A stretch of 64,000 nt of DNA from Streptomyces sp. 378 (GTDB lineage: Bacteria; Actinomycetota; Actinomycetes; Streptomycetales; Streptomycetaceae). Under the pieces are notes generated by a model. The model was not told the DNA's origin. It saw only the letters and a program-made list of their open reading frames with translations, and made no database searches. Made by a program: the position numbers and the translations under genes. The stretch spans positions 186,001-250,000 of the forward strand of contig NZ_JASKMS010000005.1 of assembly GCF_030124145.1 (NCBI RefSeq), read 5' to 3'. Below are positions 1 through 64,000 of the stretch, piece by piece. Numbering within the stretch: the stretch's first letter is position 1; each line of letters begins with the position of its first letter.

Positions 1-1197
1 CCGGTCGGCGTGCCCGCGATCGTCGTGGACGACGTCCAGAGCGCGCTCGGCGCCCTCGCGCGGCACGTCGTACGACGTCTCGGTGCCACCCTCGTCGCCC
101 TCACCGGCTCGGCGGGCAAGACCAGCACCAAGGACCTCATCGCGCAGGTGCTGCAGCGCAAGGCCCCCACGGTGTTCACGCCCGGCTCGCTCAACAACGA
201 GATCGGGCTGCCGCTGACCGCGCTCAGCGCCACCGAGGAGACCAGGTTCCTCGTCCTGGAGATGGGCGCCCGCGGCATCGGGCACATCCGCTACCTCACC
301 GGCCTGACACCCCCCAGGGTCGGTCTCGTCCTCAACGTCGGCAGCGCCCACATCGGCGAGTTCGGCGGTCGCGAGCAGATCGCGCAGGCCAAGGGCGAAC
401 TCGTCGAGGCCCTCCCCGCCGAGGCCGACGGCGGCACCGCGATCCTCAACGCCGACGACCCCTACGTGCGGGCCATGGCCTCCCGTACGAAGGCGAAGGT
501 GCTCTTTTTCGGAGAGTCCGGCGAAGCGGACGTTCGTGCCGAGAACGTGCGACTCACGGACACCGGACAGCCCTCGTTCAGGCTTCACACACCCTCCGGT
601 GCAAGTGATGTGACCATGCGCCTGTACGGTGAGCACCACGTGTCGAACGCGCTCGCCGCGGCCGCCGTCGCCCACGAGTTGGGCATGTCCGCTGACGAGA
701 TCGCCGTGGCGCTCTCCGAGGCGGGCTCCCTCTCCCGCTGGCGGATGGAGGTCACCGAGCGCCCGGACGGCGTGACGGTCGTCAACGACGCCTACAACGC
801 GAACCCCGAGTCCATGAAGGCCGCGCTGCGCGCGCTCGTGGCCATCGGCAAGGGGCGTCGTACGTGGGCGGTGCTCGGCAAGATGGCCGAGCTCGGGGAC
901 GAGGCTCTCGCCGAGCACGACGCGGTCGGACGGCTCGCCGTCCGGCTCAACGTCAGCAAGCTCGTCGCGGTCGGTGGCAGGGAAGCCGCCTGGCTGCAAC
1001 TGGGCGCATATAACGAGGGTTCGTGGGGTGAGGAGTCGGTGCACGTGTCCGACGCACAGGCGGCGGTCGACCTGTTGCGCAGCGAGCTGCGCCCGGGGGA
1101 CGTCGTGCTCGTGAAGGCGTCCCGTTCGGTCGGGCTCGAGAACGTGGCGCAGGCGCTGCTCGAGACCGGTGCCGAGGGTGAGGTTTCCGCCCGATGA
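1..1197 (+). CDS. murF: UDP-N-acetylmuramoyl-tripeptide--D-alanyl-D-alanine ligase MurF (5' end outside window)
   Basis: Cytoplasmic Mur ligase that adds D-Ala-D-Ala to UDP-MurNAc-tripeptide, the last soluble step of peptidoglycan precursor synthesis. The reading frame is open from base 1 and a GTG at 10 is only an internal codon, so the N-terminal UDP-binding domain (about 60-70 residues) lies outside the window. Visible are the ATP P-loop [10 protein letters not shown] about 33 residues after that GTG, the central Mur ligase domain and the C-terminal domain with [11 protein letters not shown], typical of MurF. It overlaps mraY in an ATGATGA junction, so the two are probably translationally coupled as first genes of the dcw cluster seen here. 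Confidence 0.96.
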
Positions 1198-2288
1198 TGA
1201 AGCAGATCCTGTTCGCAGGAGTCATTGGTCTCTTTCTCACGCTGGTCGGCACCCCGCTGCTGATCAAGCTGCTCGCGCGCAAGGGTTACGGCCAGTACAT
1301 CCGCGACGACGGCCCGCGCGAGCACGCCAGCAAGCGCGGTACGCCGACCATGGGCGGTATCGCCTTCATCTTCGCGACGGTCGCCGCGTACTTCCTGGCC
1401 AAGGTGATCACGGGCTATGTGGACCCGGAGGCCGACGCGGCGCCGACCTTCTCGGGTCTGCTGGTGCTCGGCCTGATGGTGGGCATGGGCCTGGTCGGTT
1501 TCCTCGACGACTACATCAAGATCGTCAAGCGGCGTTCGCTCGGCCTGCGGGCCAAGGCCAAGATGGCCGGCCAGCTGATCGTGGGCATCACCTTCGCGGT
1601 GCTCTCGCTGCAGTTCGCGGACAACCGCGGCAACACCCCGGCGTCCACGAAGCTGTCGTTCATCACGGACTTCGGCTGGACGATCGGCCCCGTGCTGTTC
1701 GTGGTCTGGGCGCTGTTCATGATCCTGGCGATGTCCAACGGCGTGAACCTCACCGACGGTCTGGACGGTCTCGCCACCGGCGCCTCGGTGCTCGTCTTCG
1801 GCGCCTACACGTTCATCGGCGTCTGGCAGTTCCAGGAGTCCTGCGCCAACGCGCAGACCCTGACCAACCCGGGCGCCTGCTACGAGGTACGGGACCCCCT
1901 CGACCTGGCGGTGGTCGCCTCCGCGCTGATGGGTGCCTGCCTCGGCTTCCTGTGGTGGAACACCTCGCCGGCCAAGATCTTCATGGGCGACACCGGTTCG
2001 CTGGCGCTCGGCGGTGTGCTCGCCGGCCTCGCGATCTGCTCGCGCACCGAGCTGCTGCTCGCCATCCTCGGCGGCCTCTTCGTCCTGATCACCATGTCCG
2101 TGGTCATCCAGGTCGGTTCCTTCCGGCTCACCGGAAAGCGTGTCTTCCGGATGGCGCCACTCCAGCACCACTTCGAACTCAAGGGCTGGTCCGAAGTGCT
2201 CGTGGTGGTCCGCTTCTGGATCATCCAGGGCATTTGTGTGATCGTCGGACTCGGCCTCTTCTATGCGGGATGGGCAGCGGACAAGTGA
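1194..2288 (+). CDS. mraY: phospho-N-acetylmuramoyl-pentapeptide transferase MraY
   Basis: Polytopic membrane enzyme that transfers phospho-MurNAc-pentapeptide from UDP to undecaprenyl phosphate, giving lipid I. The 364-residue product has the family's usual length and about ten hydrophobic segments. The signature aspartates are present in FLDDYIKI (about residue 105) and [15 protein letters not shown] (about 182), and the histidine motif HHFELKGW lies near 325. Two adjacent ATG codons (1194 and 1197) both fit; the first overlaps the murF stop by four bases. Its own TGA is overlapped by the GTG of murD. Confidence 0.97.
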
Positions 2289-3712
2289 CCTCCTCGGAGC
2301 CCTTCGACTTCCAGGGCAAGCACGTCACCGTCGCCGGACTCGGCGTCTCGGGCGTCCCGGCGGCCAAGGTGCTGCACGGGCTCGGCGCGAGGGTCACCGT
2401 CGTCAACGACGGCGCCGACGAGCGCGCGCGGGCGCAGGCGGCCGAGCTGGAGGCGCTCGGCATCACCGTGCGCCTCGGTGACGGCGGCACTCTGCCCGAG
2501 GGCACCGAGCTCATCGTCACCGCGCCCGGCTGGATGCCGGACAAGCCGCTGTTCGCGGCGGCACGGCAGGCGGGGGTCCCCGTCTGGGGCGACGTCGAAC
2601 TGGCCTGGCGCCTGCGCGGCCCCGACGCCGCCCCCTGGCTCGCCGTCACCGGCACCAACGGCAAGACCACCACCGTGCAGATGCTGGCCTCGATCCTGAA
2701 GGCGGCGGGCCTGCGCACGGCCGCCGTCGGCAACATCGGCGTCTCCCTGCTGGACGCGGTCCTCGGCGACGAGCGGTACGACGTGCTGGCCGTGGAGCTC
2801 TCCAGCTACCAGCTGCACTGGGCGCCCTCCCTGCGCGCCCACTCGGCCGTCGTGCTGAACCTCGCCCCGGACCACCTCGACTGGCACGGCTCCATGGAGG
2901 CCTACGCCGCCGACAAGGGCCGCATCTACGAGGGCAATCGCGTCGCCTGCGTCTACAACGTGGCCGACAAGGCCACCGAGGACCTGGTCCGCCGGGCCGA
3001 CGTCGAGGAGGGCTGCCGGGCCGTCGGCTTCACCCTCGGCACCCCCGGCCCGTCCCAACTCGGCGTCGTGGAAGGCATCCTGGTCGACCGCGCCTTCGTC
3101 GAGAACCGGCAGAAGAACGCCCAGGAGCTCGCCGAGGTCGCCGACGTCGATCCGCCGGCCCCGCACAACATCGCCAACGCCCTCGCCGCCGCGGCCCTCG
3201 CCCGCGCCTACGGCGTGCCCGCCAGGGCCGTACGGGACGGCCTGCGGGCGTTCACCCCGGACGCCCACCGCATCGCGCACGTGGCGGACGTGGACGGGGT
3301 CGTCTGGGTCGACGACTCCAAAGCCACCAACACGCATGCGGCGGAAGCCTCGTTGGCGGCGTACGAGTCGATCGTGTGGATCGCGGGCGGACTCGCGAAG
3401 GGCGCGACCTTCGACGAACTGGTCGCCAAGTCGGCGAAGCGGCTGCGGGGTGCCGTGCTGATCGGCGCGGACCGCGCGCTCATCCGGGAAGCCCTCGCGC
3501 GACACGCCCCGCAGGTACCCGTCGTCGACCTCGACCGGACCGACACTGGGGCGATGCGCGCGGCGGTTCAGGAGGCGCGGCAACTCGCTCACCCGGGCGA
3601 CACGGTGCTGCTGGCTCCGGCCTGTGCCTCCATGGACATGTTCGCCAACTACAACAAGCGCGGGGACGCTTTCGCGGACGCCGTTCGTGAGCTCGGCTCC
3701 GCCGACGGCTGA
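2285..3712 (+). CDS. murD: UDP-N-acetylmuramoylalanine--D-glutamate ligase MurD
   Basis: Cytoplasmic Mur ligase adding D-Glu to UDP-MurNAc-L-Ala. The 475-residue product opens with a Rossmann-like UDP-binding domain ([10 protein letters not shown]), followed by the ATP loop TGTNGKTT near residue 122, the central catalytic domain with [11 protein letters not shown], and the C-terminal domain with [10 protein letters not shown]. The frame is open far upstream across mraY, but homology begins only here. GTG 2285 overlaps the mraY stop (GTGA); an in-frame ATG at 2270 is the alternative and adds five residues. Gene order mraY-murD-ftsW-murG is the standard dcw order. Confidence 0.96.
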
Positions 3713-3724
3713 CCCGGGTCCGCC

Positions 3725-3747
3725 TCGCCCGGCGGCGCGCCGGGCGA
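3725..3747. terminator. hairpin between murD and ftsW
   Basis: TCGCCCGGCG (3725-3734) and CGCCGGGCGA (3738-3747) form a perfect 10-bp stem with a 3-base loop just after the murD stop. No T-run follows, so it may act as an attenuator or RNA-stability element rather than a full stop, since ftsW and murG continue on the same strand. Confidence 0.5.
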
Positions 3748-3762
3748 ACCTGGGAGGGACGC

Positions 3763-3840
3763 GTGACACGGATGTGGCTGGTGCCCGAGCGGCCTGGGGG
3801 CGTGCACCGCGCGTTGTCCCCCTCCGGCACGGCAGGGTGA
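3763..3840 (+). CDS. 25-codon leader ORF upstream of ftsW
   Basis: A short open frame beginning GTG-ACA-CGG-ATG, preceded by a near-perfect Shine-Dalgarno GGGAGGGAC (3753-3761) that is better than that of ftsW. It reads VTRMWLVPERPGGV, then ends at TGA 3838-3840, six bases before the ftsW ATG and in the same frame. A ribosome finishing here would lie on the ftsW start, so a role in translational coupling is plausible. I recognise no protein family. It could also be a chance ORF; conservation in other species would decide. Confidence 0.4.
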   Translation: MTRMWLVPERPGGVHRALSPSGTAG

Positions 3841-3846
3841 GCGGCG

Positions 3847-5223
3847 ATGCCCACCAGCCGCACCGGACGGCCCCCGACCCCCCGCGCCCCCAAACGCCCC
3901 GTGGCGCCGCGGAACGCCCGTGAGAACGGCGTCCTCGGCCTCTACACCCGCGTGCGCAGGGGCTGGGACCGGCCGCTGACCGCCTACTACCTGATCCTCG
4001 GCGGCAGTGCGCTGATCACCGTGCTGGGGCTGGTGATGGTCTACTCGGCCTCCCAGATCACCGCGCTGCAGATGTCGCTGCCCGGTTCGTACTTCTTCCG
4101 CAAGCAGTTGCTCGCCGCGGGCATCGGCACCGTTCTGCTGCTGGCGGCCTCGCGGATGCCGGTGAAACTGCACCGGGCACTCGCCTACCCCATCCTCGCG
4201 GGCGCCGTCTTCCTCATGACCCTGGTGCAGGTCCCCGGCATAGGAGTGTCGGTCAACGGCAACCAGAACTGGATCGCCCTCGGTGGCTCCTTCCAGATCC
4301 AGCCCAGCGAGTTCGGCAAGCTCGCCCTCGTGCTGTGGGGCGCCGACCTGCTCGCCCGCAAACAGGACAGGAGGCTGCTGACCCAGTGGAAGCACATGCT
4401 CGTGCCGCTGGTGCCGGCCGCCTTCATGCTGCTCGGTCTGATCATGATCGGCGGCGACATGGGCACGGCGATCATCCTCACGGCCATCCTGTTCGGCCTG
4501 CTGTGGCTGGCCGGCGCCCCCACGCGGCTGTTCGCCGGGGTGCTGTCGATCGCCGCCGTCCTCGGCCTGATCCTCATCAAGACCAGCCCCAACCGCATGG
4601 CCCGCCTGCAGTGCCTGGGCGCCACCGAGCCCCAGTCGGGGCCCGTCGACTGCTGGCAGGCCGTGCACGGGATCTACGCCCTCGCCTCGGGCGGGATCTT
4701 CGGGTCCGGACTGGGTGCGAGTGTGGAGAAATGGGGTCAACTCCCCGAAGCTCACACCGACTTCATCTTCGCCGTCACCGGTGAGGAACTGGGTCTGGCG
4801 GGGACGCTGTCGGTACTCGCCCTCTTCGCGGCTCTAGGCTATGCGGGTATCCGCGTGGCCGGACGCACGGAAGATCCGTTCGTGAGGTATGCCGCGGGAG
4901 GCGTGACCACCTGGATCACGGCCCAGGCCGTGATCAACATCGGTGCGGTGCTCGGTCTGTTGCCGATCGCCGGCGTCCCCCTCCCGCTGTTCTCCTACGG
5001 AGGATCCGCCCTGCTGCCGACCATGTTCGCCATCGGGTTGCTGATCGCCTTCGCGCGTGACGACCCCGCTGCGCGGATGGCGCTTGCGATGCGACAACCC
5101 CGCTTTGGTAGAAAGCGGGGGGCGGGGGGCACCGCTCGGTCGGGCAGGCCGGCCGGAGTCTCCCGGAGATGGAACACGATGCGACGGCGTGCCTCGGCGG
5201 CACGCTCGTCCGGAGAGCGGTGA
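3847..5223 (+). CDS. ftsW: SEDS-family peptidoglycan glycosyltransferase FtsW
   Basis: Integral membrane SEDS protein that polymerises lipid II at the septum with a class B penicillin-binding protein. The 458-residue product has a short basic cytoplasmic N-terminus and about ten membrane segments. Family signatures are IQPSEFGKLALVLW (about residue 152), the periplasmic loop ending PEAHTDFIFAVTGEELGLAG, and PLPLFSYGGSALL near the end. A basic C-terminal tail rich in Arg follows, as in actinobacterial FtsW. ATG 3847 has a modest GGCAGGG site and follows a leader ORF by six bases. It sits between murD and murG, which favours FtsW over RodA. Confidence 0.95.
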   Translation: MPTSRTGRPPTPRAPKRPVAPRNARENGVLGLYTRVRRGWDRPLTAYYLILGGSALITVLGLVMVYSASQITALQMSLPGSYFFRKQLLAAGIGTVLLLAASRMPVKLHRALAYPILAGAVFLMTLVQVPGIGVSVNGNQNWIALGGSFQIQPSEFGKLALVLWGADLLARKQDRRLLTQWKHMLVPLVPAAFMLLGLIMIGGDMGTAIILTAILFGLLWLAGAPTRLFAGVLSIAAVLGLILIKTSPNRMARLQCLGATEPQSGPVDCWQAVHGIYALASGGIFGSGLGASVEKWGQLPEAHTDFIFAVTGEELGLAGTLSVLALFAALGYAGIRVAGRTEDPFVRYAAGGVTTWITAQAVINIGAVLGLLPIAGVPLPLFSYGGSALLPTMFAIGLLIAFARDDPAARMALAMRQPRFGRKRGAGGTARSGRPAGVSRRWNTMRRRASAARSSGER

Positions 5224-5229
5224 ATTTCG

Positions 5230-6327
5230 GTGCATGTCGTACTCGCCGGCGGAGGAACCGCGGGCCACATCGAGCCCGCGCTCGCCCTCGCGGACGCCCT
5301 GCGCAGGCAGGACCCGAGCGTGGGCATCACGGCCCTGGGCACGGAGCGCGGCCTCGAGACCCGTCTCGTACCCGAGCGCGGGTACGAACTCGCGCTGATC
5401 CCGGCCGTTCCGCTGCCGCGCAAGCCCACCCCGGAACTGATCACCGTCCCGGGCCGGCTGCGCGGCACGATCAAGGCGACGGAGCAGATCCTGGAACGCA
5501 CCAAGGCGGACGCCGTGGTCGGCTTCGGCGGCTACGTCGCCCTGCCCGGCTACCTCGCGGCCAAGCGCCTGGGCGTGCCGATCGTGATCCACGAGGCCAA
5601 CGCCCGCCCGGGCCTGGCCAACAAGATCGGCTCGCGCTACGCCAGCCAGGTCGCCGTCTCCACGCCCGACAGCAAGCTGCGGGGCGCCCGTTACATCGGC
5701 ATCCCGCTGCGCCGCTCTATCGCCACCCTCGACCGGGCCGCCGTACGCCCCGAGGCCCGGGCCGCGTTCGGGCTCGACCCGAACCTGCCCACGCTGCTGG
5801 TCACCGGCGGCTCCCAGGGCGCCCGCCGCCTGAACGAGGTCGTCCAGCAGGTCGCGCCCTGGCTCCAGCAGGCCGGAATCCAGATCCTGCACGCCGTCGG
5901 CCCGAAGAACGAACTGCCGCACGTCCAGCAGATGCCGGGGATGCCCCCCTACATCCCGGTAAGTTACCTGGACCGGATGGACCTCGCGTACGCCGCGGCC
6001 GACATGATGCTCTGCCGCGCGGGCGCGATGACCGTCGCCGAACTCTCCGCCGTCGGGCTCCCGGCCGCCTATGTCCCGCTGCCCATCGGCAATGGCGAAC
6101 AGCGGCTCAACGCCCAGCCGGTGGTCAAGGCCGGCGGCGGACTGCTGGTCGACGACGCGGAGCTGACCCCCGAGTGGGTCCAGCAGAACGTCCTGCCCGT
6201 GCTCGCCGACCCGCACCGGCTGTACCAGATGTCCCGCGCCGCGGCCGAGTTCGGCCGCAGGGACGCCGACGAACTGCTCGTCGGCATGGTGTACGAGGCG
6301 ATCGCCGCCAGCCGTGCACACCGATAG
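5230..6327 (+). CDS. murG: UDP-GlcNAc:undecaprenyl-pyrophosphoryl-MurNAc-pentapeptide GlcNAc transferase MurG
   Basis: Peripheral membrane GT28 glycosyltransferase converting lipid I to lipid II. The 365-residue product has the N-terminal glycine loop [12 protein letters not shown] (from residue 6), the second-domain glycine loop [11 protein letters not shown], and the donor-binding stretch [11 protein letters not shown]. Length and motif order are standard. The start is GTG 5230, seven bases after the ftsW stop, so the genes are likely co-translated. It completes the lipid II pathway encoded by murF, mraY and murD upstream. Confidence 0.96.
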
Positions 6328-6333
6328 GACCGT

Positions 6334-7149
6334 ATGACGGGAAGGCAGGGGAGCGTGGCCGGATCGACCACCGCCGAGCGCGGTGCACGCCAGCAGGAGT
6401 CGTCCGGCCCGCCGCCCCGCCTTCGCTCGAGGCGGGCCAGGATCCGCGCGCTCGTCCTCCTGGGCCTCGCCCTGGTCTTCCTCGGCATCCCGACGGTCTG
6501 GCTGTTCTACGGCTCCGACTGGCTGCGCGCGGAGCACGTCTCCGTGTCCGGCACCCGGGTCCTGACACCGGTTCAGGTCGAGGCGGCCGCCGAGGTTCCG
6601 CTCGGGAAGCCGCTGATTTCCGTCGACACCGATGCGATCGAGACGCGCCTGCGCCGGAAAGTGCCCCGAATTGACGCGGTTGACGTGGTCCGATCCTGGC
6701 CTCGGGGAATCGACCTGAAAGTGGTCGAGCGGACTCCGGTTCTGATTGTTCAAAAGGGCGGAAAGTTCGTCGAAGTGGACGACGAAGGTGTCCGTTTCGC
6801 CACGGTTTCCGAGGCGCCGAAAGGCGTCCCCGCACTGGAATTGACGCTCTCCCGCTCCAGCTCCGCCGCCGCGAGCCTGCGCCGCTTCGGCGAGTCCCGG
6901 CTGGTGCGTGAGGCGGTCGGCGTCGCGCGCGCGGTTCCGGCCGCCGTCGCGAGTGACACACGGACCGTCAAGGTCCGTTCCTACGACGACATCTCGCTGG
7001 AGTTGAAGGACGGCCGCACGGTGGTCTGGGGAAGCAGCGAGAAGGGTGCCGCGAAGGCCCGTACGCTCACCGCTCTGATGAAAGCCTCGCCCGATGCGCG
7101 GTACTTCGATGTGAGTGTCCCCACCGCGCCCGCGTCATCGCGGAGTTGA
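6334..7149 (+). CDS. ftsQ: cell division protein FtsQ (DivIB family)
   Basis: Bitopic membrane protein of the divisome. The 271-residue product has a roughly 40-residue Arg-rich cytoplasmic tail, one membrane helix around residues 42-62 (LVLLGLALVFLGIPTVWLFYG), an extracytoplasmic POTRA domain (VSVSGTRVLTPVQVEAA) and a beta domain. It starts six bases after murG. In Streptomyces ftsQ is dispensable for growth but needed for efficient sporulation septation (family knowledge). It is followed by a 288-base gap before ftsZ, which carries the ftsZ control signals. Confidence 0.93.
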   Translation: MTGRQGSVAGSTTAERGARQQESSGPPPRLRSRRARIRALVLLGLALVFLGIPTVWLFYGSDWLRAEHVSVSGTRVLTPVQVEAAAEVPLGKPLISVDTDAIETRLRRKVPRIDAVDVVRSWPRGIDLKVVERTPVLIVQKGGKFVEVDDEGVRFATVSEAPKGVPALELTLSRSSSAAASLRRFGESRLVREAVGVARAVPAAVASDTRTVKVRSYDDISLELKDGRTVVWGSSEKGAAKARTLTALMKASPDARYFDVSVPTAPASSRS

Positions 7150-7437
7150 CGCACATCCGCGCAGGCCAGCACCCTGGTTGGGCAGTGCTACGGCTGATCA
7201 CATAGGGTGAAAAGAAAAACGGGAGGTTCGGCGTGTTCGTTGAACGTGCGCCACTTGTCGACTTAGTGTCCTGTTCAGAAGACTCCAAGGAACAGACACA
7301 CTGGTAACCCTAAACTTCAGGGTTAGGGTTCGGGTCGGCGATACGGACCGTCCCATTCGGCATCAGTCGTCGGGTCGCGGGGCGCAGGGCGTCACGCTGA
7401 TCCGTCGACACGTAACTCGAGGCGAGAGGCCTTCGAC
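7150..7437 (+). promoter_or_regulatory. ftsQ-ftsZ intergenic control region
   Basis: This 288-base gap has several pieces of dyad symmetry. CTGTTC (7271-7276) and GAACAG (7290-7295) form an inverted repeat flanked by GTGTC (7266-7270) and GACAC (7295-7299), the core recognised by the sporulation regulator WhiA. Downstream, AACCCTAA (7306-7313) can pair with TTAGGGTT (7323-7330), or TAACCCT (7305-7311) with AGGGTTA (7319-7325). In S. coelicolor ftsZ is driven by several promoters in this gap, one of them developmental; I infer the same here but cannot place -10/-35 boxes with certainty. A GAGGCGAGAGG ribosome site precedes the GTG of ftsZ. Confidence 0.7.
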
Positions 7438-8631
7438 GTGGCAGCACCGCAGAACTACCTCGCAGTCATCAAAGTCATCGGTGTCGGCGGCGGTGGTGTC
7501 AATGCCATCAACCGGATGATCGAGGTCGGTCTCAAGGGCGTCGAGTTCATCGCCATCAACACCGACGCGCAAGCTCTGTTGATGAGCGACGCCGACGTCA
7601 AGCTGGACGTCGGCCGTGAACTCACCCGCGGACTCGGCGCCGGAGCCAACCCGGCCGTCGGCCGCAAGGCCGCCGAGGACCACCGCGAGGAGATCGAGGA
7701 GGTCCTCAAGGGGGCCGACATGGTCTTCGTGACAGCCGGTGAAGGCGGCGGCACCGGCACCGGCGGCGCGCCCGTCGTGGCCAACATCGCCCGCTCGCTC
7801 GGCGCCCTCACCATCGGTGTGGTGACGCGCCCGTTCACCTTCGAGGGACGGCGTCGCGCGAACCAGGCCGAGGACGGCATCGCCGAACTCCGCGAAGAGG
7901 TCGACACCCTCATCGTCATCCCGAACGACCGGCTGCTGTCCATCTCGGACCGCCAGGTCTCGGTACTGGACGCCTTCAAGTCGGCCGACCAGGTCCTGCT
8001 CTCCGGTGTCCAGGGCATCACCGACCTCATCACCACCCCGGGCCTGATCAACCTCGACTTCGCCGACGTCAAGTCGGTCATGTCGGAGGCCGGCTCGGCC
8101 CTGATGGGCATCGGCTCGGCCCGCGGCGACGACCGCGCGGTGGCCGCCGCGGAGATGGCGATCTCCTCGCCGCTGCTGGAGGCGTCCATCGACGGCGCCC
8201 GCGGCGTGCTCCTGTCCATCTCCGGTGGCTCCGACCTCGGCCTGTTCGAGATCAATGAGGCCGCCCAGCTGGTGAGCGAGGCCGCCCACCCCGAGGCCAA
8301 CATCATCTTCGGCGCGGTGATCGACGACGCCCTCGGTGACGAGGTCCGGGTCACCGTGATCGCGGCCGGCTTCGACGGCGGCCAGCCGCCGGCCAAGCGG
8401 GACAATGTCCTCGGCTCGTCCTCGGCCAAGCGCGAGGAGCCGGCCCCGGTCCGGCAGACCGAAGGCCGGCCGTCCTTCGGATCACTCGGCAGCGTGACCC
8501 CGAAGGAGGACCCGGAGCCCGCGCCGGAGCCGGTCAAGGACATCCCGGTCGCCCCGCCGGTCCCGCCGGCGCCGCGGACCTACTCGGACAGCGCGGCCGA
8601 GGAACTGGACGTACCGGACTTTCTCAAGTGA
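7438..8631 (+). CDS. ftsZ: cell division protein FtsZ
   Basis: Tubulin-like GTPase that forms Z-rings in vegetative hyphae and ladders in sporulating aerial hyphae. The 397-residue product has the tubulin signature [13 protein letters not shown] (about residues 100-112), the T7 loop [20 protein letters not shown] supplying the catalytic aspartate, a variable acidic/proline linker from about residue 320, and the C-terminal conserved tail ELDVPDFLK that docks SepF and other partners. The start is GTG with a good purine-rich site. Sequence and length match Streptomyces FtsZ as I remember it. Confidence 0.98.
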
Positions 8632-8641
8632 TCCTTCAGTC

Positions 8642-9373
8642 GTGATAGGACAGCGCGAAAGCGCGAGCGGCGCGCACTTCGGCTTCACCGACCGGTGGGG
8701 CGGGGTGAGCGCCGCTCCGTATGAGGAGCTCAACCTCGGCGGAGCGGTCGGTGACGATCCCGACGCCGTACGTACCAACCGGGAGCTGGCCGCCAAGTCC
8801 CTGGGCGTCGAGCCGGACCGGGTGGTCTGGATGAACCAGGTGCACGGGGCCGACGTGGCGGTGGTGGACGGGCCGTGGGGATCTTCCACCGCGATGTCGT
8901 CGGTCGACGCGATCGTCACCACGCGGCGGGGGCTCGCCCTCGCCGTGCTGACCGCCGACTGCGTGCCGGTGTTGCTCGCCGACCCCGTCGCCGGAGTCGC
9001 CGCCGCGGCCCACGCGGGCCGGCCCGGCATGATCGCCGGAGTCGTCCCGGCCGCGTTGCGCGCGATGACGGAACTGGGCGCCCAGCCCTCCCGGATCGTC
9101 GCCCGCACCGGGCCCAGCGTCTGCGGCCGGTGTTACGAGGTGCCCGAGGCGATGCGCGCCGAGGTGTCCGCCATCGAGCCGGCGGCGTACGCCGAGACCG
9201 GTTGGGGCACACCGGCGGTCGACGTGAGCGCCGGGGTGCACGCCCAGCTCGAACGGCTCGGGGTGCGCGACCGGGAGCAGTCGCCGGTGTGCACGCTGGA
9301 GTCACGCGATCACTTCTCATACCGCCGCGACCGCACCACCGGTCGGCTCGCGGGTTATGTGTGGCTGGACTGA
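8642..9373 (+). CDS. pgeF: peptidoglycan editing factor PgeF (YfiH/YlmD, laccase-domain family)
   Basis: The 243-residue product belongs to the multicopper-polyphenol-oxidase-like DUF152 family. Metal/active-site motifs are visible: NQVHGADV, TADCVPVLL, AAAHAGRPGM and GPSVCGRCYEV, giving the His and Cys residues of the purine-nucleoside-phosphorylase/PgeF fold. In E. coli the protein removes mis-incorporated L-Ser muropeptide precursors; related proteins also show purine nucleosidase activity. GTG 8642 is eleven bases after ftsZ. Position next to ftsZ is conserved in Gram-positive bacteria, where it is called ylmD. Confidence 0.9.
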   Translation: MIGQRESASGAHFGFTDRWGGVSAAPYEELNLGGAVGDDPDAVRTNRELAAKSLGVEPDRVVWMNQVHGADVAVVDGPWGSSTAMSSVDAIVTTRRGLALAVLTADCVPVLLADPVAGVAAAAHAGRPGMIAGVVPAALRAMTELGAQPSRIVARTGPSVCGRCYEVPEAMRAEVSAIEPAAYAETGWGTPAVDVSAGVHAQLERLGVRDREQSPVCTLESRDHFSYRRDRTTGRLAGYVWLD

Positions 9374-9379
9374 TAGGGC

Positions 9380-10099
9380 ATGACGGACCGCAAAGACGAA
9401 CTCGCCGCGAATCTGGCGAAGGTGGAACGGCGTATCGCCGAGGCGTGCGCCGCCGCGGGGCGATCACGCGACGAGGTGACCCTGATCGTGGTCACCAAGA
9501 CCTACCCCGCGAGCGATGTGCGGATCCTCGCGGAACTCGGCGTGCGGCACGTCGCCGAGAACCGCGACCAGGACGCGGCCCCCAAGGCCGAGGCCTGCTC
9601 GGATCTGCCCCTCACCTGGCACTTCGTGGGTCAACTCCAGACCAACAAGGTGCGATCGGTGGTCGGTTACGCGAATTTCGTGCAGTCCGTCGATCGTTCC
9701 AAGCTCGTTGCCGCTCTGTCGAAGGAGGCCGTCCGGTCCGGGCGCGAACTGGGATGCCTGATCCAGGTCGCACTCGACGCCGGTGAGAGCGGCCGGGGCG
9801 AGCGCGGCGGTGTCGGACCCGGCGGCATCGGGGAGTTGGCCGGTCTCGTGGCCGGCGCGCCCGGGCTCCGGCTCGACGGACTGATGACCGTCGCGCCGCT
9901 CACCGGGGAGTACGCGGGCCGCGAACAGGCCGCCTTCGAGCGGTTGATGGATTTGTCGACCGACCTGCGCCGGAGTCATCCGGCTGCCACCATGGTCTCG
10001 GCAGGGATGAGTACGGACCTCGAACAGGCCGTGACGGCCGGAGCGACACATGTGCGCGTCGGCAGCGCGGTACTCGGAGTCCGCCCCAGGCTCGGGTAA
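9380..10099 (+). CDS. ylmE: YggS-family PLP homeostasis protein (YlmE)
   Basis: The 239-residue product is a PLP-binding-protein homologue of the alanine-racemase fold-III barrel. The cofactor lysine lies in LIVVTKTYPASDV (about residue 38) and other family blocks are LTWHFVGQLQTNKVRSV, GLMTVAPL and SAGMSTDLEQAVTAGATHVRVGSAV. Such proteins keep pyridoxal phosphate and amino-acid pools balanced; no enzymatic reaction is known. It follows pgeF by six bases. Actinobacterial ylmE-sepF-ylmG-divIVA is a standard block, so a division link is often proposed but is not shown by sequence. Confidence 0.9.
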   Translation: MTDRKDELAANLAKVERRIAEACAAAGRSRDEVTLIVVTKTYPASDVRILAELGVRHVAENRDQDAAPKAEACSDLPLTWHFVGQLQTNKVRSVVGYANFVQSVDRSKLVAALSKEAVRSGRELGCLIQVALDAGESGRGERGGVGPGGIGELAGLVAGAPGLRLDGLMTVAPLTGEYAGREQAAFERLMDLSTDLRRSHPAATMVSAGMSTDLEQAVTAGATHVRVGSAVLGVRPRLG

Positions 10100-10228
10100 C
10101 GTCGCCAAGAAGTCGGACCACAGCAGAAAATATGGTCATTGCCGCCGATAGGCGGATTCAAGGACCACGTGGATCGCGGGCACTTGGAAGTCGTCAGCCG
10201 ATCCACCACAGAGCGGAGGACTCAGAGC

Positions 10229-10870
10229 ATGGCCGGCGCGATGCGCAAGATGGCGGTCTACCTCGGCCTCGTGGAGGACGATGGGTACGACGGCCGCGGA
10301 TTCGACCCCGACGACGACTTCGAACCCGAGCTGGACCCGGAGCCCGAGCGGGACCACCGGCGGCACGAGCCGTCCCATCAGCCGCACGTCTCACATCAGT
10401 CCCAAAGGGACGAAGAGGTACGAGTCGTACAGCCGCCCGCGCCTCGCGAACCGGTCGCCCGTTCCGCTTCGCTCCCCGCGGAATCCAGCCGCCCGGCGCG
10501 CATCGCGCCCGTGGCATCCATCACACAAGAACGCGCAAATCTGGAGAAGAACGCACCGGTGATCATGCCCAAGGTCGTGTCGGAACGAGAGCCTTACCGG
10601 ATCACCACACTTCACCCGCGGACCTACAACGAGGCCCGTACCATCGGGGAACACTTCCGTGAAGGCACCCCGGTGATCATGAATCTGACTGAGATGGATG
10701 ACACAGATGCGAAGCGACTTGTCGACTTTGCGGCCGGTTTGGTGTTTGGTCTTCACGGCAGTATCGAGCGGGTGACGCAGAAGGTGTTCCTGTTGTCGCC
10801 TGCTAACGTCGATGTCACGGCGGAGGACAAGGCCCGCATCGCAGAGGGCGGGTTCTTCAACCAGAGCTGA
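10229..10870 (+). CDS. sepF: cell division protein SepF
   Basis: Z-ring anchor that binds the FtsZ tail and the membrane. The start is ATG 10229 because it is preceded by GCGGAGGA (10213-10220) and begins [18 protein letters not shown], an amphipathic membrane-targeting helix; the frame is open further upstream but without homology. The 213-residue product has a charged, His/Pro-rich linker (about residues 25-110) and the SepF fold from about 120 ([42 protein letters not shown]). A 129-base gap separates it from ylmE and may hold a promoter. Confidence 0.94.
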
Positions 10871-10930
10871 GACGCACCACCGGAAACAGCAGTACCGAGC
10901 AGGGCACAGGGGAGAGGGAAGCAAGAGGTC

Positions 10931-11215
10931 ATGAGCGTGGTTCTGGATGTCGTCTACATCGCGCTGATGTGCTTTCTCATCGTGCTCATCTTCCGGTTGG
11001 TCATGGACTATGTCTTCCAGTTCGCCCGCTCATGGCAACCCGGCAAGGCGATGGTGGTCGTTCTGGAGGCCACCTACACTGTCACTGATCCACCGCTCAA
11101 GCTTCTGCGGCGGTTCATTCCGCCGCTGCGTCTCGGGGGCGTGGCGCTCGACCTGTCCTTCTTCGTACTGATGATCATCGTCTACATCCTGATCTCGATC
11201 GTGAGCCGGCTGTGA
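10931..11215 (+). CDS. ylmG: YggT/YlmG family membrane protein
   Basis: A 94-residue membrane protein with two hydrophobic segments (about residues 4-26 and 68-90) flanking a basic loop with the conserved ATYTVTDPPLKLLRRFIPPLRLGGVALDLS block of the YggT family. The family is linked to division and, in chloroplasts, to nucleoid distribution and c-type cytochrome assembly; the molecular task is unclear. It lies between sepF and divIVA as in other Gram-positive dcw clusters. A GGGGAGAGGGAAG ribosome-binding site precedes the ATG. Confidence 0.9.
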   Translation: MSVVLDVVYIALMCFLIVLIFRLVMDYVFQFARSWQPGKAMVVVLEATYTVTDPPLKLLRRFIPPLRLGGVALDLSFFVLMIIVYILISIVSRL

Positions 11216-11268
11216 GCGATGTGAACTACGGTCTTGCCGAATGCCGACGACTACGTTGAGGTGAAGAG

Positions 11269-12399
11269 ATGCCGTTGACCCCCGAGGACGTGCGGAACAA
11301 GCAGTTCACGACCGTCCGCCTCCGAGAAGGCTATGACGAGGACGAGGTCGATGCCTTCCTCGATGAGGTCGAAGCCGAACTGACCCGCCTGCTCCGCGAG
11401 AACGAGGACCTGCGCGCCAAGCTGGCCGCGGCCACGCGTGCTGCCGCGCAGAACCAGCAGAACATGCGCAAACCGCCGGAGCAGCAGGATCAGCAACAGC
11501 CACCGCAGCACCAGCAGCAGGGCATGCGGGGTCCCGGTGGTCCCGTACCCGCCGGCATATCGGGCCCGCCGCAGCAGCAGATGGGTGGCCCCATGGGTGG
11601 TCCGCCCCAGCTGCCGAGCGGTGCCCCGCAGCTGCCCGCCGGTCCCGGTGGTCAGGGTGGACCCCAGGGTCCCGGTCCGATGGGCCAGGGTCCGGGTCCG
11701 ATGGGCCAGCCCCCGATGCAGCAGCAGATGGGCGGCCCGATGGGCGGCCCCGGCCCCATGGGCGGTCCGATGGGCGGCCCCGGTCAGCAGGGTCCCGGTG
11801 GCGACAGCGCCGCTCGTGTCCTCTCGCTGGCCCAGCAGACCGCCGACCAGGCGATCGCGGAGGCCCGTTCCGAGGCCAACAAGATCGTCGGCGAGGCCCG
11901 TTCGCGTGCCGAGGGTCTGGAGCGTGACGCCCGTGCCAAGGCGGACGCCCTGGAGCGGGACGCGCAGGAGAAGCACCGCGTCGCGATGGGCTCCCTGGAG
12001 TCCGCCCGCGCCACGCTGGAGCGCAAGGTCGAGGACCTGCGCGGCTTCGAGCGCGAGTACCGCACGCGCCTGAAGTCGTACCTGGAGTCGCAGCTGCGTC
12101 AGCTGGAGACCCAGGCCGACGACTCGCTGGCCCCGCCGCGCACTCCGGCGACCGCGTCCCTCCCGCCGTCCCCGGCGCCTTCCATGGCTCCGGCCGGCGC
12201 GAGCGCCCCGTCCTACGGTGGCGGCAACCAGACGATGGGCGGCGGCCCGTCGCCGTCCGGTCCGTCCTACGGCGGTCAGCAGCAGATGTCGCCGGCGATG
12301 ACCCAGCCGATGGCGCCGGTGCGCCCGCAGGGCCCGTCCCCGATGGGTCAGGCGCCCTCGCCGATGCGGGGCTTCCTGATCGACGAGGACGACAACTGA
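11269..12399 (+). CDS. divIVA: polar growth determinant DivIVA (Wag31-like)
   Basis: Cytoplasmic coiled-coil scaffold that marks hyphal tips and directs apical wall growth; essential in Streptomyces. The 376-residue product has the membrane-curvature-sensing N-terminal domain ([20 protein letters not shown], residues 10-29), then a long Gln/Pro/Gly/Met linker (about 65-180) with repeated MGGPMGGP units, a central coiled coil (about 190-285, repeated [21 protein letters not shown]) and a Gly/Ser/Pro tail ending GFLIDEDDN. The split of the coiled coil by a large linker is typical of Streptomyces. Two strong hairpins follow. Confidence 0.96.
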
Positions 12400-12443
12400 C
12401 GGCCTGATGGCCGGTAGTACGGCATAGACGTCGGCAGCGTTCA

Positions 12444-12483
12444 GGGCGAGGCCCCGGGTTCCCACCCGGGGCCTCGCCCTTTT
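12444..12483 (+). terminator. rho-independent terminator of divIVA
   Basis: A perfect 16-bp GC-rich stem (12444-12459 with 12464-12479), a 4-base loop TCCC, and a short T-run TTTT follow the divIVA stop by 44 bases. It closes the dcw transcription unit. Confidence 0.9.
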
Positions 12484-12549
12484 GCCACACGCGTTCGCCT
12501 CTGCGACATCGCGTTCGTGCGTACACGTTCGCGTGCGTGCGCACGCAAC

Positions 12550-12598
12550 GCCGAAGGCCCGTACCCACCAAGATCTTTGGTGGGTACGGGCCTTCGGC
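12550..12598. terminator. 22-bp perfect bidirectional terminator between divIVA and ileS
   Basis: Arms 12550-12571 and 12577-12598 are exact reverse complements over 22 bases with a 5-base loop GATCT. The hairpin ends seven bases before the ileS stop codon, so it can stop ileS transcripts coming from the right and back up the divIVA terminator on the left. Confidence 0.88.
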
Positions 12599-12605
12599 CT
12601 GAGCG

Positions 12606-15782
<3,177 letters not shown>

Positions 15783-16062
15783 CAGCGGGCTTCCTCCGGC
15801 GGACTTGCTGCCTTCCGTCCGGAGGGACGAGAGCTAGGTCTGCCTGCGCCGTCTTCGGCGCGCTCCCGCGGTACCACCCTCCTTGGCCCTCCGGCACGGG
15901 GTGTGCGCCGGTGAGCCCCCTCATTGGGGTCGCGATGCCGGGTCTACTGGCCCTGGAGGGCGTTCTTCCGGCGGCTCCGGGGTGATCTTCGCGTCGCGCT
16001 CGCCCCCGGGCTTCCACCGTCCCCGGGTCGCTCTGGGCTGCCTACGCCGCTACTCGTCCCCA
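15783..16062 (-). promoter_or_regulatory. translational T-box riboswitch of ileS
   Basis: Read on the - strand, the leader starts with GGACGAGTAG (16060-16051), an AGTA-type T-box beginning, and then has a short stem I region in which ATC (15986-15984, an isoleucine codon) is the likely specifier. The T-box core GGGTGGTACCGCGG is at 15879-15866 and can capture the CCA end of uncharged tRNA-Ile. Downstream, CTCCGG-A-CGG (15824-15815) can pair with CCGCCGGAG (15802-15794), masking the ribosome site GGAGGAA (15797-15791) ahead of the ATG. There is no terminator, so control is at translation, as known for actinobacterial ileS T-boxes. Confidence 0.92.
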
Positions 16063-16083
16063 TCCACGCTTTTCGCTCCGCCC

Positions 16084-16385
16084 AGTGTACGGCGCCGCGC
16101 GGACAGCGGCCGACCCGTTTTCGTGGCTGCCGGGAGGGGAGGGCCGAGCAGGGGGCGAAATGGGTTTGATGACCCGAATGGCGCGGTATAGGTGTTCGGA
16201 TCCTGGGACGTCCCGCTCGGCGGATTACCGGGCGGGGAGCTGGGCACAACGGATGCAGGTTCGCCGCGTGGCGTGCGCGAGGCGGGCGAATCGGGCGGTG
16301 TGCCCCGTTGCCGCGGGACTCGAGTCGATTTATCGTCCCAGCACGATTCGCGAGCAAGATCACAATATGTGAAGGGGCCGCGGCC
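16084..16385. other. intergenic region between the ileS leader and the DksA-like gene
   Basis: No convincing gene was found here. The divergent promoters for the ileS leader (- strand) and the DksA-like gene (+ strand) must lie within it; TACACT (16089-16084, - strand) is a candidate -10 box for ileS. A GAAGGGG ribosome-binding site (16371-16377) precedes ATG 16386. Confidence 0.5.
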
Positions 16386-17504
16386 ATGGTGGCGAAGAAG
16401 ACCGCCGTACAGCATCCGGCGTCCGGCAGGTCCGCGGAGGCCTCCGGCGGTGCGGCCAAGGGCGTGGGCGGGAAGAAGTCCGCGCAGGGACCCCCGGCGG
16501 GGCGCGGGGCGAAGGAGAGCGGGGGGAAAGCGGCCGGGGGGACGCGGACGGCCGGGAAGAAGGTGACGGCCGAGAAGGCCGCGGCCGGGGAAGGGGCCGG
16601 CGAGGAAGCCGTGGCGAAGACGACGGCCACCAAGACGGCCACCAAGACGGCTACCAGGACGACGACCAAGAAGACGACCAGGATGGCGGGGGCCGGAACG
16701 GCGGCGGCCGAGAAAGCCGCGGCCGGGGACCCGGCGCCCGAGGCCCCGGCCGGGAAGGCGGCTGTGAAGAAGGCGACGGCCAAGACGACCGCCCCGGCCG
16801 AGAAGGCCGCGGCCAGGAAGAAGCCGACGGGCGCGAAGGCGGCCGCGAGGAAGACGGCGGCCAGGCAGGCCCCGGCCGAAAGGGCCACCGGCGGAAAGAG
16901 CACCACCAAGAGCGCGGCCGGGAAGGGCGCTGCCCCGACCGGCGCGGTCACACAGGAAACGGCCGCGCGCAGTGCGGCCACGAAGGCGGGTGCGGCCGAG
17001 GCCGCGCAGCAGACGGGAGCGACGACGGTGGTTGCGAAGAAGACTCCTGGCACGGCCACGGCGGCGAAGACCGCCGTTCCCAAGGCACGGGTCGCCGCGG
17101 CGGAGCCCGGTGAGCTCGCGGTACGCCCGGGCGAGGACCCCTGGACGGAGGAGGAGGTCGAGGAGGCGCGCTCCGAGCTGACGTCCGAGGAGACCCGGCT
17201 GCGTGAGGAGATCACATCGTCGGAGCGGTCGCTCGCCGGACTGATGCGGGACTCCGGGGACGGCGCGGGCGACGACCAGGCGGACACCGGCACCAAGAAC
17301 ATCACCCGCGAGCACGAGCTGGCCCTGGCCGCCAACGCGCGCGAGATGCTCCTCCAGACCGAGCGCGCCCTGGAACGTCTGCACGCGGGCACCTACGGTC
17401 TGTGCGAGAACTGCGGCAACGCCATCGGCAAGGCCCGCATGCAGGCCTTCCCCCGGGCCACGCTCTGCGTGGAGTGCAAGCAGAAGCAGGAGCGCCGTTA
17501 CTGA
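16386..17504 (+). CDS. DksA/TraR-type zinc-finger protein with lysine/alanine-rich histone-H1-like tail
   Basis: The start ATG 16386 follows GAAGGGG. Of 372 residues, roughly the first 240 are low-complexity Lys/Ala/Thr/Gly repeats (units such as KTATKTATK and AEKAAA) resembling histone H1 and actinobacterial HupS tails. An acidic stretch follows and then a DksA/TraR C-terminal domain with the C4 finger [16 protein letters not shown] and CVECKQKQ. The tail suggests nucleic-acid binding; the finger suggests RNA-polymerase or ppGpp-linked control, though the coiled-coil aspartates of true DksA are not obvious. The combination is known in Streptomyces between ileS and lspA; its role is unproven. 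Confidence 0.85.
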
Positions 17505-17593
17505 CCCGCCGCCGAATGCCTCCTGAGCACGTGCGACGTACGGGGTGTGCCGTACCCTCGTCCTCAGTCAGGCACCTAGGTTGAGGGACTCAC

Positions 17594-18235
17594 GTGGCAG
17601 AGGCGGAGCGCATCATCGGTACGCCGGACACACCGGACGCGGCCGGCGGCAAGGAGCGGCCCGACTCCGAGGGCACCCCGGCCGGCGAGCCCGGCACCGG
17701 CCCGGCGGCCGGTGCCGACCAGCCGGAGACCGGCACCGGGCGGCCCCGGGGCAAGCGCCGGATGGCGGTGCTGTTCGCCGTCGCCACGTTCGCGTACGCC
17801 CTCGACCTGATCAGCAAGCTGATCGTGGTGGCCAAGCTGGAGCACCACCCGCCCGTCGAGATCATCGGGGACTGGCTGAAGTTCGAGGCGATCCGCAACG
17901 CGGGCGCGGCCTTCGGCTTCGGTGAGGCCTTCACCGTGATCTTCACGATGATCGCGGCGGCGGTGATCGTGGTGATCGCCCGCCTGGCCCGCAAGCTCTA
18001 CAGCCTGCCCTGGGCGATCGCGCTGGGCCTGCTGCTCGGCGGGGCGCTGGGCAACCTCACCGACCGGATCTTCCGGGCGCCGGGCGTCTTCGAGGGCGCG
18101 GTCGTGGACTTCATCGCGCCCAAGCACTTCGCCGTCTTCAATCTGGCCGACTCGGCGATCGTGTGCGGCGGCATCCTGATCGTCGTGCTGTCGTTCAAGG
18201 GCCTCGACCCGGACGGCACCGTCCACAAGGACTGA
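17594..18235 (+). CDS. lspA: lipoprotein signal peptidase LspA
   Basis: Membrane aspartyl protease (signal peptidase II) that cleaves prolipoproteins after lipidation. The 213-residue product has a non-homologous acidic/Pro-rich N-terminal extension of about 50 residues, then four membrane helices. Family motifs are [19 protein letters not shown] with GAVVDFI, and [12 protein letters not shown], supplying the two catalytic aspartates. GTG 17594 is used. It acts after Lgt, which is encoded at 57870. Pairing with rluD directly downstream is a widely conserved arrangement. Confidence 0.95.
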
Positions 18236-18278
18236 GCGCGCGTGCGGCCCTGTCGGAGCCGTCCGGCATACTCGACGG

Positions 18279-19223
18279 GTGAGCACGATTCCCGAGATCC
18301 GAACCCTGCCCGTGCCCGACGGCCTGGAGGGCGAGCGTGTCGACGCCGCCATCTCCCGCATGTTCGGCTTCTCCCGTACCAAGGCGGCCGAGCTCGCCGC
18401 CGCGGGAAAGGTCACGGTCGACGGGTCGGTGGTCGGCAAGTCGGAGCGCGTGCACGGCGGCGCCTGGCTGGAGGTCGAGATGCCGCAGGCGCCCGCGCCG
18501 GTGCAGGTCGTGGCCGAGCCGGTCGAGGGCATGGAGATCGTGCACGACGACGATGACGTGGTCGTGATCGTCAAGCCGGTCGGCGTGGCCGCGCACCCGT
18601 CGCCGGGCTGGACCGGGCCGACCGTCATCGGAGGCCTCGCCGCCGCCGGGTACCGGATCTCCACCTCCGGCGCCGCCGAGCGCCAGGGCATCGTGCACCG
18701 GCTCGACGTGGGCACGTCGGGGCTGATGGTGGTCGCCAAGTCGGAGTACGCGTACACGTCGCTGAAGCGCCAGTTCAAGGAGCGCACGGTCGACAAGCGC
18801 TACCACACGCTCGTCCAGGGCCACCCCGACCCGACCAGCGGCACCATCGACGCGCCCATCGGCCGGCACCCGCAGCACGACTACAAGTGGGCCGTCACCG
18901 CCGAGGGCAAGCCGTCCGTCACGCACTACGACCTCATCGAGGCGTTCCGCGCGGCCTCCCTGCTCGACGTGAAGCTGGAGACCGGCCGCACGCACCAGAT
19001 CCGCGTCCACATGGCCGCTCACCGGCACCCCTGCGTGGGCGACCTCACCTATGGAGCCGACCCGACGCTCGCCAAGCGCCTCGGGCTGACCCGCCAGTGG
19101 CTGCACGCGGTGCGGCTCGGCTTCGAGCACCCCGGGGACGGGCAGTGGGCGGAGTTCTCCTGCGACTACCCGGAGGACCTGCACGCGGCCCTGGAGCAGG
19201 TCCGCGAGGAGACGTACGCGTGA
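18279..19223 (+). CDS. rluD: RluD-family 23S rRNA pseudouridine synthase
   Basis: The 314-residue product carries an N-terminal S4 RNA-binding domain ([26 protein letters not shown]) and an RluA/RluD catalytic domain. The catalytic aspartate is in [15 protein letters not shown] (about residue 145); [13 protein letters not shown] follows near 235. It isomerises uridines in large-subunit rRNA; the exact sites cannot be told from sequence. GTG 18279 lies 43 bases after lspA. Its stop overlaps the next start in GTGA. Confidence 0.9.
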
Positions 19224-19690
19224 GCACCACCCCGTACCTGGTGCGGGTCGCCGAGGGCCCGGCCGACCGGGAGGCGTGCTTCGCGGTGCGCAAGGAGGTC
19301 TTCGTCGGCGAGCAGGGCGTGCCCGAGGACATCGAGTACGACGCGTACGACGCCGGCGCGGTCCATGTGCTGGCGGTCCGCGAGGACGGTGTGCCGCTCG
19401 GGACGGGGCGGCTGCTGCACGGGGCGGCGGCCGTGGCGCAGACCGGTGCCGGCCCTTTGGTGGGCTCCCTCGGCCGGCTCGCGGTCACGGGCGCCGCGCG
19501 GGGGCTCGGCGTCGGGGCCGCCCTGGTGCGGGCCATCGAGGACGCGGCTCGCGCGCGGGGTCTCACGGCCGTGGACCTGCACGCGCAGACACACGCGCTG
19601 GGCTTCTACGAGCGGCTCGGCTATGAGCCGTACGGGCCGGAGTACCTGGAGGCGGGCATTCCGCATCAGGGGATGCGGCGTTCGCTCTAG
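19220..19690 (+). CDS. GNAT-family N-acetyltransferase
   Basis: A 156-residue single-domain GCN5-type acetyltransferase, starting at GTG 19220 with a 4-base overlap with rluD. N-terminal [19 protein letters not shown] is typical of the ElaA/YjdJ-like subgroup, motif A appears as [20 protein letters not shown] (acetyl-CoA pyrophosphate loop), and FYERLGYEP is motif B. The substrate is unknown. Coupling to rluD suggests coexpression but not a shared pathway. Confidence 0.85.
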
Positions 19691-19785
19691 CCCCACGAGG
19701 CAGGTGCCGAAACGGTTTGTCCCTGCAGTCGCGTGGCAGGCTTGAGGTCAGTCGTGTGAATATGTGACCTCTCGGAGCGCTGACC

Positions 19786-21372
19786 GTGGATCAGTTGGCC
19801 CTGCTGTTCCTGCTGTTGCTCGGGGCCGTGATCAGTGTCCCCGTGGGCGACCGGTTCGCGGTACCCGCGCCGGTGCTGATGACGCTGCTGGGCATGGTCC
19901 TCGCACTGCTCCCGTTCGTGCCGAACGTCGAGATCCCGCCGGACCTGATTCTGCCGCTGCTGTTGCCGCCCCTGCTGTACGCCGCCGTGCGGCGCACGTC
20001 CTGGCGGCAGTTCGCGGCGAACAAGAGGCCGATCTTCCTGCTGGCCGTGGCGCTGGTGTTCGTCACCATGGCCTGTGTGGCCGCCGTCGCCGACGCGATC
20101 GTGCCGGGGCTGCCGCTCGCCGCGGCGTTCGCGCTGGGCGCGCTGGTGGCGCCGCCCGACCCGATCGCGGCGACCGCCGTGGCCGGACAGCTGGGACTGC
20201 CGCGCCGGCTCGTGTCGATCCTGGAGGGCGAAGGGCTGTTCAACGACGTGACGGCCATCGTCCTCTACCACGTGGCGATCGCCGCCGCCGTCAGCGGGAC
20301 GTTCTCACCCTGGAAGGCCGGGCTCGACCTGGTGCTGTCGGCCGTGGTGGCGGTGGCCGTGGGCCTCGTCCTGGGCTGGGGTGCGAACAAGCTGATGGAG
20401 GTGCTCGGCGACGCGACCCTGCAGATCGGGCTGACCCTGCTCGTGCCCTACGCCGCGTACGTCATGGCCGAGGAACTGCACGGCTCGGGCGTGCTCGCCG
20501 TGCTCACCACCGCGCTGTTCCTCGCGGAGTACGGCTCGGACGCCGACAACGTCATGACGCGGCTGGCCGGGCACACCTTCTGGAACATCGTCGACACGCT
20601 CGTCACCGGCGTCGCGTTCGGGCTGGTCGGGCTGGAGTTGCACAACGCCATCCGCACGGCCTCCGGGCGGTGGGGCGAGCTGCTCTGGTGGGCGGCGGTG
20701 GTGGTGGTCGTCGTGGTGTTGGCACGGCTGCTGTGGCTGCTGCCGGCGACCTGGCTGACCAAGCGGCTGCACGCGCGGCGGGACTACGACGAGGACATCC
20801 CGGTGAGCTGGCGCGAGACCGTGGTGATGTGGTGGTCGGGGATGCGCGGGGTGGCCTCGGTCGCGCTGGTGCTGGCCATCCCGCTGGAGACCGACGCGGG
20901 CGCGCCGTTCCCCAGCCGGGACGAGATCATCTTCATCGCGTTCGGTGTGATCATGGCGACGCTGGTGCTCCAGGGACTCACCTTGCCGTGGCTGGTGCGG
21001 CGGCTCGGCGTCAAGGCCGACACGGACCAGGACAAGGAGCTCGCTAAGGCGCTGGCGATCCGGGCGGCCGAGGCGGCGAAGCACAGACTGCGGGAGATCG
21101 AGGAGAACGAGGAGCTGCCGGAGGAACTGTCCGAGCAGATGCTGCGGCGCGCCTACGACATCGGGGTGCGGATCAGTCCCGAACTGGCGGAGGACGAACG
21201 GCGCGAGGCGTACCGGGAGAGGGCCCGGCGGGTGAAGCGGGTCCGGCGCATCCAGCAGGAGATGCTGAGTGCGGCGCGGCACGAGGTGCTCGCGGCGCGC
21301 AGTGAACCGGGGGCCGACCCCGAGGTGGTGGACCGGGTGCTGCGGCACCTCGACGTCCGCAGCCTGCGCTGA
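19786..21372 (+). CDS. CPA1-family Na+/H+ antiporter
   Basis: A 528-residue membrane antiporter with about eleven or twelve hydrophobic segments in the first 400 residues and a charged cytoplasmic C-terminal tail of about 120 residues. The ion-binding motif appears as APPDPIAATAV and GLFNDVTAIVLYHVA (the paired DP and ND motifs of NhaP/CPA1), and GMRGVASVALVLAIP is the late conserved helix. It probably exchanges Na+ or K+ for protons. It starts at GTG 19786 after a 95-base gap and appears monocistronic. Confidence 0.9.
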   Translation: MDQLALLFLLLLGAVISVPVGDRFAVPAPVLMTLLGMVLALLPFVPNVEIPPDLILPLLLPPLLYAAVRRTSWRQFAANKRPIFLLAVALVFVTMACVAAVADAIVPGLPLAAAFALGALVAPPDPIAATAVAGQLGLPRRLVSILEGEGLFNDVTAIVLYHVAIAAAVSGTFSPWKAGLDLVLSAVVAVAVGLVLGWGANKLMEVLGDATLQIGLTLLVPYAAYVMAEELHGSGVLAVLTTALFLAEYGSDADNVMTRLAGHTFWNIVDTLVTGVAFGLVGLELHNAIRTASGRWGELLWWAAVVVVVVVLARLLWLLPATWLTKRLHARRDYDEDIPVSWRETVVMWWSGMRGVASVALVLAIPLETDAGAPFPSRDEIIFIAFGVIMATLVLQGLTLPWLVRRLGVKADTDQDKELAKALAIRAAEAAKHRLREIEENEELPEELSEQMLRRAYDIGVRISPELAEDERREAYRERARRVKRVRRIQQEMLSAARHEVLAARSEPGADPEVVDRVLRHLDVRSLR

Positions 21373-21415
21373 GTCGCGTCGCGGCGGGCAGCCGGGGCGG
21401 CATAGGGTCGTTCAC

Positions 21416-22156
21416 ATGGCGCGGAATGTGGTCATCAGTGGTGGAGGTACGGGAGTCGGCCTCGCGGCGGCCCGGGTGTTCGCCGCCGACGGGGATCGGG
21501 TGCTGCTGCTCGGGCGGCGGGCCGAGGTGCTTCAGCGGGCCGGGGTGCCCGGCGCGCTGACGTACGCGGCCGATCTCGCCGAGCCGGCCGACGTGCGCGG
21601 TGTCGCCGCGTTCGTGCAGCGGGAGTTGGGGGCTGTGGACGTGCTCGTGCACAGCGCCGGGGGCAGCGGGCTGCTCGAACCGGACGCCCCGGGTGACGAT
21701 CCGCTCGCGGCCGTCGCGCACACCTGGAACGTGAACTTCCGGCTCAACGTCCTCACCGCCGTCCTGCTCACCGAGGCGCTGAAGCCGCGGCTCGCCGAGC
21801 CCGGCGGCCGGGTGCTGTTCCTCGGCTCCATCGCCGCCTACCGGGGATCGGGGATCGGGGCGTACGCGGCGGCCAAGGCGGGGCTGCATCCCTACGCCCA
21901 CGCTCTGGCGCGGGAACTGGGGCCGCGCGGCATCACCGTCAACGTGGTCGCGCCCGGGTACATCGAGGACACCGGGTTCTTCGGGGACACGATGGCCGAG
22001 GAGCGACGGGCGCGCCTCATCGCCGAGACCTCCAACGGGCGGGCGGGAACCCCGGGGGACGTCGCCGAGACCCTGCACTGGCTGGCCTCCCCGGGCGCCG
22101 GGCACATCACCTCGCAGATCATCCAGGTCAACGGCGGCGCCGAGCGCGGCCACTGA
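21416..22156 (+). CDS. short-chain dehydrogenase/reductase
   Basis: A 246-residue classical SDR. The NAD(P) glycine loop is SGGGTGVGLAAA at the N-terminus, NAG-like HSAGGSG follows, and catalytic Ser/Tyr/Lys are in LGSIAAYRG and AYAAAKAG. ATG 21416 was chosen because the Rossmann strand begins three residues later; the open frame upstream has no homology. C-terminal ITSQIIQVNGG is typical of FabG-like members. Substrate unknown. It converges on the MscS-like gene. Confidence 0.87.
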   Translation: MARNVVISGGGTGVGLAAARVFAADGDRVLLLGRRAEVLQRAGVPGALTYAADLAEPADVRGVAAFVQRELGAVDVLVHSAGGSGLLEPDAPGDDPLAAVAHTWNVNFRLNVLTAVLLTEALKPRLAEPGGRVLFLGSIAAYRGSGIGAYAAAKAGLHPYAHALARELGPRGITVNVVAPGYIEDTGFFGDTMAEERRARLIAETSNGRAGTPGDVAETLHWLASPGAGHITSQIIQVNGGAERGH

Positions 22157-22166
22157 TCCGGCGGAC

Positions 22167-22190
22167 AGGGGGAGGGCCGGCCCTCCCCCT
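22167..22190. terminator. bidirectional palindrome between convergent genes
   Basis: A perfect 24-bp palindrome (arms AGGGGGAGGGCC and its complement) lies 10 bases after the SDR stop and 30 bases from the stop of the opposing MscS-like gene. It can fold in transcripts of either strand. Confidence 0.7.
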
Positions 22191-22220
22191 CGTCGTACGG
22201 GCGCGGGCCCGTCCCGATCG

Positions 22221-23357
22221 TCAGCGGTCCGGCCGTCCCGGGCCGTTCCCGTGGTAGCGGCGCTGCTGGGCCGGTACGGTCTGCGGGGCCGGGCGGTGGC
22301 CATTGCTGCCTCCCGGCGGCGCAAGGACCGCGTCCGCCGTGTTGACGCGGGGCAGGGCGTACGGGTGCTCGCGGGTCAGCCAGCGGATCATCTCCTCGCG
22401 GACCCTGACCCGCACCGTCCAGATGTCGTCCGCGTCCTTGGCCGTCACCAGGGCCCGCACCTGCATGGTGGTCGGGGTGGTGTCCGTGACGGACAGGTTG
22501 TAGGCGCGGCCGTCCCAGGCCGGGCACTCGCGCAGGATGTCGCGGAGCCTGTCGCGCATCGCCTCCAGGGGCGCCGAGTGGTCGAGGTGCCAGAAGACGA
22601 TGCCGGTCATCTGCGGGGTGCCGCGCGACCAGTTCTCGAACGGCTTGGACGTGAAGTACGACACCGGCATGGTGATCCGGCGCTCGTCCCACGTGCGGAC
22701 GGTCAGGAACGTCAGCGTGATCTCCTCGACCGTGCCCCACTCGCCGTCCACCACCACGGTGTCGCCGATGCGCACCATGTCACCGAAGGCGATCTGGAAG
22801 CCCGCGAACATGTTGCTCAGCGTGGACTGCGCGGCGACACCGGCGACGATGCCGAGGATGCCGGCCGAGGCCAGCAGCGAGGCACCGGCCGCCTTGAACG
22901 CCGGGAAGGTCAGCAGCATGCTCGCCGCGGCCACCACGCCGACGATCGCGGACAGGACCCGCATGATCAGCGTCACCTGGGTGCGCACCCGGCGGACCCG
23001 GGCCGGATCCCGGTGGACCCGGGCGTGGGCGTATCGGCTGTAGGACGTCTCGACGATCGCCGCCGCGATCCGGATGATCAGCCAGGCGGTCGACCCGATC
23101 AGCACCAGGGCCAGTACCCGGCCGACGGCCTCCTCGCGGCTCTGCAGCAGTTGCGCCTCGTCGTACGAGCCTCTCAGCAGGGCGGCGCCCAGCACGAGCT
23201 GGTAGGGGATGCGGGCACGGCGGAGCAGCCCCCACAGCGGGGTGTCGTGATGCCGTGCGTCGGCCTTGCGCAGAAGGAAGTCGGTGGCCCAGCCGATCAC
23301 CAGCGTGAGCACGACCGAGCCACCGACCACGATCAGCGGTCGTAGCAGGTTTTCCAT
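22221..23357 (-). CDS. MscS-family mechanosensitive ion channel
   Basis: A 378-residue membrane protein. Starting at ATG 23357 (MENLLRPLIVVGG) gives four hydrophobic segments in the first 200 residues, the Gly/Ala-rich pore helix with ASAGILGIVAGVAAQSTLSNMFAG, and the beta-domain with MVRIGDTVVVDGEWGTVEEIT that defines the MscS fold. The C-terminus has a His/Pro/Arg-rich tail. It should release solutes on hypo-osmotic shock. The upstream frame is open but has no homology. Confidence 0.88.
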   Translation of the reverse strand: MENLLRPLIVVGGSVVLTLVIGWATDFLLRKADARHHDTPLWGLLRRARIPYQLVLGAALLRGSYDEAQLLQSREEAVGRVLALVLIGSTAWLIIRIAAAIVETSYSRYAHARVHRDPARVRRVRTQVTLIMRVLSAIVGVVAAASMLLTFPAFKAAGASLLASAGILGIVAGVAAQSTLSNMFAGFQIAFGDMVRIGDTVVVDGEWGTVEEITLTFLTVRTWDERRITMPVSYFTSKPFENWSRGTPQMTGIVFWHLDHSAPLEAMRDRLRDILRECPAWDGRAYNLSVTDTTPTTMQVRALVTAKDADDIWTVRVRVREEMIRWLTREHPYALPRVNTADAVLAPPGGSNGHRPAPQTVPAQQRRYHGNGPGRPDR

Positions 23358-23463
23358 GCCTCCGAACCTAACCGGCTCCCGGGGGCATGAACCTGTGACT
23401 TCCGTTGCGTCCTGGGTAGTGCCGGGAACCCGGGCCGTCACACCCGGCTGGCACCATGGCCTC

Positions 23464-24033
23464 ATGAACATCATGCTCTTTCACTCGACCCTCGGACTGC
23501 GGCCCGCTGTGCTCCAGGCCGCTGACCGGCTGCGATCGGCCGGACACGAGGTGTGGACGCCCGACCTCTTCGAGGGGCGCACCTTCGATGAGGTCGAGGA
23601 GAGCATGGAGCACAAGGAGAGGATCGGCAAGGACGAGCTGCTGAAGCGGGCCGTGCTGGCCGCCGCGCCCTACTCCGAGCGCGGGCTGGTGTACGCCGGG
23701 TTCTCGCTCGGCGCCTCCATCGCGCAGACGCTCGCCCTCGGCGACGACCGGGCGCGCGGACTGCTCCTGCTGCACGGCACGTCGGACATCGCGCCCGACG
23801 TCACGGCGGAGGACCTGCCCGTCCAGCTGCACGTGGCGGAGCCGGACCCCTTCGAGACGGACGACTGGCTCAGCGCCTGGTACCTCCAGATGGGCCGCAC
23901 CGGCGCCGACGTCGAGGTGTACCGGTACGCCGGGGCCGGCCACCTCTACACCGACCCCGGCCTGCCGGACTACGACGAGGAGGCCGCCGAGGCCACCTGG
24001 CGGGTGGCGCTCGGCTTCCTCGACACCCTGTAG
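23464..24033 (+). CDS. dienelactone-hydrolase-like alpha/beta hydrolase
   Basis: A 189-residue alpha/beta hydrolase of the dienelactone-hydrolase group. The nucleophile elbow is GFSLGAS (serine instead of the cysteine of true DLH), an acid is expected in AEPDPFE, and the histidine is in GAGHLYTDP near the end. The N-terminus MNIMLFHSTLGLRPAV is typical of the small actinobacterial subgroup. Substrate unknown; dienelactone activity should not be assumed. Its stop lies six bases from that of the convergent phoD. Confidence 0.82.
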   Translation: MNIMLFHSTLGLRPAVLQAADRLRSAGHEVWTPDLFEGRTFDEVEESMEHKERIGKDELLKRAVLAAAPYSERGLVYAGFSLGASIAQTLALGDDRARGLLLLHGTSDIAPDVTAEDLPVQLHVAEPDPFETDDWLSAWYLQMGRTGADVEVYRYAGAGHLYTDPGLPDYDEEAAEATWRVALGFLDTL

Positions 24034-24039
24034 CGGCGG

Positions 24040-25710
24040 TTACACCGGGTCGTAGGAGCGCTCGACCTTCTGCGTTCCGCTGCGGGTGCGGTACGAGCGG
24101 GACCACGTGGCGGTCGCGTCGCGCTTCGTGCGGTCGGAGACGACGTAGTAGTCCATCTGCGCGCGCTCGGCCGTGATGTCCAGCACGCCGAAGCCGTGGC
24201 GGTCGGTGTCCACCCAGTGGACGTGCCGGTTGGCGGCGCGGATGACCGGCGCGGCGACCGCCGAGACCGTGCCCTCCGGGACCTTCACGATGTCGTCGAG
24301 GTTGTCCGAGGTGACCGAGGTGACGACGAACTCCGTGGCGGCCGACGGGGACAGCGGATACGTGCCGGCGTTCACCGGAACGTCGTTGGCCCAAGCCATG
24401 TGGATGTCGCCGGTGAGGAAGACCGTGTTGCGGATCGCGTTCGTCCGCAGGTGCGCCAGGATCTCGCGGCGGTCGTCGGTGTAGCCGTCCCACTGGTCGG
24501 TGTTGAGGGCGAGGCCCTCCTGCGGCAGGCCCAGCAGCTTGGCGAGGGGCTTCAGCAGGTCGGCGGAGAGCGAGCCGACGGCGAACGGCGAGATCATCAC
24601 CGAATTGCCGACCAGCCGCCAGCTCGTGTCGGACGACTTCAGCCCCGCCTTGAGCCAGTCGAGCTGGGCGCGGCCGGTGAGCGTGCGCTCCGGGTCGTCG
24701 ACGTCACCGTCGCCGACCTTGACCTGCTGCGAGCGGAAGGAGCGCAGGTCCAGCAGCGAGAGGTCGGCCAGCCTGCCGAAGCGCAGCCGGCGGTAGGTGG
24801 TGCCCTCGATCGCCGGGCGCACCGGCATCCACTCGAAGTAGGCCTGCCTCGCGGCGGCCTGGCGGGCGGACCAGGCGCCCTCCGCGCCCTCCGTGTGGTT
24901 CTCCGCGCCGCCCGACCAGGCGTCGTTGGCGATCTCGTGGTCGTCCCAGATCGCCACGACCGGGGCCGCGGCGTGCAGCGCCTGGAGGTCCGGGTCGGTC
25001 TTGTACCGCCCGTGCCGGGTGCGGTAGTCGGCGAGTGTGACGATCTCGTGGGCGGGCGCGTGCGGGCGGACGACCTTGTCGCGGGTGCCGTACGTGCCGG
25101 TGCCGTACTCGTAGATGTAGTCGCCGAGGTGCAGCCAGGCGTCCAGGTCGCCGCGGGCCGCGAGATGACGGTACGAGGAGAAGTAACCGGCTTCCCAGTT
25201 GGCGCAGGAGACCACGCCGAAGCGCAGGCCCGGGACGGCCGTGTCGTGCGCCGGGGCGGTGCGGGTGCGCGCGGCGGGGGAGTCGGTGCCGCCGGCGGAG
25301 AAGCGGAACCAGTAGTCGGTGCCGGGCCGCAGGCCGCGGATGTCGGCCTTCACGGTGTGGTCCGAGGCGGCCGTGGCGGTGGTGGAGCCCTTGGCGACGA
25401 CGATGGTGAACGCCTTGTCCTCGGCGACGATCCAGCTCACTTCGGTGTCCGGGCCGACTCCGGAGCCGGGTATCGCCTCCGGCACCGGGGTGACGCGGGT
25501 CCACAGCAGGATGCCGTCCGGCAGCGGGTCACCGGAGGCCACGCCGTGCAGGAAGGCGGGTGCCTGCTCCACGGCACGCGCCGGCGGGGTCGCCGCCAGC
25601 GGCCCGGCCAGGACAGCGGTCGCCGCCGCGGCCTTGACGACCGTACGGCGGCGTGGTGTGAGGGAGTTGACGCCCTCTGACGTTTTCGATGATCTGTATC
25701 GACTGGTCAC
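24040..25710 (-). CDS. phoD: Tat-exported PhoD-like alkaline phosphatase/phosphodiesterase
   Basis: A 556-residue secreted enzyme with a twin-arginine signal ([11 protein letters not shown], residues 20-30; cleavage expected after PPARA). An N-terminal Ig-like domain with [19 protein letters not shown] precedes the metallophosphatase domain: [19 protein letters not shown] and HMAWAND supply Ca2+/Fe3+ ligands. It hydrolyses phosphate mono- and diesters outside the cell. PhoD genes are normally in the PhoP regulon; I could not see clear PhoP direct repeats, but a perfect dyad lies upstream. GTG 25710 is used. Confidence 0.92.
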
Positions 25711-25740
25711 GACCGATCAGGTTACTGGTCGGTAGTGCAG

Positions 25741-25771
25741 GTGTGGGCAAACTCCAGACCTTTGCCCACAC
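25741..25771. promoter_or_regulatory. 11-bp perfect dyad between the secreted-protein gene and phoD
   Basis: GTGTGGGCAAA (25741-25751) and its exact complement (25761-25771) surround a 9-base spacer, 30 bases upstream of phoD and downstream of the small secreted-protein gene on the same strand. It may be the terminator of the latter or an operator for phoD. No T-run follows on either strand. Confidence 0.5.
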
Positions 25772-25832
25772 CCACCCACGCTGGCGCGCTCACCGAGCCC
25801 CTTGAGTCAAGCTCGATGTGGAGCCAGTAGAT

Positions 25833-26255
25833 TCACGCCTTCCCGGTGGCCGTCTTCCTGTGCTTGGGTGACCCATCGGCTCCGTTCTGATGCCAGACCT
25901 GCAGAGTCACCTCCTCGCCTTCCGGTATGTTGTGGTTACCGGTGGCACAATCGCCCGTACCACCCGTGGCCGAGGTGTAAATGACGTGGTTGCCGTTGGA
26001 GTCGCTCCAGTAGACGGACATCTTGGCCCTGTCGCCGTCCGAGTATGTGTCGCACACCTTCCAGTGGTCCCCATTGTGATAGAACCAAGCTTCTGCGTGC
26101 TCGACCGTGATGCAGCTGATAACTCCGCAGCTTTCACTCTTTGACTGAGCGTGCGCATTTGAGCCAGCGAAAGCTGGAGCAGTACTGAGTGCCAATGCAG
26201 AAGCGGTTGCTGCCACCCCGGTGAGCGCGCGCCTAAGCGGAGTTGCCGAAAGCAT
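25833..26255 (-). CDS. small secreted protein of unknown function, four cysteines
   Basis: ATG 26255 was chosen because GGGGGAAGAA precedes it and it opens a clear signal peptide (RRALTGVAATASALALSTAPAFA, here split by its basic start). The 140-residue precursor gives a mature protein of about 110 residues with four cysteines (ESCGVISC, WKVCDTY, TGDCATG), likely two disulfides, and aromatic blocks WFYHNGDHW and YWSDSNGNH. I recognise no family. Codon use is less GC-biased than its neighbours, pointing to recent acquisition. Further in-frame ATGs at 26357 and 26306 are less likely starts. Confidence 0.75.
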   Translation of the reverse strand: MLSATPLRRALTGVAATASALALSTAPAFAGSNAHAQSKSESCGVISCITVEHAEAWFYHNGDHWKVCDTYSDGDRAKMSVYWSDSNGNHVIYTSATGGTGDCATGNHNIPEGEEVTLQVWHQNGADGSPKHRKTATGKA

Positions 26256-26460
26256 TTTCTTCCCCCTGATCTGTGGGTTCAGTCTTTGATTGCGCTCCCC
26301 ACGCATGGTCGGTGCGCGGGGGTGTGAGCTGACGTTATGCGCAGTCGAGATCAACACGCAAGCGTGTTCGGTAGGCGAAGCTTGTAGGGGGGCGCTTTCC
26401 AGCCAGAGACGAGCGAAACCAGACTCCGCTCGCCGCTGGCCATCGGAAACCTGCTGTGGT
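26256..26460. other. lower-GC intergenic region left of the insertion sequence
   Basis: This stretch holds the promoter of the small secreted-protein gene (- strand) and then runs to the IS end at 26461. No gene with support was found on either strand. Base composition is visibly less GC-rich than the rest of the window. Confidence 0.5.
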
Positions 26461-26516
26461 CTAGTAGTACTTCGTTACGTTGAGTGATCTCGGCTGGTCG
26501 TGGGTAGCTTCCTGGA

Positions 26517-27752
26517 GTGAGGTTGGGGGAAGTGGAGCGGCTCCGGGGTGAGTTGGCGGAGTTCGTTGCCGATGTGTTCGGGTCGCTGTCGCGGCGGGAT
26601 CAGCGGCGGTGGGGCGAGTGCTATCTGCGGGGCCTGATGCTCGATGGCCGGCGCAAGTCGATCCAGCCGATGGCCGAGCGTCTGCCGGAGGGGAACATGC
26701 AGGCCCTGCAGCAGTTCGTGAACCAGTCGCCGTGGGATCCGCTGCCGGTCAGGCAGCGGATCGCCGCGCGGCTGTCCGAGGTGATCACGCCTGAGGTGTG
26801 GGTGATCGACGATGTGTCGTTCCCCAAGTGCGGCAAGGCGTCGGTGGGGGTGGCCCGCCAGTATTGCGGAGCGGTCGGCAAGCGGGCGAACTGCCAGGTC
26901 GCGGTCAGTGTCCATGCCGCCACCGACACTGCCTCGTGCCCGTTGGAGTGGCAGTTGTATCTGCCGCGTGAGTGGACGGATGAGCCGGACCGATGCCGCA
27001 GGGCAGGAGTCCCCGACGACGTGGTGCACCGGGAGAAGTGGCGTCTGGCGCTCGGTCTGCTGGACACACTCGCTCAGTGGCAGTTGAAGGCGCCGGTGGT
27101 GGTCGCCGATGCCGGCTACGGCGTCAGCACCCCGTTCCGGCTCGGTCTCGAGGAGCGAGGGCTGTCCTATGTCCTGGCCCTGACCGGGAAGGAAGTCGCC
27201 CACTTGGAGGATGCCGAGCCGTACCAGCCTGCTTATGGCGGACTCGGGCCGCCCACCCTTGCCCGCTACCGCACCCCACCGCGAGCCGTCTGTGTCCTCG
27301 CAGTGGAGGCGGGTGCGGAGCGGTTCACCGAGGTGACCTGGCGGCAGGGCAGCAAAGGCGCGATGACCTCACGGTTCGCGGTGCTGACAGTGCGGCCTGC
27401 GGGCAAGCAGTCCCTGGCCGCGGCCCAGGAGGCGGGCGGCGGCCGCAACCGGTGGGACGGCGTCCTGCCCACCCGGACCCTCCTGGTCGAATGGCCGGAC
27501 GGCCAGGACACTCCGACGGGCTACTGGATATCGAACCTGCCCGCCACCACACCTACCGCTGACCTGGTGCGGTGGGCCAAGATGCGCTGGCGGATCGAGC
27601 ACGACTACCGCGAGCTCAAACACGGCCTGGGACTGGGCCACTTCGAGGGCCGCACCTGGCGCGGCTGGCACCACCACGTCACCCTCGTCACCGCCGCCCA
27701 GGCATTCCTCACCCTCAGGCGGCTCTACCCAAAAGTCCGCACACCGGCCTGA
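26517..27752 (+). CDS. IS701-family DDE transposase (frame 0 product)
   Basis: A 411-codon frame from GTG 26517. It has the IS701-type transposase blocks: VWVIDDVSFPKCGKASVGVARQ (first aspartates; shown only as family hallmark around residues 92-112), VVVADAGYGVSTPFR (second Asp, about 200) and WRIEHDYRELKHGLGLGHFEG (Glu, about 362). It stops at TGA 27750-27752 just after LRRLYPKVRTPA, while the next 45 codons in the -1 frame (27734-27871) encode GLTLYQVLDVLQDLLRCWTG and a CTTCGRPLP tail that I believe belongs to the family C-terminus. A CCCAAAA slippery heptamer sits at the junction, so either a programmed -1 shift or a lesion is present. Confidence 0.88.
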   Translation: MRLGEVERLRGELAEFVADVFGSLSRRDQRRWGECYLRGLMLDGRRKSIQPMAERLPEGNMQALQQFVNQSPWDPLPVRQRIAARLSEVITPEVWVIDDVSFPKCGKASVGVARQYCGAVGKRANCQVAVSVHAATDTASCPLEWQLYLPREWTDEPDRCRRAGVPDDVVHREKWRLALGLLDTLAQWQLKAPVVVADAGYGVSTPFRLGLEERGLSYVLALTGKEVAHLEDAEPYQPAYGGLGPPTLARYRTPPRAVCVLAVEAGAERFTEVTWRQGSKGAMTSRFAVLTVRPAGKQSLAAAQEAGGGRNRWDGVLPTRTLLVEWPDGQDTPTGYWISNLPATTPTADLVRWAKMRWRIEHDYRELKHGLGLGHFEGRTWRGWHHHVTLVTAAQAFLTLRRLYPKVRTPA

Positions 27753-27871
27753 CCCTCTACCAGGTCCTCGACGTTCTTCAGGACCTGCTGAGGTGCTGGA
27801 CCGGTACCTGCACTACCTGCGGCCGCCCCCTGCCCAGCACTCGAAGCAGCCGCAGACAGTCCAGAACCTAA
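27728..27871 (+). other. -1 frame C-terminal extension of the transposase with slippery heptamer
   Basis: C-CCA-AAA at 27728-27734 matches the X-XXY-YYZ rule for -1 frameshifting in the transposase frame. After the slip, reading AGT-CCG-CAC continues for 45 codons to TAA 27869-27871, whose bases overlap the right inverted repeat. The predicted fusion is about 451 residues. The extension has a Cys pair (TGTCTTC as amino acids CTTC) and a Leu-rich helix. A weak downstream hairpin (GACC with GGTC, from 27751) is the only stimulatory structure I see. Confidence 0.5.
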
Positions 27872-27904
27872 CGAAGCACTACTAGGTCCTGCGACCTACC
27901 TTCC

Positions 27905-28744
27905 TCAACCCTTAAGTGCAGTGTTGACCATGGAGTTGAAGTCCTCCACCGTCATGGGTGGATTGCCGGCCGATGTGGTGAGTTTCTTGCCGTCCATGAC
28001 GAAGCTCGGGGTCCCCCTTACATCGTCCTTGTTGGTGTCGAAGCTCTTCGACATCGCCAACGCCCAGGCGTCGTAGGTGCCCTTCTCGACCGCGTCCTGG
28101 AACTTCTTGTTGTCCTTCAGCTCGGGGACGGTGTTCGCGACCTTGATGAGGTAGCTGTCGTCCTTGAACTTGTCGGTCGTCTCCTCCGGGTGGTACTTCG
28201 CCGAGTACAGCGCGGCCTTGTAGTCGAGGAACGCCGCGTCGCTCACGTTCAGCGCGGCGCCCAGGGCGCTCATGGCGTTCTTGGAGCCCTCGCCGTTGGA
28301 CCCAATCTTGCCGTCACCCAGAGCATCGCCGTCGATGAAGGTGGCGCCGATGAACTGCATCTTGTACTTGCCGTCGTCGATGTCCTTCTTCACGGTCGGG
28401 CCGACGGTCTGCTCGAACTGGGCGCACACGGGACAGCGTGGGTCCTCGTAGATCTTCAGCGTCTTCTTCGCCGAGTCCTTGCCGATGACGACCGTGGTGC
28501 CGTCGGTGCCCGTGGTGTTGGCCGGCGTGACGACCTTCTCGTCCTTGACCGCCTCCCAGTGGGTGGGCTTGTTGGCCTGGACGACGGCGTAGCCGATGCC
28601 GCCGGCTATCGCCAGGACGCCGACGATCGAGCAGGCGACGATGACCTGCCGCTTCGTCTTCGCCCGCTTGGCCTCGCGCTCGCGCTCGATGCGCAGCCGC
28701 TCACGGGCCGCCGTCTTCGCCGACTGGCTGTTCCGCTTGCTCAT
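27905..28744 (-). CDS. membrane-anchored DsbA-like thioredoxin-fold protein
   Basis: A 279-residue protein starting at ATG 28744 (MSKRNSQSAK). A basic, Arg/Lys-rich cytoplasmic segment of about 37 residues is followed by one membrane helix (VIVACSIVGVLAIAGGIGYAV shortened here) and an extracytoplasmic thioredoxin fold. The redox motif is CPVC in YEDPRCPVCAQFE (about residue 104) and the cis-proline loop is DVRGTPSFVMDG. It probably forms or isomerises disulfides in exported proteins. A paralogue with CPAC lies at 57012-57785. The membrane protein gene upstream on the same strand may be cotranscribed. Confidence 0.88.
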   Translation of the reverse strand: MSKRNSQSAKTAARERLRIEREREAKRAKTKRQVIVACSIVGVLAIAGGIGYAVVQANKPTHWEAVKDEKVVTPANTTGTDGTTVVIGKDSAKKTLKIYEDPRCPVCAQFEQTVGPTVKKDIDDGKYKMQFIGATFIDGDALGDGKIGSNGEGSKNAMSALGAALNVSDAAFLDYKAALYSAKYHPEETTDKFKDDSYLIKVANTVPELKDNKKFQDAVEKGTYDAWALAMSKSFDTNKDDVRGTPSFVMDGKKLTTSAGNPPMTVEDFNSMVNTALKG

Positions 28745-28860
28745 GGTGATGTTCTCCGTGGGGGAGGCGCACAGCGGTGTGTGCGGGATACGTATGAAGG
28801 ACTGCTGGTGCTCGAAAGGGCCGCGGGGGGGCGCAGGAGCCTCCCGCGACGGCGAGTGCC

Positions 28861-29556
28861 TTACGCGAAGGTGGACGAGCACGGCGGTCCGCGCCGCCCC
28901 AGGGAGTACGCGAGGATCCGGTCGCGGGCGGTAGGGGTGCGGTCGGCGGCCCGCGCCGGCAGGCGCCGCCCGGCCGGGGCCCGCTCCACCGCGACCGCGG
29001 CGGCCGCCAGCAGCAGCGGCCGGAACGTGGTCGCGGTCACCGCCCGCAGCAGCTGGGCCAGGGCCCGCTCGCCGCGGCGAAGCCAGCCGGCCGCGAGGAG
29101 CCCGACGCCGATGTGCGCGCCGAGCAGCAGCCAGGCGGTGGCCGGGTCGGCATGGACCACCGCGGCCGCGAGCCGGTCGGTGCCGGTGGCCCCTGCCATC
29201 CGGGCCAGGGGTGTGCCGACCTCACCGCCGCCGCAGAGCACGTCCAGGCCGACCGAGCGCAGGGGGCCGGTGACCGGGCCGCCCGCCCGGCCGTAACAGG
29301 CGTGCTGGCCCGTGGTGAAGACCGTGTCGGCGGCCAGTTCCAGCGGGATCAGCAGGGCCGCGATCCTCCCGAAGGAGCGCTCGGCGCCCGCCAGGGCGAA
29401 CGCGATCACGAACACGGCGGCGGCGACCGCGGCCACCGGGCCCACCGGCAGCGGGGCCCGGGACAGCAGCACGTGCGACGCGGTGCTGAGTGTCACGACC
29501 ACGGTCGTGAACAGCGCCGCGCGCGCGGCTCTGAGCTGGATCCCGGATATGTCCAT
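28861..29556 (-). CDS. integral membrane protein of unknown function
   Basis: A 231-residue protein with about four or five hydrophobic segments (around residues 12-32, 38-58, 62-80, 142-160 and 175-192) and an Arg-rich tail. Two cysteines lie in a loop after the third segment (GQHACYGRAGG and GLDVLCGGGE), and one more is near the end. I do not recognise a family. It precedes the DsbA-like gene by 116 bases on the same strand, so a redox partnership is possible but is only inference from context. Confidence 0.7.
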   Translation of the reverse strand: MDISGIQLRAARAALFTTVVVTLSTASHVLLSRAPLPVGPVAAVAAAVFVIAFALAGAERSFGRIAALLIPLELAADTVFTTGQHACYGRAGGPVTGPLRSVGLDVLCGGGEVGTPLARMAGATGTDRLAAAVVHADPATAWLLLGAHIGVGLLAAGWLRRGERALAQLLRAVTATTFRPLLLAAAAVAVERAPAGRRLPARAADRTPTARDRILAYSLGRRGPPCSSTFA

Positions 29557-29623
29557 AGCGAAACGAGTCTGTCATGGGGGCCCGTAAGGGACCCCTAAAG
29601 GATGCCAGTGAGAGGCCTTACCG

Positions 29624-30973
29624 TCACAGGCCCGGAATCCGTCCGTTGCGGAACAGGTCGACGAAGCTCTGGTGGTCGGCACGCGCGCGTGCGCCGTAGC
29701 GGTGCGCGAAGTCGACCAGCAGGGGGGCGAAGCCCTCCTCGTCGGCCGCGATCGCCGCGTCGATGGCCCGCTCCGTGGAGAACGGCACCAGGGACTCGCC
29801 GGACTGGTCGTCCGCCGCCGAGTGCATCGCGGCCGTCGCCCGTCCGAGGTCGGCCACCACCTGGGCGATCTCCTCCGCGTCGTCGATGTCGTCCCAGTCG
29901 AGGTCCACGGCGTACGGCGAGACCTCGGCGACCAGCTGGCCCGCACCGTCCAGCTCGGTCCAGCCCAGCCATGGGTCGGCGTGCGCCTGGAGGGCGCGCT
30001 GGGAGATGACCGTGCGGTGCCCCTCGTGCTGGAAGTAGTCGCGGATCGCCCGGTCGGTGATGTGCCGGGAGACGGCCGGGGTCTGGGCCTGCTTGATGTA
30101 GATCACGACATCGTTCTCCAGGGCGTCGCTGTGCCCCTCCAGCAGGATGTTGTACGACGGCAGCCCCGCCGAGCCGATGCCGATGCCGCGCCGGCCGACG
30201 ACGTCCTTCACGCGGTAGGAGTCCGGGCGGGCCAGCGAGCTGTCCGGCAGCGTCTCCAGGTAACCGTCGAAAGCGGCGAGGACCTTGTAGCGCGTGGCCG
30301 CGTCCAGCTCGACGGAGCCGCCGCCCGCCGCGAAGCGGCGCTCGAAGTCGCGGATCTCCGTCATCGCGTCCAGCAGGCCGAAGCGGGTCAGGGAGCGGGC
30401 GTCACGCAGCGCGTCCAGCAGCGGGCCCTCGGCCGTGTCCAGCGTGAACGGCGGCACCTCGTCGCTCTTCGCGCCCGTCGCCAGGGCACGGATCCGCTCG
30501 CGGTACGCCACCGCGTAGATCGTCACCAGCTCGGAGATCTGCTCGTCGCTCAGCGCCTTCGCGTACCCGATCAGCGCGATGGAGGCGGCGAAGCGCTGCA
30601 GGTCCCAGGTGAAGGGGCCGACGTAGGCCTCGTCGAAGTCGTTGACGTTGAAGATCAGGCGGCCGTTGGCGTCCATGTAGGTGCCGAAGTTCTCCGCGTG
30701 CAGATCGCCGTGGATCCACACGCGGGACGTGCGCTCGTCCAGGTAGGGACCGCCGGGCGTCTTCCCGCCGTCCCGCCCGGCGGTCTCCTTGTCCATGTCG
30801 TGGTAGAAGAGGCACGCCGTCCCCCGGTAGAAGGCGAAGGCCGAGGCCGCCATCTTCCGGAACTTCACGCGGAACGCGGCGGGGTCGGCGGCCAGCAGCC
30901 GGCCGAACGCGGTGTCGAAGACGGCGAGGATCTCCTCACCGCGGTGCTCGTCGTCGAGCTGCGGGAACGACAT
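29624..30973 (-). CDS. DUF2252 family protein
   Basis: A 449-residue cytoplasmic protein with DUF2252 hallmarks: FYRGTACLFYHDMDKE (about residue 55), WIHGDLHAENFGTYMD (about 90) and NDFDEAYVGPFTWDLQRFA (about 112). The HGDLHAEN plus NDFDE arrangement resembles the catalytic loop and metal-binding Asp of aminoglycoside-phosphotransferase/kinase-like folds, so a kinase-like activity has been suggested for the family, unproven. It is divergent from dnaE with a 217-base gap between the starts. Confidence 0.85.
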   Translation of the reverse strand: MSFPQLDDEHRGEEILAVFDTAFGRLLAADPAAFRVKFRKMAASAFAFYRGTACLFYHDMDKETAGRDGGKTPGGPYLDERTSRVWIHGDLHAENFGTYMDANGRLIFNVNDFDEAYVGPFTWDLQRFAASIALIGYAKALSDEQISELVTIYAVAYRERIRALATGAKSDEVPPFTLDTAEGPLLDALRDARSLTRFGLLDAMTEIRDFERRFAAGGGSVELDAATRYKVLAAFDGYLETLPDSSLARPDSYRVKDVVGRRGIGIGSAGLPSYNILLEGHSDALENDVVIYIKQAQTPAVSRHITDRAIRDYFQHEGHRTVISQRALQAHADPWLGWTELDGAGQLVAEVSPYAVDLDWDDIDDAEEIAQVVADLGRATAAMHSAADDQSGESLVPFSTERAIDAAIAADEEGFAPLLVDFAHRYGARARADHQSFVDLFRNGRIPGL

Positions 30974-31190
30974 CGCTGGGTGCCTCCTGGTGCATGCGTC
31001 GCAGGGCGGCTGGTCCGCCCTTCGCCTAACGTGCGGCGGCCCGCGGGAGTGCCCGCGAGGCCTCGCACGAAGGTACGCGGGTCAGGCCTCCCGGTGTCAC
31101 TGCCGAGGCATAGACTTCGACGCTGTCCCCCAGACTGTCCGCAGCCTGTCGGGCCCCATTCGATCCATGTTTTCTCTGGAGGCCGCAGCC

Positions 31191-34100
31191 GTGTCAAAGC
31201 CGCCGTTCACGCACCTGCACGTCCACACCCAGTACTCGCTGCTGGACGGTGCCGCGCGGCTGAAGGACATGTTCAACGCGTGCAACGAGATGGGCATGAC
31301 GCACATCGCCATGTCCGACCACGGCAACCTCCACGGGGCGTACGACTTCTTCCACACCGCCCAGAAGTCCGGAGTGACCCCGATCATCGGGATCGAGGCC
31401 TATGTCGCGCCGGAGTCCCGCCGCAACAAGCGCAAGATCCAGTGGGGCCAGCCGCACCAGAAGCGGGACGACGTATCCGGTTCCGGCGGTTACACCCACA
31501 AGACGATGTGGGCGGTGAGCTCGACCGGCCTGCACAACCTCTTCCGGCTGTCCTCCGACGCCTACGCCGAGGGCTGGCTGCAGAAGTGGCCCCGGATGGA
31601 CAAGGAGACCATCGCCCAGTGGTCCGAGGGGATCGTCGCCTCCACCGGCTGCCCCTCGGGCGAGGTCCAGACGCGGCTGCGCCTCGGCCACTTCGACGAG
31701 GCCCTGAAGGCCGCCGCCGACTACCAGGACATCTTCGGCAAGGACCGCTACTTCCTGGAGCTGATGGACCACGGCATCGAGATCGAGCACCGGGTCCGCG
31801 ACGGTCTGCTGGAGATCGGCAAGAAGCTCGGCATTCCCCCGCTGGTCACCAACGACTCGCACTACACGTACGCGCACGAGGCGACCGCCCACGACGCGCT
31901 GCTGTGCATCCAGACCGGCAAGAACCTCTCCGACCCCGACCGCTTCCGGTTCGACGGCACCGGCTACTACCTGAAGTCCACCGACGAGATGTACGCCATC
32001 GACTCCTCGGACGCCTGGCAGGAGGGCTGCGCCAACACCCGCCTGATCGCCGAGATGGTCGACACCACGGGCATGTTCGAGAAGCGCGACCTGATGCCGA
32101 AGTTCGACATCCCGGAGGGGTACACGGAGGTCAGCTGGTTCCGCGAGGAGACCCTGCGCGGCATGCACCGCCGCTTCCCGGACGGCATCCCGGACGACCG
32201 CATGAAGCAGGTCGAGTACGAGATGGACACCATCATCTCGATGGGCTTCCCGGGCTACTTCCTCGTGGTCGCCGACTTCATCATGTGGGCCAAGAAGCAG
32301 GGCATCGCGGTCGGCCCCGGCCGAGGCTCGGCGGCCGGCTCGATCGTCGCCTACGCCCTGGGCATCACCGACCTCGACCCCATCCCGCACGGCCTGATCT
32401 TCGAGCGGTTCCTCAACCCCGAGCGCATCTCCATGCCCGATGTCGACATCGACTTCGACGAGCGCCGGCGCGTCGAGGTGATCCGGTACGTGACGGAGAA
32501 GTACGGCGCCGACAAGGTCGCCATGATCGGCACGTACGGCACCATCAAGGCCAAGAACGCGATCAAGGACTCCGCGCGCGTGCTGGGCTACCCGTACGCG
32601 ATGGGCGACCGCCTCACCAAGGCCATGCCCGCCGACGTCCTCGGCAAGGGCATCAACCTCGACGGCATCACCAACCCCGAGCACCCCCGCTACTCCGAGG
32701 CGGGCGAGATCCGGGCGATGTACGAGAACGAGCCGGACGTGAAGAAGGTCATCGACACCGCCAAGGGCGTCGAGGGCCTGGTCCGGCAGATGGGCGTGCA
32801 CGCCGCCGGCGTGATCATGTCCAGCGAGACCATCACCGACCACGTGCCCGTCTGGGTCCGGCACACGGACAAGGTCACCATCACCCAGTGGGACTACCCG
32901 AGCTGCGAGTCGCTCGGTCTGCTGAAGATGGACTTCCTGGGCCTGCGCAACCTCACGATCATGGACGACGCCGTCAAGATGGTGAAGTCCAACAAGGGGA
33001 TCGACATCGATCTCCTGAGCCTCCCGCTCGACGACCCCACGACCTTCGAACTGCTCCAGCGCGGCGACACCCTCGGCGTCTTCCAGTTCGACGGCGGCCC
33101 CATGCGCTCCCTGCTCCGGCTGATGAAGCCGGACAACTTCGAAGACATCTCCGCCGTGTCGGCCCTGTACCGCCCGGGCCCGATGGGAATGAACTCCCAC
33201 ACGAACTACGCACTGCGCAAGAACGGCCAGCAGGACATCACGCCGATCCACCCCGAGCTGGAGGAGCCGCTCAGGGAGGTCCTGGACGTCACCCACGGCC
33301 TGATCGTCTACCAGGAGCAGGTGCAGAAGGCCGCCCAGATCATCGCCGGCTACTCGCTCGGCGAGGCCGACATCCTCCGCCGCGTGATGGGCAAGAAGAA
33401 GCCCGAGGAACTGGCGAAGAACTTCGTCCTCTTCCAGGAGGGCGCCCGCAAGAAGGGCTTCAGCGACGAGGCCATCCAGGCCCTGTGGGACGTGCTGGTC
33501 CCCTTCGCCGGCTACGCGTTCAACAAGGCGCACTCCGCCGCCTACGGACTCGTCTCCTACTGGACCGCGTACCTGAAGGCGAACCACCCCGCCGAGTACA
33601 TGGCCGCGCTGCTCACGTCCGTGAAGGACGACAAGGACAAGTCGGCCGTCTACCTCAACGAGTGCCGCCGCATGGGCATCAAGGTGCTCCCGCCGGACGT
33701 CAACGAGTCGATGTCCAACTTCGCGGCCCAGGGCGACGACGTGATCCTCTTCGGCCTCTCCGCCGTCCGCAACGTCGGTACGAACGTGGTCGAGTCGATC
33801 ATCAGGTGCCGCAAGGCCAAGGGGAAGTACGTCTCCTTCCCGGACTACCTCGACAAGGTGGAGGCGGTGGTCTGCAACAAGCGCACCACCGAATCGCTGA
33901 TCAAGGCCGGTGCCTTCGACGCGATGGGCCACACCCGCAAGGGCCTCACCGCGCACTACGAGCCGATGATCGACAACGTGGTCGCGGTCAAGCGCAAGGA
34001 GGCCGAGGGGCAGTTCGACCTCTTCGGCGGCATGGGCGAGGCGGAGACCAGCGAGCCGGGCTTCGGGCTCGACGTGGAGTTCTCCACCGACGAGTGGGAC

Positions 34101-34730
34101 AAGACCTATCTGCTCGCCCAGGAGCGGGAGATGCTGGGTCTGTACGTCTCCGACCACCCGCTGTTCGGCCTGGAGCACATCCTGTCCGACAAGGCCGACG
34201 CCGGTATCTCCCAGCTGACCGGCGGTGAGCACTCCGACGGCGCGGTCGTCACCATCGGCGGCATCATCTCGGGCCTGCAGCGCAAGATGACCAAGCAGGG
34301 CAACGCCTGGGCCATCGCCACCGTCGAGGACCTCGCCGGCTCGATCGAGTGCATGTTCTTCCCCGCGACCTACCAGCTCGTCTCGACGCAACTCGTCGAG
34401 GACGCCGTGGTGTTCGTCAAGGGCCGCCTCGACAAGCGTGAGGACGTGCCGCGGCTCGTCGCGATGGAGCTGATGGTTCCCGACCTGTCCAACGCGGGCA
34501 CCAACGCGCCCGTGGTCCTCACCATCCCGGCCACCCGGGTCACCCCGCCGCTGGTCAGCCGCCTGGGCGAAGTCCTCAGTCACCACAAGGGCGACAGCGA
34601 GGTGCGGATCAAGCTCCAGGGGCCGACCAAGACGACCGTGCTGCGGCTGGACCGGCACCGGGTCAAGCCCGACCCGGCGCTCTTCGGCGACTTGAAGGTG
34701 CTGCTCGGGCCGTCCTGCCTGGCCGGTTGA
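31191..34730 (+). CDS. dnaE: DNA polymerase III alpha subunit
   Basis: Replicative polymerase subunit. GTG 31191 was chosen: TGGAGGCC lies just upstream, the protein then opens VSKPPFTHLHVHTQYSLLDG at the PHP domain, and 1179 residues is usual for actinobacterial DnaE1. Then come the polymerase palm with GPGRGSAAGSIVAYALGITD (about residue 376) and the catalytic aspartates in PDVDIDFDERRR (about 416), fingers with YRPGPMGMNSH, helix-hairpin-helix elements, and a C-terminal OB fold (VVTIGGIISGLQRKM). The PHP metal residues appear intact, so it may proofread. An ATG at 31167 is an alternative start. Confidence 0.96.
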   Translation: MSKPPFTHLHVHTQYSLLDGAARLKDMFNACNEMGMTHIAMSDHGNLHGAYDFFHTAQKSGVTPIIGIEAYVAPESRRNKRKIQWGQPHQKRDDVSGSGGYTHKTMWAVSSTGLHNLFRLSSDAYAEGWLQKWPRMDKETIAQWSEGIVASTGCPSGEVQTRLRLGHFDEALKAAADYQDIFGKDRYFLELMDHGIEIEHRVRDGLLEIGKKLGIPPLVTNDSHYTYAHEATAHDALLCIQTGKNLSDPDRFRFDGTGYYLKSTDEMYAIDSSDAWQEGCANTRLIAEMVDTTGMFEKRDLMPKFDIPEGYTEVSWFREETLRGMHRRFPDGIPDDRMKQVEYEMDTIISMGFPGYFLVVADFIMWAKKQGIAVGPGRGSAAGSIVAYALGITDLDPIPHGLIFERFLNPERISMPDVDIDFDERRRVEVIRYVTEKYGADKVAMIGTYGTIKAKNAIKDSARVLGYPYAMGDRLTKAMPADVLGKGINLDGITNPEHPRYSEAGEIRAMYENEPDVKKVIDTAKGVEGLVRQMGVHAAGVIMSSETITDHVPVWVRHTDKVTITQWDYPSCESLGLLKMDFLGLRNLTIMDDAVKMVKSNKGIDIDLLSLPLDDPTTFELLQRGDTLGVFQFDGGPMRSLLRLMKPDNFEDISAVSALYRPGPMGMNSHTNYALRKNGQQDITPIHPELEEPLREVLDVTHGLIVYQEQVQKAAQIIAGYSLGEADILRRVMGKKKPEELAKNFVLFQEGARKKGFSDEAIQALWDVLVPFAGYAFNKAHSAAYGLVSYWTAYLKANHPAEYMAALLTSVKDDKDKSAVYLNECRRMGIKVLPPDVNESMSNFAAQGDDVILFGLSAVRNVGTNVVESIIRCRKAKGKYVSFPDYLDKVEAVVCNKRTTESLIKAGAFDAMGHTRKGLTAHYEPMIDNVVAVKRKEAEGQFDLFGGMGEAETSEPGFGLDVEFSTDEWDKTYLLAQEREMLGLYVSDHPLFGLEHILSDKADAGISQLTGGEHSDGAVVTIGGIISGLQRKMTKQGNAWAIATVEDLAGSIECMFFPATYQLVSTQLVEDAVVFVKGRLDKREDVPRLVAMELMVPDLSNAGTNAPVVLTIPATRVTPPLVSRLGEVLSHHKGDSEVRIKLQGPTKTTVLRLDRHRVKPDPALFGDLKVLLGPSCLAG

Positions 34731-34751
34731 CGCGGGGCTCTCGATGCGCTT

Positions 34752-34783
34752 GAGGGGCGTACCCGGCATCGGGTACGCCCCTC
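34752..34783. terminator. terminator between dnaE and the convergent small gene
   Basis: GAGGGGCGTACCCG (34752-34765) and its exact complement (34770-34783) form a 14-bp stem with loop GCAT, 22 bases after the dnaE stop and 38 bases from the stop of the opposite small gene. It can serve both. Confidence 0.8.
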
Positions 34784-34821
34784 GTGCGGGTGCGTGAGCT
34801 CAACAGCCCGTCACGCGGATG

Positions 34822-34986
34822 TCAGTTGTGGCCGAAGCTGCGCTTTCGCTTGCCGGACGCCATCTCGCCGGGGGTCACCTCGACCTCGGGCTGGGGCTCC
34901 GTCTGCGAGGCGGGGCTGCGGTCGGCCCGCTGGCCACGCTCGGTCGGACGCTGCTGCTTACGGTCACGGTTCTTGTTCTTGGCCAT
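34822..34986 (-). CDS. 54-residue basic protein, conserved small Streptomyces type
   Basis: ATG 34986 follows a near-perfect ribosome site (CAGGAGG, 9 bases upstream). The 54-codon frame begins MAKNKNRDRKQQRPTERGQR and ends KRKRSFGHN, so both ends are strongly basic and the centre (QTEPQPEVEVTPGEM) is acidic. It has no membrane segment or signal peptide. I do not know its function; the composition suggests a nucleic-acid or ribosome-associated protein. The start, codon third-position GC and fitting terminator support a real gene despite its size. Confidence 0.75.
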   Translation of the reverse strand: MAKNKNRDRKQQRPTERGQRADRSPASQTEPQPEVEVTPGEMASGKRKRSFGHN

Positions 34987-35197
34987 GGTGATGCCTCCTG
35001 AGGGGGACTAGGGGCCAGGGCCGGGACCAGATTCACACAGCCCGACAACGATCGCATGTCGGACAATTACCGTGCGTGACAGGGCGGTCGGAGCGGAAAG
35101 TCCCGAAACGCCACGCCGAAGATCGAGTTCGGGCCGTTAACCTCCGCGCCGTCGGGCAGACTCGAAACAAGCCCGAAGCAAACCTCCTGGGAAGAGG
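34987..35197. promoter_or_regulatory. divergent promoter region
   Basis: The gap separates the small basic protein gene (- strand) from the NYN-domain gene (+ strand). It is slightly less GC-rich around 35035-35070 and contains the dyad-like GATCGCATGTCGGACAAT. I cannot place -10/-35 boxes with confidence. Confidence 0.4.
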
Positions 35198-36418
35198 GTG
35201 AGTCGCGTGGACCGCTGCATCGTCCTGGTGGACGCTGGGTATCTGCTGGGAGCCGCGGCGAGTCTCCTCGCCGGGGAGCCCTCACGGTCCCGCATCACCG
35301 TCGACCACACCGCCCTCATCCAGGGGCTGCGTGAGCGTGCCGAATCCGACACGCAGCAGCCGCTGCTGCGCATCTACTGGTTCGACGGCGCCCCCGACCG
35401 CGTTCCGCAACCCGAGCACCGCAGGCTGCGCGTGATGCCCCGGGTCACCGTCCGGCTCGGCGCGCTGACCCGCAGCGACGGCCGCTGGGCGCAGAAGGGC
35501 GTGGACGCCGCGATGCACGCCGAGCTCACCGAACTGGCCCGCAACCGCGCCTGCTCCGACGTCGTCCTCGTCACCGGCGACGGCGATCTGCTGCCCGGCA
35601 TGATGGCCGCCAAGGAGCACGGCGTCGCCGTCCACCTGTGGGCCGTCCAGGCCGCCGACGGCGACTACAACCAGTCCGAGGACCTGGTCGCCGAGGCCGA
35701 CGAGCGGCGCGTCCTGGACCGTACGTGGATCACCAGGGCCGTCCGCGCCAAGGACCACTCCGGGGTGTGCGCGCCCCAGCCCGCGCCCCGGCCGGAGATC
35801 GCCGCGATCCTCTCCGCGCCGCTGCCCGAGTCCGCCCTCGGCGCCGCGACCGAACGGCCCGCCCCGCAGCCCCGGCACCCGACGGCCGACCCCGGGCACA
35901 ACGGCACCGAGGAGCGGCTGCCCGCCGCCAAAGGCGTCCCCACGCCCAAGGACCTCGCCGCCCTGCGCGCCCCCGGCCCCCAGCCCGCCCAGCCCCCCGC
36001 CTCCGCCACCCTCCGGTGGTCCTCCGACAAAGGCTGGGTCGACCGGCCCACGGCCGAGCCCCCCGAGGCCGCCTCGATGCCGACACTCGCCCAGCTGACC
36101 ACGGCCGAGCAGCGGTGGGCCGACCGCGAGGAGGACATCACCACCGTCGGCGGCGACCCCTACGAGGTGGGGCAGGTCTTCGCCCGGCGCTGGGTGGAGC
36201 GCCTCGGCGACCAGGGCCACCTACCGAAACTGTCCGGGATGTACCCGCGCATCCCGCACCGCGTCGACGGGGAGCTGCTGCGCTACGCCGCCCGTTTCGG
36301 CCTGCTCGCCCACAAGGACGACCAGATCGACGAACGGGACCGGTACGCCATCCGGGCCGGGTTCTGGCGGGAGATCAGCGTGCGCACAGGCGTGGAGCAC
36401 CCGCCCGTCGACGCCTGA
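35198..36418 (+). CDS. NYN-domain (PIN-like) protein
   Basis: A 406-residue protein with an N-terminal NYN/LabA-type domain: DRCIVLVDAGYLLGAA (first Asp), RIYWFDGAPDRVP, QKGVDAAMHAELTELA and VVLVTGDGDLLPGM give the acidic cluster expected of a metal-dependent ribonuclease. A long Pro/Ala-rich linker (about 195-310) leads to a C-terminal domain (DPYEVGQVFARRWVERLGDQ, about 322-400) resembling OST-HTH/LOTUS-type or other RNA-binding modules; that assignment is tentative. RNA substrates are unknown. A second GTG nine bases in (35207) could be the start. Confidence 0.8.
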   Translation: MSRVDRCIVLVDAGYLLGAAASLLAGEPSRSRITVDHTALIQGLRERAESDTQQPLLRIYWFDGAPDRVPQPEHRRLRVMPRVTVRLGALTRSDGRWAQKGVDAAMHAELTELARNRACSDVVLVTGDGDLLPGMMAAKEHGVAVHLWAVQAADGDYNQSEDLVAEADERRVLDRTWITRAVRAKDHSGVCAPQPAPRPEIAAILSAPLPESALGAATERPAPQPRHPTADPGHNGTEERLPAAKGVPTPKDLAALRAPGPQPAQPPASATLRWSSDKGWVDRPTAEPPEAASMPTLAQLTTAEQRWADREEDITTVGGDPYEVGQVFARRWVERLGDQGHLPKLSGMYPRIPHRVDGELLRYAARFGLLAHKDDQIDERDRYAIRAGFWREISVRTGVEHPPVDA

Positions 36419-36496
36419 GATCATCGACGACGGATTTCCCGTCGCGGACCGCCCCGAGAGCGGACCGGGGTCGCCGACCCCGTAGTCTCGTCCTTT

Positions 36497-37516
36497 GTGA
36501 GTAAGCGCGCGGCACAGGCATTTCGGCACGACGGTGACGTCGTGTGCGCGGTCCGCGGGCTGACCAAGACCTATCCGGCGGTGCGGGCCCGGCGCGGCGC
36601 CCCCGCGACACCCGAGGTCCGGGCCACCGACGACGTGACGCTGGACATCCGCCGCGGCGAGATCTTCGGCCTGCTCGGTCCGAACGGCGCCGGCAAGTCC
36701 ACCCTCGTACGCCAGCTGACCGGGCTGATGCGGCCCGACCGCGGCGGCGTGGAGATCCTCGGCCACGACATCGTGCGCCACCCCGAACGGGCCGCGCGGA
36801 TCCTCGCCTACCTCGGGCAGGAGTCGACCGCCCTGGACGAGCTCACCGTCTCCCTCGCCGCCGAGACCACCGGGCGGCTGCGCGGGCTGGACCTACGGCA
36901 CGCGCGGGCCGAGCGGGACGCCGTCCTCGACGAGCTGGGCCTCACGGCGCTCGCCGGGCGGCCGCTGAAGAAGCTCTCCGGGGGCCAGCGGCGCCTGGCG
37001 TGCTTCGCCGCGGCCCTGGTGGGGGAGCGGCCGCTGCTCGTGCTGGACGAGCCGACCACCGGCATGGACCCGGTGGCGCGCCGGGCCGTGTGGTCCGCCG
37101 TCGACCGGCGGCGGGCCGAGCGCGGGACGACCGTGCTGCTCGTCACCCACAACGTCATCGAGGCCGAGACCGTGCTGGACCGGGTGGCCGTCCTCGACCG
37201 GGGGCGGGTCATCGCCTGCGACACCCCGGCCGGGCTCAAGGAGCAGGTCGCCGGTGAGGTGCGCGTCGACCTGGTGTGGCGGGACGCGGCTCCGCTGCAC
37301 GTGCCCGAGGTGGCCGCGCTGCGGGACCGTGTCGTGGAGTCGGGCCGCCGCTGGACGCTGCGGCTCGGGCCCGAGGAGGCCCGGGCGGTCGTCGCGACCG
37401 TCACCGGCGGGGCCGCTTTCGCCGCCCTGGACGACTTCACGCTGGCCACGCCGAGCCTGGAGGACGTGTACCTGGCCCTCGGCGGTGCCGCGCAGCAGGG
37501 GCTGGTGAAGGTGTGA
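36497..37516 (+). CDS. ABC transporter ATP-binding protein
   Basis: A 339-residue ABC ATPase of the drug/export (DRA) type. Walker A is LLGPNGAGKST (about 59), the signature LSGGQRRL (about 160), Walker B LLVLDEPTTGMDP (about 180) and the switch His is in LLVTHNV. A C-terminal domain of about 85 residues (LKEQVAGEVRVDLVW to LEDVYLALGG) is common in exporters with a separate permease. It starts at GTG 36497 and is followed by its permease. Substrate unknown. Confidence 0.9.
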   Translation: MSKRAAQAFRHDGDVVCAVRGLTKTYPAVRARRGAPATPEVRATDDVTLDIRRGEIFGLLGPNGAGKSTLVRQLTGLMRPDRGGVEILGHDIVRHPERAARILAYLGQESTALDELTVSLAAETTGRLRGLDLRHARAERDAVLDELGLTALAGRPLKKLSGGQRRLACFAAALVGERPLLVLDEPTTGMDPVARRAVWSAVDRRRAERGTTVLLVTHNVIEAETVLDRVAVLDRGRVIACDTPAGLKEQVAGEVRVDLVWRDAAPLHVPEVAALRDRVVESGRRWTLRLGPEEARAVVATVTGGAAFAALDDFTLATPSLEDVYLALGGAAQQGLVKV

Positions 37517-37619
37517 GCACCGGGGCGCGGGGCGCGCCGGTGGTGAGTGCACCGGCCGCCGTATCCGTATCGAACAGGCGACTGCCGCAGTGGACCCGAG
37601 CGAAGGGAAGCAGCACGAC

Positions 37620-38441
37620 GTGAGTGTCGTACCCGCCGAAGTCCTGCCGGGCAGTGCCCTGGCCGTGGACGAGCCCGCCGTGTGCGCGGCCGAGCTCGGA
37701 CCCCGGGCGCGGCTGTGGCCGTCGCTGGCGGCCGTGTACCGGGCACAGCTGTCCCGGGCGAGGGTGGCGCGGATCCCACTGCTGTTCGTGGCCACCTTCC
37801 AGTCGGTCGGGATCATGATCCTGATGCGCGGGGTCGTGGACGACGGGGTGGAGGCGCAGGCCGTCGTCGCCGGGTCGTCGGTCCTGGTGGTCGCCTTCGT
37901 CGCGCTGAACCTGCTCGCGCAGTACTTCGGGCAGCTGCGGGCCAGCGGCGGACTCGACCACTACGCGACGCTGCCGGTGCCGCCGGCGGCCGTGGTGCTG
38001 GGCGCGGCGGGCGCGTACGCCTCGTTCACGGTGCCCGGGACCGTCGTGACGGCGGTCTTCGGCTGTGTGCTGTTCGGGCTGCCGATGGCCCATCTGTGGA
38101 TCCTCCTGGCCGTGATCCCGCTCGCGGGCGCGGCGCTCGCCGGGCTCGGGGCGGCGCTGGGGCTGCTCGCGCCCCGGCCGGAGCTGGCCACGCTGCTCGG
38201 GCAGCTGGGCATGTCGGCGGCACTGCTGCTGGGCGTGCTGCCCGCGGACCGGATGCCGGAGGTCGTGCGCTTCACGCGGGACCTGCTGCCCTCGACGTAC
38301 GGCGTGGAGGCCTTCGCGCGGACGTTCGGGCCACACCCCGACTGGGCGTTCGTCCTCGGTGACCTCGCCGTGTGCGCGGCCGTCGGCGTCGTCTCGCTGG
38401 CCGTGGCCACGTGGGCCTACCGCCGGGCGGCCGTCCGGTGA
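37620..38441 (+). CDS. ABC transporter permease (ABC-2 type)
   Basis: A 273-residue membrane protein with about six hydrophobic segments after a 35-residue cytoplasmic start, matching ABC-2 exporter permeases. LARLRASGGLDHYATLPVP-like sequence (QLRASGGLDHYATLPVP) and FTRDLLPSTYGVEAFARTF are typical blocks of that group. GTG 37620 was chosen since GAAGGGAAG precedes it; GTG 37590 in frame would add ten residues. It pairs with the ATPase 100 bases upstream. Confidence 0.83.
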   Translation: MSVVPAEVLPGSALAVDEPAVCAAELGPRARLWPSLAAVYRAQLSRARVARIPLLFVATFQSVGIMILMRGVVDDGVEAQAVVAGSSVLVVAFVALNLLAQYFGQLRASGGLDHYATLPVPPAAVVLGAAGAYASFTVPGTVVTAVFGCVLFGLPMAHLWILLAVIPLAGAALAGLGAALGLLAPRPELATLLGQLGMSAALLLGVLPADRMPEVVRFTRDLLPSTYGVEAFARTFGPHPDWAFVLGDLAVCAAVGVVSLAVATWAYRRAAVR

Positions 38442-38497
38442 GCGCGCGGGGGTCGTCCGGTGACGCGGCACGCGAACAGGCCTGGCACGATGGCAGG

Positions 38498-39196
38498 GTG
38501 ACCGCACCATTGACTCCGCCACCGCCGCCGCATGAACACTCCGCACAGGGTTCGTGGCAGCCGCCGGCCGCCGGGCCGCAGGCTCCCGGGTCGCAGCACG
38601 CCGAGTACGCCGGGCACGGCTGGTACGGACAGGACGGCCCCGGGATGAAGACGGAACTGCGGGAGTCCGCCGTGATCGCGGTGGCCGTGGCGCTCGGCGG
38701 GGTGCTGCTCGGAGTGCTGTGGTGGTGGCTCGCGCCGCACGTGCCGCTGGTCGGTGACGTGGTGGAGAAGAACTGGGTCGTCTTCCTCAAGGACACCGAG
38801 GGCGAGCAGGCCATCGGCGTCGACGGCACGTTCACGCTGCTCGGGCTGGGCTTCGGCGTCGTGAGCGCGCTGGTCGTCTTTCTGCTGCGGCGGCGCGGGG
38901 GCGTGCCGCTCGTGGTGGGGCTCGCCCTCGGCGGGCTGCTCGGTTCGCTGCTCGCCTGGCGGGTCGGCGTGTGGCTCGGACCCGAGCAGGACGTGATCGC
39001 GCGGGCGCGGGAGGTGGGCCAGGGGGTGACGTTCTCCGCGCCGTTGAAGCTGGGCGCGAAGGGGGCGCTGCTGGCTTGGCCGCTGGCCGCGCTGGTGCTG
39101 CACCTCGGGCTCATGGGGCTGTTCGGGCCCCGGGACCCGGAGCCCGAGTTCCCGGCCGGGCCGTATCCGCAATCGCCCGCCTCTAGCGGCCGATAG
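38498..39196 (+). CDS. membrane protein of unknown function, Pro-rich start (DUF2567-like)
   Basis: A 232-residue protein starting at GTG 38498. A Pro/His/Gln-rich cytoplasmic stretch (about 50 residues) leads to four hydrophobic segments (about 52-75, 108-126, 133-152, 185-205) with a charged loop KNWVVFLKDTEGEQAIGVDG between the first two. Spacing resembles actinobacterial DUF2567 proteins, a tentative match from memory. Its 3' end overlaps that of the convergent YbaK-type gene by 14 bases. Confidence 0.7.
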   Translation: MTAPLTPPPPPHEHSAQGSWQPPAAGPQAPGSQHAEYAGHGWYGQDGPGMKTELRESAVIAVAVALGGVLLGVLWWWLAPHVPLVGDVVEKNWVVFLKDTEGEQAIGVDGTFTLLGLGFGVVSALVVFLLRRRGGVPLVVGLALGGLLGSLLAWRVGVWLGPEQDVIARAREVGQGVTFSAPLKLGAKGALLAWPLAALVLHLGLMGLFGPRDPEPEFPAGPYPQSPASSGR

Positions 39197-39683
39197 GCGC
39201 CAGGACCGCCTCCGTCAGCTCGCGCAGGTCCTGAGGGGCGAGTTCCACCTCCAGGCCCCTCCGGCCCGCCGACACGCAGATCGTCGCGTGCGCCGACGCC
39301 GAGGCGTCGAGGACCGTCGGCAGTTTCTTGCGCTGCCCCAGGGGGGAGATGCCGCCCCGGACGTAGCCGGTCGTGCGTTCCGCCAGGGTCGGGTCGGCCA
39401 TCGTGGCGCGTTTGCCGCCGACCGCCGCGGCGAGGGCCTTCAGATCCAGCTGGCCCGCCACCGGGACCACCGCGACCGTCAGCGTGCCGTCGACGTCCGC
39501 GACCAGGGTCTTGAAGACGCGGTCCGGGGAGACGCCCATCGCCTCGGCCGCCTCCTCGCCGTAGCTGGGGTGTGCCGGGTCGTGGTCGTAGGCGTGGACC
39601 GTGTAGGACGTGCCCGCCGCCGTGAGGGCCACCGTCGCGGGGGTGCCGCCCGCCTGTTGCTGCTTCTTCGACTTCTTCGCCAT
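39183..39683 (-). CDS. ybaK: Cys-tRNA(Pro)/aminoacyl-tRNA deacylase, YbaK/EbsC family
   Basis: A 166-residue single-domain YbaK-type protein that hydrolyses mischarged tRNAs in trans, classically Cys-tRNA(Pro). Family blocks are VFKTLVADVDGTLTVAVVPVAGQLDLKALAAAVGGKRA (in parts) with the catalytic lysine near VFKTL, then GYVRGGISPLGQRKKLPTV and ICVSAGRRGLEVELAP. ATG 39683 begins with a Lys/Gln-rich MAKKSKKQQQ tail. It ends eleven bases downstream of the LON-domain gene stop region, same strand, and may share its transcript. Confidence 0.88.
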   Translation of the reverse strand: MAKKSKKQQQAGGTPATVALTAAGTSYTVHAYDHDPAHPSYGEEAAEAMGVSPDRVFKTLVADVDGTLTVAVVPVAGQLDLKALAAAVGGKRATMADPTLAERTTGYVRGGISPLGQRKKLPTVLDASASAHATICVSAGRRGLEVELAPQDLRELTEAVLAPIGR

Positions 39684-39693
39684 GCCGGTCCGC

Positions 39694-40434
39694 TCAGTTG
39701 AGGCTCATCGGGCCGCGCGTCAGATCCGACGCCGGCAACGACGGCAGACTACGGATGATCGCCGTCTCCGAGCGAAGGAGTTTCAGCTCGTCGCGCAGGC
39801 GGGACGCCGTGTCGGGCGCTTGGAGCAGGCGCTGCTTGGTCGGGGTGTCCAGCGTCATCGCCGCCGCCACCAGGTACGACACCACGCCCGGCTCGTCGGG
39901 CAGGTCGGTGCCGGTCGCGAGCGAGCGTTCCCGCGCCCCGGCCAGCCGCTTCTGGTACTGGCGGAAGGACCGCAGCACCCCCTCGGCCAGCGGCGCGGCC
40001 TCGTCCCCGGGCTCCTCCTCCAGCGGCTCCAGCTCGGCCGTCAGGAAGGGCCCGGACGCCTCGACCGACAGCAGCTTCACCCGGGTGGTGCCGGTCGCCA
40101 GCACCTCGAAGGAGCCGTCGGTGCGCTCGCGGATCGTCGCCGCGTCCGCGATGCAGCCCACCTTGTGGAACGCCTTGGCCGGGTGCGTGCCGAAACCGGC
40201 CGCCGGTCCCCGCTCGGGCACGGCTGTCGGGTCGGGCATGCCGGGCGCGGTGGGGGCGACCTCGTGGCCGTCCCGGATCGCCACGACGGCGAACCGGCGC
40301 GGCTCGTCCTCCGGCGTCTTCAGCAGTTCGCGCATCATGGCGCGATACCGCTCCTCGAAGACGTTGAGAGGGAGCACGAGCCCCGGGAACAGCACCGAGT
40401 TCAGGGGGAAGAGGGGGAGCCGGACGGTGGTCAC
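39694..40434 (-). CDS. LON substrate-binding (PUA-like) domain protein
   Basis: A 246-residue protein with only the N-terminal LON domain: LPLFPLNSVLFPGLVLPLNVFEERY (given in part) and GCIADAATIRERTDGSFEVLATGTTRVKL-type sequence. It lacks the AAA+ and protease domains of Lon, so it is not a protease by itself. Function is unknown; such proteins may bind substrates or RNA. It is 10 bases upstream of the ybaK-type gene on the - strand and 11 bases after the next gene, suggesting an operon of three. Confidence 0.82.
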   Translation of the reverse strand: MTTVRLPLFPLNSVLFPGLVLPLNVFEERYRAMMRELLKTPEDEPRRFAVVAIRDGHEVAPTAPGMPDPTAVPERGPAAGFGTHPAKAFHKVGCIADAATIRERTDGSFEVLATGTTRVKLLSVEASGPFLTAELEPLEEEPGDEAAPLAEGVLRSFRQYQKRLAGARERSLATGTDLPDEPGVVSYLVAAAMTLDTPTKQRLLQAPDTASRLRDELKLLRSETAIIRSLPSLPASDLTRGPMSLN

Positions 40435-40445
40435 GACGCAAAAGC

Positions 40446-41495
40446 CTAATGGTCGCCGGGACGGACCCGTCCGCCCCGTTCACTCCGTGGATGCCAGGAG
40501 GGGTCCGCGGCCGTCGCGGCCCGGATGTCGTCGCGTACGCGCAGGAAGTGGCCGAGCGGGTCGTCCGACACCCGGTCCCAGGGGAACGAGGTGGCGTACG
40601 GGCCGTTCAGGAGCAGCTGTTCGGTGGCGTCCTGCCAGCGCTCCAGGCGCACCAGGACGAAGATCAGCAGGTTCCGCATCCGGGCCGGCCAGGGATCGAC
40701 CGCGGGCAGCAGCGGGGACAGCGCGATCGCCCGGTCCACGGCCGCGTCCAGCCGCTCCCGGGACACCTCGGGCCCGCAGCCGTCGGTGAGGTAGCCGAAG
40801 GCGGCCCGCAGCGGGAGCGCCTGGACGAGCGCGCCGGGGGGAGCGTCCTGGGCGGCCCGGTCGGCGAAGTCGAAGCACTCGTGGTGCGAGCCGTGCCAGT
40901 GGGTGGCCAGGTAGCGCAGCGCCGCCACATGGCAGCCGTAGTGGTGCGGGGCACGGCGTACGGCCGCCTCCCACAGCTCCTCGAAGTAGGTGTGCCCGGC
41001 CTGGGCGCCCCGGGCGTGGTCGAGCGCAAGCCGCCACGGCACAGGGTCCCGCTGGTCGCCCCGGGCCGCGGCCGTGATGAGCGGGCTCACCTCGCGCAGC
41101 AGCTCGGCCCGGGCCGGTGACCGCCGGGCGCGGTCCACCGCCAGCTGGGCCGCGACCAGCAGCGCGTCGGGGTCCTGCGGGGCGAGGGCGAGCCAGGCGT
41201 CCAGCCACTCGGGCCGTGAGTGCGCGAAGGCGGCCAGCCGGGTGACGTACCGGTCGCGCCGTTCCCATTCGGAGGCCGCGCGGGTGGCCAGGAGCAGGCC
41301 GGCGGCTGGCCCGTGCTCACCCCGGGCGGCGGCGACCAGCGCCGGACTCAGCCGGGCGTCCGGTGCGTCGAGCAGCACCTCGTCGTCGGCGCGGGGCTCG
41401 CCGACGGGGTGGGGGGAGGTCCTTGCCATCCGGCTCGGGCGGATGAACGGGAGCTGCATTGCCATGGTGCCGACCATTGAAAGTCGGGTGGTCAT
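40446..41495 (-). CDS. TPR-like cytoplasmic protein of unknown function
   Basis: A 349-residue protein starting at ATG 41495 (MTTRLSMVGTM); an ATG at 41477 is an alternative. It is Ala/Arg/Trp-rich and predicted all-helical, with helix pairs such as WLDAWLALAPQDPDALLVAAQLAVDRAR and CHVAALRYLATHWHGSHHECFDFAD that resemble degenerate tetratricopeptide units. No signal peptide or membrane segment. I do not recognise a function. It is the first gene of the apparent orf-LON-ybaK unit. Confidence 0.7.
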   Translation of the reverse strand: MTTRLSMVGTMAMQLPFIRPSRMARTSPHPVGEPRADDEVLLDAPDARLSPALVAAARGEHGPAAGLLLATRAASEWERRDRYVTRLAAFAHSRPEWLDAWLALAPQDPDALLVAAQLAVDRARRSPARAELLREVSPLITAAARGDQRDPVPWRLALDHARGAQAGHTYFEELWEAAVRRAPHHYGCHVAALRYLATHWHGSHHECFDFADRAAQDAPPGALVQALPLRAAFGYLTDGCGPEVSRERLDAAVDRAIALSPLLPAVDPWPARMRNLLIFVLVRLERWQDATEQLLLNGPYATSFPWDRVSDDPLGHFLRVRDDIRAATAADPSWHPRSERGGRVRPGDH

Positions 41496-41598
41496 CGCGG
41501 CGCCAGACCGTTCATCAAACCTGCGGAAAGTTGTACATCCGATGGTCAAGAGAGCGTAAAGGTGTGACAGTTCAATAACTTTGGCCACAGCAGCATCA

Positions 41599-43176
41599 TC
41601 AGTTGCGCCGCAGCACCCGTGTCGCCCCCGCCGCCACCGTCGTCGCCAGGACCCAGCCCAGCAGGATCATCGCCGTCGCCAGCCACTGCCAGGCGCCGCG
41701 CAGCTGCCAGAAGCCCACCTGGCCGAGGTCGATGACCGGCAGCAGCAGATCGAGGGCGAAGAGCGTGGGATTCCACTCCGGGTGTTCGCCCCGCCTCATC
41801 GGCGGACGGCCGGCCTGCGCGAAGGTGAGCGAGCCCGCCGCCCACAGCACCGCCATCCACACCGCGGCCCGGCCCGGCCGGTACCCGTAGGCGACCGTCC
41901 AGTCCTGCGCGTACCCCCACAGCTTGGCCGCGATCGGCAGGCTCTCGCGATGCCGGCGCTGCTTGGCGAGCAGCACCTCGCGGGCGTCCTCGTCCTCCCC
42001 GCAGGCCCGCAGCACGGCCGCGAGCCGCTCGTACGGTTCCGGGTTGTACTCGGCGGTCGCCGCCGCCACCCAGGCCAGCCGCTCGGCCGGCGGGAACGGT
42101 CCGCGCGGCACGAGGTTCTCGTAGGCGAAACCGCCCATGTGCAGCCGGCCCGGGCCCGGCCAGGCGTCCGCCCGGTCCATCAGGTTGACGACCTTCGCCC
42201 CGGACAGCACCACCCGCCCGCGCGCCGGCTGCTCCCCGAGGAAGCGCAGCTCGGGAGTCTGCACCCGGCGCAGCGACAGCTCCTGGTCGTCGGTGAGGGT
42301 GAACCGGGCCTGCTCGAAGTCGACCGCGTCGCCGAACCGCCCGTCGTCCAGCCGCATCCCGCCCTCGCACTCGAAGCGCTGGATCCGCGTCCCCTCGGCC
42401 GGCGTCATGCCGCTCATCGCCTGGGCGCCGACCCCCGCCGGGGTGAGGTACAGGCTGCGCTCGACGGTCAGCTGCGGCGCGTTCAGCGCGAGCCGGGCGT
42501 ACGGGTTCGCCAGGCGGGCGCCGCGCAGGCTCAGGGAGACGCCGACGGTGGCCGCGCGCAGGCTCAGCTCGCCGTGCGACTCCAGCAGCTCGGCCTGTAA
42601 GTCCTGGCCGACGGTCAGGCCGTCCGCGGCGATCGACCGGCCGCTGTGGTCCCGGTGCACGATCGCCTGGTTCAGCATCAGGTCCGTGCCGATCTGCGCG
42701 TCGGTGAGCCGGATGCCGTGGTGGAAGCGGCAGCGCGGCAGATGCAGATCACCCTCGGTGTGCACCCGGGCCGCCTCGAGCCGCGGCACCGAGCAGTCCA
42801 CCATCCGCAGGGTCGTGAAGCGGGCCTCCGGGAGCAGCACGTCCTGCTCGAACCGGCACCGGCGCAGCTCGACGTACGGCACCACCGTGCCGCCGGCGAG
42901 TTCCAGCGAGCCGCTGACCTGCACGCCGACCAGCTTCAGCGAGGACACGCGACCGGCCAGGGCGGGCGGGCCGTCCAGCAGCAACCAGCACACGATCCGG
43001 GCCCGCACGGTCCGCTCCGCGCCCCACGGACGACCGCCGTGCGGATCGTCCGCCACGGCGTCGCCGCTGCTCAGGTCGTACACGGTCCCGTTGCGGAAGG
43101 CCTGCCACATGCCGGCCTCGGCCGCGGTCAGGTCGTCGGGCAGATCCCCGGCACGGAGGCCGGCCCCCTCGGTCAC
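41599..43176 (-). CDS. pentapeptide-like beta-helix protein with C-terminal membrane segments
   Basis: Starting at GTG 43176, which has a strong GGAGGAGGG site, the 525-residue product has an N-terminal half made of about twelve repeating 20-25-residue units (GDLHLPRCRFHHGIRLTDAQ, LSLRAATVGVSLSLRGARL) that look like a right-handed beta-helix of loose pentapeptide type. After a helical segment (AATAEYNPEPYERLAAVLRACG) come two or three membrane helices (about 435-455, 475-520). Homologues are sometimes annotated as membrane-associated oxidoreductase, but no redox motif is visible. Role unknown. It diverges from hisD. Confidence 0.75.
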   Translation of the reverse strand: MTEGAGLRAGDLPDDLTAAEAGMWQAFRNGTVYDLSSGDAVADDPHGGRPWGAERTVRARIVCWLLLDGPPALAGRVSSLKLVGVQVSGSLELAGGTVVPYVELRRCRFEQDVLLPEARFTTLRMVDCSVPRLEAARVHTEGDLHLPRCRFHHGIRLTDAQIGTDLMLNQAIVHRDHSGRSIAADGLTVGQDLQAELLESHGELSLRAATVGVSLSLRGARLANPYARLALNAPQLTVERSLYLTPAGVGAQAMSGMTPAEGTRIQRFECEGGMRLDDGRFGDAVDFEQARFTLTDDQELSLRRVQTPELRFLGEQPARGRVVLSGAKVVNLMDRADAWPGPGRLHMGGFAYENLVPRGPFPPAERLAWVAAATAEYNPEPYERLAAVLRACGEDEDAREVLLAKQRRHRESLPIAAKLWGYAQDWTVAYGYRPGRAAVWMAVLWAAGSLTFAQAGRPPMRRGEHPEWNPTLFALDLLLPVIDLGQVGFWQLRGAWQWLATAMILLGWVLATTVAAGATRVLRRN

Positions 43177-43295
43177 GGCTCTTCCCTCCTCCCCGGGTAC
43201 GCGCCGGTTGGTTTCTTCGTACAACTGTTCATGCCCGCTGTGTGACGCCCCGAAAGCAGGAGGTGAAGGGGATCTTCCGCCTTCCGGGGGCTTCT

Positions 43296-43312
43296 GTATC
43301 AGCCATTGATAC
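43296..43312. promoter_or_regulatory. operator-like dyad upstream of hisD
   Basis: GTATCA (43296-43301) and TGATAC (43307-43312) form a perfect 6-bp dyad with a 5-base spacer, 42 bases upstream of the hisD GTG, in the divergent promoter region between the pentapeptide-like gene and hisD. It resembles a dimeric-repressor site; no regulator is identified. Confidence 0.45.
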
Positions 43313-43353
43313 GCGCGGACGGCGTCTCATCCGGGTCTGAGAGAATTGAGCCC

Positions 43354-44679
43354 GTGATCTCTCGAATCGATCTGCGCGGCGACGCCCTTCCCGAGGGCCC
43401 CGCCCTGCGTGACCTGCTGCCCCGAGCCGACTTCGACGTAGCGGCCGCCCTGGAGAAGGTGCGTCCGCTCTGCGAGGACGTGCATCATCGGGGCGACGCG
43501 GCGCTGATCGACGCCGCCGAGCGGTTCGACGGGGTCCGGCTCGACCAGGTGCGGGTGCCGGCCGCCGCACTCGCCCGCGCGCTGCGGGAGCTCGACCCGG
43601 CCGTGCGCGCGGCTCTGGAGGAGTCCATCCGCCGCGCCCGTACCGTCCACCGCGAGCAGCGCCGCTCCTCGCACACCACACAGGTCGTGCCCGGCGGCAG
43701 CGTGACCGAGAAGTGGGTCCCGGTCGACCGGGTGGGGCTGTACGCGCCCGGCGGCCGGTCCGTGTATCCGTCCTCCGTGATCATGAACGTGGTGCCCGCG
43801 CAGGAGGCCGGCGTCGAGTCCATCGCGCTCGCCTCGCCCGCCCAGGCCGACTTCGGCGGCCTGCCGCACCCGACGATCCTCGCCGCCTGCGCGCTGCTCG
43901 GCGTCGACGAGGTGTACGCGGCCGGCGGTGCCACCGCCGTCGCGATGTTCGCCCACGGCACCGAGTCCTGCCCGCCCGCGAACATGGTCACCGGCCCCGG
44001 CAACATCTGGGTCGCCGCCGCCAAGCGCTACTTCACCGGCAGGATCGGCATCGACGCCGAGGCCGGCCCGACCGAGATCGCCGTCCTCGCCGACGACACG
44101 GCCGACCCGGTGCACGTCGCCTCCGACCTGATCAGCCAGGCCGAGCACGACCCGCTGGCCGCCGCCGTCCTGGTCACCGACTCCGTCCGGCTCGCCGACG
44201 CCGTCGAGAAGGAGCTGGAGCCGCAGGTCGCGGCCACCCGGCACATCGACGACCGGATCGTCCCGGCCCTGTCCGGCCGGCAGTCCGCGATCGTCCTGGT
44301 CGACGGCATCGACGAGGGCCTGAGGGTGGTCGACGCGTACGGCGCCGAGCACCTGGAGATCCAGACGGCGGACGCCGCCGCCGTGGCCGACCGCGTCCGG
44401 AACGCCGGCGCGATCTTCGTCGGCCCCTGGGCCCCGGTCTCCCTCGGCGACTACGCGGCCGGCTCCAATCACGTCCTGCCCACCGGCGGCTGCGCCTGCC
44501 ACTCCTCCGGCCTGTCCGTCCAGTCCTTCCTGCGCGGCATCCACATCGTCGACTACACCCAGGACGCCCTGGCCGAGGTCGCGCACCACGTGGTGACGCT
44601 GGCGGAGGCGGAGGACCTGCCGGCCCACGGTGCGGCGATCAAGGCCCGGTTCGGTTGGAAGGTACCCGCAAGCAAGTGA
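43354..44679 (+). CDS. hisD: histidinol dehydrogenase HisD
   Basis: NAD-dependent zinc enzyme oxidising L-histidinol to histidine in the last two steps of the pathway. GTG 43354 gives 441 residues, the usual length. Motifs visible are [65 protein letters not shown] and [21 protein letters not shown] near the C-terminus. It begins the histidine operon and overlaps hisC in GTGA. Confidence 0.97.
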
Positions 44680-45782
44680 CAGGCATCGACGATCTCCCCG
44701 TACGGGACGAGCTCCGCGGCACGTCCCCTTACGGCGCGCCCCAGCTGGACGTCCCGGTTCGGCTGAACACCAACGAGAACCCCTATCCGCTGCCCGAGCC
44801 GCTGGTCGAACGGATCGCCGAGCGCGTCCGTGAGGCGGCCCGCACGCTCAACCGCTACCCCGACCGGGACGCGGTCGAGCTGCGCACGCGGCTGGCCGAG
44901 TACCTGACGGACACCTCCGGCCACGAGGTCGGCGTGGCCGGCGTCTGGGCGGCCAACGGCTCCAACGAGGTCATCCAGCAGCTGCTGCAGACCTTCGGCG
45001 GACCGGGCCGCACCGCCATGGGCTTCGAGCCGTCCTACTCGATGCACGGCCTCATCTCGCGTGGCACCGGCACCGGCTGGATCTCCGGCCCCCGCAACGA
45101 CGACTTCACGATCGACCTGGCGGCGGCGCGGAAGGCCATCGCCGAGCACCGGCCGGACGTCGTCTTCGTCACCACCCCCAACAACCCCACGGGCACCGCC
45201 GTGCCGCCCGAGACGGTCCTCGCGCTGTACGAGGCCGCACAGACGGCGAAACCGTCGATGGTCGTGATCGACGAGGCGTACATCGAGTTCAGCCACGGCG
45301 CCTCGCTGCTGCCGCTGCTGGAGGGGCGCCCGAACCTGGTCGTCTCCCGCACCATGTCGAAGGCGTTCGGCGCGGCGGGCCTGCGCCTCGGCTACCTCGC
45401 CGCGCACCCCGCCGTCGTCGACGCCGTCCAGCTGGTCCGGCTGCCCTACCACCTGTCGGCCGTCACCCAGGCGACCGCCCTGGCCGCCCTGGAGCACACC
45501 GACACGCTGCTGGGCTATGTCGAGCAGCTCAAGACCGAACGGGACCGCCTGGTCACCGAACTGCTCGCGATCGGCTACGAGGTGACCCCCTCGGACGCCA
45601 ACTTCGTACAGTTCGGCCTGTTCGAGGACTCCCACGAGACATGGCGGAAGATCCTCGACCGGGGCGTCCTGGTCCGGGACAACGGCGTACCCGGCTGGCT
45701 CCGGGTCACCGCCGGAACCCCCGAAGAGAACGACGCGTTCCTCGACGCGGTCCGTGAACTGAAGAAGGAGCAGGAGCTATGA
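44676..45782 (+). CDS. hisC: histidinol-phosphate aminotransferase HisC
   Basis: PLP aminotransferase (fold type I) converting imidazole-acetol phosphate to histidinol phosphate. The 368-residue product starts at GTG 44676, overlapping hisD. N-terminal [17 protein letters not shown] binds substrate, [16 protein letters not shown] and [10 protein letters not shown] contact PLP, and the Schiff-base lysine is in [19 protein letters not shown] (about residue 228). The stop overlaps hisB in ATGA. Confidence 0.97.
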
Positions 45783-46372
45783 GCCGCGTAGGACGCGTCG
45801 AACGGACCACCAAGGAGACGTCCGTCCTCGTCGAGATCGACCTCGACGGCACGGGCAAGACGGAGATCTCCACCGGCGTCGGCTTCTACGACCACATGCT
45901 CGACCAGCTCGGCCGGCACGGTCTGTTCGACCTGACCGTGAAGACCGAGGGCGATCTGCACATCGACTCGCACCACACCATCGAGGACACCGCGCTCGCC
46001 CTCGGCGCCGCCTTCAAGCAGGCCCTCGGCGACAAGGTGGGCATCTACCGCTTCGGCAACTGCACGGTCCCGCTGGACGAGTCCCTCGCCCAGGTCACCG
46101 TCGACCTGTCCGGCCGCCCCTACCTCGTGCACACCGAGCCCGAGAAGATGGCGCCGATGATCGGCGAGTACGACACCACCATGACCCGGCACATCCTGGA
46201 GTCCTTCGTGGCCCAGGCACAGATCGCGCTGCACGTGCACGTGCCCTACGGCCGCAACGCGCACCACATCGTGGAGTGCCAGTTCAAGGCGCTCGCCCGG
46301 GCCCTGCGGTACGCGTCCGAGCGTGACCCGCGCGCGGCCGGCATCCTCCCCTCCACGAAGGGCGCCCTGTGA
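45779..46372 (+). CDS. hisB: imidazoleglycerol-phosphate dehydratase HisB
   Basis: Mn2+-dependent dehydratase of the histidine pathway, here as a single-domain 197-residue protein without the phosphatase half found in enterobacteria. Metal-binding motifs: [16 protein letters not shown] (about residue 38), [14 protein letters not shown] (about 64), and the later [16 protein letters not shown]. It overlaps hisC by four bases and the following small gene by four bases, consistent with translational coupling. Confidence 0.96.
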
Positions 46373-46533
46373 ACGGCATCTCGACCCTGCTGATCGTCGT
46401 CGGCCTCTTCCTCGCCGGCGGGATCTACTCCTTCGTCAAGCAGAAGATGCCCAAGGGTCTGATCGTGCTGCTGTCCATCGGCGCCGCGATGTGCCTGGCG
46501 GCCGGTGTGGTGAGGCTGGAGGTGTGGAATTGA
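46369..46533 (+). CDS. 54-residue membrane peptide between hisB and hisH
   Basis: GTG 46369 overlaps the hisB stop and TGA 46531 overlaps the hisH start region, so the small gene is inserted in the coupled chain. The peptide reads [20 protein letters not shown], a basic turn ([10 protein letters not shown]), a second hydrophobic run ([18 protein letters not shown]) and ends RLEVWN: two membrane helices, hairpin topology. I recall short membrane proteins at this spot in other actinobacteria, but the role is unknown. Confidence 0.8.
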
Positions 46534-47174
46534 GCGCCCCGCAGAAGAAGGTCGTCGTCTTCGACTACGGATTCGGCAACGTCCGTTCCGCCGAGCGTGC
46601 CCTCGCCCGCGCCGGGGCCGACGTGGAGATCACGCGTGACTACGACAAGGCCCTGAACGCCGACGGCCTGCTGGTCCCCGGCGTCGGCGCCTTCGCCTCC
46701 TGTATGACGGGCCTGCGCGAGGCGCGTGGCGACTGGATCGTCGACCGCCGGCTGTCCGGCGGCCGCCCGGTCATGGGCATCTGCGTCGGCATGCAGATTC
46801 TCTTCGCGCGCGGCATCGAGCACGGCGTCCAGAGCGAGGGCCTCGACGAGTGGCCCGGCTCGGTCGAGCCGCTCCAGGCCGAGATCGTGCCCCACATGGG
46901 CTGGAACACCGTCGAGGCGGCGCCCGGTTCGCAGCTGTTCGCGGGCCTGGACGCGGACGCCCGCTTCTACTTCGTGCACTCCTACGCCGTCCACGACTGG
47001 TCGCTTCAGACGCACAACCCGGCGATGGCCGCCCCCAAGGTCACCTGGTCCACGCACGGCAAGCCGTTCGTCGCGGCCGTCGAGAACGGCGCCCTGTGGG
47101 CCACGCAGTTCCACCCCGAGAAGTCCGGCGACGCCGGAGCCCAGCTCCTCACCAACTGGATCGGAACACTGTGA
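46530..47174 (+). CDS. hisH: imidazole glycerol phosphate synthase subunit HisH
   Basis: Glutamine amidotransferase subunit feeding ammonia to HisF. The start is TTG 46530: GGAGG at 46518-46522 gives ideal spacing, whereas the in-frame GTG 46524 would be only one base away from it. The 214-residue product has [19 protein letters not shown] at the start, the nucleophilic Cys in [13 protein letters not shown] (about residue 85) and the HPEKSG triad block near the end. Its stop overlaps priA. Confidence 0.96.
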
Positions 47175-47896
47175 GCAAGCTCGAACTCCTTCCCGCCGTC
47201 GACGTCCGCGACGGCCAGGCCGTCCGCCTGGTGCACGGCGAGTCCGGCACGGAGACCTCCTACGGCTCCCCGCTGGAAGCCGCCCTGGCCTGGCAGCGCT
47301 CCGGCGCCGAATGGCTGCACCTGGTCGACCTGGACGCCGCGTTCGGCACCGGGAACAACCGCGAGCTGATCGCCGAGGTCGCCCGGGCCATGGACATCAA
47401 GGTGGAGCTGTCCGGCGGCATCCGCGACGACGACACCCTCGCCGCCGCCCTCGCCACCGGCTGCAAGCGCGTCAACCTCGGCACGGCCGCCCTGGAGACC
47501 CCGGAGTGGGTCGCCGAGGTCATCGCCGAGCACGGCGACAAGATCGCGGTGGGTCTCGACGTCCGCGGCACGACCCTGCGCGGCCGGGGCTGGACCCGCG
47601 ACGGCGGCGACCTCTACGAGACGCTGGAGCGCCTCGACAAGGAGGGCTGCGCGCGGTACGTCGTCACCGACATCGCCAAGGACGGCACCCTCCAGGGCCC
47701 CAACCTGGAACTGCTGCGCAACGTGTGCGCCGCCACCGACCGCCCGGTCGTGGCCTCCGGCGGGGTCTCCTCGCTCGACGACCTGCGGGCCATCGCCGAC
47801 CTCGTCCCGCTCGGTGTCGAGGGGGCCATCGTAGGGAAGGCGCTGTACGCGAAGGCGTTCACCCTGGAAGAGGCCTTGGAGGCTGTGTCGTCATGA
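47171..47896 (+). CDS. priA: phosphoribosyl isomerase PriA (HisA/TrpF bifunctional)
   Basis: (beta/alpha)8 barrel isomerase of 241 residues. In Streptomyces it performs both the HisA step and the TrpF step on phosphoribosyl-anthranilate, and a separate trpF is missing, consistent with its absence from the trp genes in this window. Catalytic Asp is in [19 protein letters not shown] (about residue 11) and the second in [17 protein letters not shown] (about 171). GTG 47171 overlaps hisH and its stop overlaps ridA. Confidence 0.95.
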
Positions 47897-48294
47897 CCGT
47901 GCGGCGTGTGCAGAGCGGAAGTCCCTGGGAAGAGTCCTTCGGTTTTGCACACGCCGTCGCGGCGGGCGACCGTGTGCTGGTCGCGGGCACGACCGCGTTC
48001 AAGGGCGACGTGCTCTACGGCGAGGGCGATCCGTACGAGCAGGCCAAGATCGCCTTCACCAGCGCCCTGGAGGCGATCGCCGAGTTCGGGCTCGCACCCG
48101 AGTCCGTGATCCGCACCCGGGTGTGCCTGGCGCACGCCCGGGACGTCGACGCCGTGGGCCGGGCGCACAAGGAGATGTTCGACGCCGTACGCCCGGTCAC
48201 GACCCTGCTGATCGTGCAGGGCTTCATGGACTCCCGGGTCCTGGTGTCGGTGGAAGTGGAAGCATTCCGAGGGACCCCCTCACAGGAACACTAA
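47893..48294 (+). CDS. RidA-family (YjgF/YER057c/UK114) protein
   Basis: A 133-residue trimer-forming RidA-like protein starting at ATG 47893, overlapping priA in ATGA. The conserved arginine is in [19 protein letters not shown] and the C-terminal block is [10 protein letters not shown]. True RidA hydrolyses reactive imine/enamine intermediates made by PLP enzymes; this member may belong to a related subgroup. Being embedded between priA and hisF it is coexpressed with histidine synthesis, though a direct role is unknown. Confidence 0.85.
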
Positions 48295-48308
48295 GAGGAG
48301 CAGGATTC

Positions 48309-49064
48309 ATGACCCTGGCGGTCCGAGTCATCCCCTGCCTGGACGTGGACAACGGCCGGGTCGTCAAGGGCGTCAACTTCCAGAACCTGCGCGACGCGGG
48401 CGACCCCGTCGAGATGGCCAAGGTGTACGACGCCGAGGGCGCCGACGAGCTGACGTTCCTGGACATCACCGCCTCGTCGGGCAACCGCGAGACCACGTAC
48501 GACGTCGTGCGCCGCACGGCCGAACAGGTGTTCATCCCGCTCACGGTCGGCGGCGGCGTCCGCACGGCCGAGGACGTGGACAAGCTGCTGCGGGCCGGCG
48601 CGGACAAGGTCGGCGTCAACACGGCCGCCATCGCCCGCCCGGAGCTGATCCGCGAGATCGCCGAGCGCTTCGGCCGCCAGGTCCTGGTCCTGTCCGTGGA
48701 CGCCCGCCGTACCGAGTCGGGCTCCTTCGAGGTGACCACCCACGGCGGACGCCGGGGCACCGGCATCGACGCCGTGGAGTGGGCGCACCGGGCCGCGGAG
48801 CTCGGCGCGGGCGAGATCCTGCTCAACTCGATGGACGCCGACGGCACCAAGGACGGCTACGACCTGGAGATGATCCGGGCCGTTCGGAAGCACGTCACGG
48901 TCCCCGTCATCGCCTCGGGCGGCGCGGGCAGGCTGACCGACTTCCCCCCGGCCGTCGAGGCGGGCGCGGACGCGGTCCTGGCCGCGTCGGTGTTCCACTT
49001 CGGCGACCTGCGCATCGGCCAGGTCAAGGAGACGCTGCGGGAGGCGGGGCACCCGGTGCGCTGA
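48309..49064 (+). CDS. hisF: imidazole glycerol phosphate synthase subunit HisF
   Basis: Cyclase subunit partner of HisH; barrel of 251 residues. N-terminal [19 protein letters not shown] carries the first catalytic aspartate (about residue 11) and [15 protein letters not shown] the second (about 131). ATG 48309 has an AAGAGGAG ribosome-binding site. It ends the main his operon and is followed by a strong terminator. Confidence 0.97.
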
Positions 49065-49081
49065 CGCCCCGTCCGCCGAGA

Positions 49082-49110
49082 GCCCCGGCCGCGCCCCGCG
49101 GCCGGGGCCT
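49082..49110. terminator. terminator after hisF
   Basis: GCCCCGGCCGCG (49082-49093) and its complement (49097-49108) form a 12-bp stem with loop CCC, 17 bases after hisF and directly next to the stop of the opposing gene at 49113. Confidence 0.8.
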
Positions 49111-49112
49111 TC

Positions 49113-49748
49113 TCAGATCCCGAGCTGCTTGGTCTCGTGCAGCTTCGCGATCGCGTTCTCGTCGCCGTCCAGGTCGACCTTGGCCGCGCTCCGGCGGCCA
49201 TAGCAGAACAGGACCAGTTCGGACGGCTCGCCGGTCACCGTGACCACCGGGGTGCCGCGGTGGGCGACCGCCGTCTGGCCGTCGGGGCGGCGCAGGACCA
49301 GGCCCGTCGGCACGCCGCGGCCCATCAGGCGGGCCGTGCGCTCCAGACGGGACCACAGAGCGTTCTGGAAGACCAGGTCCAGGTCGCGGGGGGACCAGTC
49401 GGGCTGGGCGCGGCGGACGTCCTCGGTGTGGACGTAGAACTCGACGAGGTTCGACGCTTCGTCGACCGGCTTCAGGCTGAAGGGCGAAAAACGCGGCGGG
49501 CCCGTACGGATCAGCTGGATCAGCTCCTCGTACGGCTTGTCGGCGTACTCCGCCATCACCTTGTCCAGGCGTGACGCGAGTTGCTTGATCAGTATCCCGC
49601 CGGCGGCGTCCGGGCGGCGCTCGCGCACCACCACGTGCGCGGCGAGGTCCCGGGTCGTCCAGCCCTCGCACAGGGTGGGCGCGTCCGGGCCCGCGGTCTC
49701 CAACAGGTCGGCGAGGAGAAGTCGTTCACGCTTGGCATGGGTCGACAT
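49113..49748 (-). CDS. TIGR03085-type metal-binding protein (DinB-like/maleylpyruvate-isomerase fold)
   Basis: A 211-residue protein resembling the actinobacterial TIGR03085 family. Blocks seen are [40 protein letters not shown] (in parts), [16 protein letters not shown] and [14 protein letters not shown]; the three His residues of such mycothiol-dependent DinB-like proteins fit HVVVRERRP and [10 protein letters not shown]. Substrate unknown. It sits between hisF and hisI on the opposite strand, so is not part of their operon. Confidence 0.8.
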
Positions 49749-49871
49749 GCCGCCCAGCCTACGGCCGGTCCCCCGGTCAGCCCAGCAGACGTGCCGATTC
49801 CCCTCCGACGGGTGTTCCGCCCAGTGGACACTCCGCCTGGCCTGTCAGTGGCGCACGGCACAATGGTCGGC

Positions 49872-50315
49872 ATGACCAGCAAGCCCGCCCGTCGCCCGGC
49901 CACCGCCCCTCACGGAGGCGCTTCGCGCCACAGTGCTCCATCCGGCCGCCTCGACGCGGAGATCGCCGCGCGCCTCAAGCGCAGTGCCGACGGCCTCCTG
50001 CCCGCCATCGCCCAGCAGTACGACACCGGCGAGGTGCTCATGCTCGGCTGGATGGACGACGAGGCGCTGCATCGCACCCTGACCACCGGCCGGTGCACCT
50101 ACTGGTCGCGCAGCCGCCGGGAGTACTGGGTCAAGGGCGACACCTCCGGCCACTTCCAGTGGGTGAAGTCCGTCGCCCTCGACTGCGACGCGGACACCGT
50201 GCTCGTCAAGGTGGACCAGGTCGGCGCCGCCTGCCACACCGGCGCCCGCACCTGCTTCGACGAGGACGTGCTCCTCAAGGACGGCGGCTCCGCCCGCCCC
50301 GCCCCGGATCAGTAA
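49872..50315 (+). CDS. hisI: phosphoribosyl-AMP cyclohydrolase HisI
   Basis: Zinc enzyme opening the adenine ring of PR-AMP in histidine synthesis; here without the HisE pyrophosphatase domain. ATG 49872 ([12 protein letters not shown]) gives 147 residues, somewhat long because of a Pro/Ala/Ser-rich N-terminal tail; ATG 49863 is an alternative. Motifs are [40 protein letters not shown] and CHTGARTCF with metal-binding Cys and Asp. trpE starts 11 bases after its stop, so the two are probably cotranscribed. Confidence 0.95.
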
Positions 50316-50326
50316 GGTCAGCGGCC

Positions 50327-51808
<1,482 letters not shown>

Positions 51809-51810
51809 GA

Positions 51811-51842
51811 TGAACCCCGGGTGACGGTTCGCCCGGGGTTCA
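51811..51842 (+). terminator. hairpin after trpE
   Basis: TGAACCCCGGG (51811-51821) and CCCGGGGTTCA (51832-51842) form a perfect 11-bp stem with a 10-base loop immediately after the trpE stop. With no T-run and a gene starting eight to seventeen bases later, partial termination or attenuation is as likely as a full stop. Confidence 0.55.
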
Positions 51843-51858
51843 GGCGATAGTGGGGTAC

Positions 51859-52491
51859 GTGACTGCTGTACCTCACCCCCGTTCCGAAGCCCCCGGATCC
51901 GCCCGGGCCGGCCGCCTGAGCCTCGCCGTCGCGCTGCTGAGCGGCGCGCTCGGCGCGGCCGTGGCGCTGCTCGCCACCCGGCAGCAATGGTCGCAGGGCA
52001 CCGCGACGGTGGCCGGTGGCGCCTTCCCCCTGACCGCCAAGGGCAGCGACGTCACGGGCGTTCCCGCGGCGCTCGCCATAGTGGGCCTCGCCGCGCTCGT
52101 CGCCGTCTTCGCCGTCCGCCGGGCCGGCCGCTTCGTCGTCGCCGGGCTGCTGGCGCTCTCCGGCGCCGGCATCGTCGTCGCGGCCCTGCTCGGCGCCTCC
52201 GACGGCTCCGCGCTCGACGAGCAGGCCGCCCGGGCCTCCGGCGACACCTCGGCCTCCGTCGACGCCCTCGGCCACACCGCGTGGCCGTACGTCGCGGTCG
52301 TCGGCGGTGCGCTGATCCTCCTGGCCGGGCTGCTCGCCCTGCGCTACGGACGGCTGTGGCCCGCCATGTCCGGCCGCTACGAACGCGGCGGCACGCCCCA
52401 GCCGCGCCGCAAGGCCCCCGCCGCCGACCCCGACCGGCCCGAGGACCTGTGGAAGGCACTCGACCGCGGCGAGGACCCGACCGGGGCCTGA
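51859..52491 (+). CDS. Trp-biosynthesis-associated membrane protein (TIGR02234 type)
   Basis: A 210-residue membrane protein with four hydrophobic segments (about 22-42, 67-87, 92-112 and 145-165) and an Arg/Pro-rich cytoplasmic tail. It fits the actinobacterial family found next to trpE/trpC (TIGR02234/Trp_oprn_chp); the link to tryptophan metabolism rests on gene position, and a transport role is only guessed. GTG 51859 was chosen; GTG 51850 would add three residues. Confidence 0.8.
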   Translation: MTAVPHPRSEAPGSARAGRLSLAVALLSGALGAAVALLATRQQWSQGTATVAGGAFPLTAKGSDVTGVPAALAIVGLAALVAVFAVRRAGRFVVAGLLALSGAGIVVAALLGASDGSALDEQAARASGDTSASVDALGHTAWPYVAVVGGALILLAGLLALRYGRLWPAMSGRYERGGTPQPRRKAPAADPDRPEDLWKALDRGEDPTGA

Positions 52492-52691
52492 GGGGTCCTT
52501 TCACTATGCCCCGTCCGGGTCGCGCGGCCTGGCACCGCACCTCGCCGCGTTGCCGGAAGGCCCTCGGAGCTCCTCCCCCACTCTCGGCTTCGCTCGAGCG
52601 GGGGGACCCCCATCGAGGGCCTTCCGGCGCCTTGCGATGCACGGCACCAGACCACGCGACCTGATCGGACGCTCATAGTGAAAGGACCCCT
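52491..52691. repeat. about 200-bp palindromic MITE-like element
   Basis: The ends are exact inverted repeats of 18 bases: AGGGGTCCTTTCACTATG (left end 52491-52508; right end complement 52674-52691). Arms of about 80 bases remain recognisably alike (shared GGTCGCG, CGCCGGAAGGCCCTCG-type blocks) around a core with CTCCCCCACTCTCGGCTTCG (52572 region) and its own GC-rich dyad. It has no ORF with support and begins on the last base of the upstream stop codon. The core is a sequence I remember as dispersed in Streptomyces genomes, unverified here. Confidence 0.75.
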
Positions 52692-52802
52692 GAGCCCACA
52701 CGGGGGACCGGGAGGCACCCCCGCTCACCCCGCGGGCGCGCGTGCGCGACAATGGCCCCGAGCGTCCTGCTCAGACACGCACACAGCAACGAGGAGCAAG
52801 CA

Positions 52803-53054
52803 ATGGCGGGCAGCAGCCACGGTCACACCCCGGCCGCCTGGACCGGTGTCATCATCGCCTTCATCGGTTTCTGCGTCGCGGGCGCGTTCATGGTGATGGA
52901 CCAGCCGGTGGGCTTCTGGGCGGGCATGGTGGTCGTGCTGCTCGGCGGTGTCGTCGGCGCCATCATGCGGATGATGGGCCTGGGCCAGCCCAAGGAGGCG
53001 CAGCAGCCGCACCGCACCACGGGCGACCGCGAGCCGGCCGGCGCCGGGAGCTGA
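52803..53054 (+). CDS. small HGxxPAAW-family membrane protein
   Basis: An 83-residue protein starting at ATG 52803 with GAGGAGC as ribosome site. The family name motif is HGHTPAAW (residues 7-14), followed by two membrane helices (about 15-35 and 41-62) and a hydrophilic tail. Function unknown. The gene regularly lies in the actinobacterial trp neighbourhood. A strong terminator follows. Confidence 0.85.
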   Translation: MAGSSHGHTPAAWTGVIIAFIGFCVAGAFMVMDQPVGFWAGMVVVLLGGVVGAIMRMMGLGQPKEAQQPHRTTGDREPAGAGS

Positions 53055-53086
53055 CCCCGCGGCACGATCCGCGGAGCACGTCCTCA

Positions 53087-53130
53087 CGTGAGGGGCGGCC
53101 GGCACACGGGTGCCGGAGCCGCCCCTCACG
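53087..53130 (+). terminator. extended hairpin terminator after the HGxxPAAW gene
   Basis: CGTGAGGGGCGGC (53087-53099) pairs with 53118-53130 and the inner CGGCAC/GTGCCG (53100-53105/53110-53115) extends the stem with only a GA bulge, giving a 19-bp structure and loop ACGG. Confidence 0.8.
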
Positions 53131-53145
53131 CGTGTGCGGGGCACA

Positions 53146-53580
53146 ATGCATACCGTGAACGCCGAGAGCCGAGGGGTGACGTCCAGCGTCCCGGGCCGGC
53201 TGGCCGTCCCCGCCGGGGTGCTCGGGGCCGTAGCCGCCGCCTTCGCCTACGTGGGCGCCGTGGACCCGAACGAACCCGGCCACTACCCCGCCTGCCCGCT
53301 GCTGCGCTACACCGGCCTCTACTGCCCCGGCTGCGGCGGACTGCGCAGCGCGCACGCCTTCGTCCACGGTGACGTCCTGACGGCGCTGCAGGCCAACGCG
53401 CTCGCGACCCTCGGCTTTCTGGGGTTCGCCGCGCTGTGGACCGTATGGGTGGTGTACGCGGCCCGCGGGCGCCCGCTGCGGATCGACCCCCGCCCAGGGT
53501 TGGTGTGGAGCCTCGGAGCGTTGCTGCTGGTCTTCACCGTTGTCCGGAACCTGCCCTTCGGTGGCTGGCTTCACCCTTGA
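53146..53580 (+). CDS. DUF2752 membrane protein
   Basis: A 144-residue membrane protein starting at ATG 53146 (GTG 53155 is also possible). The DUF2752 signature is YPACPLLRYTGLYCPGCGGL with its CPxxxxTGLxCPxCGxxR pattern, followed by the R of LRSAHAF. Three hydrophobic segments are visible. The paired cysteines suggest metal or redox chemistry; the role is unknown. It precedes trpC by 139 bases on the same strand. Confidence 0.85.
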   Translation: MHTVNAESRGVTSSVPGRLAVPAGVLGAVAAAFAYVGAVDPNEPGHYPACPLLRYTGLYCPGCGGLRSAHAFVHGDVLTALQANALATLGFLGFAALWTVWVVYAARGRPLRIDPRPGLVWSLGALLLVFTVVRNLPFGGWLHP

Positions 53581-53719
53581 TCGTCTGGCGGATGTCCAGC
53601 TAGTGGGACCGGCGTCAACCGGATGTGAGGCCTGCGCCCGGCTGCGGATACCATCGCAGTGACCATCGGTTTTCGATCGGTCGCTGGAACTGTCAAGCGT
53701 CTGGAAGGGGGCCGCTCGC

Positions 53720-54529
53720 GTGAGTGTGCTCGACGAGATCATCGACGGAGTCCGTGCCGACCTCGCGGAGCGGCAGGCGCGCGTCAGCCTCGACGAGCTC
53801 AAGGAGCGCGCGGCGAAGGCTCCCGCGGCCAAGGACGGCGCGGCCGCACTGCGCGGCGACGGCGTCAAGGTCATCTGTGAGGTCAAGCGCTCCAGCCCGT
53901 CCAAGGGCGCGCTGGCCGCGATCGCCGACCCGGCCGGACTCGCCGCCGACTACGAGGCGGGCGGCGCGGCCGTCATCTCCGTCCTCACCGAGGAGCGCCG
54001 CTTCGGCGGTTCGCTCGCCGACCTCGAGGCGGTCCGCGCCCGGGTGGACATCCCCGTGCTGCGCAAGGACTTCATCGTCACGTCGTACCAGCTGTGGGAG
54101 GCCCGCGCCTACGGCGCCGACGTCGTGCTGCTGATCGTCGCCGCCCTGGACCAGCCCGCCCTGGAGTCCCTCATCGAGCGCGCCGAGTCCATCGGGCTCA
54201 CACCGCTCGTGGAGGTCCACGACGAGGACGAGGTCGAGCGGGCGGTCGACGCCGGCGCCCGGGTGATCGGCGTCAACGCGCGCAACCTCAAGACCCTGGA
54301 GGTCGACCGCGGCACCTTCGAGCGGGTGGCGCCGGAGATCCCCGACCACATCATCAAGATCGCCGAGTCCGGCGTCCGCGGCCCGCACGACCTCATCGCG
54401 TACGCCAACGCCGGCGCCGACGCGGTCCTGGTCGGCGAGTCCCTCGTGACCGGCAAGGACCCCAGGACGGCGGTCTCCGACCTGGTGGCGGCCGGCGAGC
54501 ACCCCGCGCTCCGGCACGGCCGGAGCTGA
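53720..54529 (+). CDS. trpC: indole-3-glycerol-phosphate synthase TrpC
   Basis: (beta/alpha)8 barrel enzyme of tryptophan synthesis, 269 residues, starting at GTG 53720 with GGAAGGGGG upstream. Catalytic lysines lie in [15 protein letters not shown] (about residue 55) and [22 protein letters not shown] (in part; about 115); Glu and Asn in [15 protein letters not shown], and IAESGVRG near the end. It acts after PriA. It is the first gene of trpC-M-B-A. Confidence 0.96.
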
Positions 54530-54551
54530 TCACCCGCTAGGCTTGGCCCCG

Positions 54552-54770
54552 ATGACTGCCACCCTGACGACCGTGGACCGGTACGCCCGCCTCGCGCGCG
54601 GCTGCCGCCCCCGCGGCTGCCGCGCCCCGGCCCGCCGGGTCCACGGCCGCCGTGTCCGGTACGTCATCGGTGACGAACCAGGGCAGGTCAACGGCATGCG
54701 ATGGCAGCAGCGCCCCGTAGGGGGCGCGGGGAACTGCGCGACAAGCCACGAACGGCCCGCAGCCGCCTGA
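54552..54770 (+). CDS. trpM: TrpM-like small regulatory protein (formerly TrpX)
   Basis: A 72-codon frame between trpC and trpB, starting at ATG 54552 (TTG 54543 is possible). It begins MTATLTTVDRYARLARGCRP and contains RRVRYVIGDEPGQVNGMRW. In S. coelicolor the gene at this position encodes TrpM, a small protein affecting tryptophan levels and differentiation (literature knowledge; the alignment is from memory). Its last 18 or so codons coincide with a dispersed Streptomyces repeat (54711-54766), so the C-terminus QQRPVGGAGNCATSHERPAAA may be an acquired extension. Confidence 0.65.
   Translation: MTATLTTVDRYARLARGCRPRGCRAPARRVHGRRVRYVIGDEPGQVNGMRWQQRPVGGAGNCATSHERPAAA
54711..54766. repeat. 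dispersed Streptomyces intergenic repeat within trpM 3' end
   Basis: The stretch has the CGCCCC-GTAG-GGGGCG dyad followed by CGGGGAACTGCGCGACAAGC and CGGCCCGCAGCCG, a sequence type I remember as one of the most abundant intergenic repeats in Streptomyces. Here it lies inside the trpM frame and between trpM and trpB. Copy number has not been checked. Confidence 0.6.
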
Positions 54771-54826
54771 CCATCCCCGCCCCCACGGCGACCGTGCATC
54801 CGACACACTCACCGTGAGGTATTCGC

Positions 54827-56106
<1,280 letters not shown>

Positions 56107-56110
<4 letters not shown>

Positions 56111-56925
56111 GCGGGAACATCCAGCTGTTGAGCGACACCCTCGCCGCGGCGAAGTCCGAAGGGCGCTCCGCCCTCATCGCCTACCTCCCGGCCGGGTTCC
56201 CGACCGTGGACGGCGGCATCGACGCGATCAAGGCCGTCATCGACGGCGGCGCCGACGTCGTCGAGGTCGGCCTGCCGCACAGCGACCCCGTCCTCGACGG
56301 TCCCGTCATCCAGACCGCCGACGACATCGCCCTGCGCGGCGGCGTGAAGATCGCCGACGTGATGCGCACGGTCCGCGAGGCCCACCGGGCCACCGGCAAG
56401 CCGATCCTCGTCATGACGTACTGGAACCCCATCGACCGCTACGGCGTCGAGCGGTTCACCGCCGAGCTCGCCGAGGCGGGCGGCGCCGGGTGCATCCTGC
56501 CCGACCTGCCCGTACAGGAGTCGGAGGGGTGGAGGGAGCACGCGGAGAAGCACGGTCTGGCCACCGTCTTCGTCGTGGCGCCCAGCAGCAAGGACGAACG
56601 GCTCGCGCGGATCACCGCGGCCGGCAGCGGATTCGTCTACGCCGCCTCCCTCATGGGCGTCACCGGCACCCGCGCCACCGTCAGCTCGCAGGCCCAGAAC
56701 CTGGTGGAACGCACCCGGGCCACGGGAACGGAGCTGCCGGTCTGCGTCGGGCTCGGCGTCTCCACGCCCGCCCAGGCCGCCGAGGTCGCGGGCTTCGCCG
56801 ACGGCGTGATCGTCGGCTCCGCCTTCGTCAAGGCGATGCTGGACGCACCGGACGACGCGGCCGGTGTCGAGGCCGTGCGCGCACTCGCGGGCGACCTCGC
56901 GAAGGGCGTGCGCGGACAGGTGTGA
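56107..56925 (+). CDS. trpA: tryptophan synthase alpha subunit TrpA
   Basis: Cleaves indole-3-glycerol phosphate to indole, which is channelled to TrpB. 272 residues starting at GTG 56107. Catalytic Glu and Asp are in [21 protein letters not shown] (in part) and [14 protein letters not shown]; other blocks are [24 protein letters not shown] and the phosphate-binding [25 protein letters not shown] (in part). It completes the trp operon. Confidence 0.97.
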
Positions 56926-56970
56926 GGAACCCGGAAGTCATACAGGTCCCTCGTACGGGTGGACCTGGGG

Positions 56971-56997
56971 CCGGGGAGGCGCGGTGCGCCTCCCCGG
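56971..56997 (+). terminator. terminator after trpA
   Basis: CCGGGGAGGCGC (56971-56982) and its complement (56986-56997) form a 12-bp stem with a 3-base loop GGT, followed by TTCGTTT, 45 bases after the trpA stop. Confidence 0.8.
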
Positions 56998-57011
56998 TTC
57001 GTTTCCGGGGT

Positions 57012-57785
57012 GTGAGCGAGAAGAACCGTGAGGGAAAGCGCACCGCCCGGGAGAAGCTGGCGGTCGAGCGCGAGAAGCAGAAGTCCGCGGACAAGCGCCG
57101 GCGCGCGCTGATCGTGGGCGGGGCCGTCGTCGCCGTCCTGGGACTCGCGGCGGTGATCGGCGTCGTCGCGGCCAACGCCGGCAAGGACGACAGCGCGGCC
57201 TCGGGCCCGGTCGTGGCGCCCTCGGGAGCCCAGGGCAAGGACGGCCTGGCCATCCCGGTGGGCAAGGACAGCGCCAAGTCCACGCTCACGGTGTGGGAGG
57301 ACTTCCGCTGCCCGGCCTGCAAGTCCTTCGAGACGGCGTACCGCCCGGTGATCCACGAGCTGACGAACGCGGGACAGCTGAGGACCGAGTACCACCTGGT
57401 CACCCTCATCGACGGCAACATGGGCGGCACCGGCTCCCGCAACGCGGCCAACGCCGCGGCCTGCGCCCAGGACGCCGGGAAGTTCCCCGCGTACCACGAC
57501 GTGCTCTTCGACAACCAGCCCTCGGAGGTCGACGACGCCTACGCGGACAACGCCAGACTGATCGAGCTGGCCGGCAAGGTCGACGGCCTGGACACCCCCG
57601 CCTTCCGCGCCTGCGTCGAGAAGGGCACGCACAACGGCTGGGTCGCCAAGTCCGACCAGGCCTTCGACAAGGGCGACTTCTCGGGCACGCCGACCGTGCT
57701 GTTCGACGGCAAGAACATCTACCAGGACCAGACGATGACCCCGGCCAAGCTGAAGCAGATGGTGCTGGAGGCGAACCAGGGGTAA
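57012..57785 (+). CDS. membrane-anchored DsbA-like thioredoxin-fold protein
   Basis: A 257-residue protein starting at GTG 57012. A Lys/Arg-rich cytoplasmic part (about 37 residues) is followed by one membrane helix (about 38-58, LIVGGAVVAVLGLAAVIGVV) and an extracytoplasmic thioredoxin fold with CPAC in WEDFRCPACKSFE (about residue 100) and cis-proline GTPTVLFDG. A disulfide oxidoreductase role outside the membrane is likely. It is a paralogue of the gene at 27905-28744 (CPVC). It lies between trpA and lgt, which fits an envelope-biogenesis group. Confidence 0.88.
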   Translation: MSEKNREGKRTAREKLAVEREKQKSADKRRRALIVGGAVVAVLGLAAVIGVVAANAGKDDSAASGPVVAPSGAQGKDGLAIPVGKDSAKSTLTVWEDFRCPACKSFETAYRPVIHELTNAGQLRTEYHLVTLIDGNMGGTGSRNAANAAACAQDAGKFPAYHDVLFDNQPSEVDDAYADNARLIELAGKVDGLDTPAFRACVEKGTHNGWVAKSDQAFDKGDFSGTPTVLFDGKNIYQDQTMTPAKLKQMVLEANQG

Positions 57786-57869
57786 GAGCTGTTCTCACGC
57801 CCCCGTTATGGACCCGTAGCCGGGCTGCCCACCGCGCCCCCGGTGCGGCACGGTAGCGTCGACCTTGCC

Positions 57870-58832
57870 ATGGAACTTGCCTTCATTCCCAGCCCGTCGC
57901 GCGGGGTGCTGTACCTCGGCCCCATTCCGCTGCGCGGTTACGCGTTCTGCATCATCATCGGCGTCTTCGTTGCCGTCTGGCTCGGCAACAAACGCTGGAT
58001 CGCCCGAGGCGGGCGGACCGGCACGGTGGCCGACATCGCCGTCTGGGCCGTGCCCTTCGGTCTGGTCGGCGGCCGCCTCTATCACGTGATCACGGACTAC
58101 GAGCTGTACTTCAGCGAGGGCCGTGACTGGGTGGACGCCTTCAAGATCTGGGAGGGCGGCCTCGGCATCTGGGGCGCCATCGCACTCGGCGCGGTGGGCG
58201 CGTGGATCGGCTGCCGCCGCCGCGGTATCCCGCTGCCCGCGTACGCCGACGCCATCGCACCCGGCATCGCCTTCGCCCAGGCGATCGGCCGCTGGGGCAA
58301 CTGGTTCAACCAGGAGCTGTACGGCAAGCCCACCGACCTGCCGTGGGCCCTGGAGATCACCTCCTCCTCGGACGGCCGGGTGCCGGGCACATACCACCCG
58401 ACGTTCCTGTACGAGTCGCTGTGGTGCGTCGGCGTGGCGTTCCTGGTCATCTGGGCGGACCGCCGCTTCCGCCTCGGACACGGCCGGGCGTTCGCGCTGT
58501 ACGTCGCCGCGTACTGCGCCGGCCGGGCGTGGATCGAGTACATGCGGGTCGACGACGCCCACCACATCCTGGGTCTCCGGCTGAACGTGTGGACCGCGAT
58601 CCTGGTGTTCCTGCTCGCGGTGACGTACCTCGTGGTGTCGTCGAAGAAGCGGCCCGGGCGGGAGGACGTCGTGGAGCCCGGCGCTTCGGCTTCCGGCGAT
58701 GACGCCGACGGCGGCGGGACCTCCGATGAGACGGGCAAGGACGAGGCGGCCGCCGGCGAGGACGACCGGGTCGCGGACGAGGCCGAGGCGGACGCGGACA
58801 GGAACGAGGCCGGGTCGGGGAAGAAGACCTGA
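57870..58832 (+). CDS. lgt: phosphatidylglycerol--prolipoprotein diacylglyceryl transferase Lgt
   Basis: Membrane enzyme that lipidates the cysteine of prolipoproteins before LspA cleavage. ATG 57870 gives 320 residues; GTG 57843 in frame is an alternative. Signatures are RLYHVITDYELYF, WEGGLGIWGA, the Lgt box GRWGNWFNQELYG (about residue 145), YHPTFLYESLW and AYCAGRAWIEYMR. Seven membrane segments; an acidic C-terminal tail of about 60 residues (Asp/Glu/Ala-rich) extends beyond the E. coli length, as in other actinobacteria. Confidence 0.95.
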   Translation: MELAFIPSPSRGVLYLGPIPLRGYAFCIIIGVFVAVWLGNKRWIARGGRTGTVADIAVWAVPFGLVGGRLYHVITDYELYFSEGRDWVDAFKIWEGGLGIWGAIALGAVGAWIGCRRRGIPLPAYADAIAPGIAFAQAIGRWGNWFNQELYGKPTDLPWALEITSSSDGRVPGTYHPTFLYESLWCVGVAFLVIWADRRFRLGHGRAFALYVAAYCAGRAWIEYMRVDDAHHILGLRLNVWTAILVFLLAVTYLVVSSKKRPGREDVVEPGASASGDDADGGGTSDETGKDEAAAGEDDRVADEAEADADRNEAGSGKKT

Positions 58833-58854
58833 CGGCCTGTCCTGTGTGACGGTG

Positions 58855-58890
58855 CGAGAGCGCCCGGGGGATGGTTCCCGGGCGCTCTCG
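58855..58890. terminator. terminator between lgt and the convergent lyase operon
   Basis: CGAGAGCGCCCGGG (58855-58868) and its exact complement (58877-58890) form a 14-bp stem with an 8-base loop, between the lgt stop and the opposing gene's stop at 58896. Confidence 0.82.
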
Positions 58891-58895
58891 GCGTG

Positions 58896-59711
58896 TCAGC
58901 GGCGGTCGGCCAGGGACAGGGTGCGCCGGGCCGCCGTCACCACCGCCGCGTCGATGAAGCGGCCGTCCGGGAGGGCCTGTGCGCCCCGCTCCTCGGCGGC
59001 CGCCTTCAGCACTGTCTCCGCCCGCTCGATCTCCGCCTCGGTGGGCAGATAGGCGCGTTCGATCACCGGGAGCTGCCGGGGGTGGATCGCGGCGCGGCCG
59101 AGGAAGCCCAGGGCGCGGCCGTGGGCGCAGGAGGCGGCCAGCCCGTCCAGGTCGCGGGTGTCCGGGTGGACGGACTGGGGCGGTGGGGGCAGCCCCGCGG
59201 CCCGGGCTGCCACGACCACCCGGGAGCGGGGCCAGTCGAGGCCGGTGTCGTCGCCTACGCCGAGGTCGGCCCGCAGGTCGGCCTCGCCGAGCGCGATGCC
59301 GCGCAGGTTCGGGTGGGCGCCGGCGATGGCGTACGCCTGTTCCACGGCGAGGGCCGTCTCCAGCAGGGCGTACAGGTCGGCGCGAGCGGCTCGGCGTGCG
59401 GCGCGGGTGATCTCGGCCGGTGAGGTGATCTTGGGGAGGCGGAGGCCGGAGAGCCCGGGTGCCGGGGCCAGTGCCGCCAGGTCCTGCTCGCCCCAGGGGC
59501 TGTCCAGGGCGTTGACGCGGACGTGCACCGGGACCGCCGGCGGGTTGCCGAGGAGGTCGGAGGTCGCGGCGCGGGCGTAGGCCTTGCGGTCGGGGGCGAC
59601 CGCGTCCTCCAGGTCGATGACGACGACGTCGGCGCCGCAGGTGAGGGCCTTCGCCACCACGGCGGGACGGTCGCCCGGGGCGTACAGCCAGGTGAGCGGG
59701 AACGCCGTCAC
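58896..59711 (-). CDS. CitE-type HpcH/HpaI aldolase/lyase
   Basis: A 271-residue barrel of the CitE family. Motifs: TWLYAPGDRPAVVAKAL, VVIDLEDAVAPDRKA (metal acid), the catalytic Glu in YALLETALAVEQAYAIA and the second acid in IALGEADLRADLG, plus AAIHPRQLPVIERAY. Such stand-alone proteins cleave or condense CoA esters (for example malyl- or citramalyl-CoA). GTG 59711 overlaps the CoA-transferase stop, so both are coupled and probably act on the same acyl-CoA. Exact substrate unknown. Confidence 0.88.
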   Translation of the reverse strand: MTAFPLTWLYAPGDRPAVVAKALTCGADVVVIDLEDAVAPDRKAYARAATSDLLGNPPAVPVHVRVNALDSPWGEQDLAALAPAPGLSGLRLPKITSPAEITRAARRAARADLYALLETALAVEQAYAIAGAHPNLRGIALGEADLRADLGVGDDTGLDWPRSRVVVAARAAGLPPPPQSVHPDTRDLDGLAASCAHGRALGFLGRAAIHPRQLPVIERAYLPTEAEIERAETVLKAAAEERGAQALPDGRFIDAAVVTAARRTLSLADRR

Positions 59712-60907
59712 AGGGCGCCCTCCGCGCGCAGTGCCGTCAGGTCGTCCGGTGTCAGACCCAGTTCGGTGAGGACCTCGTCGGTGTCCGCGCCGTGCGGGCG
59801 GCCGGCCCAGCGGATCGCACCGGGCGTGGCGGAGAGCCGGAAGAGGACGTTCTGCATGCGCAGCGGGCCGAGCTCGGGGTCGTCGACGGTGGTGATGGTG
59901 TCCAGGGCCTGGTACTGAGGGTCCGCCATCACGTCCTGGACGTCCTGGACCGGGGCCACCGCCGCCTCCGCCTTCTCGAAGGCGGCCATGACGTCGGCGC
60001 GGGTGCGCGCGGCGATCCAGTCGCCGACCGCCGCGTCGAGGACATCGGCGTGCCGGGCGCGGTCGGCGCCCGAGGCGAACCAGGGCTCGTCGATCAGTTC
60101 CGGGCGGCCGACCAGGCGCATCACGCGTTCCGCGACCGACTGGGCCGACGTGGAGACGGCGACCCAGGTGCCGTCCGCCGTCCGGTAGACGCCGCGCGGA
60201 GCGTTGTTGGGGGAGCGGTTGCCGGTGCGGGGCTGGATGTGGCCGAGCTGGTCGTACCAGAGGGGCTGGGGGCCCAGCGCGGCCAGGATCGGTTCGATCA
60301 GGGCCAGGTCGACGACCTGGCCCTCGCCGGTGCGCTCGCGGGCGGCGAGCGCCGTCATCACGGCGTACGCCGTCGTCAGACCCGCGATGGAGTCGGCCAG
60401 GCCGAAGGGCGGGAGGGTCGGGGGCGCGTCCGGTTCGCCGGTGATCGCGGCGAAGCCGCTCATCGCCTCGGCGAGGGTCCCGAAGCCGGGGCGGTGCGCG
60501 GAGGGGCCGAACTGGCCGAAGCCGGTGACGCGGGCCAGGACCAGCCGGGGGTTGACGGCCGACAGCTCCGGCCAGCCGAGGTCCCACTTCTCCAGGGTGC
60601 CGGGGCGGAAGTTCTCGATGACCACGTCGGCGGTCTCGGCCAGGCGCAGGAGCGTGGTGCGGCCGCCGGGCTTGGACAGGTCGAGCGTCATGGTGCGCTT
60701 GTTGCGGCCGAGCATCTTCCACCACAGGCCCACGCCGTCCTTCGACGGGCCGTGGCCACGGGAGGGGTCCGGCTTCCTCGGGTGCTCGATCTTGACGACC
60801 TCGGCGCCGAAGTCGCCGAGCAGGGTGGCGGCCATCGGGCCGGCGAAGAGGGTGGCCAGGTCGAGGACGCGCAGGCCGCTGAGGGGCGTGGTCGTGGGCG
60901 CGGTCAT
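59708..60907 (-). CDS. class III (CaiB/Frc/BaiF) CoA-transferase
   Basis: A 399-residue protein. N-terminal LSGLRVLDLATLFAGPMAATLLGDFGAEVVKIEHP (in part) is the family hallmark; RNKRTMTLDLSKPGG binds CoA; the catalytic Asp lies in FGLADSIAGLTTAYA (about residue 172); the C-terminal lobe has AFEKAEAAVAPVQDV. It moves CoA between carboxylic acids. ATG 60907 overlaps the stop of the ADP-ribosylglycohydrolase gene upstream (ATGA), and its stop overlaps the CitE start. Confidence 0.9.
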   Translation of the reverse strand: MTAPTTTPLSGLRVLDLATLFAGPMAATLLGDFGAEVVKIEHPRKPDPSRGHGPSKDGVGLWWKMLGRNKRTMTLDLSKPGGRTTLLRLAETADVVIENFRPGTLEKWDLGWPELSAVNPRLVLARVTGFGQFGPSAHRPGFGTLAEAMSGFAAITGEPDAPPTLPPFGLADSIAGLTTAYAVMTALAARERTGEGQVVDLALIEPILAALGPQPLWYDQLGHIQPRTGNRSPNNAPRGVYRTADGTWVAVSTSAQSVAERVMRLVGRPELIDEPWFASGADRARHADVLDAAVGDWIAARTRADVMAAFEKAEAAVAPVQDVQDVMADPQYQALDTITTVDDPELGPLRMQNVLFRLSATPGAIRWAGRPHGADTDEVLTELGLTPDDLTALRAEGAL

Positions 60908-62265
60908 GGGCGGAGGGTCTCCCGGTGCGTGAGGTGGGCGAGGGTGTCGAAGCCGATGCCGTTGAAGTCGCCGACGGATGTCGACAGCCGGTTCTTCAGG
61001 GGCGCCGTCCAGCGGTCGGGGAGCGCCCCGGGGTGCCCTGCCAGCAGTCCGGCGATGCCGCCGGCCGTCGCGCCGTTGGAGTCGGTGTCCCAGCCGCCGC
61101 TCACGACACGGCAGACGGAGCCGGCGAAGTCGCCGTTCGCGTGGGTGAGGGCGGCGGCGATCAGGGCGGTGTTGGGGACGGCGTGCACCCAGTGGTGGGT
61201 GTCGGCGTGGCGGGCGTGGAGTGCGTCGACGACCGTGTCGAAGTCTTCGTGCTCGTGCGCCAGCCGGACGGCCTCGCGAACGGCCCGGGCCAGGCGCGAG
61301 CGGGGTGGGACGACGGTGAGGCCGGTCCGCAGGCAGGTGTGGACGTCGTGTGCGCCGGTCGCCGCGGCGGCGATTCCGGCCGCCGCGAACATGGCCGCGT
61401 AGACGCCGTTGGCGGTGTGGGTCAAGGTGGCGTCCCGGTGGGCCTGTTCGGCGGCCGCGGCCGGGTCGCCGGGGTTGGTCCAGCCGTGGATGTCGGCGCG
61501 GATCAGGGCGCCGATCCATTCCCGGAACGGGTTGCGGTGGCGGGCGGTGTGCGGGGGTTCGAGGCCGCAGAGCAGGTTGCGGTAGGCGATGCGCTCGGCG
61601 GTGAAGGTGCGGCCGGCGGGGAGTTCGTCGAGCCAGGTCCGGGCCACGTCCGTGGAGGTGAAGGCCCTGCCGTGGCGTTGGAGGAGGACGAGGTTGAGCA
61701 GGGGGTAGTTGAGGTCGTCGTCCTCGGGCATGCCGTCGATGTTCTCGGCGAGGGAGGTGTGCGCCGAGCGGCGGTTCCAGGGGTGGCGTCTCAGGAGTTC
61801 CTCGGGGACGCCCCGGGCGGTGAAGTAGCCGGCGAGGGGCCAGTTTCCGGAGGCCCGGGCGAGTCGGCGGATGGCGTCGAGGGGGAGCTTCTCGACGGGT
61901 TTGCCCAGCAGGCAGCCGGTGGCGCGGCCGAGCCAGGCGGCTTCGAGGTGCTGCGGGGTCGTGGCCCCCGGGCCCGCGGGTCCGGGCCAGTCGGGGCAGG
62001 CGGCCTTGATCCTCGCCAGGTCGGTCGGTTCGTCGTCGGCCAACGCGCTGGGCAGGTCGGCCAGTTCGTCCAGGAGGTCCTTCGCCAGCCGGCGCAGGGA
62101 GCGGGAGGCCGGGGTGGGGGACGCGCCCGCTGCGGCCGGAGCCTGCGGGCCGCCTGCCGCTCGCCAGCGTGCTGCGACGTGCTTCGGCTCGCGTCCGTCC
62201 TGGGCCGCCTGGCGGAGTTCATGGCCGATCAGGTCCTCCGGCTGGATCCAGGTCAGTCGGAGCAT
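60904..62265 (-). CDS. ADP-ribosylglycohydrolase family protein 1 (DraG-like)
   Basis: A 453-residue DraG/ARH-type protein starting at ATG 62265, overlapping the upstream family member by 13 bases. After a divergent N-terminal part (about 110 residues), AAWLGRATGCLLGKPVEKLP is the family entry block, EDDDLNYPLLNL supplies the first acidic metal set and SGGWDTDSNGATAGGIAGLL (DTDS motif, C-terminal) the second, so the di-metal site looks intact. It should remove ADP-ribose from protein, DNA or a small molecule; the target is unknown. It is followed directly by CoA-transferase and CitE genes. Confidence 0.85.
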   Translation of the reverse strand: MLRLTWIQPEDLIGHELRQAAQDGREPKHVAARWRAAGGPQAPAAAGASPTPASRSLRRLAKDLLDELADLPSALADDEPTDLARIKAACPDWPGPAGPGATTPQHLEAAWLGRATGCLLGKPVEKLPLDAIRRLARASGNWPLAGYFTARGVPEELLRRHPWNRRSAHTSLAENIDGMPEDDDLNYPLLNLVLLQRHGRAFTSTDVARTWLDELPAGRTFTAERIAYRNLLCGLEPPHTARHRNPFREWIGALIRADIHGWTNPGDPAAAAEQAHRDATLTHTANGVYAAMFAAAGIAAAATGAHDVHTCLRTGLTVVPPRSRLARAVREAVRLAHEHEDFDTVVDALHARHADTHHWVHAVPNTALIAAALTHANGDFAGSVCRVVSGGWDTDSNGATAGGIAGLLAGHPGALPDRWTAPLKNRLSTSVGDFNGIGFDTLAHLTHRETLRP

Positions 62266-63422
62266 TCCCGGCCTCCGAGGGACGCGAAGGCCTGCTCGTG
62301 GGCGCGGCGGCGAGCCACGTCGCGGGTGAAGATCTCGCGGGTCACGGCGGTGAGGGTGGCCGCCGGTTCCCACAGGTCCAGACGGCTCGCCTCCGCGACC
62401 GTCTTGGCCCAGTCCTCCGGGACCGGGGAGCCCAGGGCGCCGGCCAGGGCGCCGGCCATCGTGGCGATGGAGTCGCAGTCGCGGCCGTAGTTCACCGCGC
62501 CGAGGACCGTGTGGCGGTAGTCGCCGCGCGCCACGAGCAACAGGCCCAGCGCGACCGGGAGTTCCTCGATGGAGTGGAGGCGGGACGGCCGGCGGGCGCC
62601 GAGCGAGGGGGCGCGGTAGTCCGGGCCCACCGTGTCGTAGGGGGCCACGGCCTCGCGCAGCGGGCGCAGTGCCGACTCGAAGTCCGGGTGGCGGGACGCC
62701 TCCTCGCAGACCCGCTCGATCGCGGTCCGGGTGCCGTCCTTCGCCAGGGAGAGGCAGGCCGAGACCACCGAGTCCGGGGTCGCGCCGGGGGTGCACGCCG
62801 CCGCCACCGCGGCGGCCAGGACGCCCGCGGCCTCACGGCCGTACGACGACTGGTGTGCACCGGCGATGTCCAGGGCCTCGGCGTACGCCGCCCTCGGGTC
62901 GGCCGCGTTGACCAGGCCGACCGGGGCCGTGTACATCGCCGCGCCGCAGTTGACGATGTTGCCGGTGCCGGCCTCGCGCGGGTCGGCATGGCCGTAGTGG
63001 ATCCGTGTCACCAGCCACTTCTCCGCCAGGAAGATCCGCTGCAGGGGCAGGGCCCGCGTCTCCAGTTCCGGGATCCAGCGCGGCTCGGTCATCAGGTCCG
63101 GGACCAGGTGGTCGGCGATCGCGTAGGCGTCGAGGTGGTCGCGGACCCGGGCGTAGACGCGGACCAGGGCGTGGGTCATCAAAGTGTCGTCGGTGACGTG
63201 GCCGTCGCCCTTGTGGTAGGGGGCGAGGGGGCGGGCCGTGCGCCAGTCGTCGCCGTGCCAGGGGCCGACGATGCCGTGGACGCGACCGCCGTGGCGTTCG
63301 AGGATCTGCTCGGGTGAGTAGCCCTCGACGGGACCGCCGAGCGCGTCGCCGACCGCTGCTCCTACCAGCGCTCCGGTGATCCGCTCGTCCAGAGTGGCGT
63401 TTTGGTGTGGTTTGGGCTGCAT
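62253..63422 (-). CDS. ADP-ribosylglycohydrolase family protein 2 (DraG-like)
   Basis: A 389-residue protein from ATG 63422 (GTG 63437 in frame adds five residues and would overlap the upstream stop). The DraG pattern is complete: ERITGALVGAAVGDALGGPVEGY at the N-terminus (in part), the TDDT motif in DGHVTDDTLMTHALVRVY (about residue 78), and C-terminal NYGRDCDSIATMAGALAGALG (in part) with the second acidic set. It contains a long insertion around ETRALPLQRIFLAEKW. Substrate unknown. It is coupled to family member 1 downstream. Confidence 0.87.
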   Translation of the reverse strand: MQPKPHQNATLDERITGALVGAAVGDALGGPVEGYSPEQILERHGGRVHGIVGPWHGDDWRTARPLAPYHKGDGHVTDDTLMTHALVRVYARVRDHLDAYAIADHLVPDLMTEPRWIPELETRALPLQRIFLAEKWLVTRIHYGHADPREAGTGNIVNCGAAMYTAPVGLVNAADPRAAYAEALDIAGAHQSSYGREAAGVLAAAVAAACTPGATPDSVVSACLSLAKDGTRTAIERVCEEASRHPDFESALRPLREAVAPYDTVGPDYRAPSLGARRPSRLHSIEELPVALGLLLVARGDYRHTVLGAVNYGRDCDSIATMAGALAGALGSPVPEDWAKTVAEASRLDLWEPAATLTAVTREIFTRDVARRRAHEQAFASLGGRECSD

Positions 63423-63429
63423 GGCCGCA

Positions 63430-64000
63430 TCATCCACCCGGGCGGGCCGGTTGGACGGCTTCCAGGAGTTCGGCGAGTTCCACGAGGTCCGTGCCGGTCA
63501 GGCGGGGGAGGACGCAGCCGGAGAGGGTGCGGCAGGTGTCCCGCCAGGAGGCGGGGATCGACGCGCCGCCGCCCAGGGCGCCGGTGAGGGCACCCGCGAG
63601 GGCCGGGGCGGAGTCCGCGACGCGGGACAGGCAGGCCGCCGCGGGGAGCGCCTCCGCGATGCGGCCGCGGGCGGCGGTGGCCAGGGCGAGGGCGACCGGG
63701 ACGGTTTCGGCGGCGGCGATGCCGTAGCTGTAGACGTGGTCGACGATCTGGTGCTCCAGGGGCGGGACCAGGGCGAAGGCGCCGTCCGCGGCAGTGGCGA
63801 GTTCCAGGGCGTGCCGGGCGTTGCGGCCGATCTCCGTCTCCTCGGGGAGTTCGGCCAGGGCCGCCGTGACACAGGCGTCGACGTCCGCGCCGGCCAGGGC
63901 GAGGGCGAGTGCCGCCGCCATGGCGCGGGCGCCGTGGACGCCGTCGCCGTCCTGGGTGTAGCGGGCGTCGAACTCGGCGAGGTCGGCGGCGGAGCGGGGG
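63430..64000 (-). CDS. ADP-ribosylglycohydrolase family protein 3 (5' end outside window)
   Basis: The frame is open through the right edge (base 64000), so the start lies outside; about 190 C-terminal codons are visible. Helical Ala-rich sequence with DGDGVHGARAMAAALALALAG resembles the DGVxGxxFxAAxxAAA block of DraG proteins. The usual C-terminal GGDTDT metal motif is replaced by LSRVADSAPALAGALTGALG, so the metal site may be weakened. It is the first seen gene of the coupled operon reading leftward. Confidence 0.75.
   Translation of the reverse strand, partial: PRSAADLAEFDARYTQDGDGVHGARAMAAALALALAGADVDACVTAALAELPEETEIGRNARHALELATAADGAFALVPPLEHQIVDHVYSYGIAAAETVPVALALATAARGRIAEALPAAACLSRVADSAPALAGALTGALGGGASIPASWRDTCRTLSGCVLPRLTGTDLVELAELLEAVQPARPGG

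Follow-up and report, generated by a model that had tools for sequence, protein, structure and literature searches.

The closest described relatives of the locus studied here belong to the DraG/ARH family, represented by R. rubrum DraG, human ARH3 and Tri1. Eight DraG/ARH homologues are listed for S. coelicolor in the accessible part of one report (PMC9411070), and four of them, SCO2028-SCO2031, are consecutive. SCO2038 is given as trpX in excerpts of another paper (PMC5036795); there, 'SCO2028' in two places looks like a slip for SCO2038. E. coli yegTUV, as described in the available text of a further study (PMC10819704), likewise joins a transporter, a DraG-family gene and a sugar kinase. 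Adjacent genes for a class III CoA-transferase and a CitE-type lyase are in turn known from systems of the itaconate/citramalate and malyl-CoA types. We analyzed a stretch of 64,000 nucleotides from Streptomyces sp. 378 (hereafter the window), at whose right edge both of these CoA enzyme classes adjoin a set of four consecutive DraG homologues. As in S. coelicolor, so far as the excerpts allow the comparison, these four genes lie near trp genes (53720-56925 in the window), and SCO2028-SCO2031 are presumably the same operon. The operon consists of six coupled minus-strand genes, transcribed in the order DraG-D, -C, -B, -A, CoA-transferase and CitE-like lyase, and listed here from left to right:

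58896..59711, minus strand: CitE-like C-C lyase gene (271 aa, GTG start; PF03328, 128 bits)
59708..60907, minus strand: class III (CaiB/BaiF) CoA-transferase gene (399 aa; PF02515, 420.8 bits against a cut-off of 23.3)
60904..62265, minus strand: DraG-A (453 aa; PF03747, 170.6 bits, residues 109-413)
62253..63437, minus strand: DraG-B (394 aa; PF03747, 170.9 bits)
63430..64000 within the window, whole gene 63430-64668 in continued numbering, minus strand: DraG-C (412 aa; PF03747, 121.1 bits)
64665-65672 in continued numbering (L009:7666-8673), wholly outside the window, minus strand: DraG-D (335 aa; PF03747, 202.8 bits)

An earlier note on this DNA had described a coupled operon of three DraG-like genes, a CoA-transferase and a CitE lyase. 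The coupling and both CoA enzymes were borne out, with overlaps of 4 bp between the CitE and CoA-transferase genes, 4 bp between the CoA-transferase gene and DraG-A, and 13 bp between DraG-A and DraG-B. The gene count was not: there are six genes, four of them DraG-like, the third continuing past the window edge and the fourth lying beyond it. DraG-B starts at a GTG at 63437, an alternative ATG at 63422 being possible. Rightward extension, which the note had proposed for locating the operon start, placed it about 1.7 kb past the right edge at DraG-D, which we regard as the first gene because its right neighbor, a VIT1 family gene, is divergent; gltB and gltD follow. On the left the operon is bordered by lgt on the opposite strand. 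The note had also seen no ADP-ribosyltransferase, and in the 20 kb around the operon the eight flanking genes called likewise showed no such domain (thioredoxin-like, lgt, VIT1, gltB, gltD, TerF-like vWA, cytochrome b and acyl-CoA dehydrogenase). The window's own operon contains no ribokinase, the CoA-transferase gene following directly on DraG-A, and gave no match to an importer or a LacI regulator; the best ribokinase match in the genome lies elsewhere (296.9 bits, just below the cut-off). An anti-phage defense system was also considered and was rejected, with zero PADLOC families for the six proteins.

All four DraG proteins exceed the curated PF03747 cut-off (26.2 bits). Taking the ligand positions to be those of DraG and ARH3, with two of the motifs aligned to DraG in this analysis, we find the Glu, DD and DxD(S/T) motifs of the di-metal site in the readable rows of DraG-A, -B and -D. 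DraG-B has all canonical motif residues, and DraG-A carries the motifs PEDDDLN and GWDTDS, in which EDDD replaces TDDT, along with an N-terminal extension of about 100 residues ahead of its PF03747 domain. The note's claim that the DraG-like genes differ in metal-site completeness therefore holds for DraG-C and not for the other three. In DraG-C the first Asp of the DxDS motif is substituted in 16 of 16 rows, and the Glu of the first motif in 12 of the 14 readable rows (it is retained in L078 and L079, and the motif is unreadable in L088 and L094); the degenerate motif is itself invariant. A decaying pseudogene can be ruled out by a median dN/dS of 0.17 over 75 comparisons, a value undercut only by DraG-D (0.14); the medians for the other genes are 0.20 (DraG-B), 0.23 (CoA-transferase), 0.30 (CitE) and 0.31 (DraG-A). 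Because its metal ligands are lost, yet the gene is strongly conserved, DraG-C is probably a pseudoenzyme partner of DraG-D. Structures predicted from shallow Streptomyces-only alignments were of low confidence (mean pLDDT 59.4 for DraG-A and 58.2 for DraG-C); Foldseek matches of the DraG-C model, mostly ARH3/DraG entries at the top and none with E <= 0.001, hint that its fold may be of the ARH3/DraG type.

The highest-ranking NCBIfam model for the CoA-transferase is succinate--glutarate CoA-transferase (240.9 of 750), and the CitE-like protein reaches 153.5 against citramalyl-CoA lyase RipC/Ccl (NF038242, equivalog cut-off 375) and 138 against citrate lyase beta (TIGR01588, equivalog cut-off 443.4). 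Because both proteins fall under every equivalog cut-off, including those of the RipC, CitE, mesaconate, oxalate, carnitine and succinate-glutarate models, naming a pathway from enzyme models was dropped and no named pathway is claimed here.

The arrangement is well conserved within the genus and beyond. Among 23 actinomycete genomes that have a long DraG-A orthologue, 22 show a same-strand CitE match downstream of it, at a distance of 1.2 to 4.2 kb, and gene order is identical in all 76 Streptomyces loci holding both DraG-A and the CoA-transferase. The genes do stay together in other genomes, and the note had named their failure to do so as a refutation. Among 150 genomes of the genus, DraG-B and the CoA-transferase are both present in 106, DraG-B alone in four, the CoA-transferase alone in 12 and neither in 28. 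In a phylum-wide sample, the DraG-B profile (E <= 1e-40) matched 10 of 396 genomes, all of the window's genus, and added no new genera. A ribokinase stands between DraG-A and the CoA-transferase in 39 of the 76 Streptomyces loci, and a remnant of it in one more.

In two further actinomycete families, seven loci (L075, L076, L080, L081, L088, L089, L094) carry complete forms of the operon. These contain a LacI regulator, two permeases and a binding protein, the DraG genes in the order D-C-B-A, a PfkB ribokinase-type kinase, the CoA-transferase and CitE; genes in such loci were called by codon preference with approximate starts, and were labeled by BLAST to the query proteins or, for those scanned, by Pfam. 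The importer is a sugar ABC system of the CUT1 type, which usually takes sugars or glycosides. Together with LacI it is present in all seven loci, in L082, L085 and L199, and in the annotated alphaproteobacterial loci; a search of 80 Streptomyces loci, short contigs among them, with the importer and LacI of L075 gave no match at E <= 1e-20. The kinase exceeds the TIGR02152 ribokinase cut-off (299.65) in L075 (312.4 bits) and L092 (308.5) and falls under it in L084 (261.3) and in the Agrobacterium locus L198 (279.4), PfkB specificity not being readable from a family score alone. For the two LacI proteins scanned, the top models were ribose repressors, with scores below cut-off. Among PDB structures, those related to the binding protein are generic sugar binders.

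A parallel operon is carried by alphaproteobacterial plasmids, with the CoA-transferase in 10 of 16 loci and CitE as well in nine. Its second DraG gene has about 400 additional C-terminal residues and shares one branch with DraG-A in the DraG tree (support 100/99); that tree covers four rhizobial loci (L196, L197, L198 and L200), with the second DraG gene trimmed to its first 330 residues, and leaves out rows that were truncated or misread (L082_0 and L088_6 to L088_9) as well as those of L091 and L093. Between the rhizobial CitE and that of the window, identity is only 30-35%, with 43% over one short piece. The Streptomyces-type and rhizobial-type operon CoA-transferases are likewise only about 45% identical, less than each is to relatives that have no DraG genes nearby: 72-73% in genomes G071 and G056 and 63% on a Rhodococcus plasmid for the former, and 69-74% in Aureimonas, Pararhizobium and Shinella for the latter. 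Since each type is closer to DraG-less relatives than to the other, the CoA-transferase was apparently recruited twice, separately, into the DraG operons of the two phyla, which fits the sequences best (the tree, built by a quick method, included five of the 10 rhizobial CoA-transferases and, for L086, the last 400 residues of the row). The DraG-less relatives of the CoA-transferase and CitE adjoin a DctM transporter, or a hydroxyacid dehydrogenase and an RraA family protein, or a cyclase and MmgE/PrpD. Because these operons seem designed to handle carboxylic acids in free form, the CoA enzymes appear to form a later module that deals with the acid part of a substrate, and the note's idea that the hydrolases might act on a CoA-linked compound finds no support.

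Given these patterns, we consider the window's operon to be a reduced Streptomyces form of a small-furanoside catabolic operon with DraG-family glycohydrolases, a ribokinase and a CoA branch (probability about 0.58). Neighborhoods and families suggest that the DraG-family enzymes digest a small ribose-like compound rather than edit proteins, and the sugar-uptake and breakdown operon seen in relatives favors the small-molecule degradation pathway that the note had proposed. The sequences themselves show gene content and order, conservation, family membership, motif loss and purifying selection; the individual reactions, a furanoside as substrate and the pairing of DraG-C with DraG-D are what we infer, as follows. 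In the complete operon, under a LacI-type regulator, the CUT1-type importer would take up a non-sugar acid in glycosidic form, most likely as a ribofuranoside (or a closely similar pentofuranoside), which the DraG-family glycohydrolases would cut inside the cell. DraG-A, -B and -D are presumed to be active di-metal enzymes that differ in linkage or intermediate specificity, with DraG-C as the presumed non-catalytic partner of DraG-D. The released ribose would be phosphorylated by the operon ribokinase; the released hydroxy acid would receive CoA through the class III CoA-transferase, with succinyl-CoA as the probable donor, before the CitE-like lyase split it into acetyl-CoA and a 2-oxo acid. 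In Streptomyces sp. 378 the compound presumably arises or enters by another route and is served by a ribokinase encoded elsewhere in the genome, because importer, regulator and ribokinase are not beside the operon. A signaling role, which the note had also offered, may still apply to the Streptomyces version, where no importer turned up. More specifically, and only tentatively, the genes may encode an undescribed pathway that breaks down a conjugate in which a ribofuranosyl group is joined to a hydroxy-di(or tri)carboxylic acid, with DraG-family furanosidases, an obligate active/inactive pair of D and C, ribokinase, CoA transfer and a citramalyl/malyl-type cleavage to acetyl-CoA. The hosts, on that reading, would be soil and plant-associated bacteria importing the conjugate.

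Other explanations draw on parts of the same evidence. Ordinary ribonucleoside scavenging, in which the base is removed and ribose passes to the ribokinase while the CoA genes are a captured unrelated module, seems doubtful. It would resemble yegTUV, which also has a transporter, a DraG-family gene and a PfkB kinase, its own function being unassigned in the available text (PMC10819704). Some loci accord with it: neither the CoA-transferase nor CitE accompanies the importer and DraG genes in Nonomuraea gerenzanensis (L199) or in genome G121 (L085), and six of the 16 alphaproteobacterial loci are without the CoA-transferase. Thus the note's counter-case, a nucleoside/kinase catabolic operon unconnected to the CoA genes, applies to these loci and fails for the seven complete actinomycete operons, where the two are linked. 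Against scavenging, the CoA-transferase seemingly joined DraG operons twice and overlaps DraG-A in the window, plain nucleosides would hardly call for four hydrolases, and the usual cargo of a CUT1 importer is sugars or glycosides. An oligosaccharide or glycoside with a furanose other than ribose (e.g., arabinofuranose), on which kinase and DraG enzymes would both act, is an unlikely substrate given that the kinase exceeds the ribokinase cut-off in two loci; the importer is nonetheless of a sugar type, and the binding protein's PDB relatives include an arabino-oligosaccharide binder (6rjy). The same reading gains from a protein of 625-667 aa encoded by three of the five retrieved f19 operons, which on visual inspection resembles a glycosidase barrel in its N-terminal half, a part with no Pfam match, and from a weak LamG-type match in the C-terminal extra of the rhizobial second DraG gene.

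We also think it improbable that the hydrolases reverse protein or nucleic acid ADP-ribosylation or clear ADP-ribose metabolites, with the CoA genes as co-expressed housekeeping genes or hitch-hikers. PF03747 membership speaks for this, as do the solved structures matching DraG-D, which are DraG/ARH-family entries, and the S. coelicolor authors class such genes as putative ADP-ribosyl hydrolases in the accessible text (PMC5087735, PMC9411070). However, all four proteins lie far under the cut-offs of the DraG equivalog TIGR02662 (337.05; best 82.7, DraG-D) and of the Tri1-type ADP-ribosylarginine hydrolase NF041672 (490; best 47.4, DraG-D), the eight flanking genes called showed no transferase domain, and in related loci the neighbors are a sugar importer and a ribokinase. 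According to excerpts of a further report (PMC13036486), SCO2028 and SCO2030 were inactive on U-alpha-ADP-ribose, a result uninformative on other ADP-ribosylated substrates. As for a chance or loose neighborhood of unrelated genes, only the G121 and G524 loci, where the CoA genes stand apart from the DraG genes, point that way; with the conserved placements described above, the recurrence of the arrangement across phyla and median dN/dS of 0.14-0.31 over the six genes, we regard it as scarcely credible.

Small-furanoside catabolism would fit both the lack of a transferase among the neighbors and the inactivity of two S. coelicolor homologues in the assay, as far as the latter is reported in the excerpts. 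It would also carry a fold known for signaling reversal over into the breakdown of sugars, alongside a pseudoenzyme partner that has been conserved. The importer's binding protein offers a direct route to the substrate. If the ribofuranosyl-conjugate pathway is real, sugar-catabolic enzymes would make up four of the eight DraG/ARH homologues that the accessible report lists for S. coelicolor. In the open-access literature we did not find the operon's context described; SCO2028-SCO2031 appear in the available texts as uncharacterized DraG/ARH homologues, without the operon context of CoA-transferase, CitE, ribokinase and importer. From yegTUV the system differs in that the former, as far as its accessible description goes, has one DraG gene, a nucleoside-type MFS transporter and a GntR regulator in an operon without CoA-transferase or CitE. 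Unlike the CoA-transferase and lyase pairs of the itaconate/citramalate and malyl-CoA types, the window's operon has no hydratase, and its proteins score below the cut-offs of the corresponding models. Finally, the four proteins share PF03747 with R. rubrum DraG, human ARH3 and Tri1, and three of them share the motifs, but they fall below the cut-offs of the characterized equivalogs, DraG-C has shed metal ligands, no transferase was seen in the vicinity, and their relatives belong to a sugar-uptake operon.

The six genes at the right edge of the window (G000:C45:186001-250000, from a genome of 8.67 Mb) form a real and conserved operon, which is present in Streptomyces in a reduced form. All six proteins passed their Pfam cut-offs:

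58896-59711, minus strand, CitE-like lyase (CitE), over the Pfam cut-off
59708-60907, minus strand, class III CoA-transferase (CoA-T), over the Pfam cut-off
60904-62265, minus strand, DraG-A, PF03747 over cut-off
62253-63437, minus strand, DraG-B, PF03747 over cut-off
63430-64668, minus strand, DraG-C, PF03747 over cut-off
64665-65672 (beyond the window edge), minus strand, DraG-D, PF03747 over cut-off

Consecutive genes overlap throughout, by 4 bp (D/C), 8 bp (C/B, with a GTG start), 13 bp (B/A), 4 bp (A/CoA-T) and 4 bp (CoA-T/CitE). To the left lie a thioredoxin-like gene and lgt, and to the right VIT1, gltB, gltD, a TerF-like vWA gene, cytochrome b and an acyl-CoA dehydrogenase. The operon holds four of the genome's eight PF03747 matches, and the closest matches to DraG-B are from Streptomyces species at 91-95% identity (best 11 among the matches listed). 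A further DraG-A-like paralogue in the same genome (L007, G000:C3:113003-114007) shares 47% identity with DraG-A and falls together with the DraG-A relative from the second DraG cluster of G134, an f19 genome.

In a class-wide sample, DraG-A had a match at E<=1e-3 in 29 of 148 genomes, 23 of which carry a long orthologue with at least 54% identity. A CitE match follows downstream on the same contig and strand, 1.2 to 4.2 kb away, in 22 of these 23; G121 is the sole exception, with no such match. We also scanned the best 80 of at least 582 confirmed DraG-B relatives in named genomes, 79 labelled Streptomyces and one ‘Actinobacteria bacterium.’ Within these best 80, gene order was identical in all 76 loci with both DraG-A and CoA-T, CitE was present in 75, and all four DraG genes in 69. 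Of 150 genomes surveyed in the genus, 110 had DraG-B (E<=1e-100) and 118 had CoA-T, the latter count taking in more distant paralogues (e.g., G556, G596, G599, and G625). The two occurred together in 106 genomes; 4 had DraG-B without CoA-T, 12 had CoA-T without DraG-B and 28 had neither (Fisher p 7e-17, by a test that ignores relatedness). In G524 the two genes share one contig with 4.8 Mb between them.

Seven loci, which belong to two further actinomycete families (f19: L075, L076, L088, L089, L094; f17: L080, L081), hold the full operon, in the order LacI-type regulator, two permeases, binding protein, DraG D-C-B-A, PfkB kinase, CoA-T and CitE. L082 and L085 have the regulator, the importer and the DraG genes, with neither a kinase nor CoA genes in the stretch examined, which in L082 stops within DraG-A. 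The L075 importer or LacI matched none of the best 80 of at least 582 loci with a DraG-B relative at E<=1e-20, several of these being short contigs. In L075, L076, L089 and L084, kinase and CoA-T are separated by a protein that ends in an FGE/EgtB-type domain; in the last it is fused to the kinase in one frame (L084:2648-5638):

L075:12030-14033, strand not given, FGE/EgtB-type protein, PF03781, C-terminal
L076:8208-10127, strand not given, FGE/EgtB-type protein, PF03781, C-terminal
L089:8523-10400, strand not given, FGE/EgtB-type protein, PF03781, C-terminal

This protein (625-667 aa; three of the five f19 operons examined) has an N-terminal half that resembles a glycosidase barrel by eye and has no Pfam match.

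Against the curated ribokinase cut-off of 299.65, the kinase scored above in L075 (312.4) and L092 (308.5) and below in L084 (261.3) and the Agrobacterium locus L198 (279.4). In 39 of the 76 Streptomyces loci, the slot between DraG-A and CoA-T is occupied by a ribokinase; at a looser threshold, and with the window and three other genomes of the genus added, 42 of 80 have it there, one of the 42 (L149) as a remnant. A quick tree of these 80 loci implies at least 7 changes of state. The L149 remnant, at about 12696-12959 between DraG-A and CoA-T, suggests a loss under way. The window's operon has no ribokinase and the best match in its genome is elsewhere (G000:C25, 296.9 bits); it therefore looks like a trimmed copy of the complete operon.

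A DraG-B search of plasmid records gave 21 hits, of which 20 belong to alphaproteobacterial genera and the other is a Nonomuraea replicon of 11.85 Mb; we compared loci from 17 (16 alphaproteobacterial plus Nonomuraea). The eight annotated alphaproteobacterial loci share the order LacI, two permeases, binding protein and DraG-B (L202 has a split LacI and an incompletely annotated DraG-B). Seven of the eight also have a UgpC-type ATPase. A tblastn search placed a permease match upstream of DraG-B in all 16 loci and a DraG-A homologue (689-699 aa in the five intact annotated cases) downstream in 14, none being found in the Pseudochrobactrum loci L196 and L211; it recovered LacI in just 6 of the 16 loci and the binding protein in none, because these proteins are distant. 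Next comes CoA-T, in 10 of the 16 loci; CitE is present in 9, L206 having no CitE match even at E<=1. The kinase match is full-length in L198, where it is in-line, and in L201, where it is divergent; L195 has a fragment. Five of the 16 loci are Ensifer adhaerens plasmids, so these counts are not independent. The rhizobial DraG-A homologue (L197:13136-15235, L200:13116-15185) is extended at its C-terminus by about 400 residues, which give only a weak LamG/SHBG-like match (E 0.006). The Nonomuraea locus (L199) combines LacI and the importer with DraG D-C-B-A and a ribokinase, and no CoA-T/CitE match was found there.

In the DraG tree, for which the program warned that some long branches meet, DraG-A and the rhizobial second DraG gene together make up one side of a well-supported branch (100/99), as do DraG-B and the rhizobial first gene (100/100). 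DraG-C is similarly set apart (98/95), DraG-D less firmly (82/84), and L007 lies inside the DraG-A branch. By this tree, DraG-A and -B are old lineages common to both phyla; C and D are lineages of their own, which in this comparison come from actinomycetes. Wherever the rows can be read, the metal-site residues of DraG-A, -B and -D are intact: the Glu of the first motif, the DD pair and DxD(S/T). DraG-C retains DD (L088 being unreadable there) and the last DS; the first Asp of DxD is gone in 16 of 16 rows, and the first-motif Glu is replaced in 12 of 14 readable rows, including the window's copy. Its degenerate ADS motif is invariant across 23 Streptomyces sequences, and purifying selection on the gene is stronger than on DraG-A, DraG-B, CoA-T or CitE. 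DraG-C and DraG-D also occur together in L077-L079, with a LacI-type protein and binding protein. The natural reading is that DraG-C is a putative non-catalytic partner of DraG-D. L077 (G134:C1:6280000-6299999), a second DraG cluster of one f19 genome, has an importer, LacI, a DraG-A relative, a divergent D-C pair and an alpha-amylase-type gene alongside.

The actinomycete and rhizobial DraG-linked CoA-T lie far apart in a quick tree, and identities agree: the Streptomyces and rhizobial proteins are only about 45% identical. The rhizobial proteins share 69-74% with Aureimonas, Pararhizobium and Shinella proteins without DraG genes nearby; those of Streptomyces share 72-73% with G071 and G056 proteins and 63-65% with proteins of Burkholderia, Nonomuraea (away from its DraG cluster) and Rhodococcus. 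Two separate recruitments of CoA-T to DraG operons fit these sequences best. An ancient association followed by many losses may also account for them, since the tree is unrooted and support for the DraG-linked actinomycete group is weak (13). In L078, the CoA-T/CitE pair is on one contig with DraG-D and -C genes, about 8 kb from them.

DraG-less CoA-T/CitE relatives keep company with a DctM-type transporter (L078, L083; L086 has a gene of similar size), with a cyclase and MmgE/PrpD (L087, L090, Rhodococcus L223), or, in Aureimonas, Pararhizobium and Shinella, with a hydroxyacid dehydrogenase, an RraA family protein and an iron-type ABC transporter. On a Haloferax alexandrinus plasmid (L224), a CoA-T relative adjoins genes annotated as HMG-CoA lyase and as isopropylmalate dehydratase subunits. 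Such company suggests that the acid may be a di- or tricarboxylic one, branched or hydroxylated. Most likely the operon is catabolic and serves to break down a riboside-like compound that includes an acid. Context gives the catabolic role fairly good support; support is moderate for ribose as the sugar part and weak for the acid part.

We found no description of the operon's context in the literature searched. A DraG-family gene stands with a transporter and sugar kinase in E. coli yegTUV, whose function is described as unknown in the part of PMC10819704 consulted. Excerpts of two papers place SCO2028-SCO2031 among uncharacterised DraG/ARH homologues of S. coelicolor (three named in PMC5087735, all four in PMC9411070), and in an excerpt of a third, activity of SCO2028 and SCO2030 on U-alpha-ADP-ribose was not detectable (PMC13036486). 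The window carries trpC-, trpB- and trpA-type genes at 53720-56925. Because four consecutive DraG genes lie near trp genes in both, we infer that SCO2028-2031 are orthologues of the window's four DraG genes.
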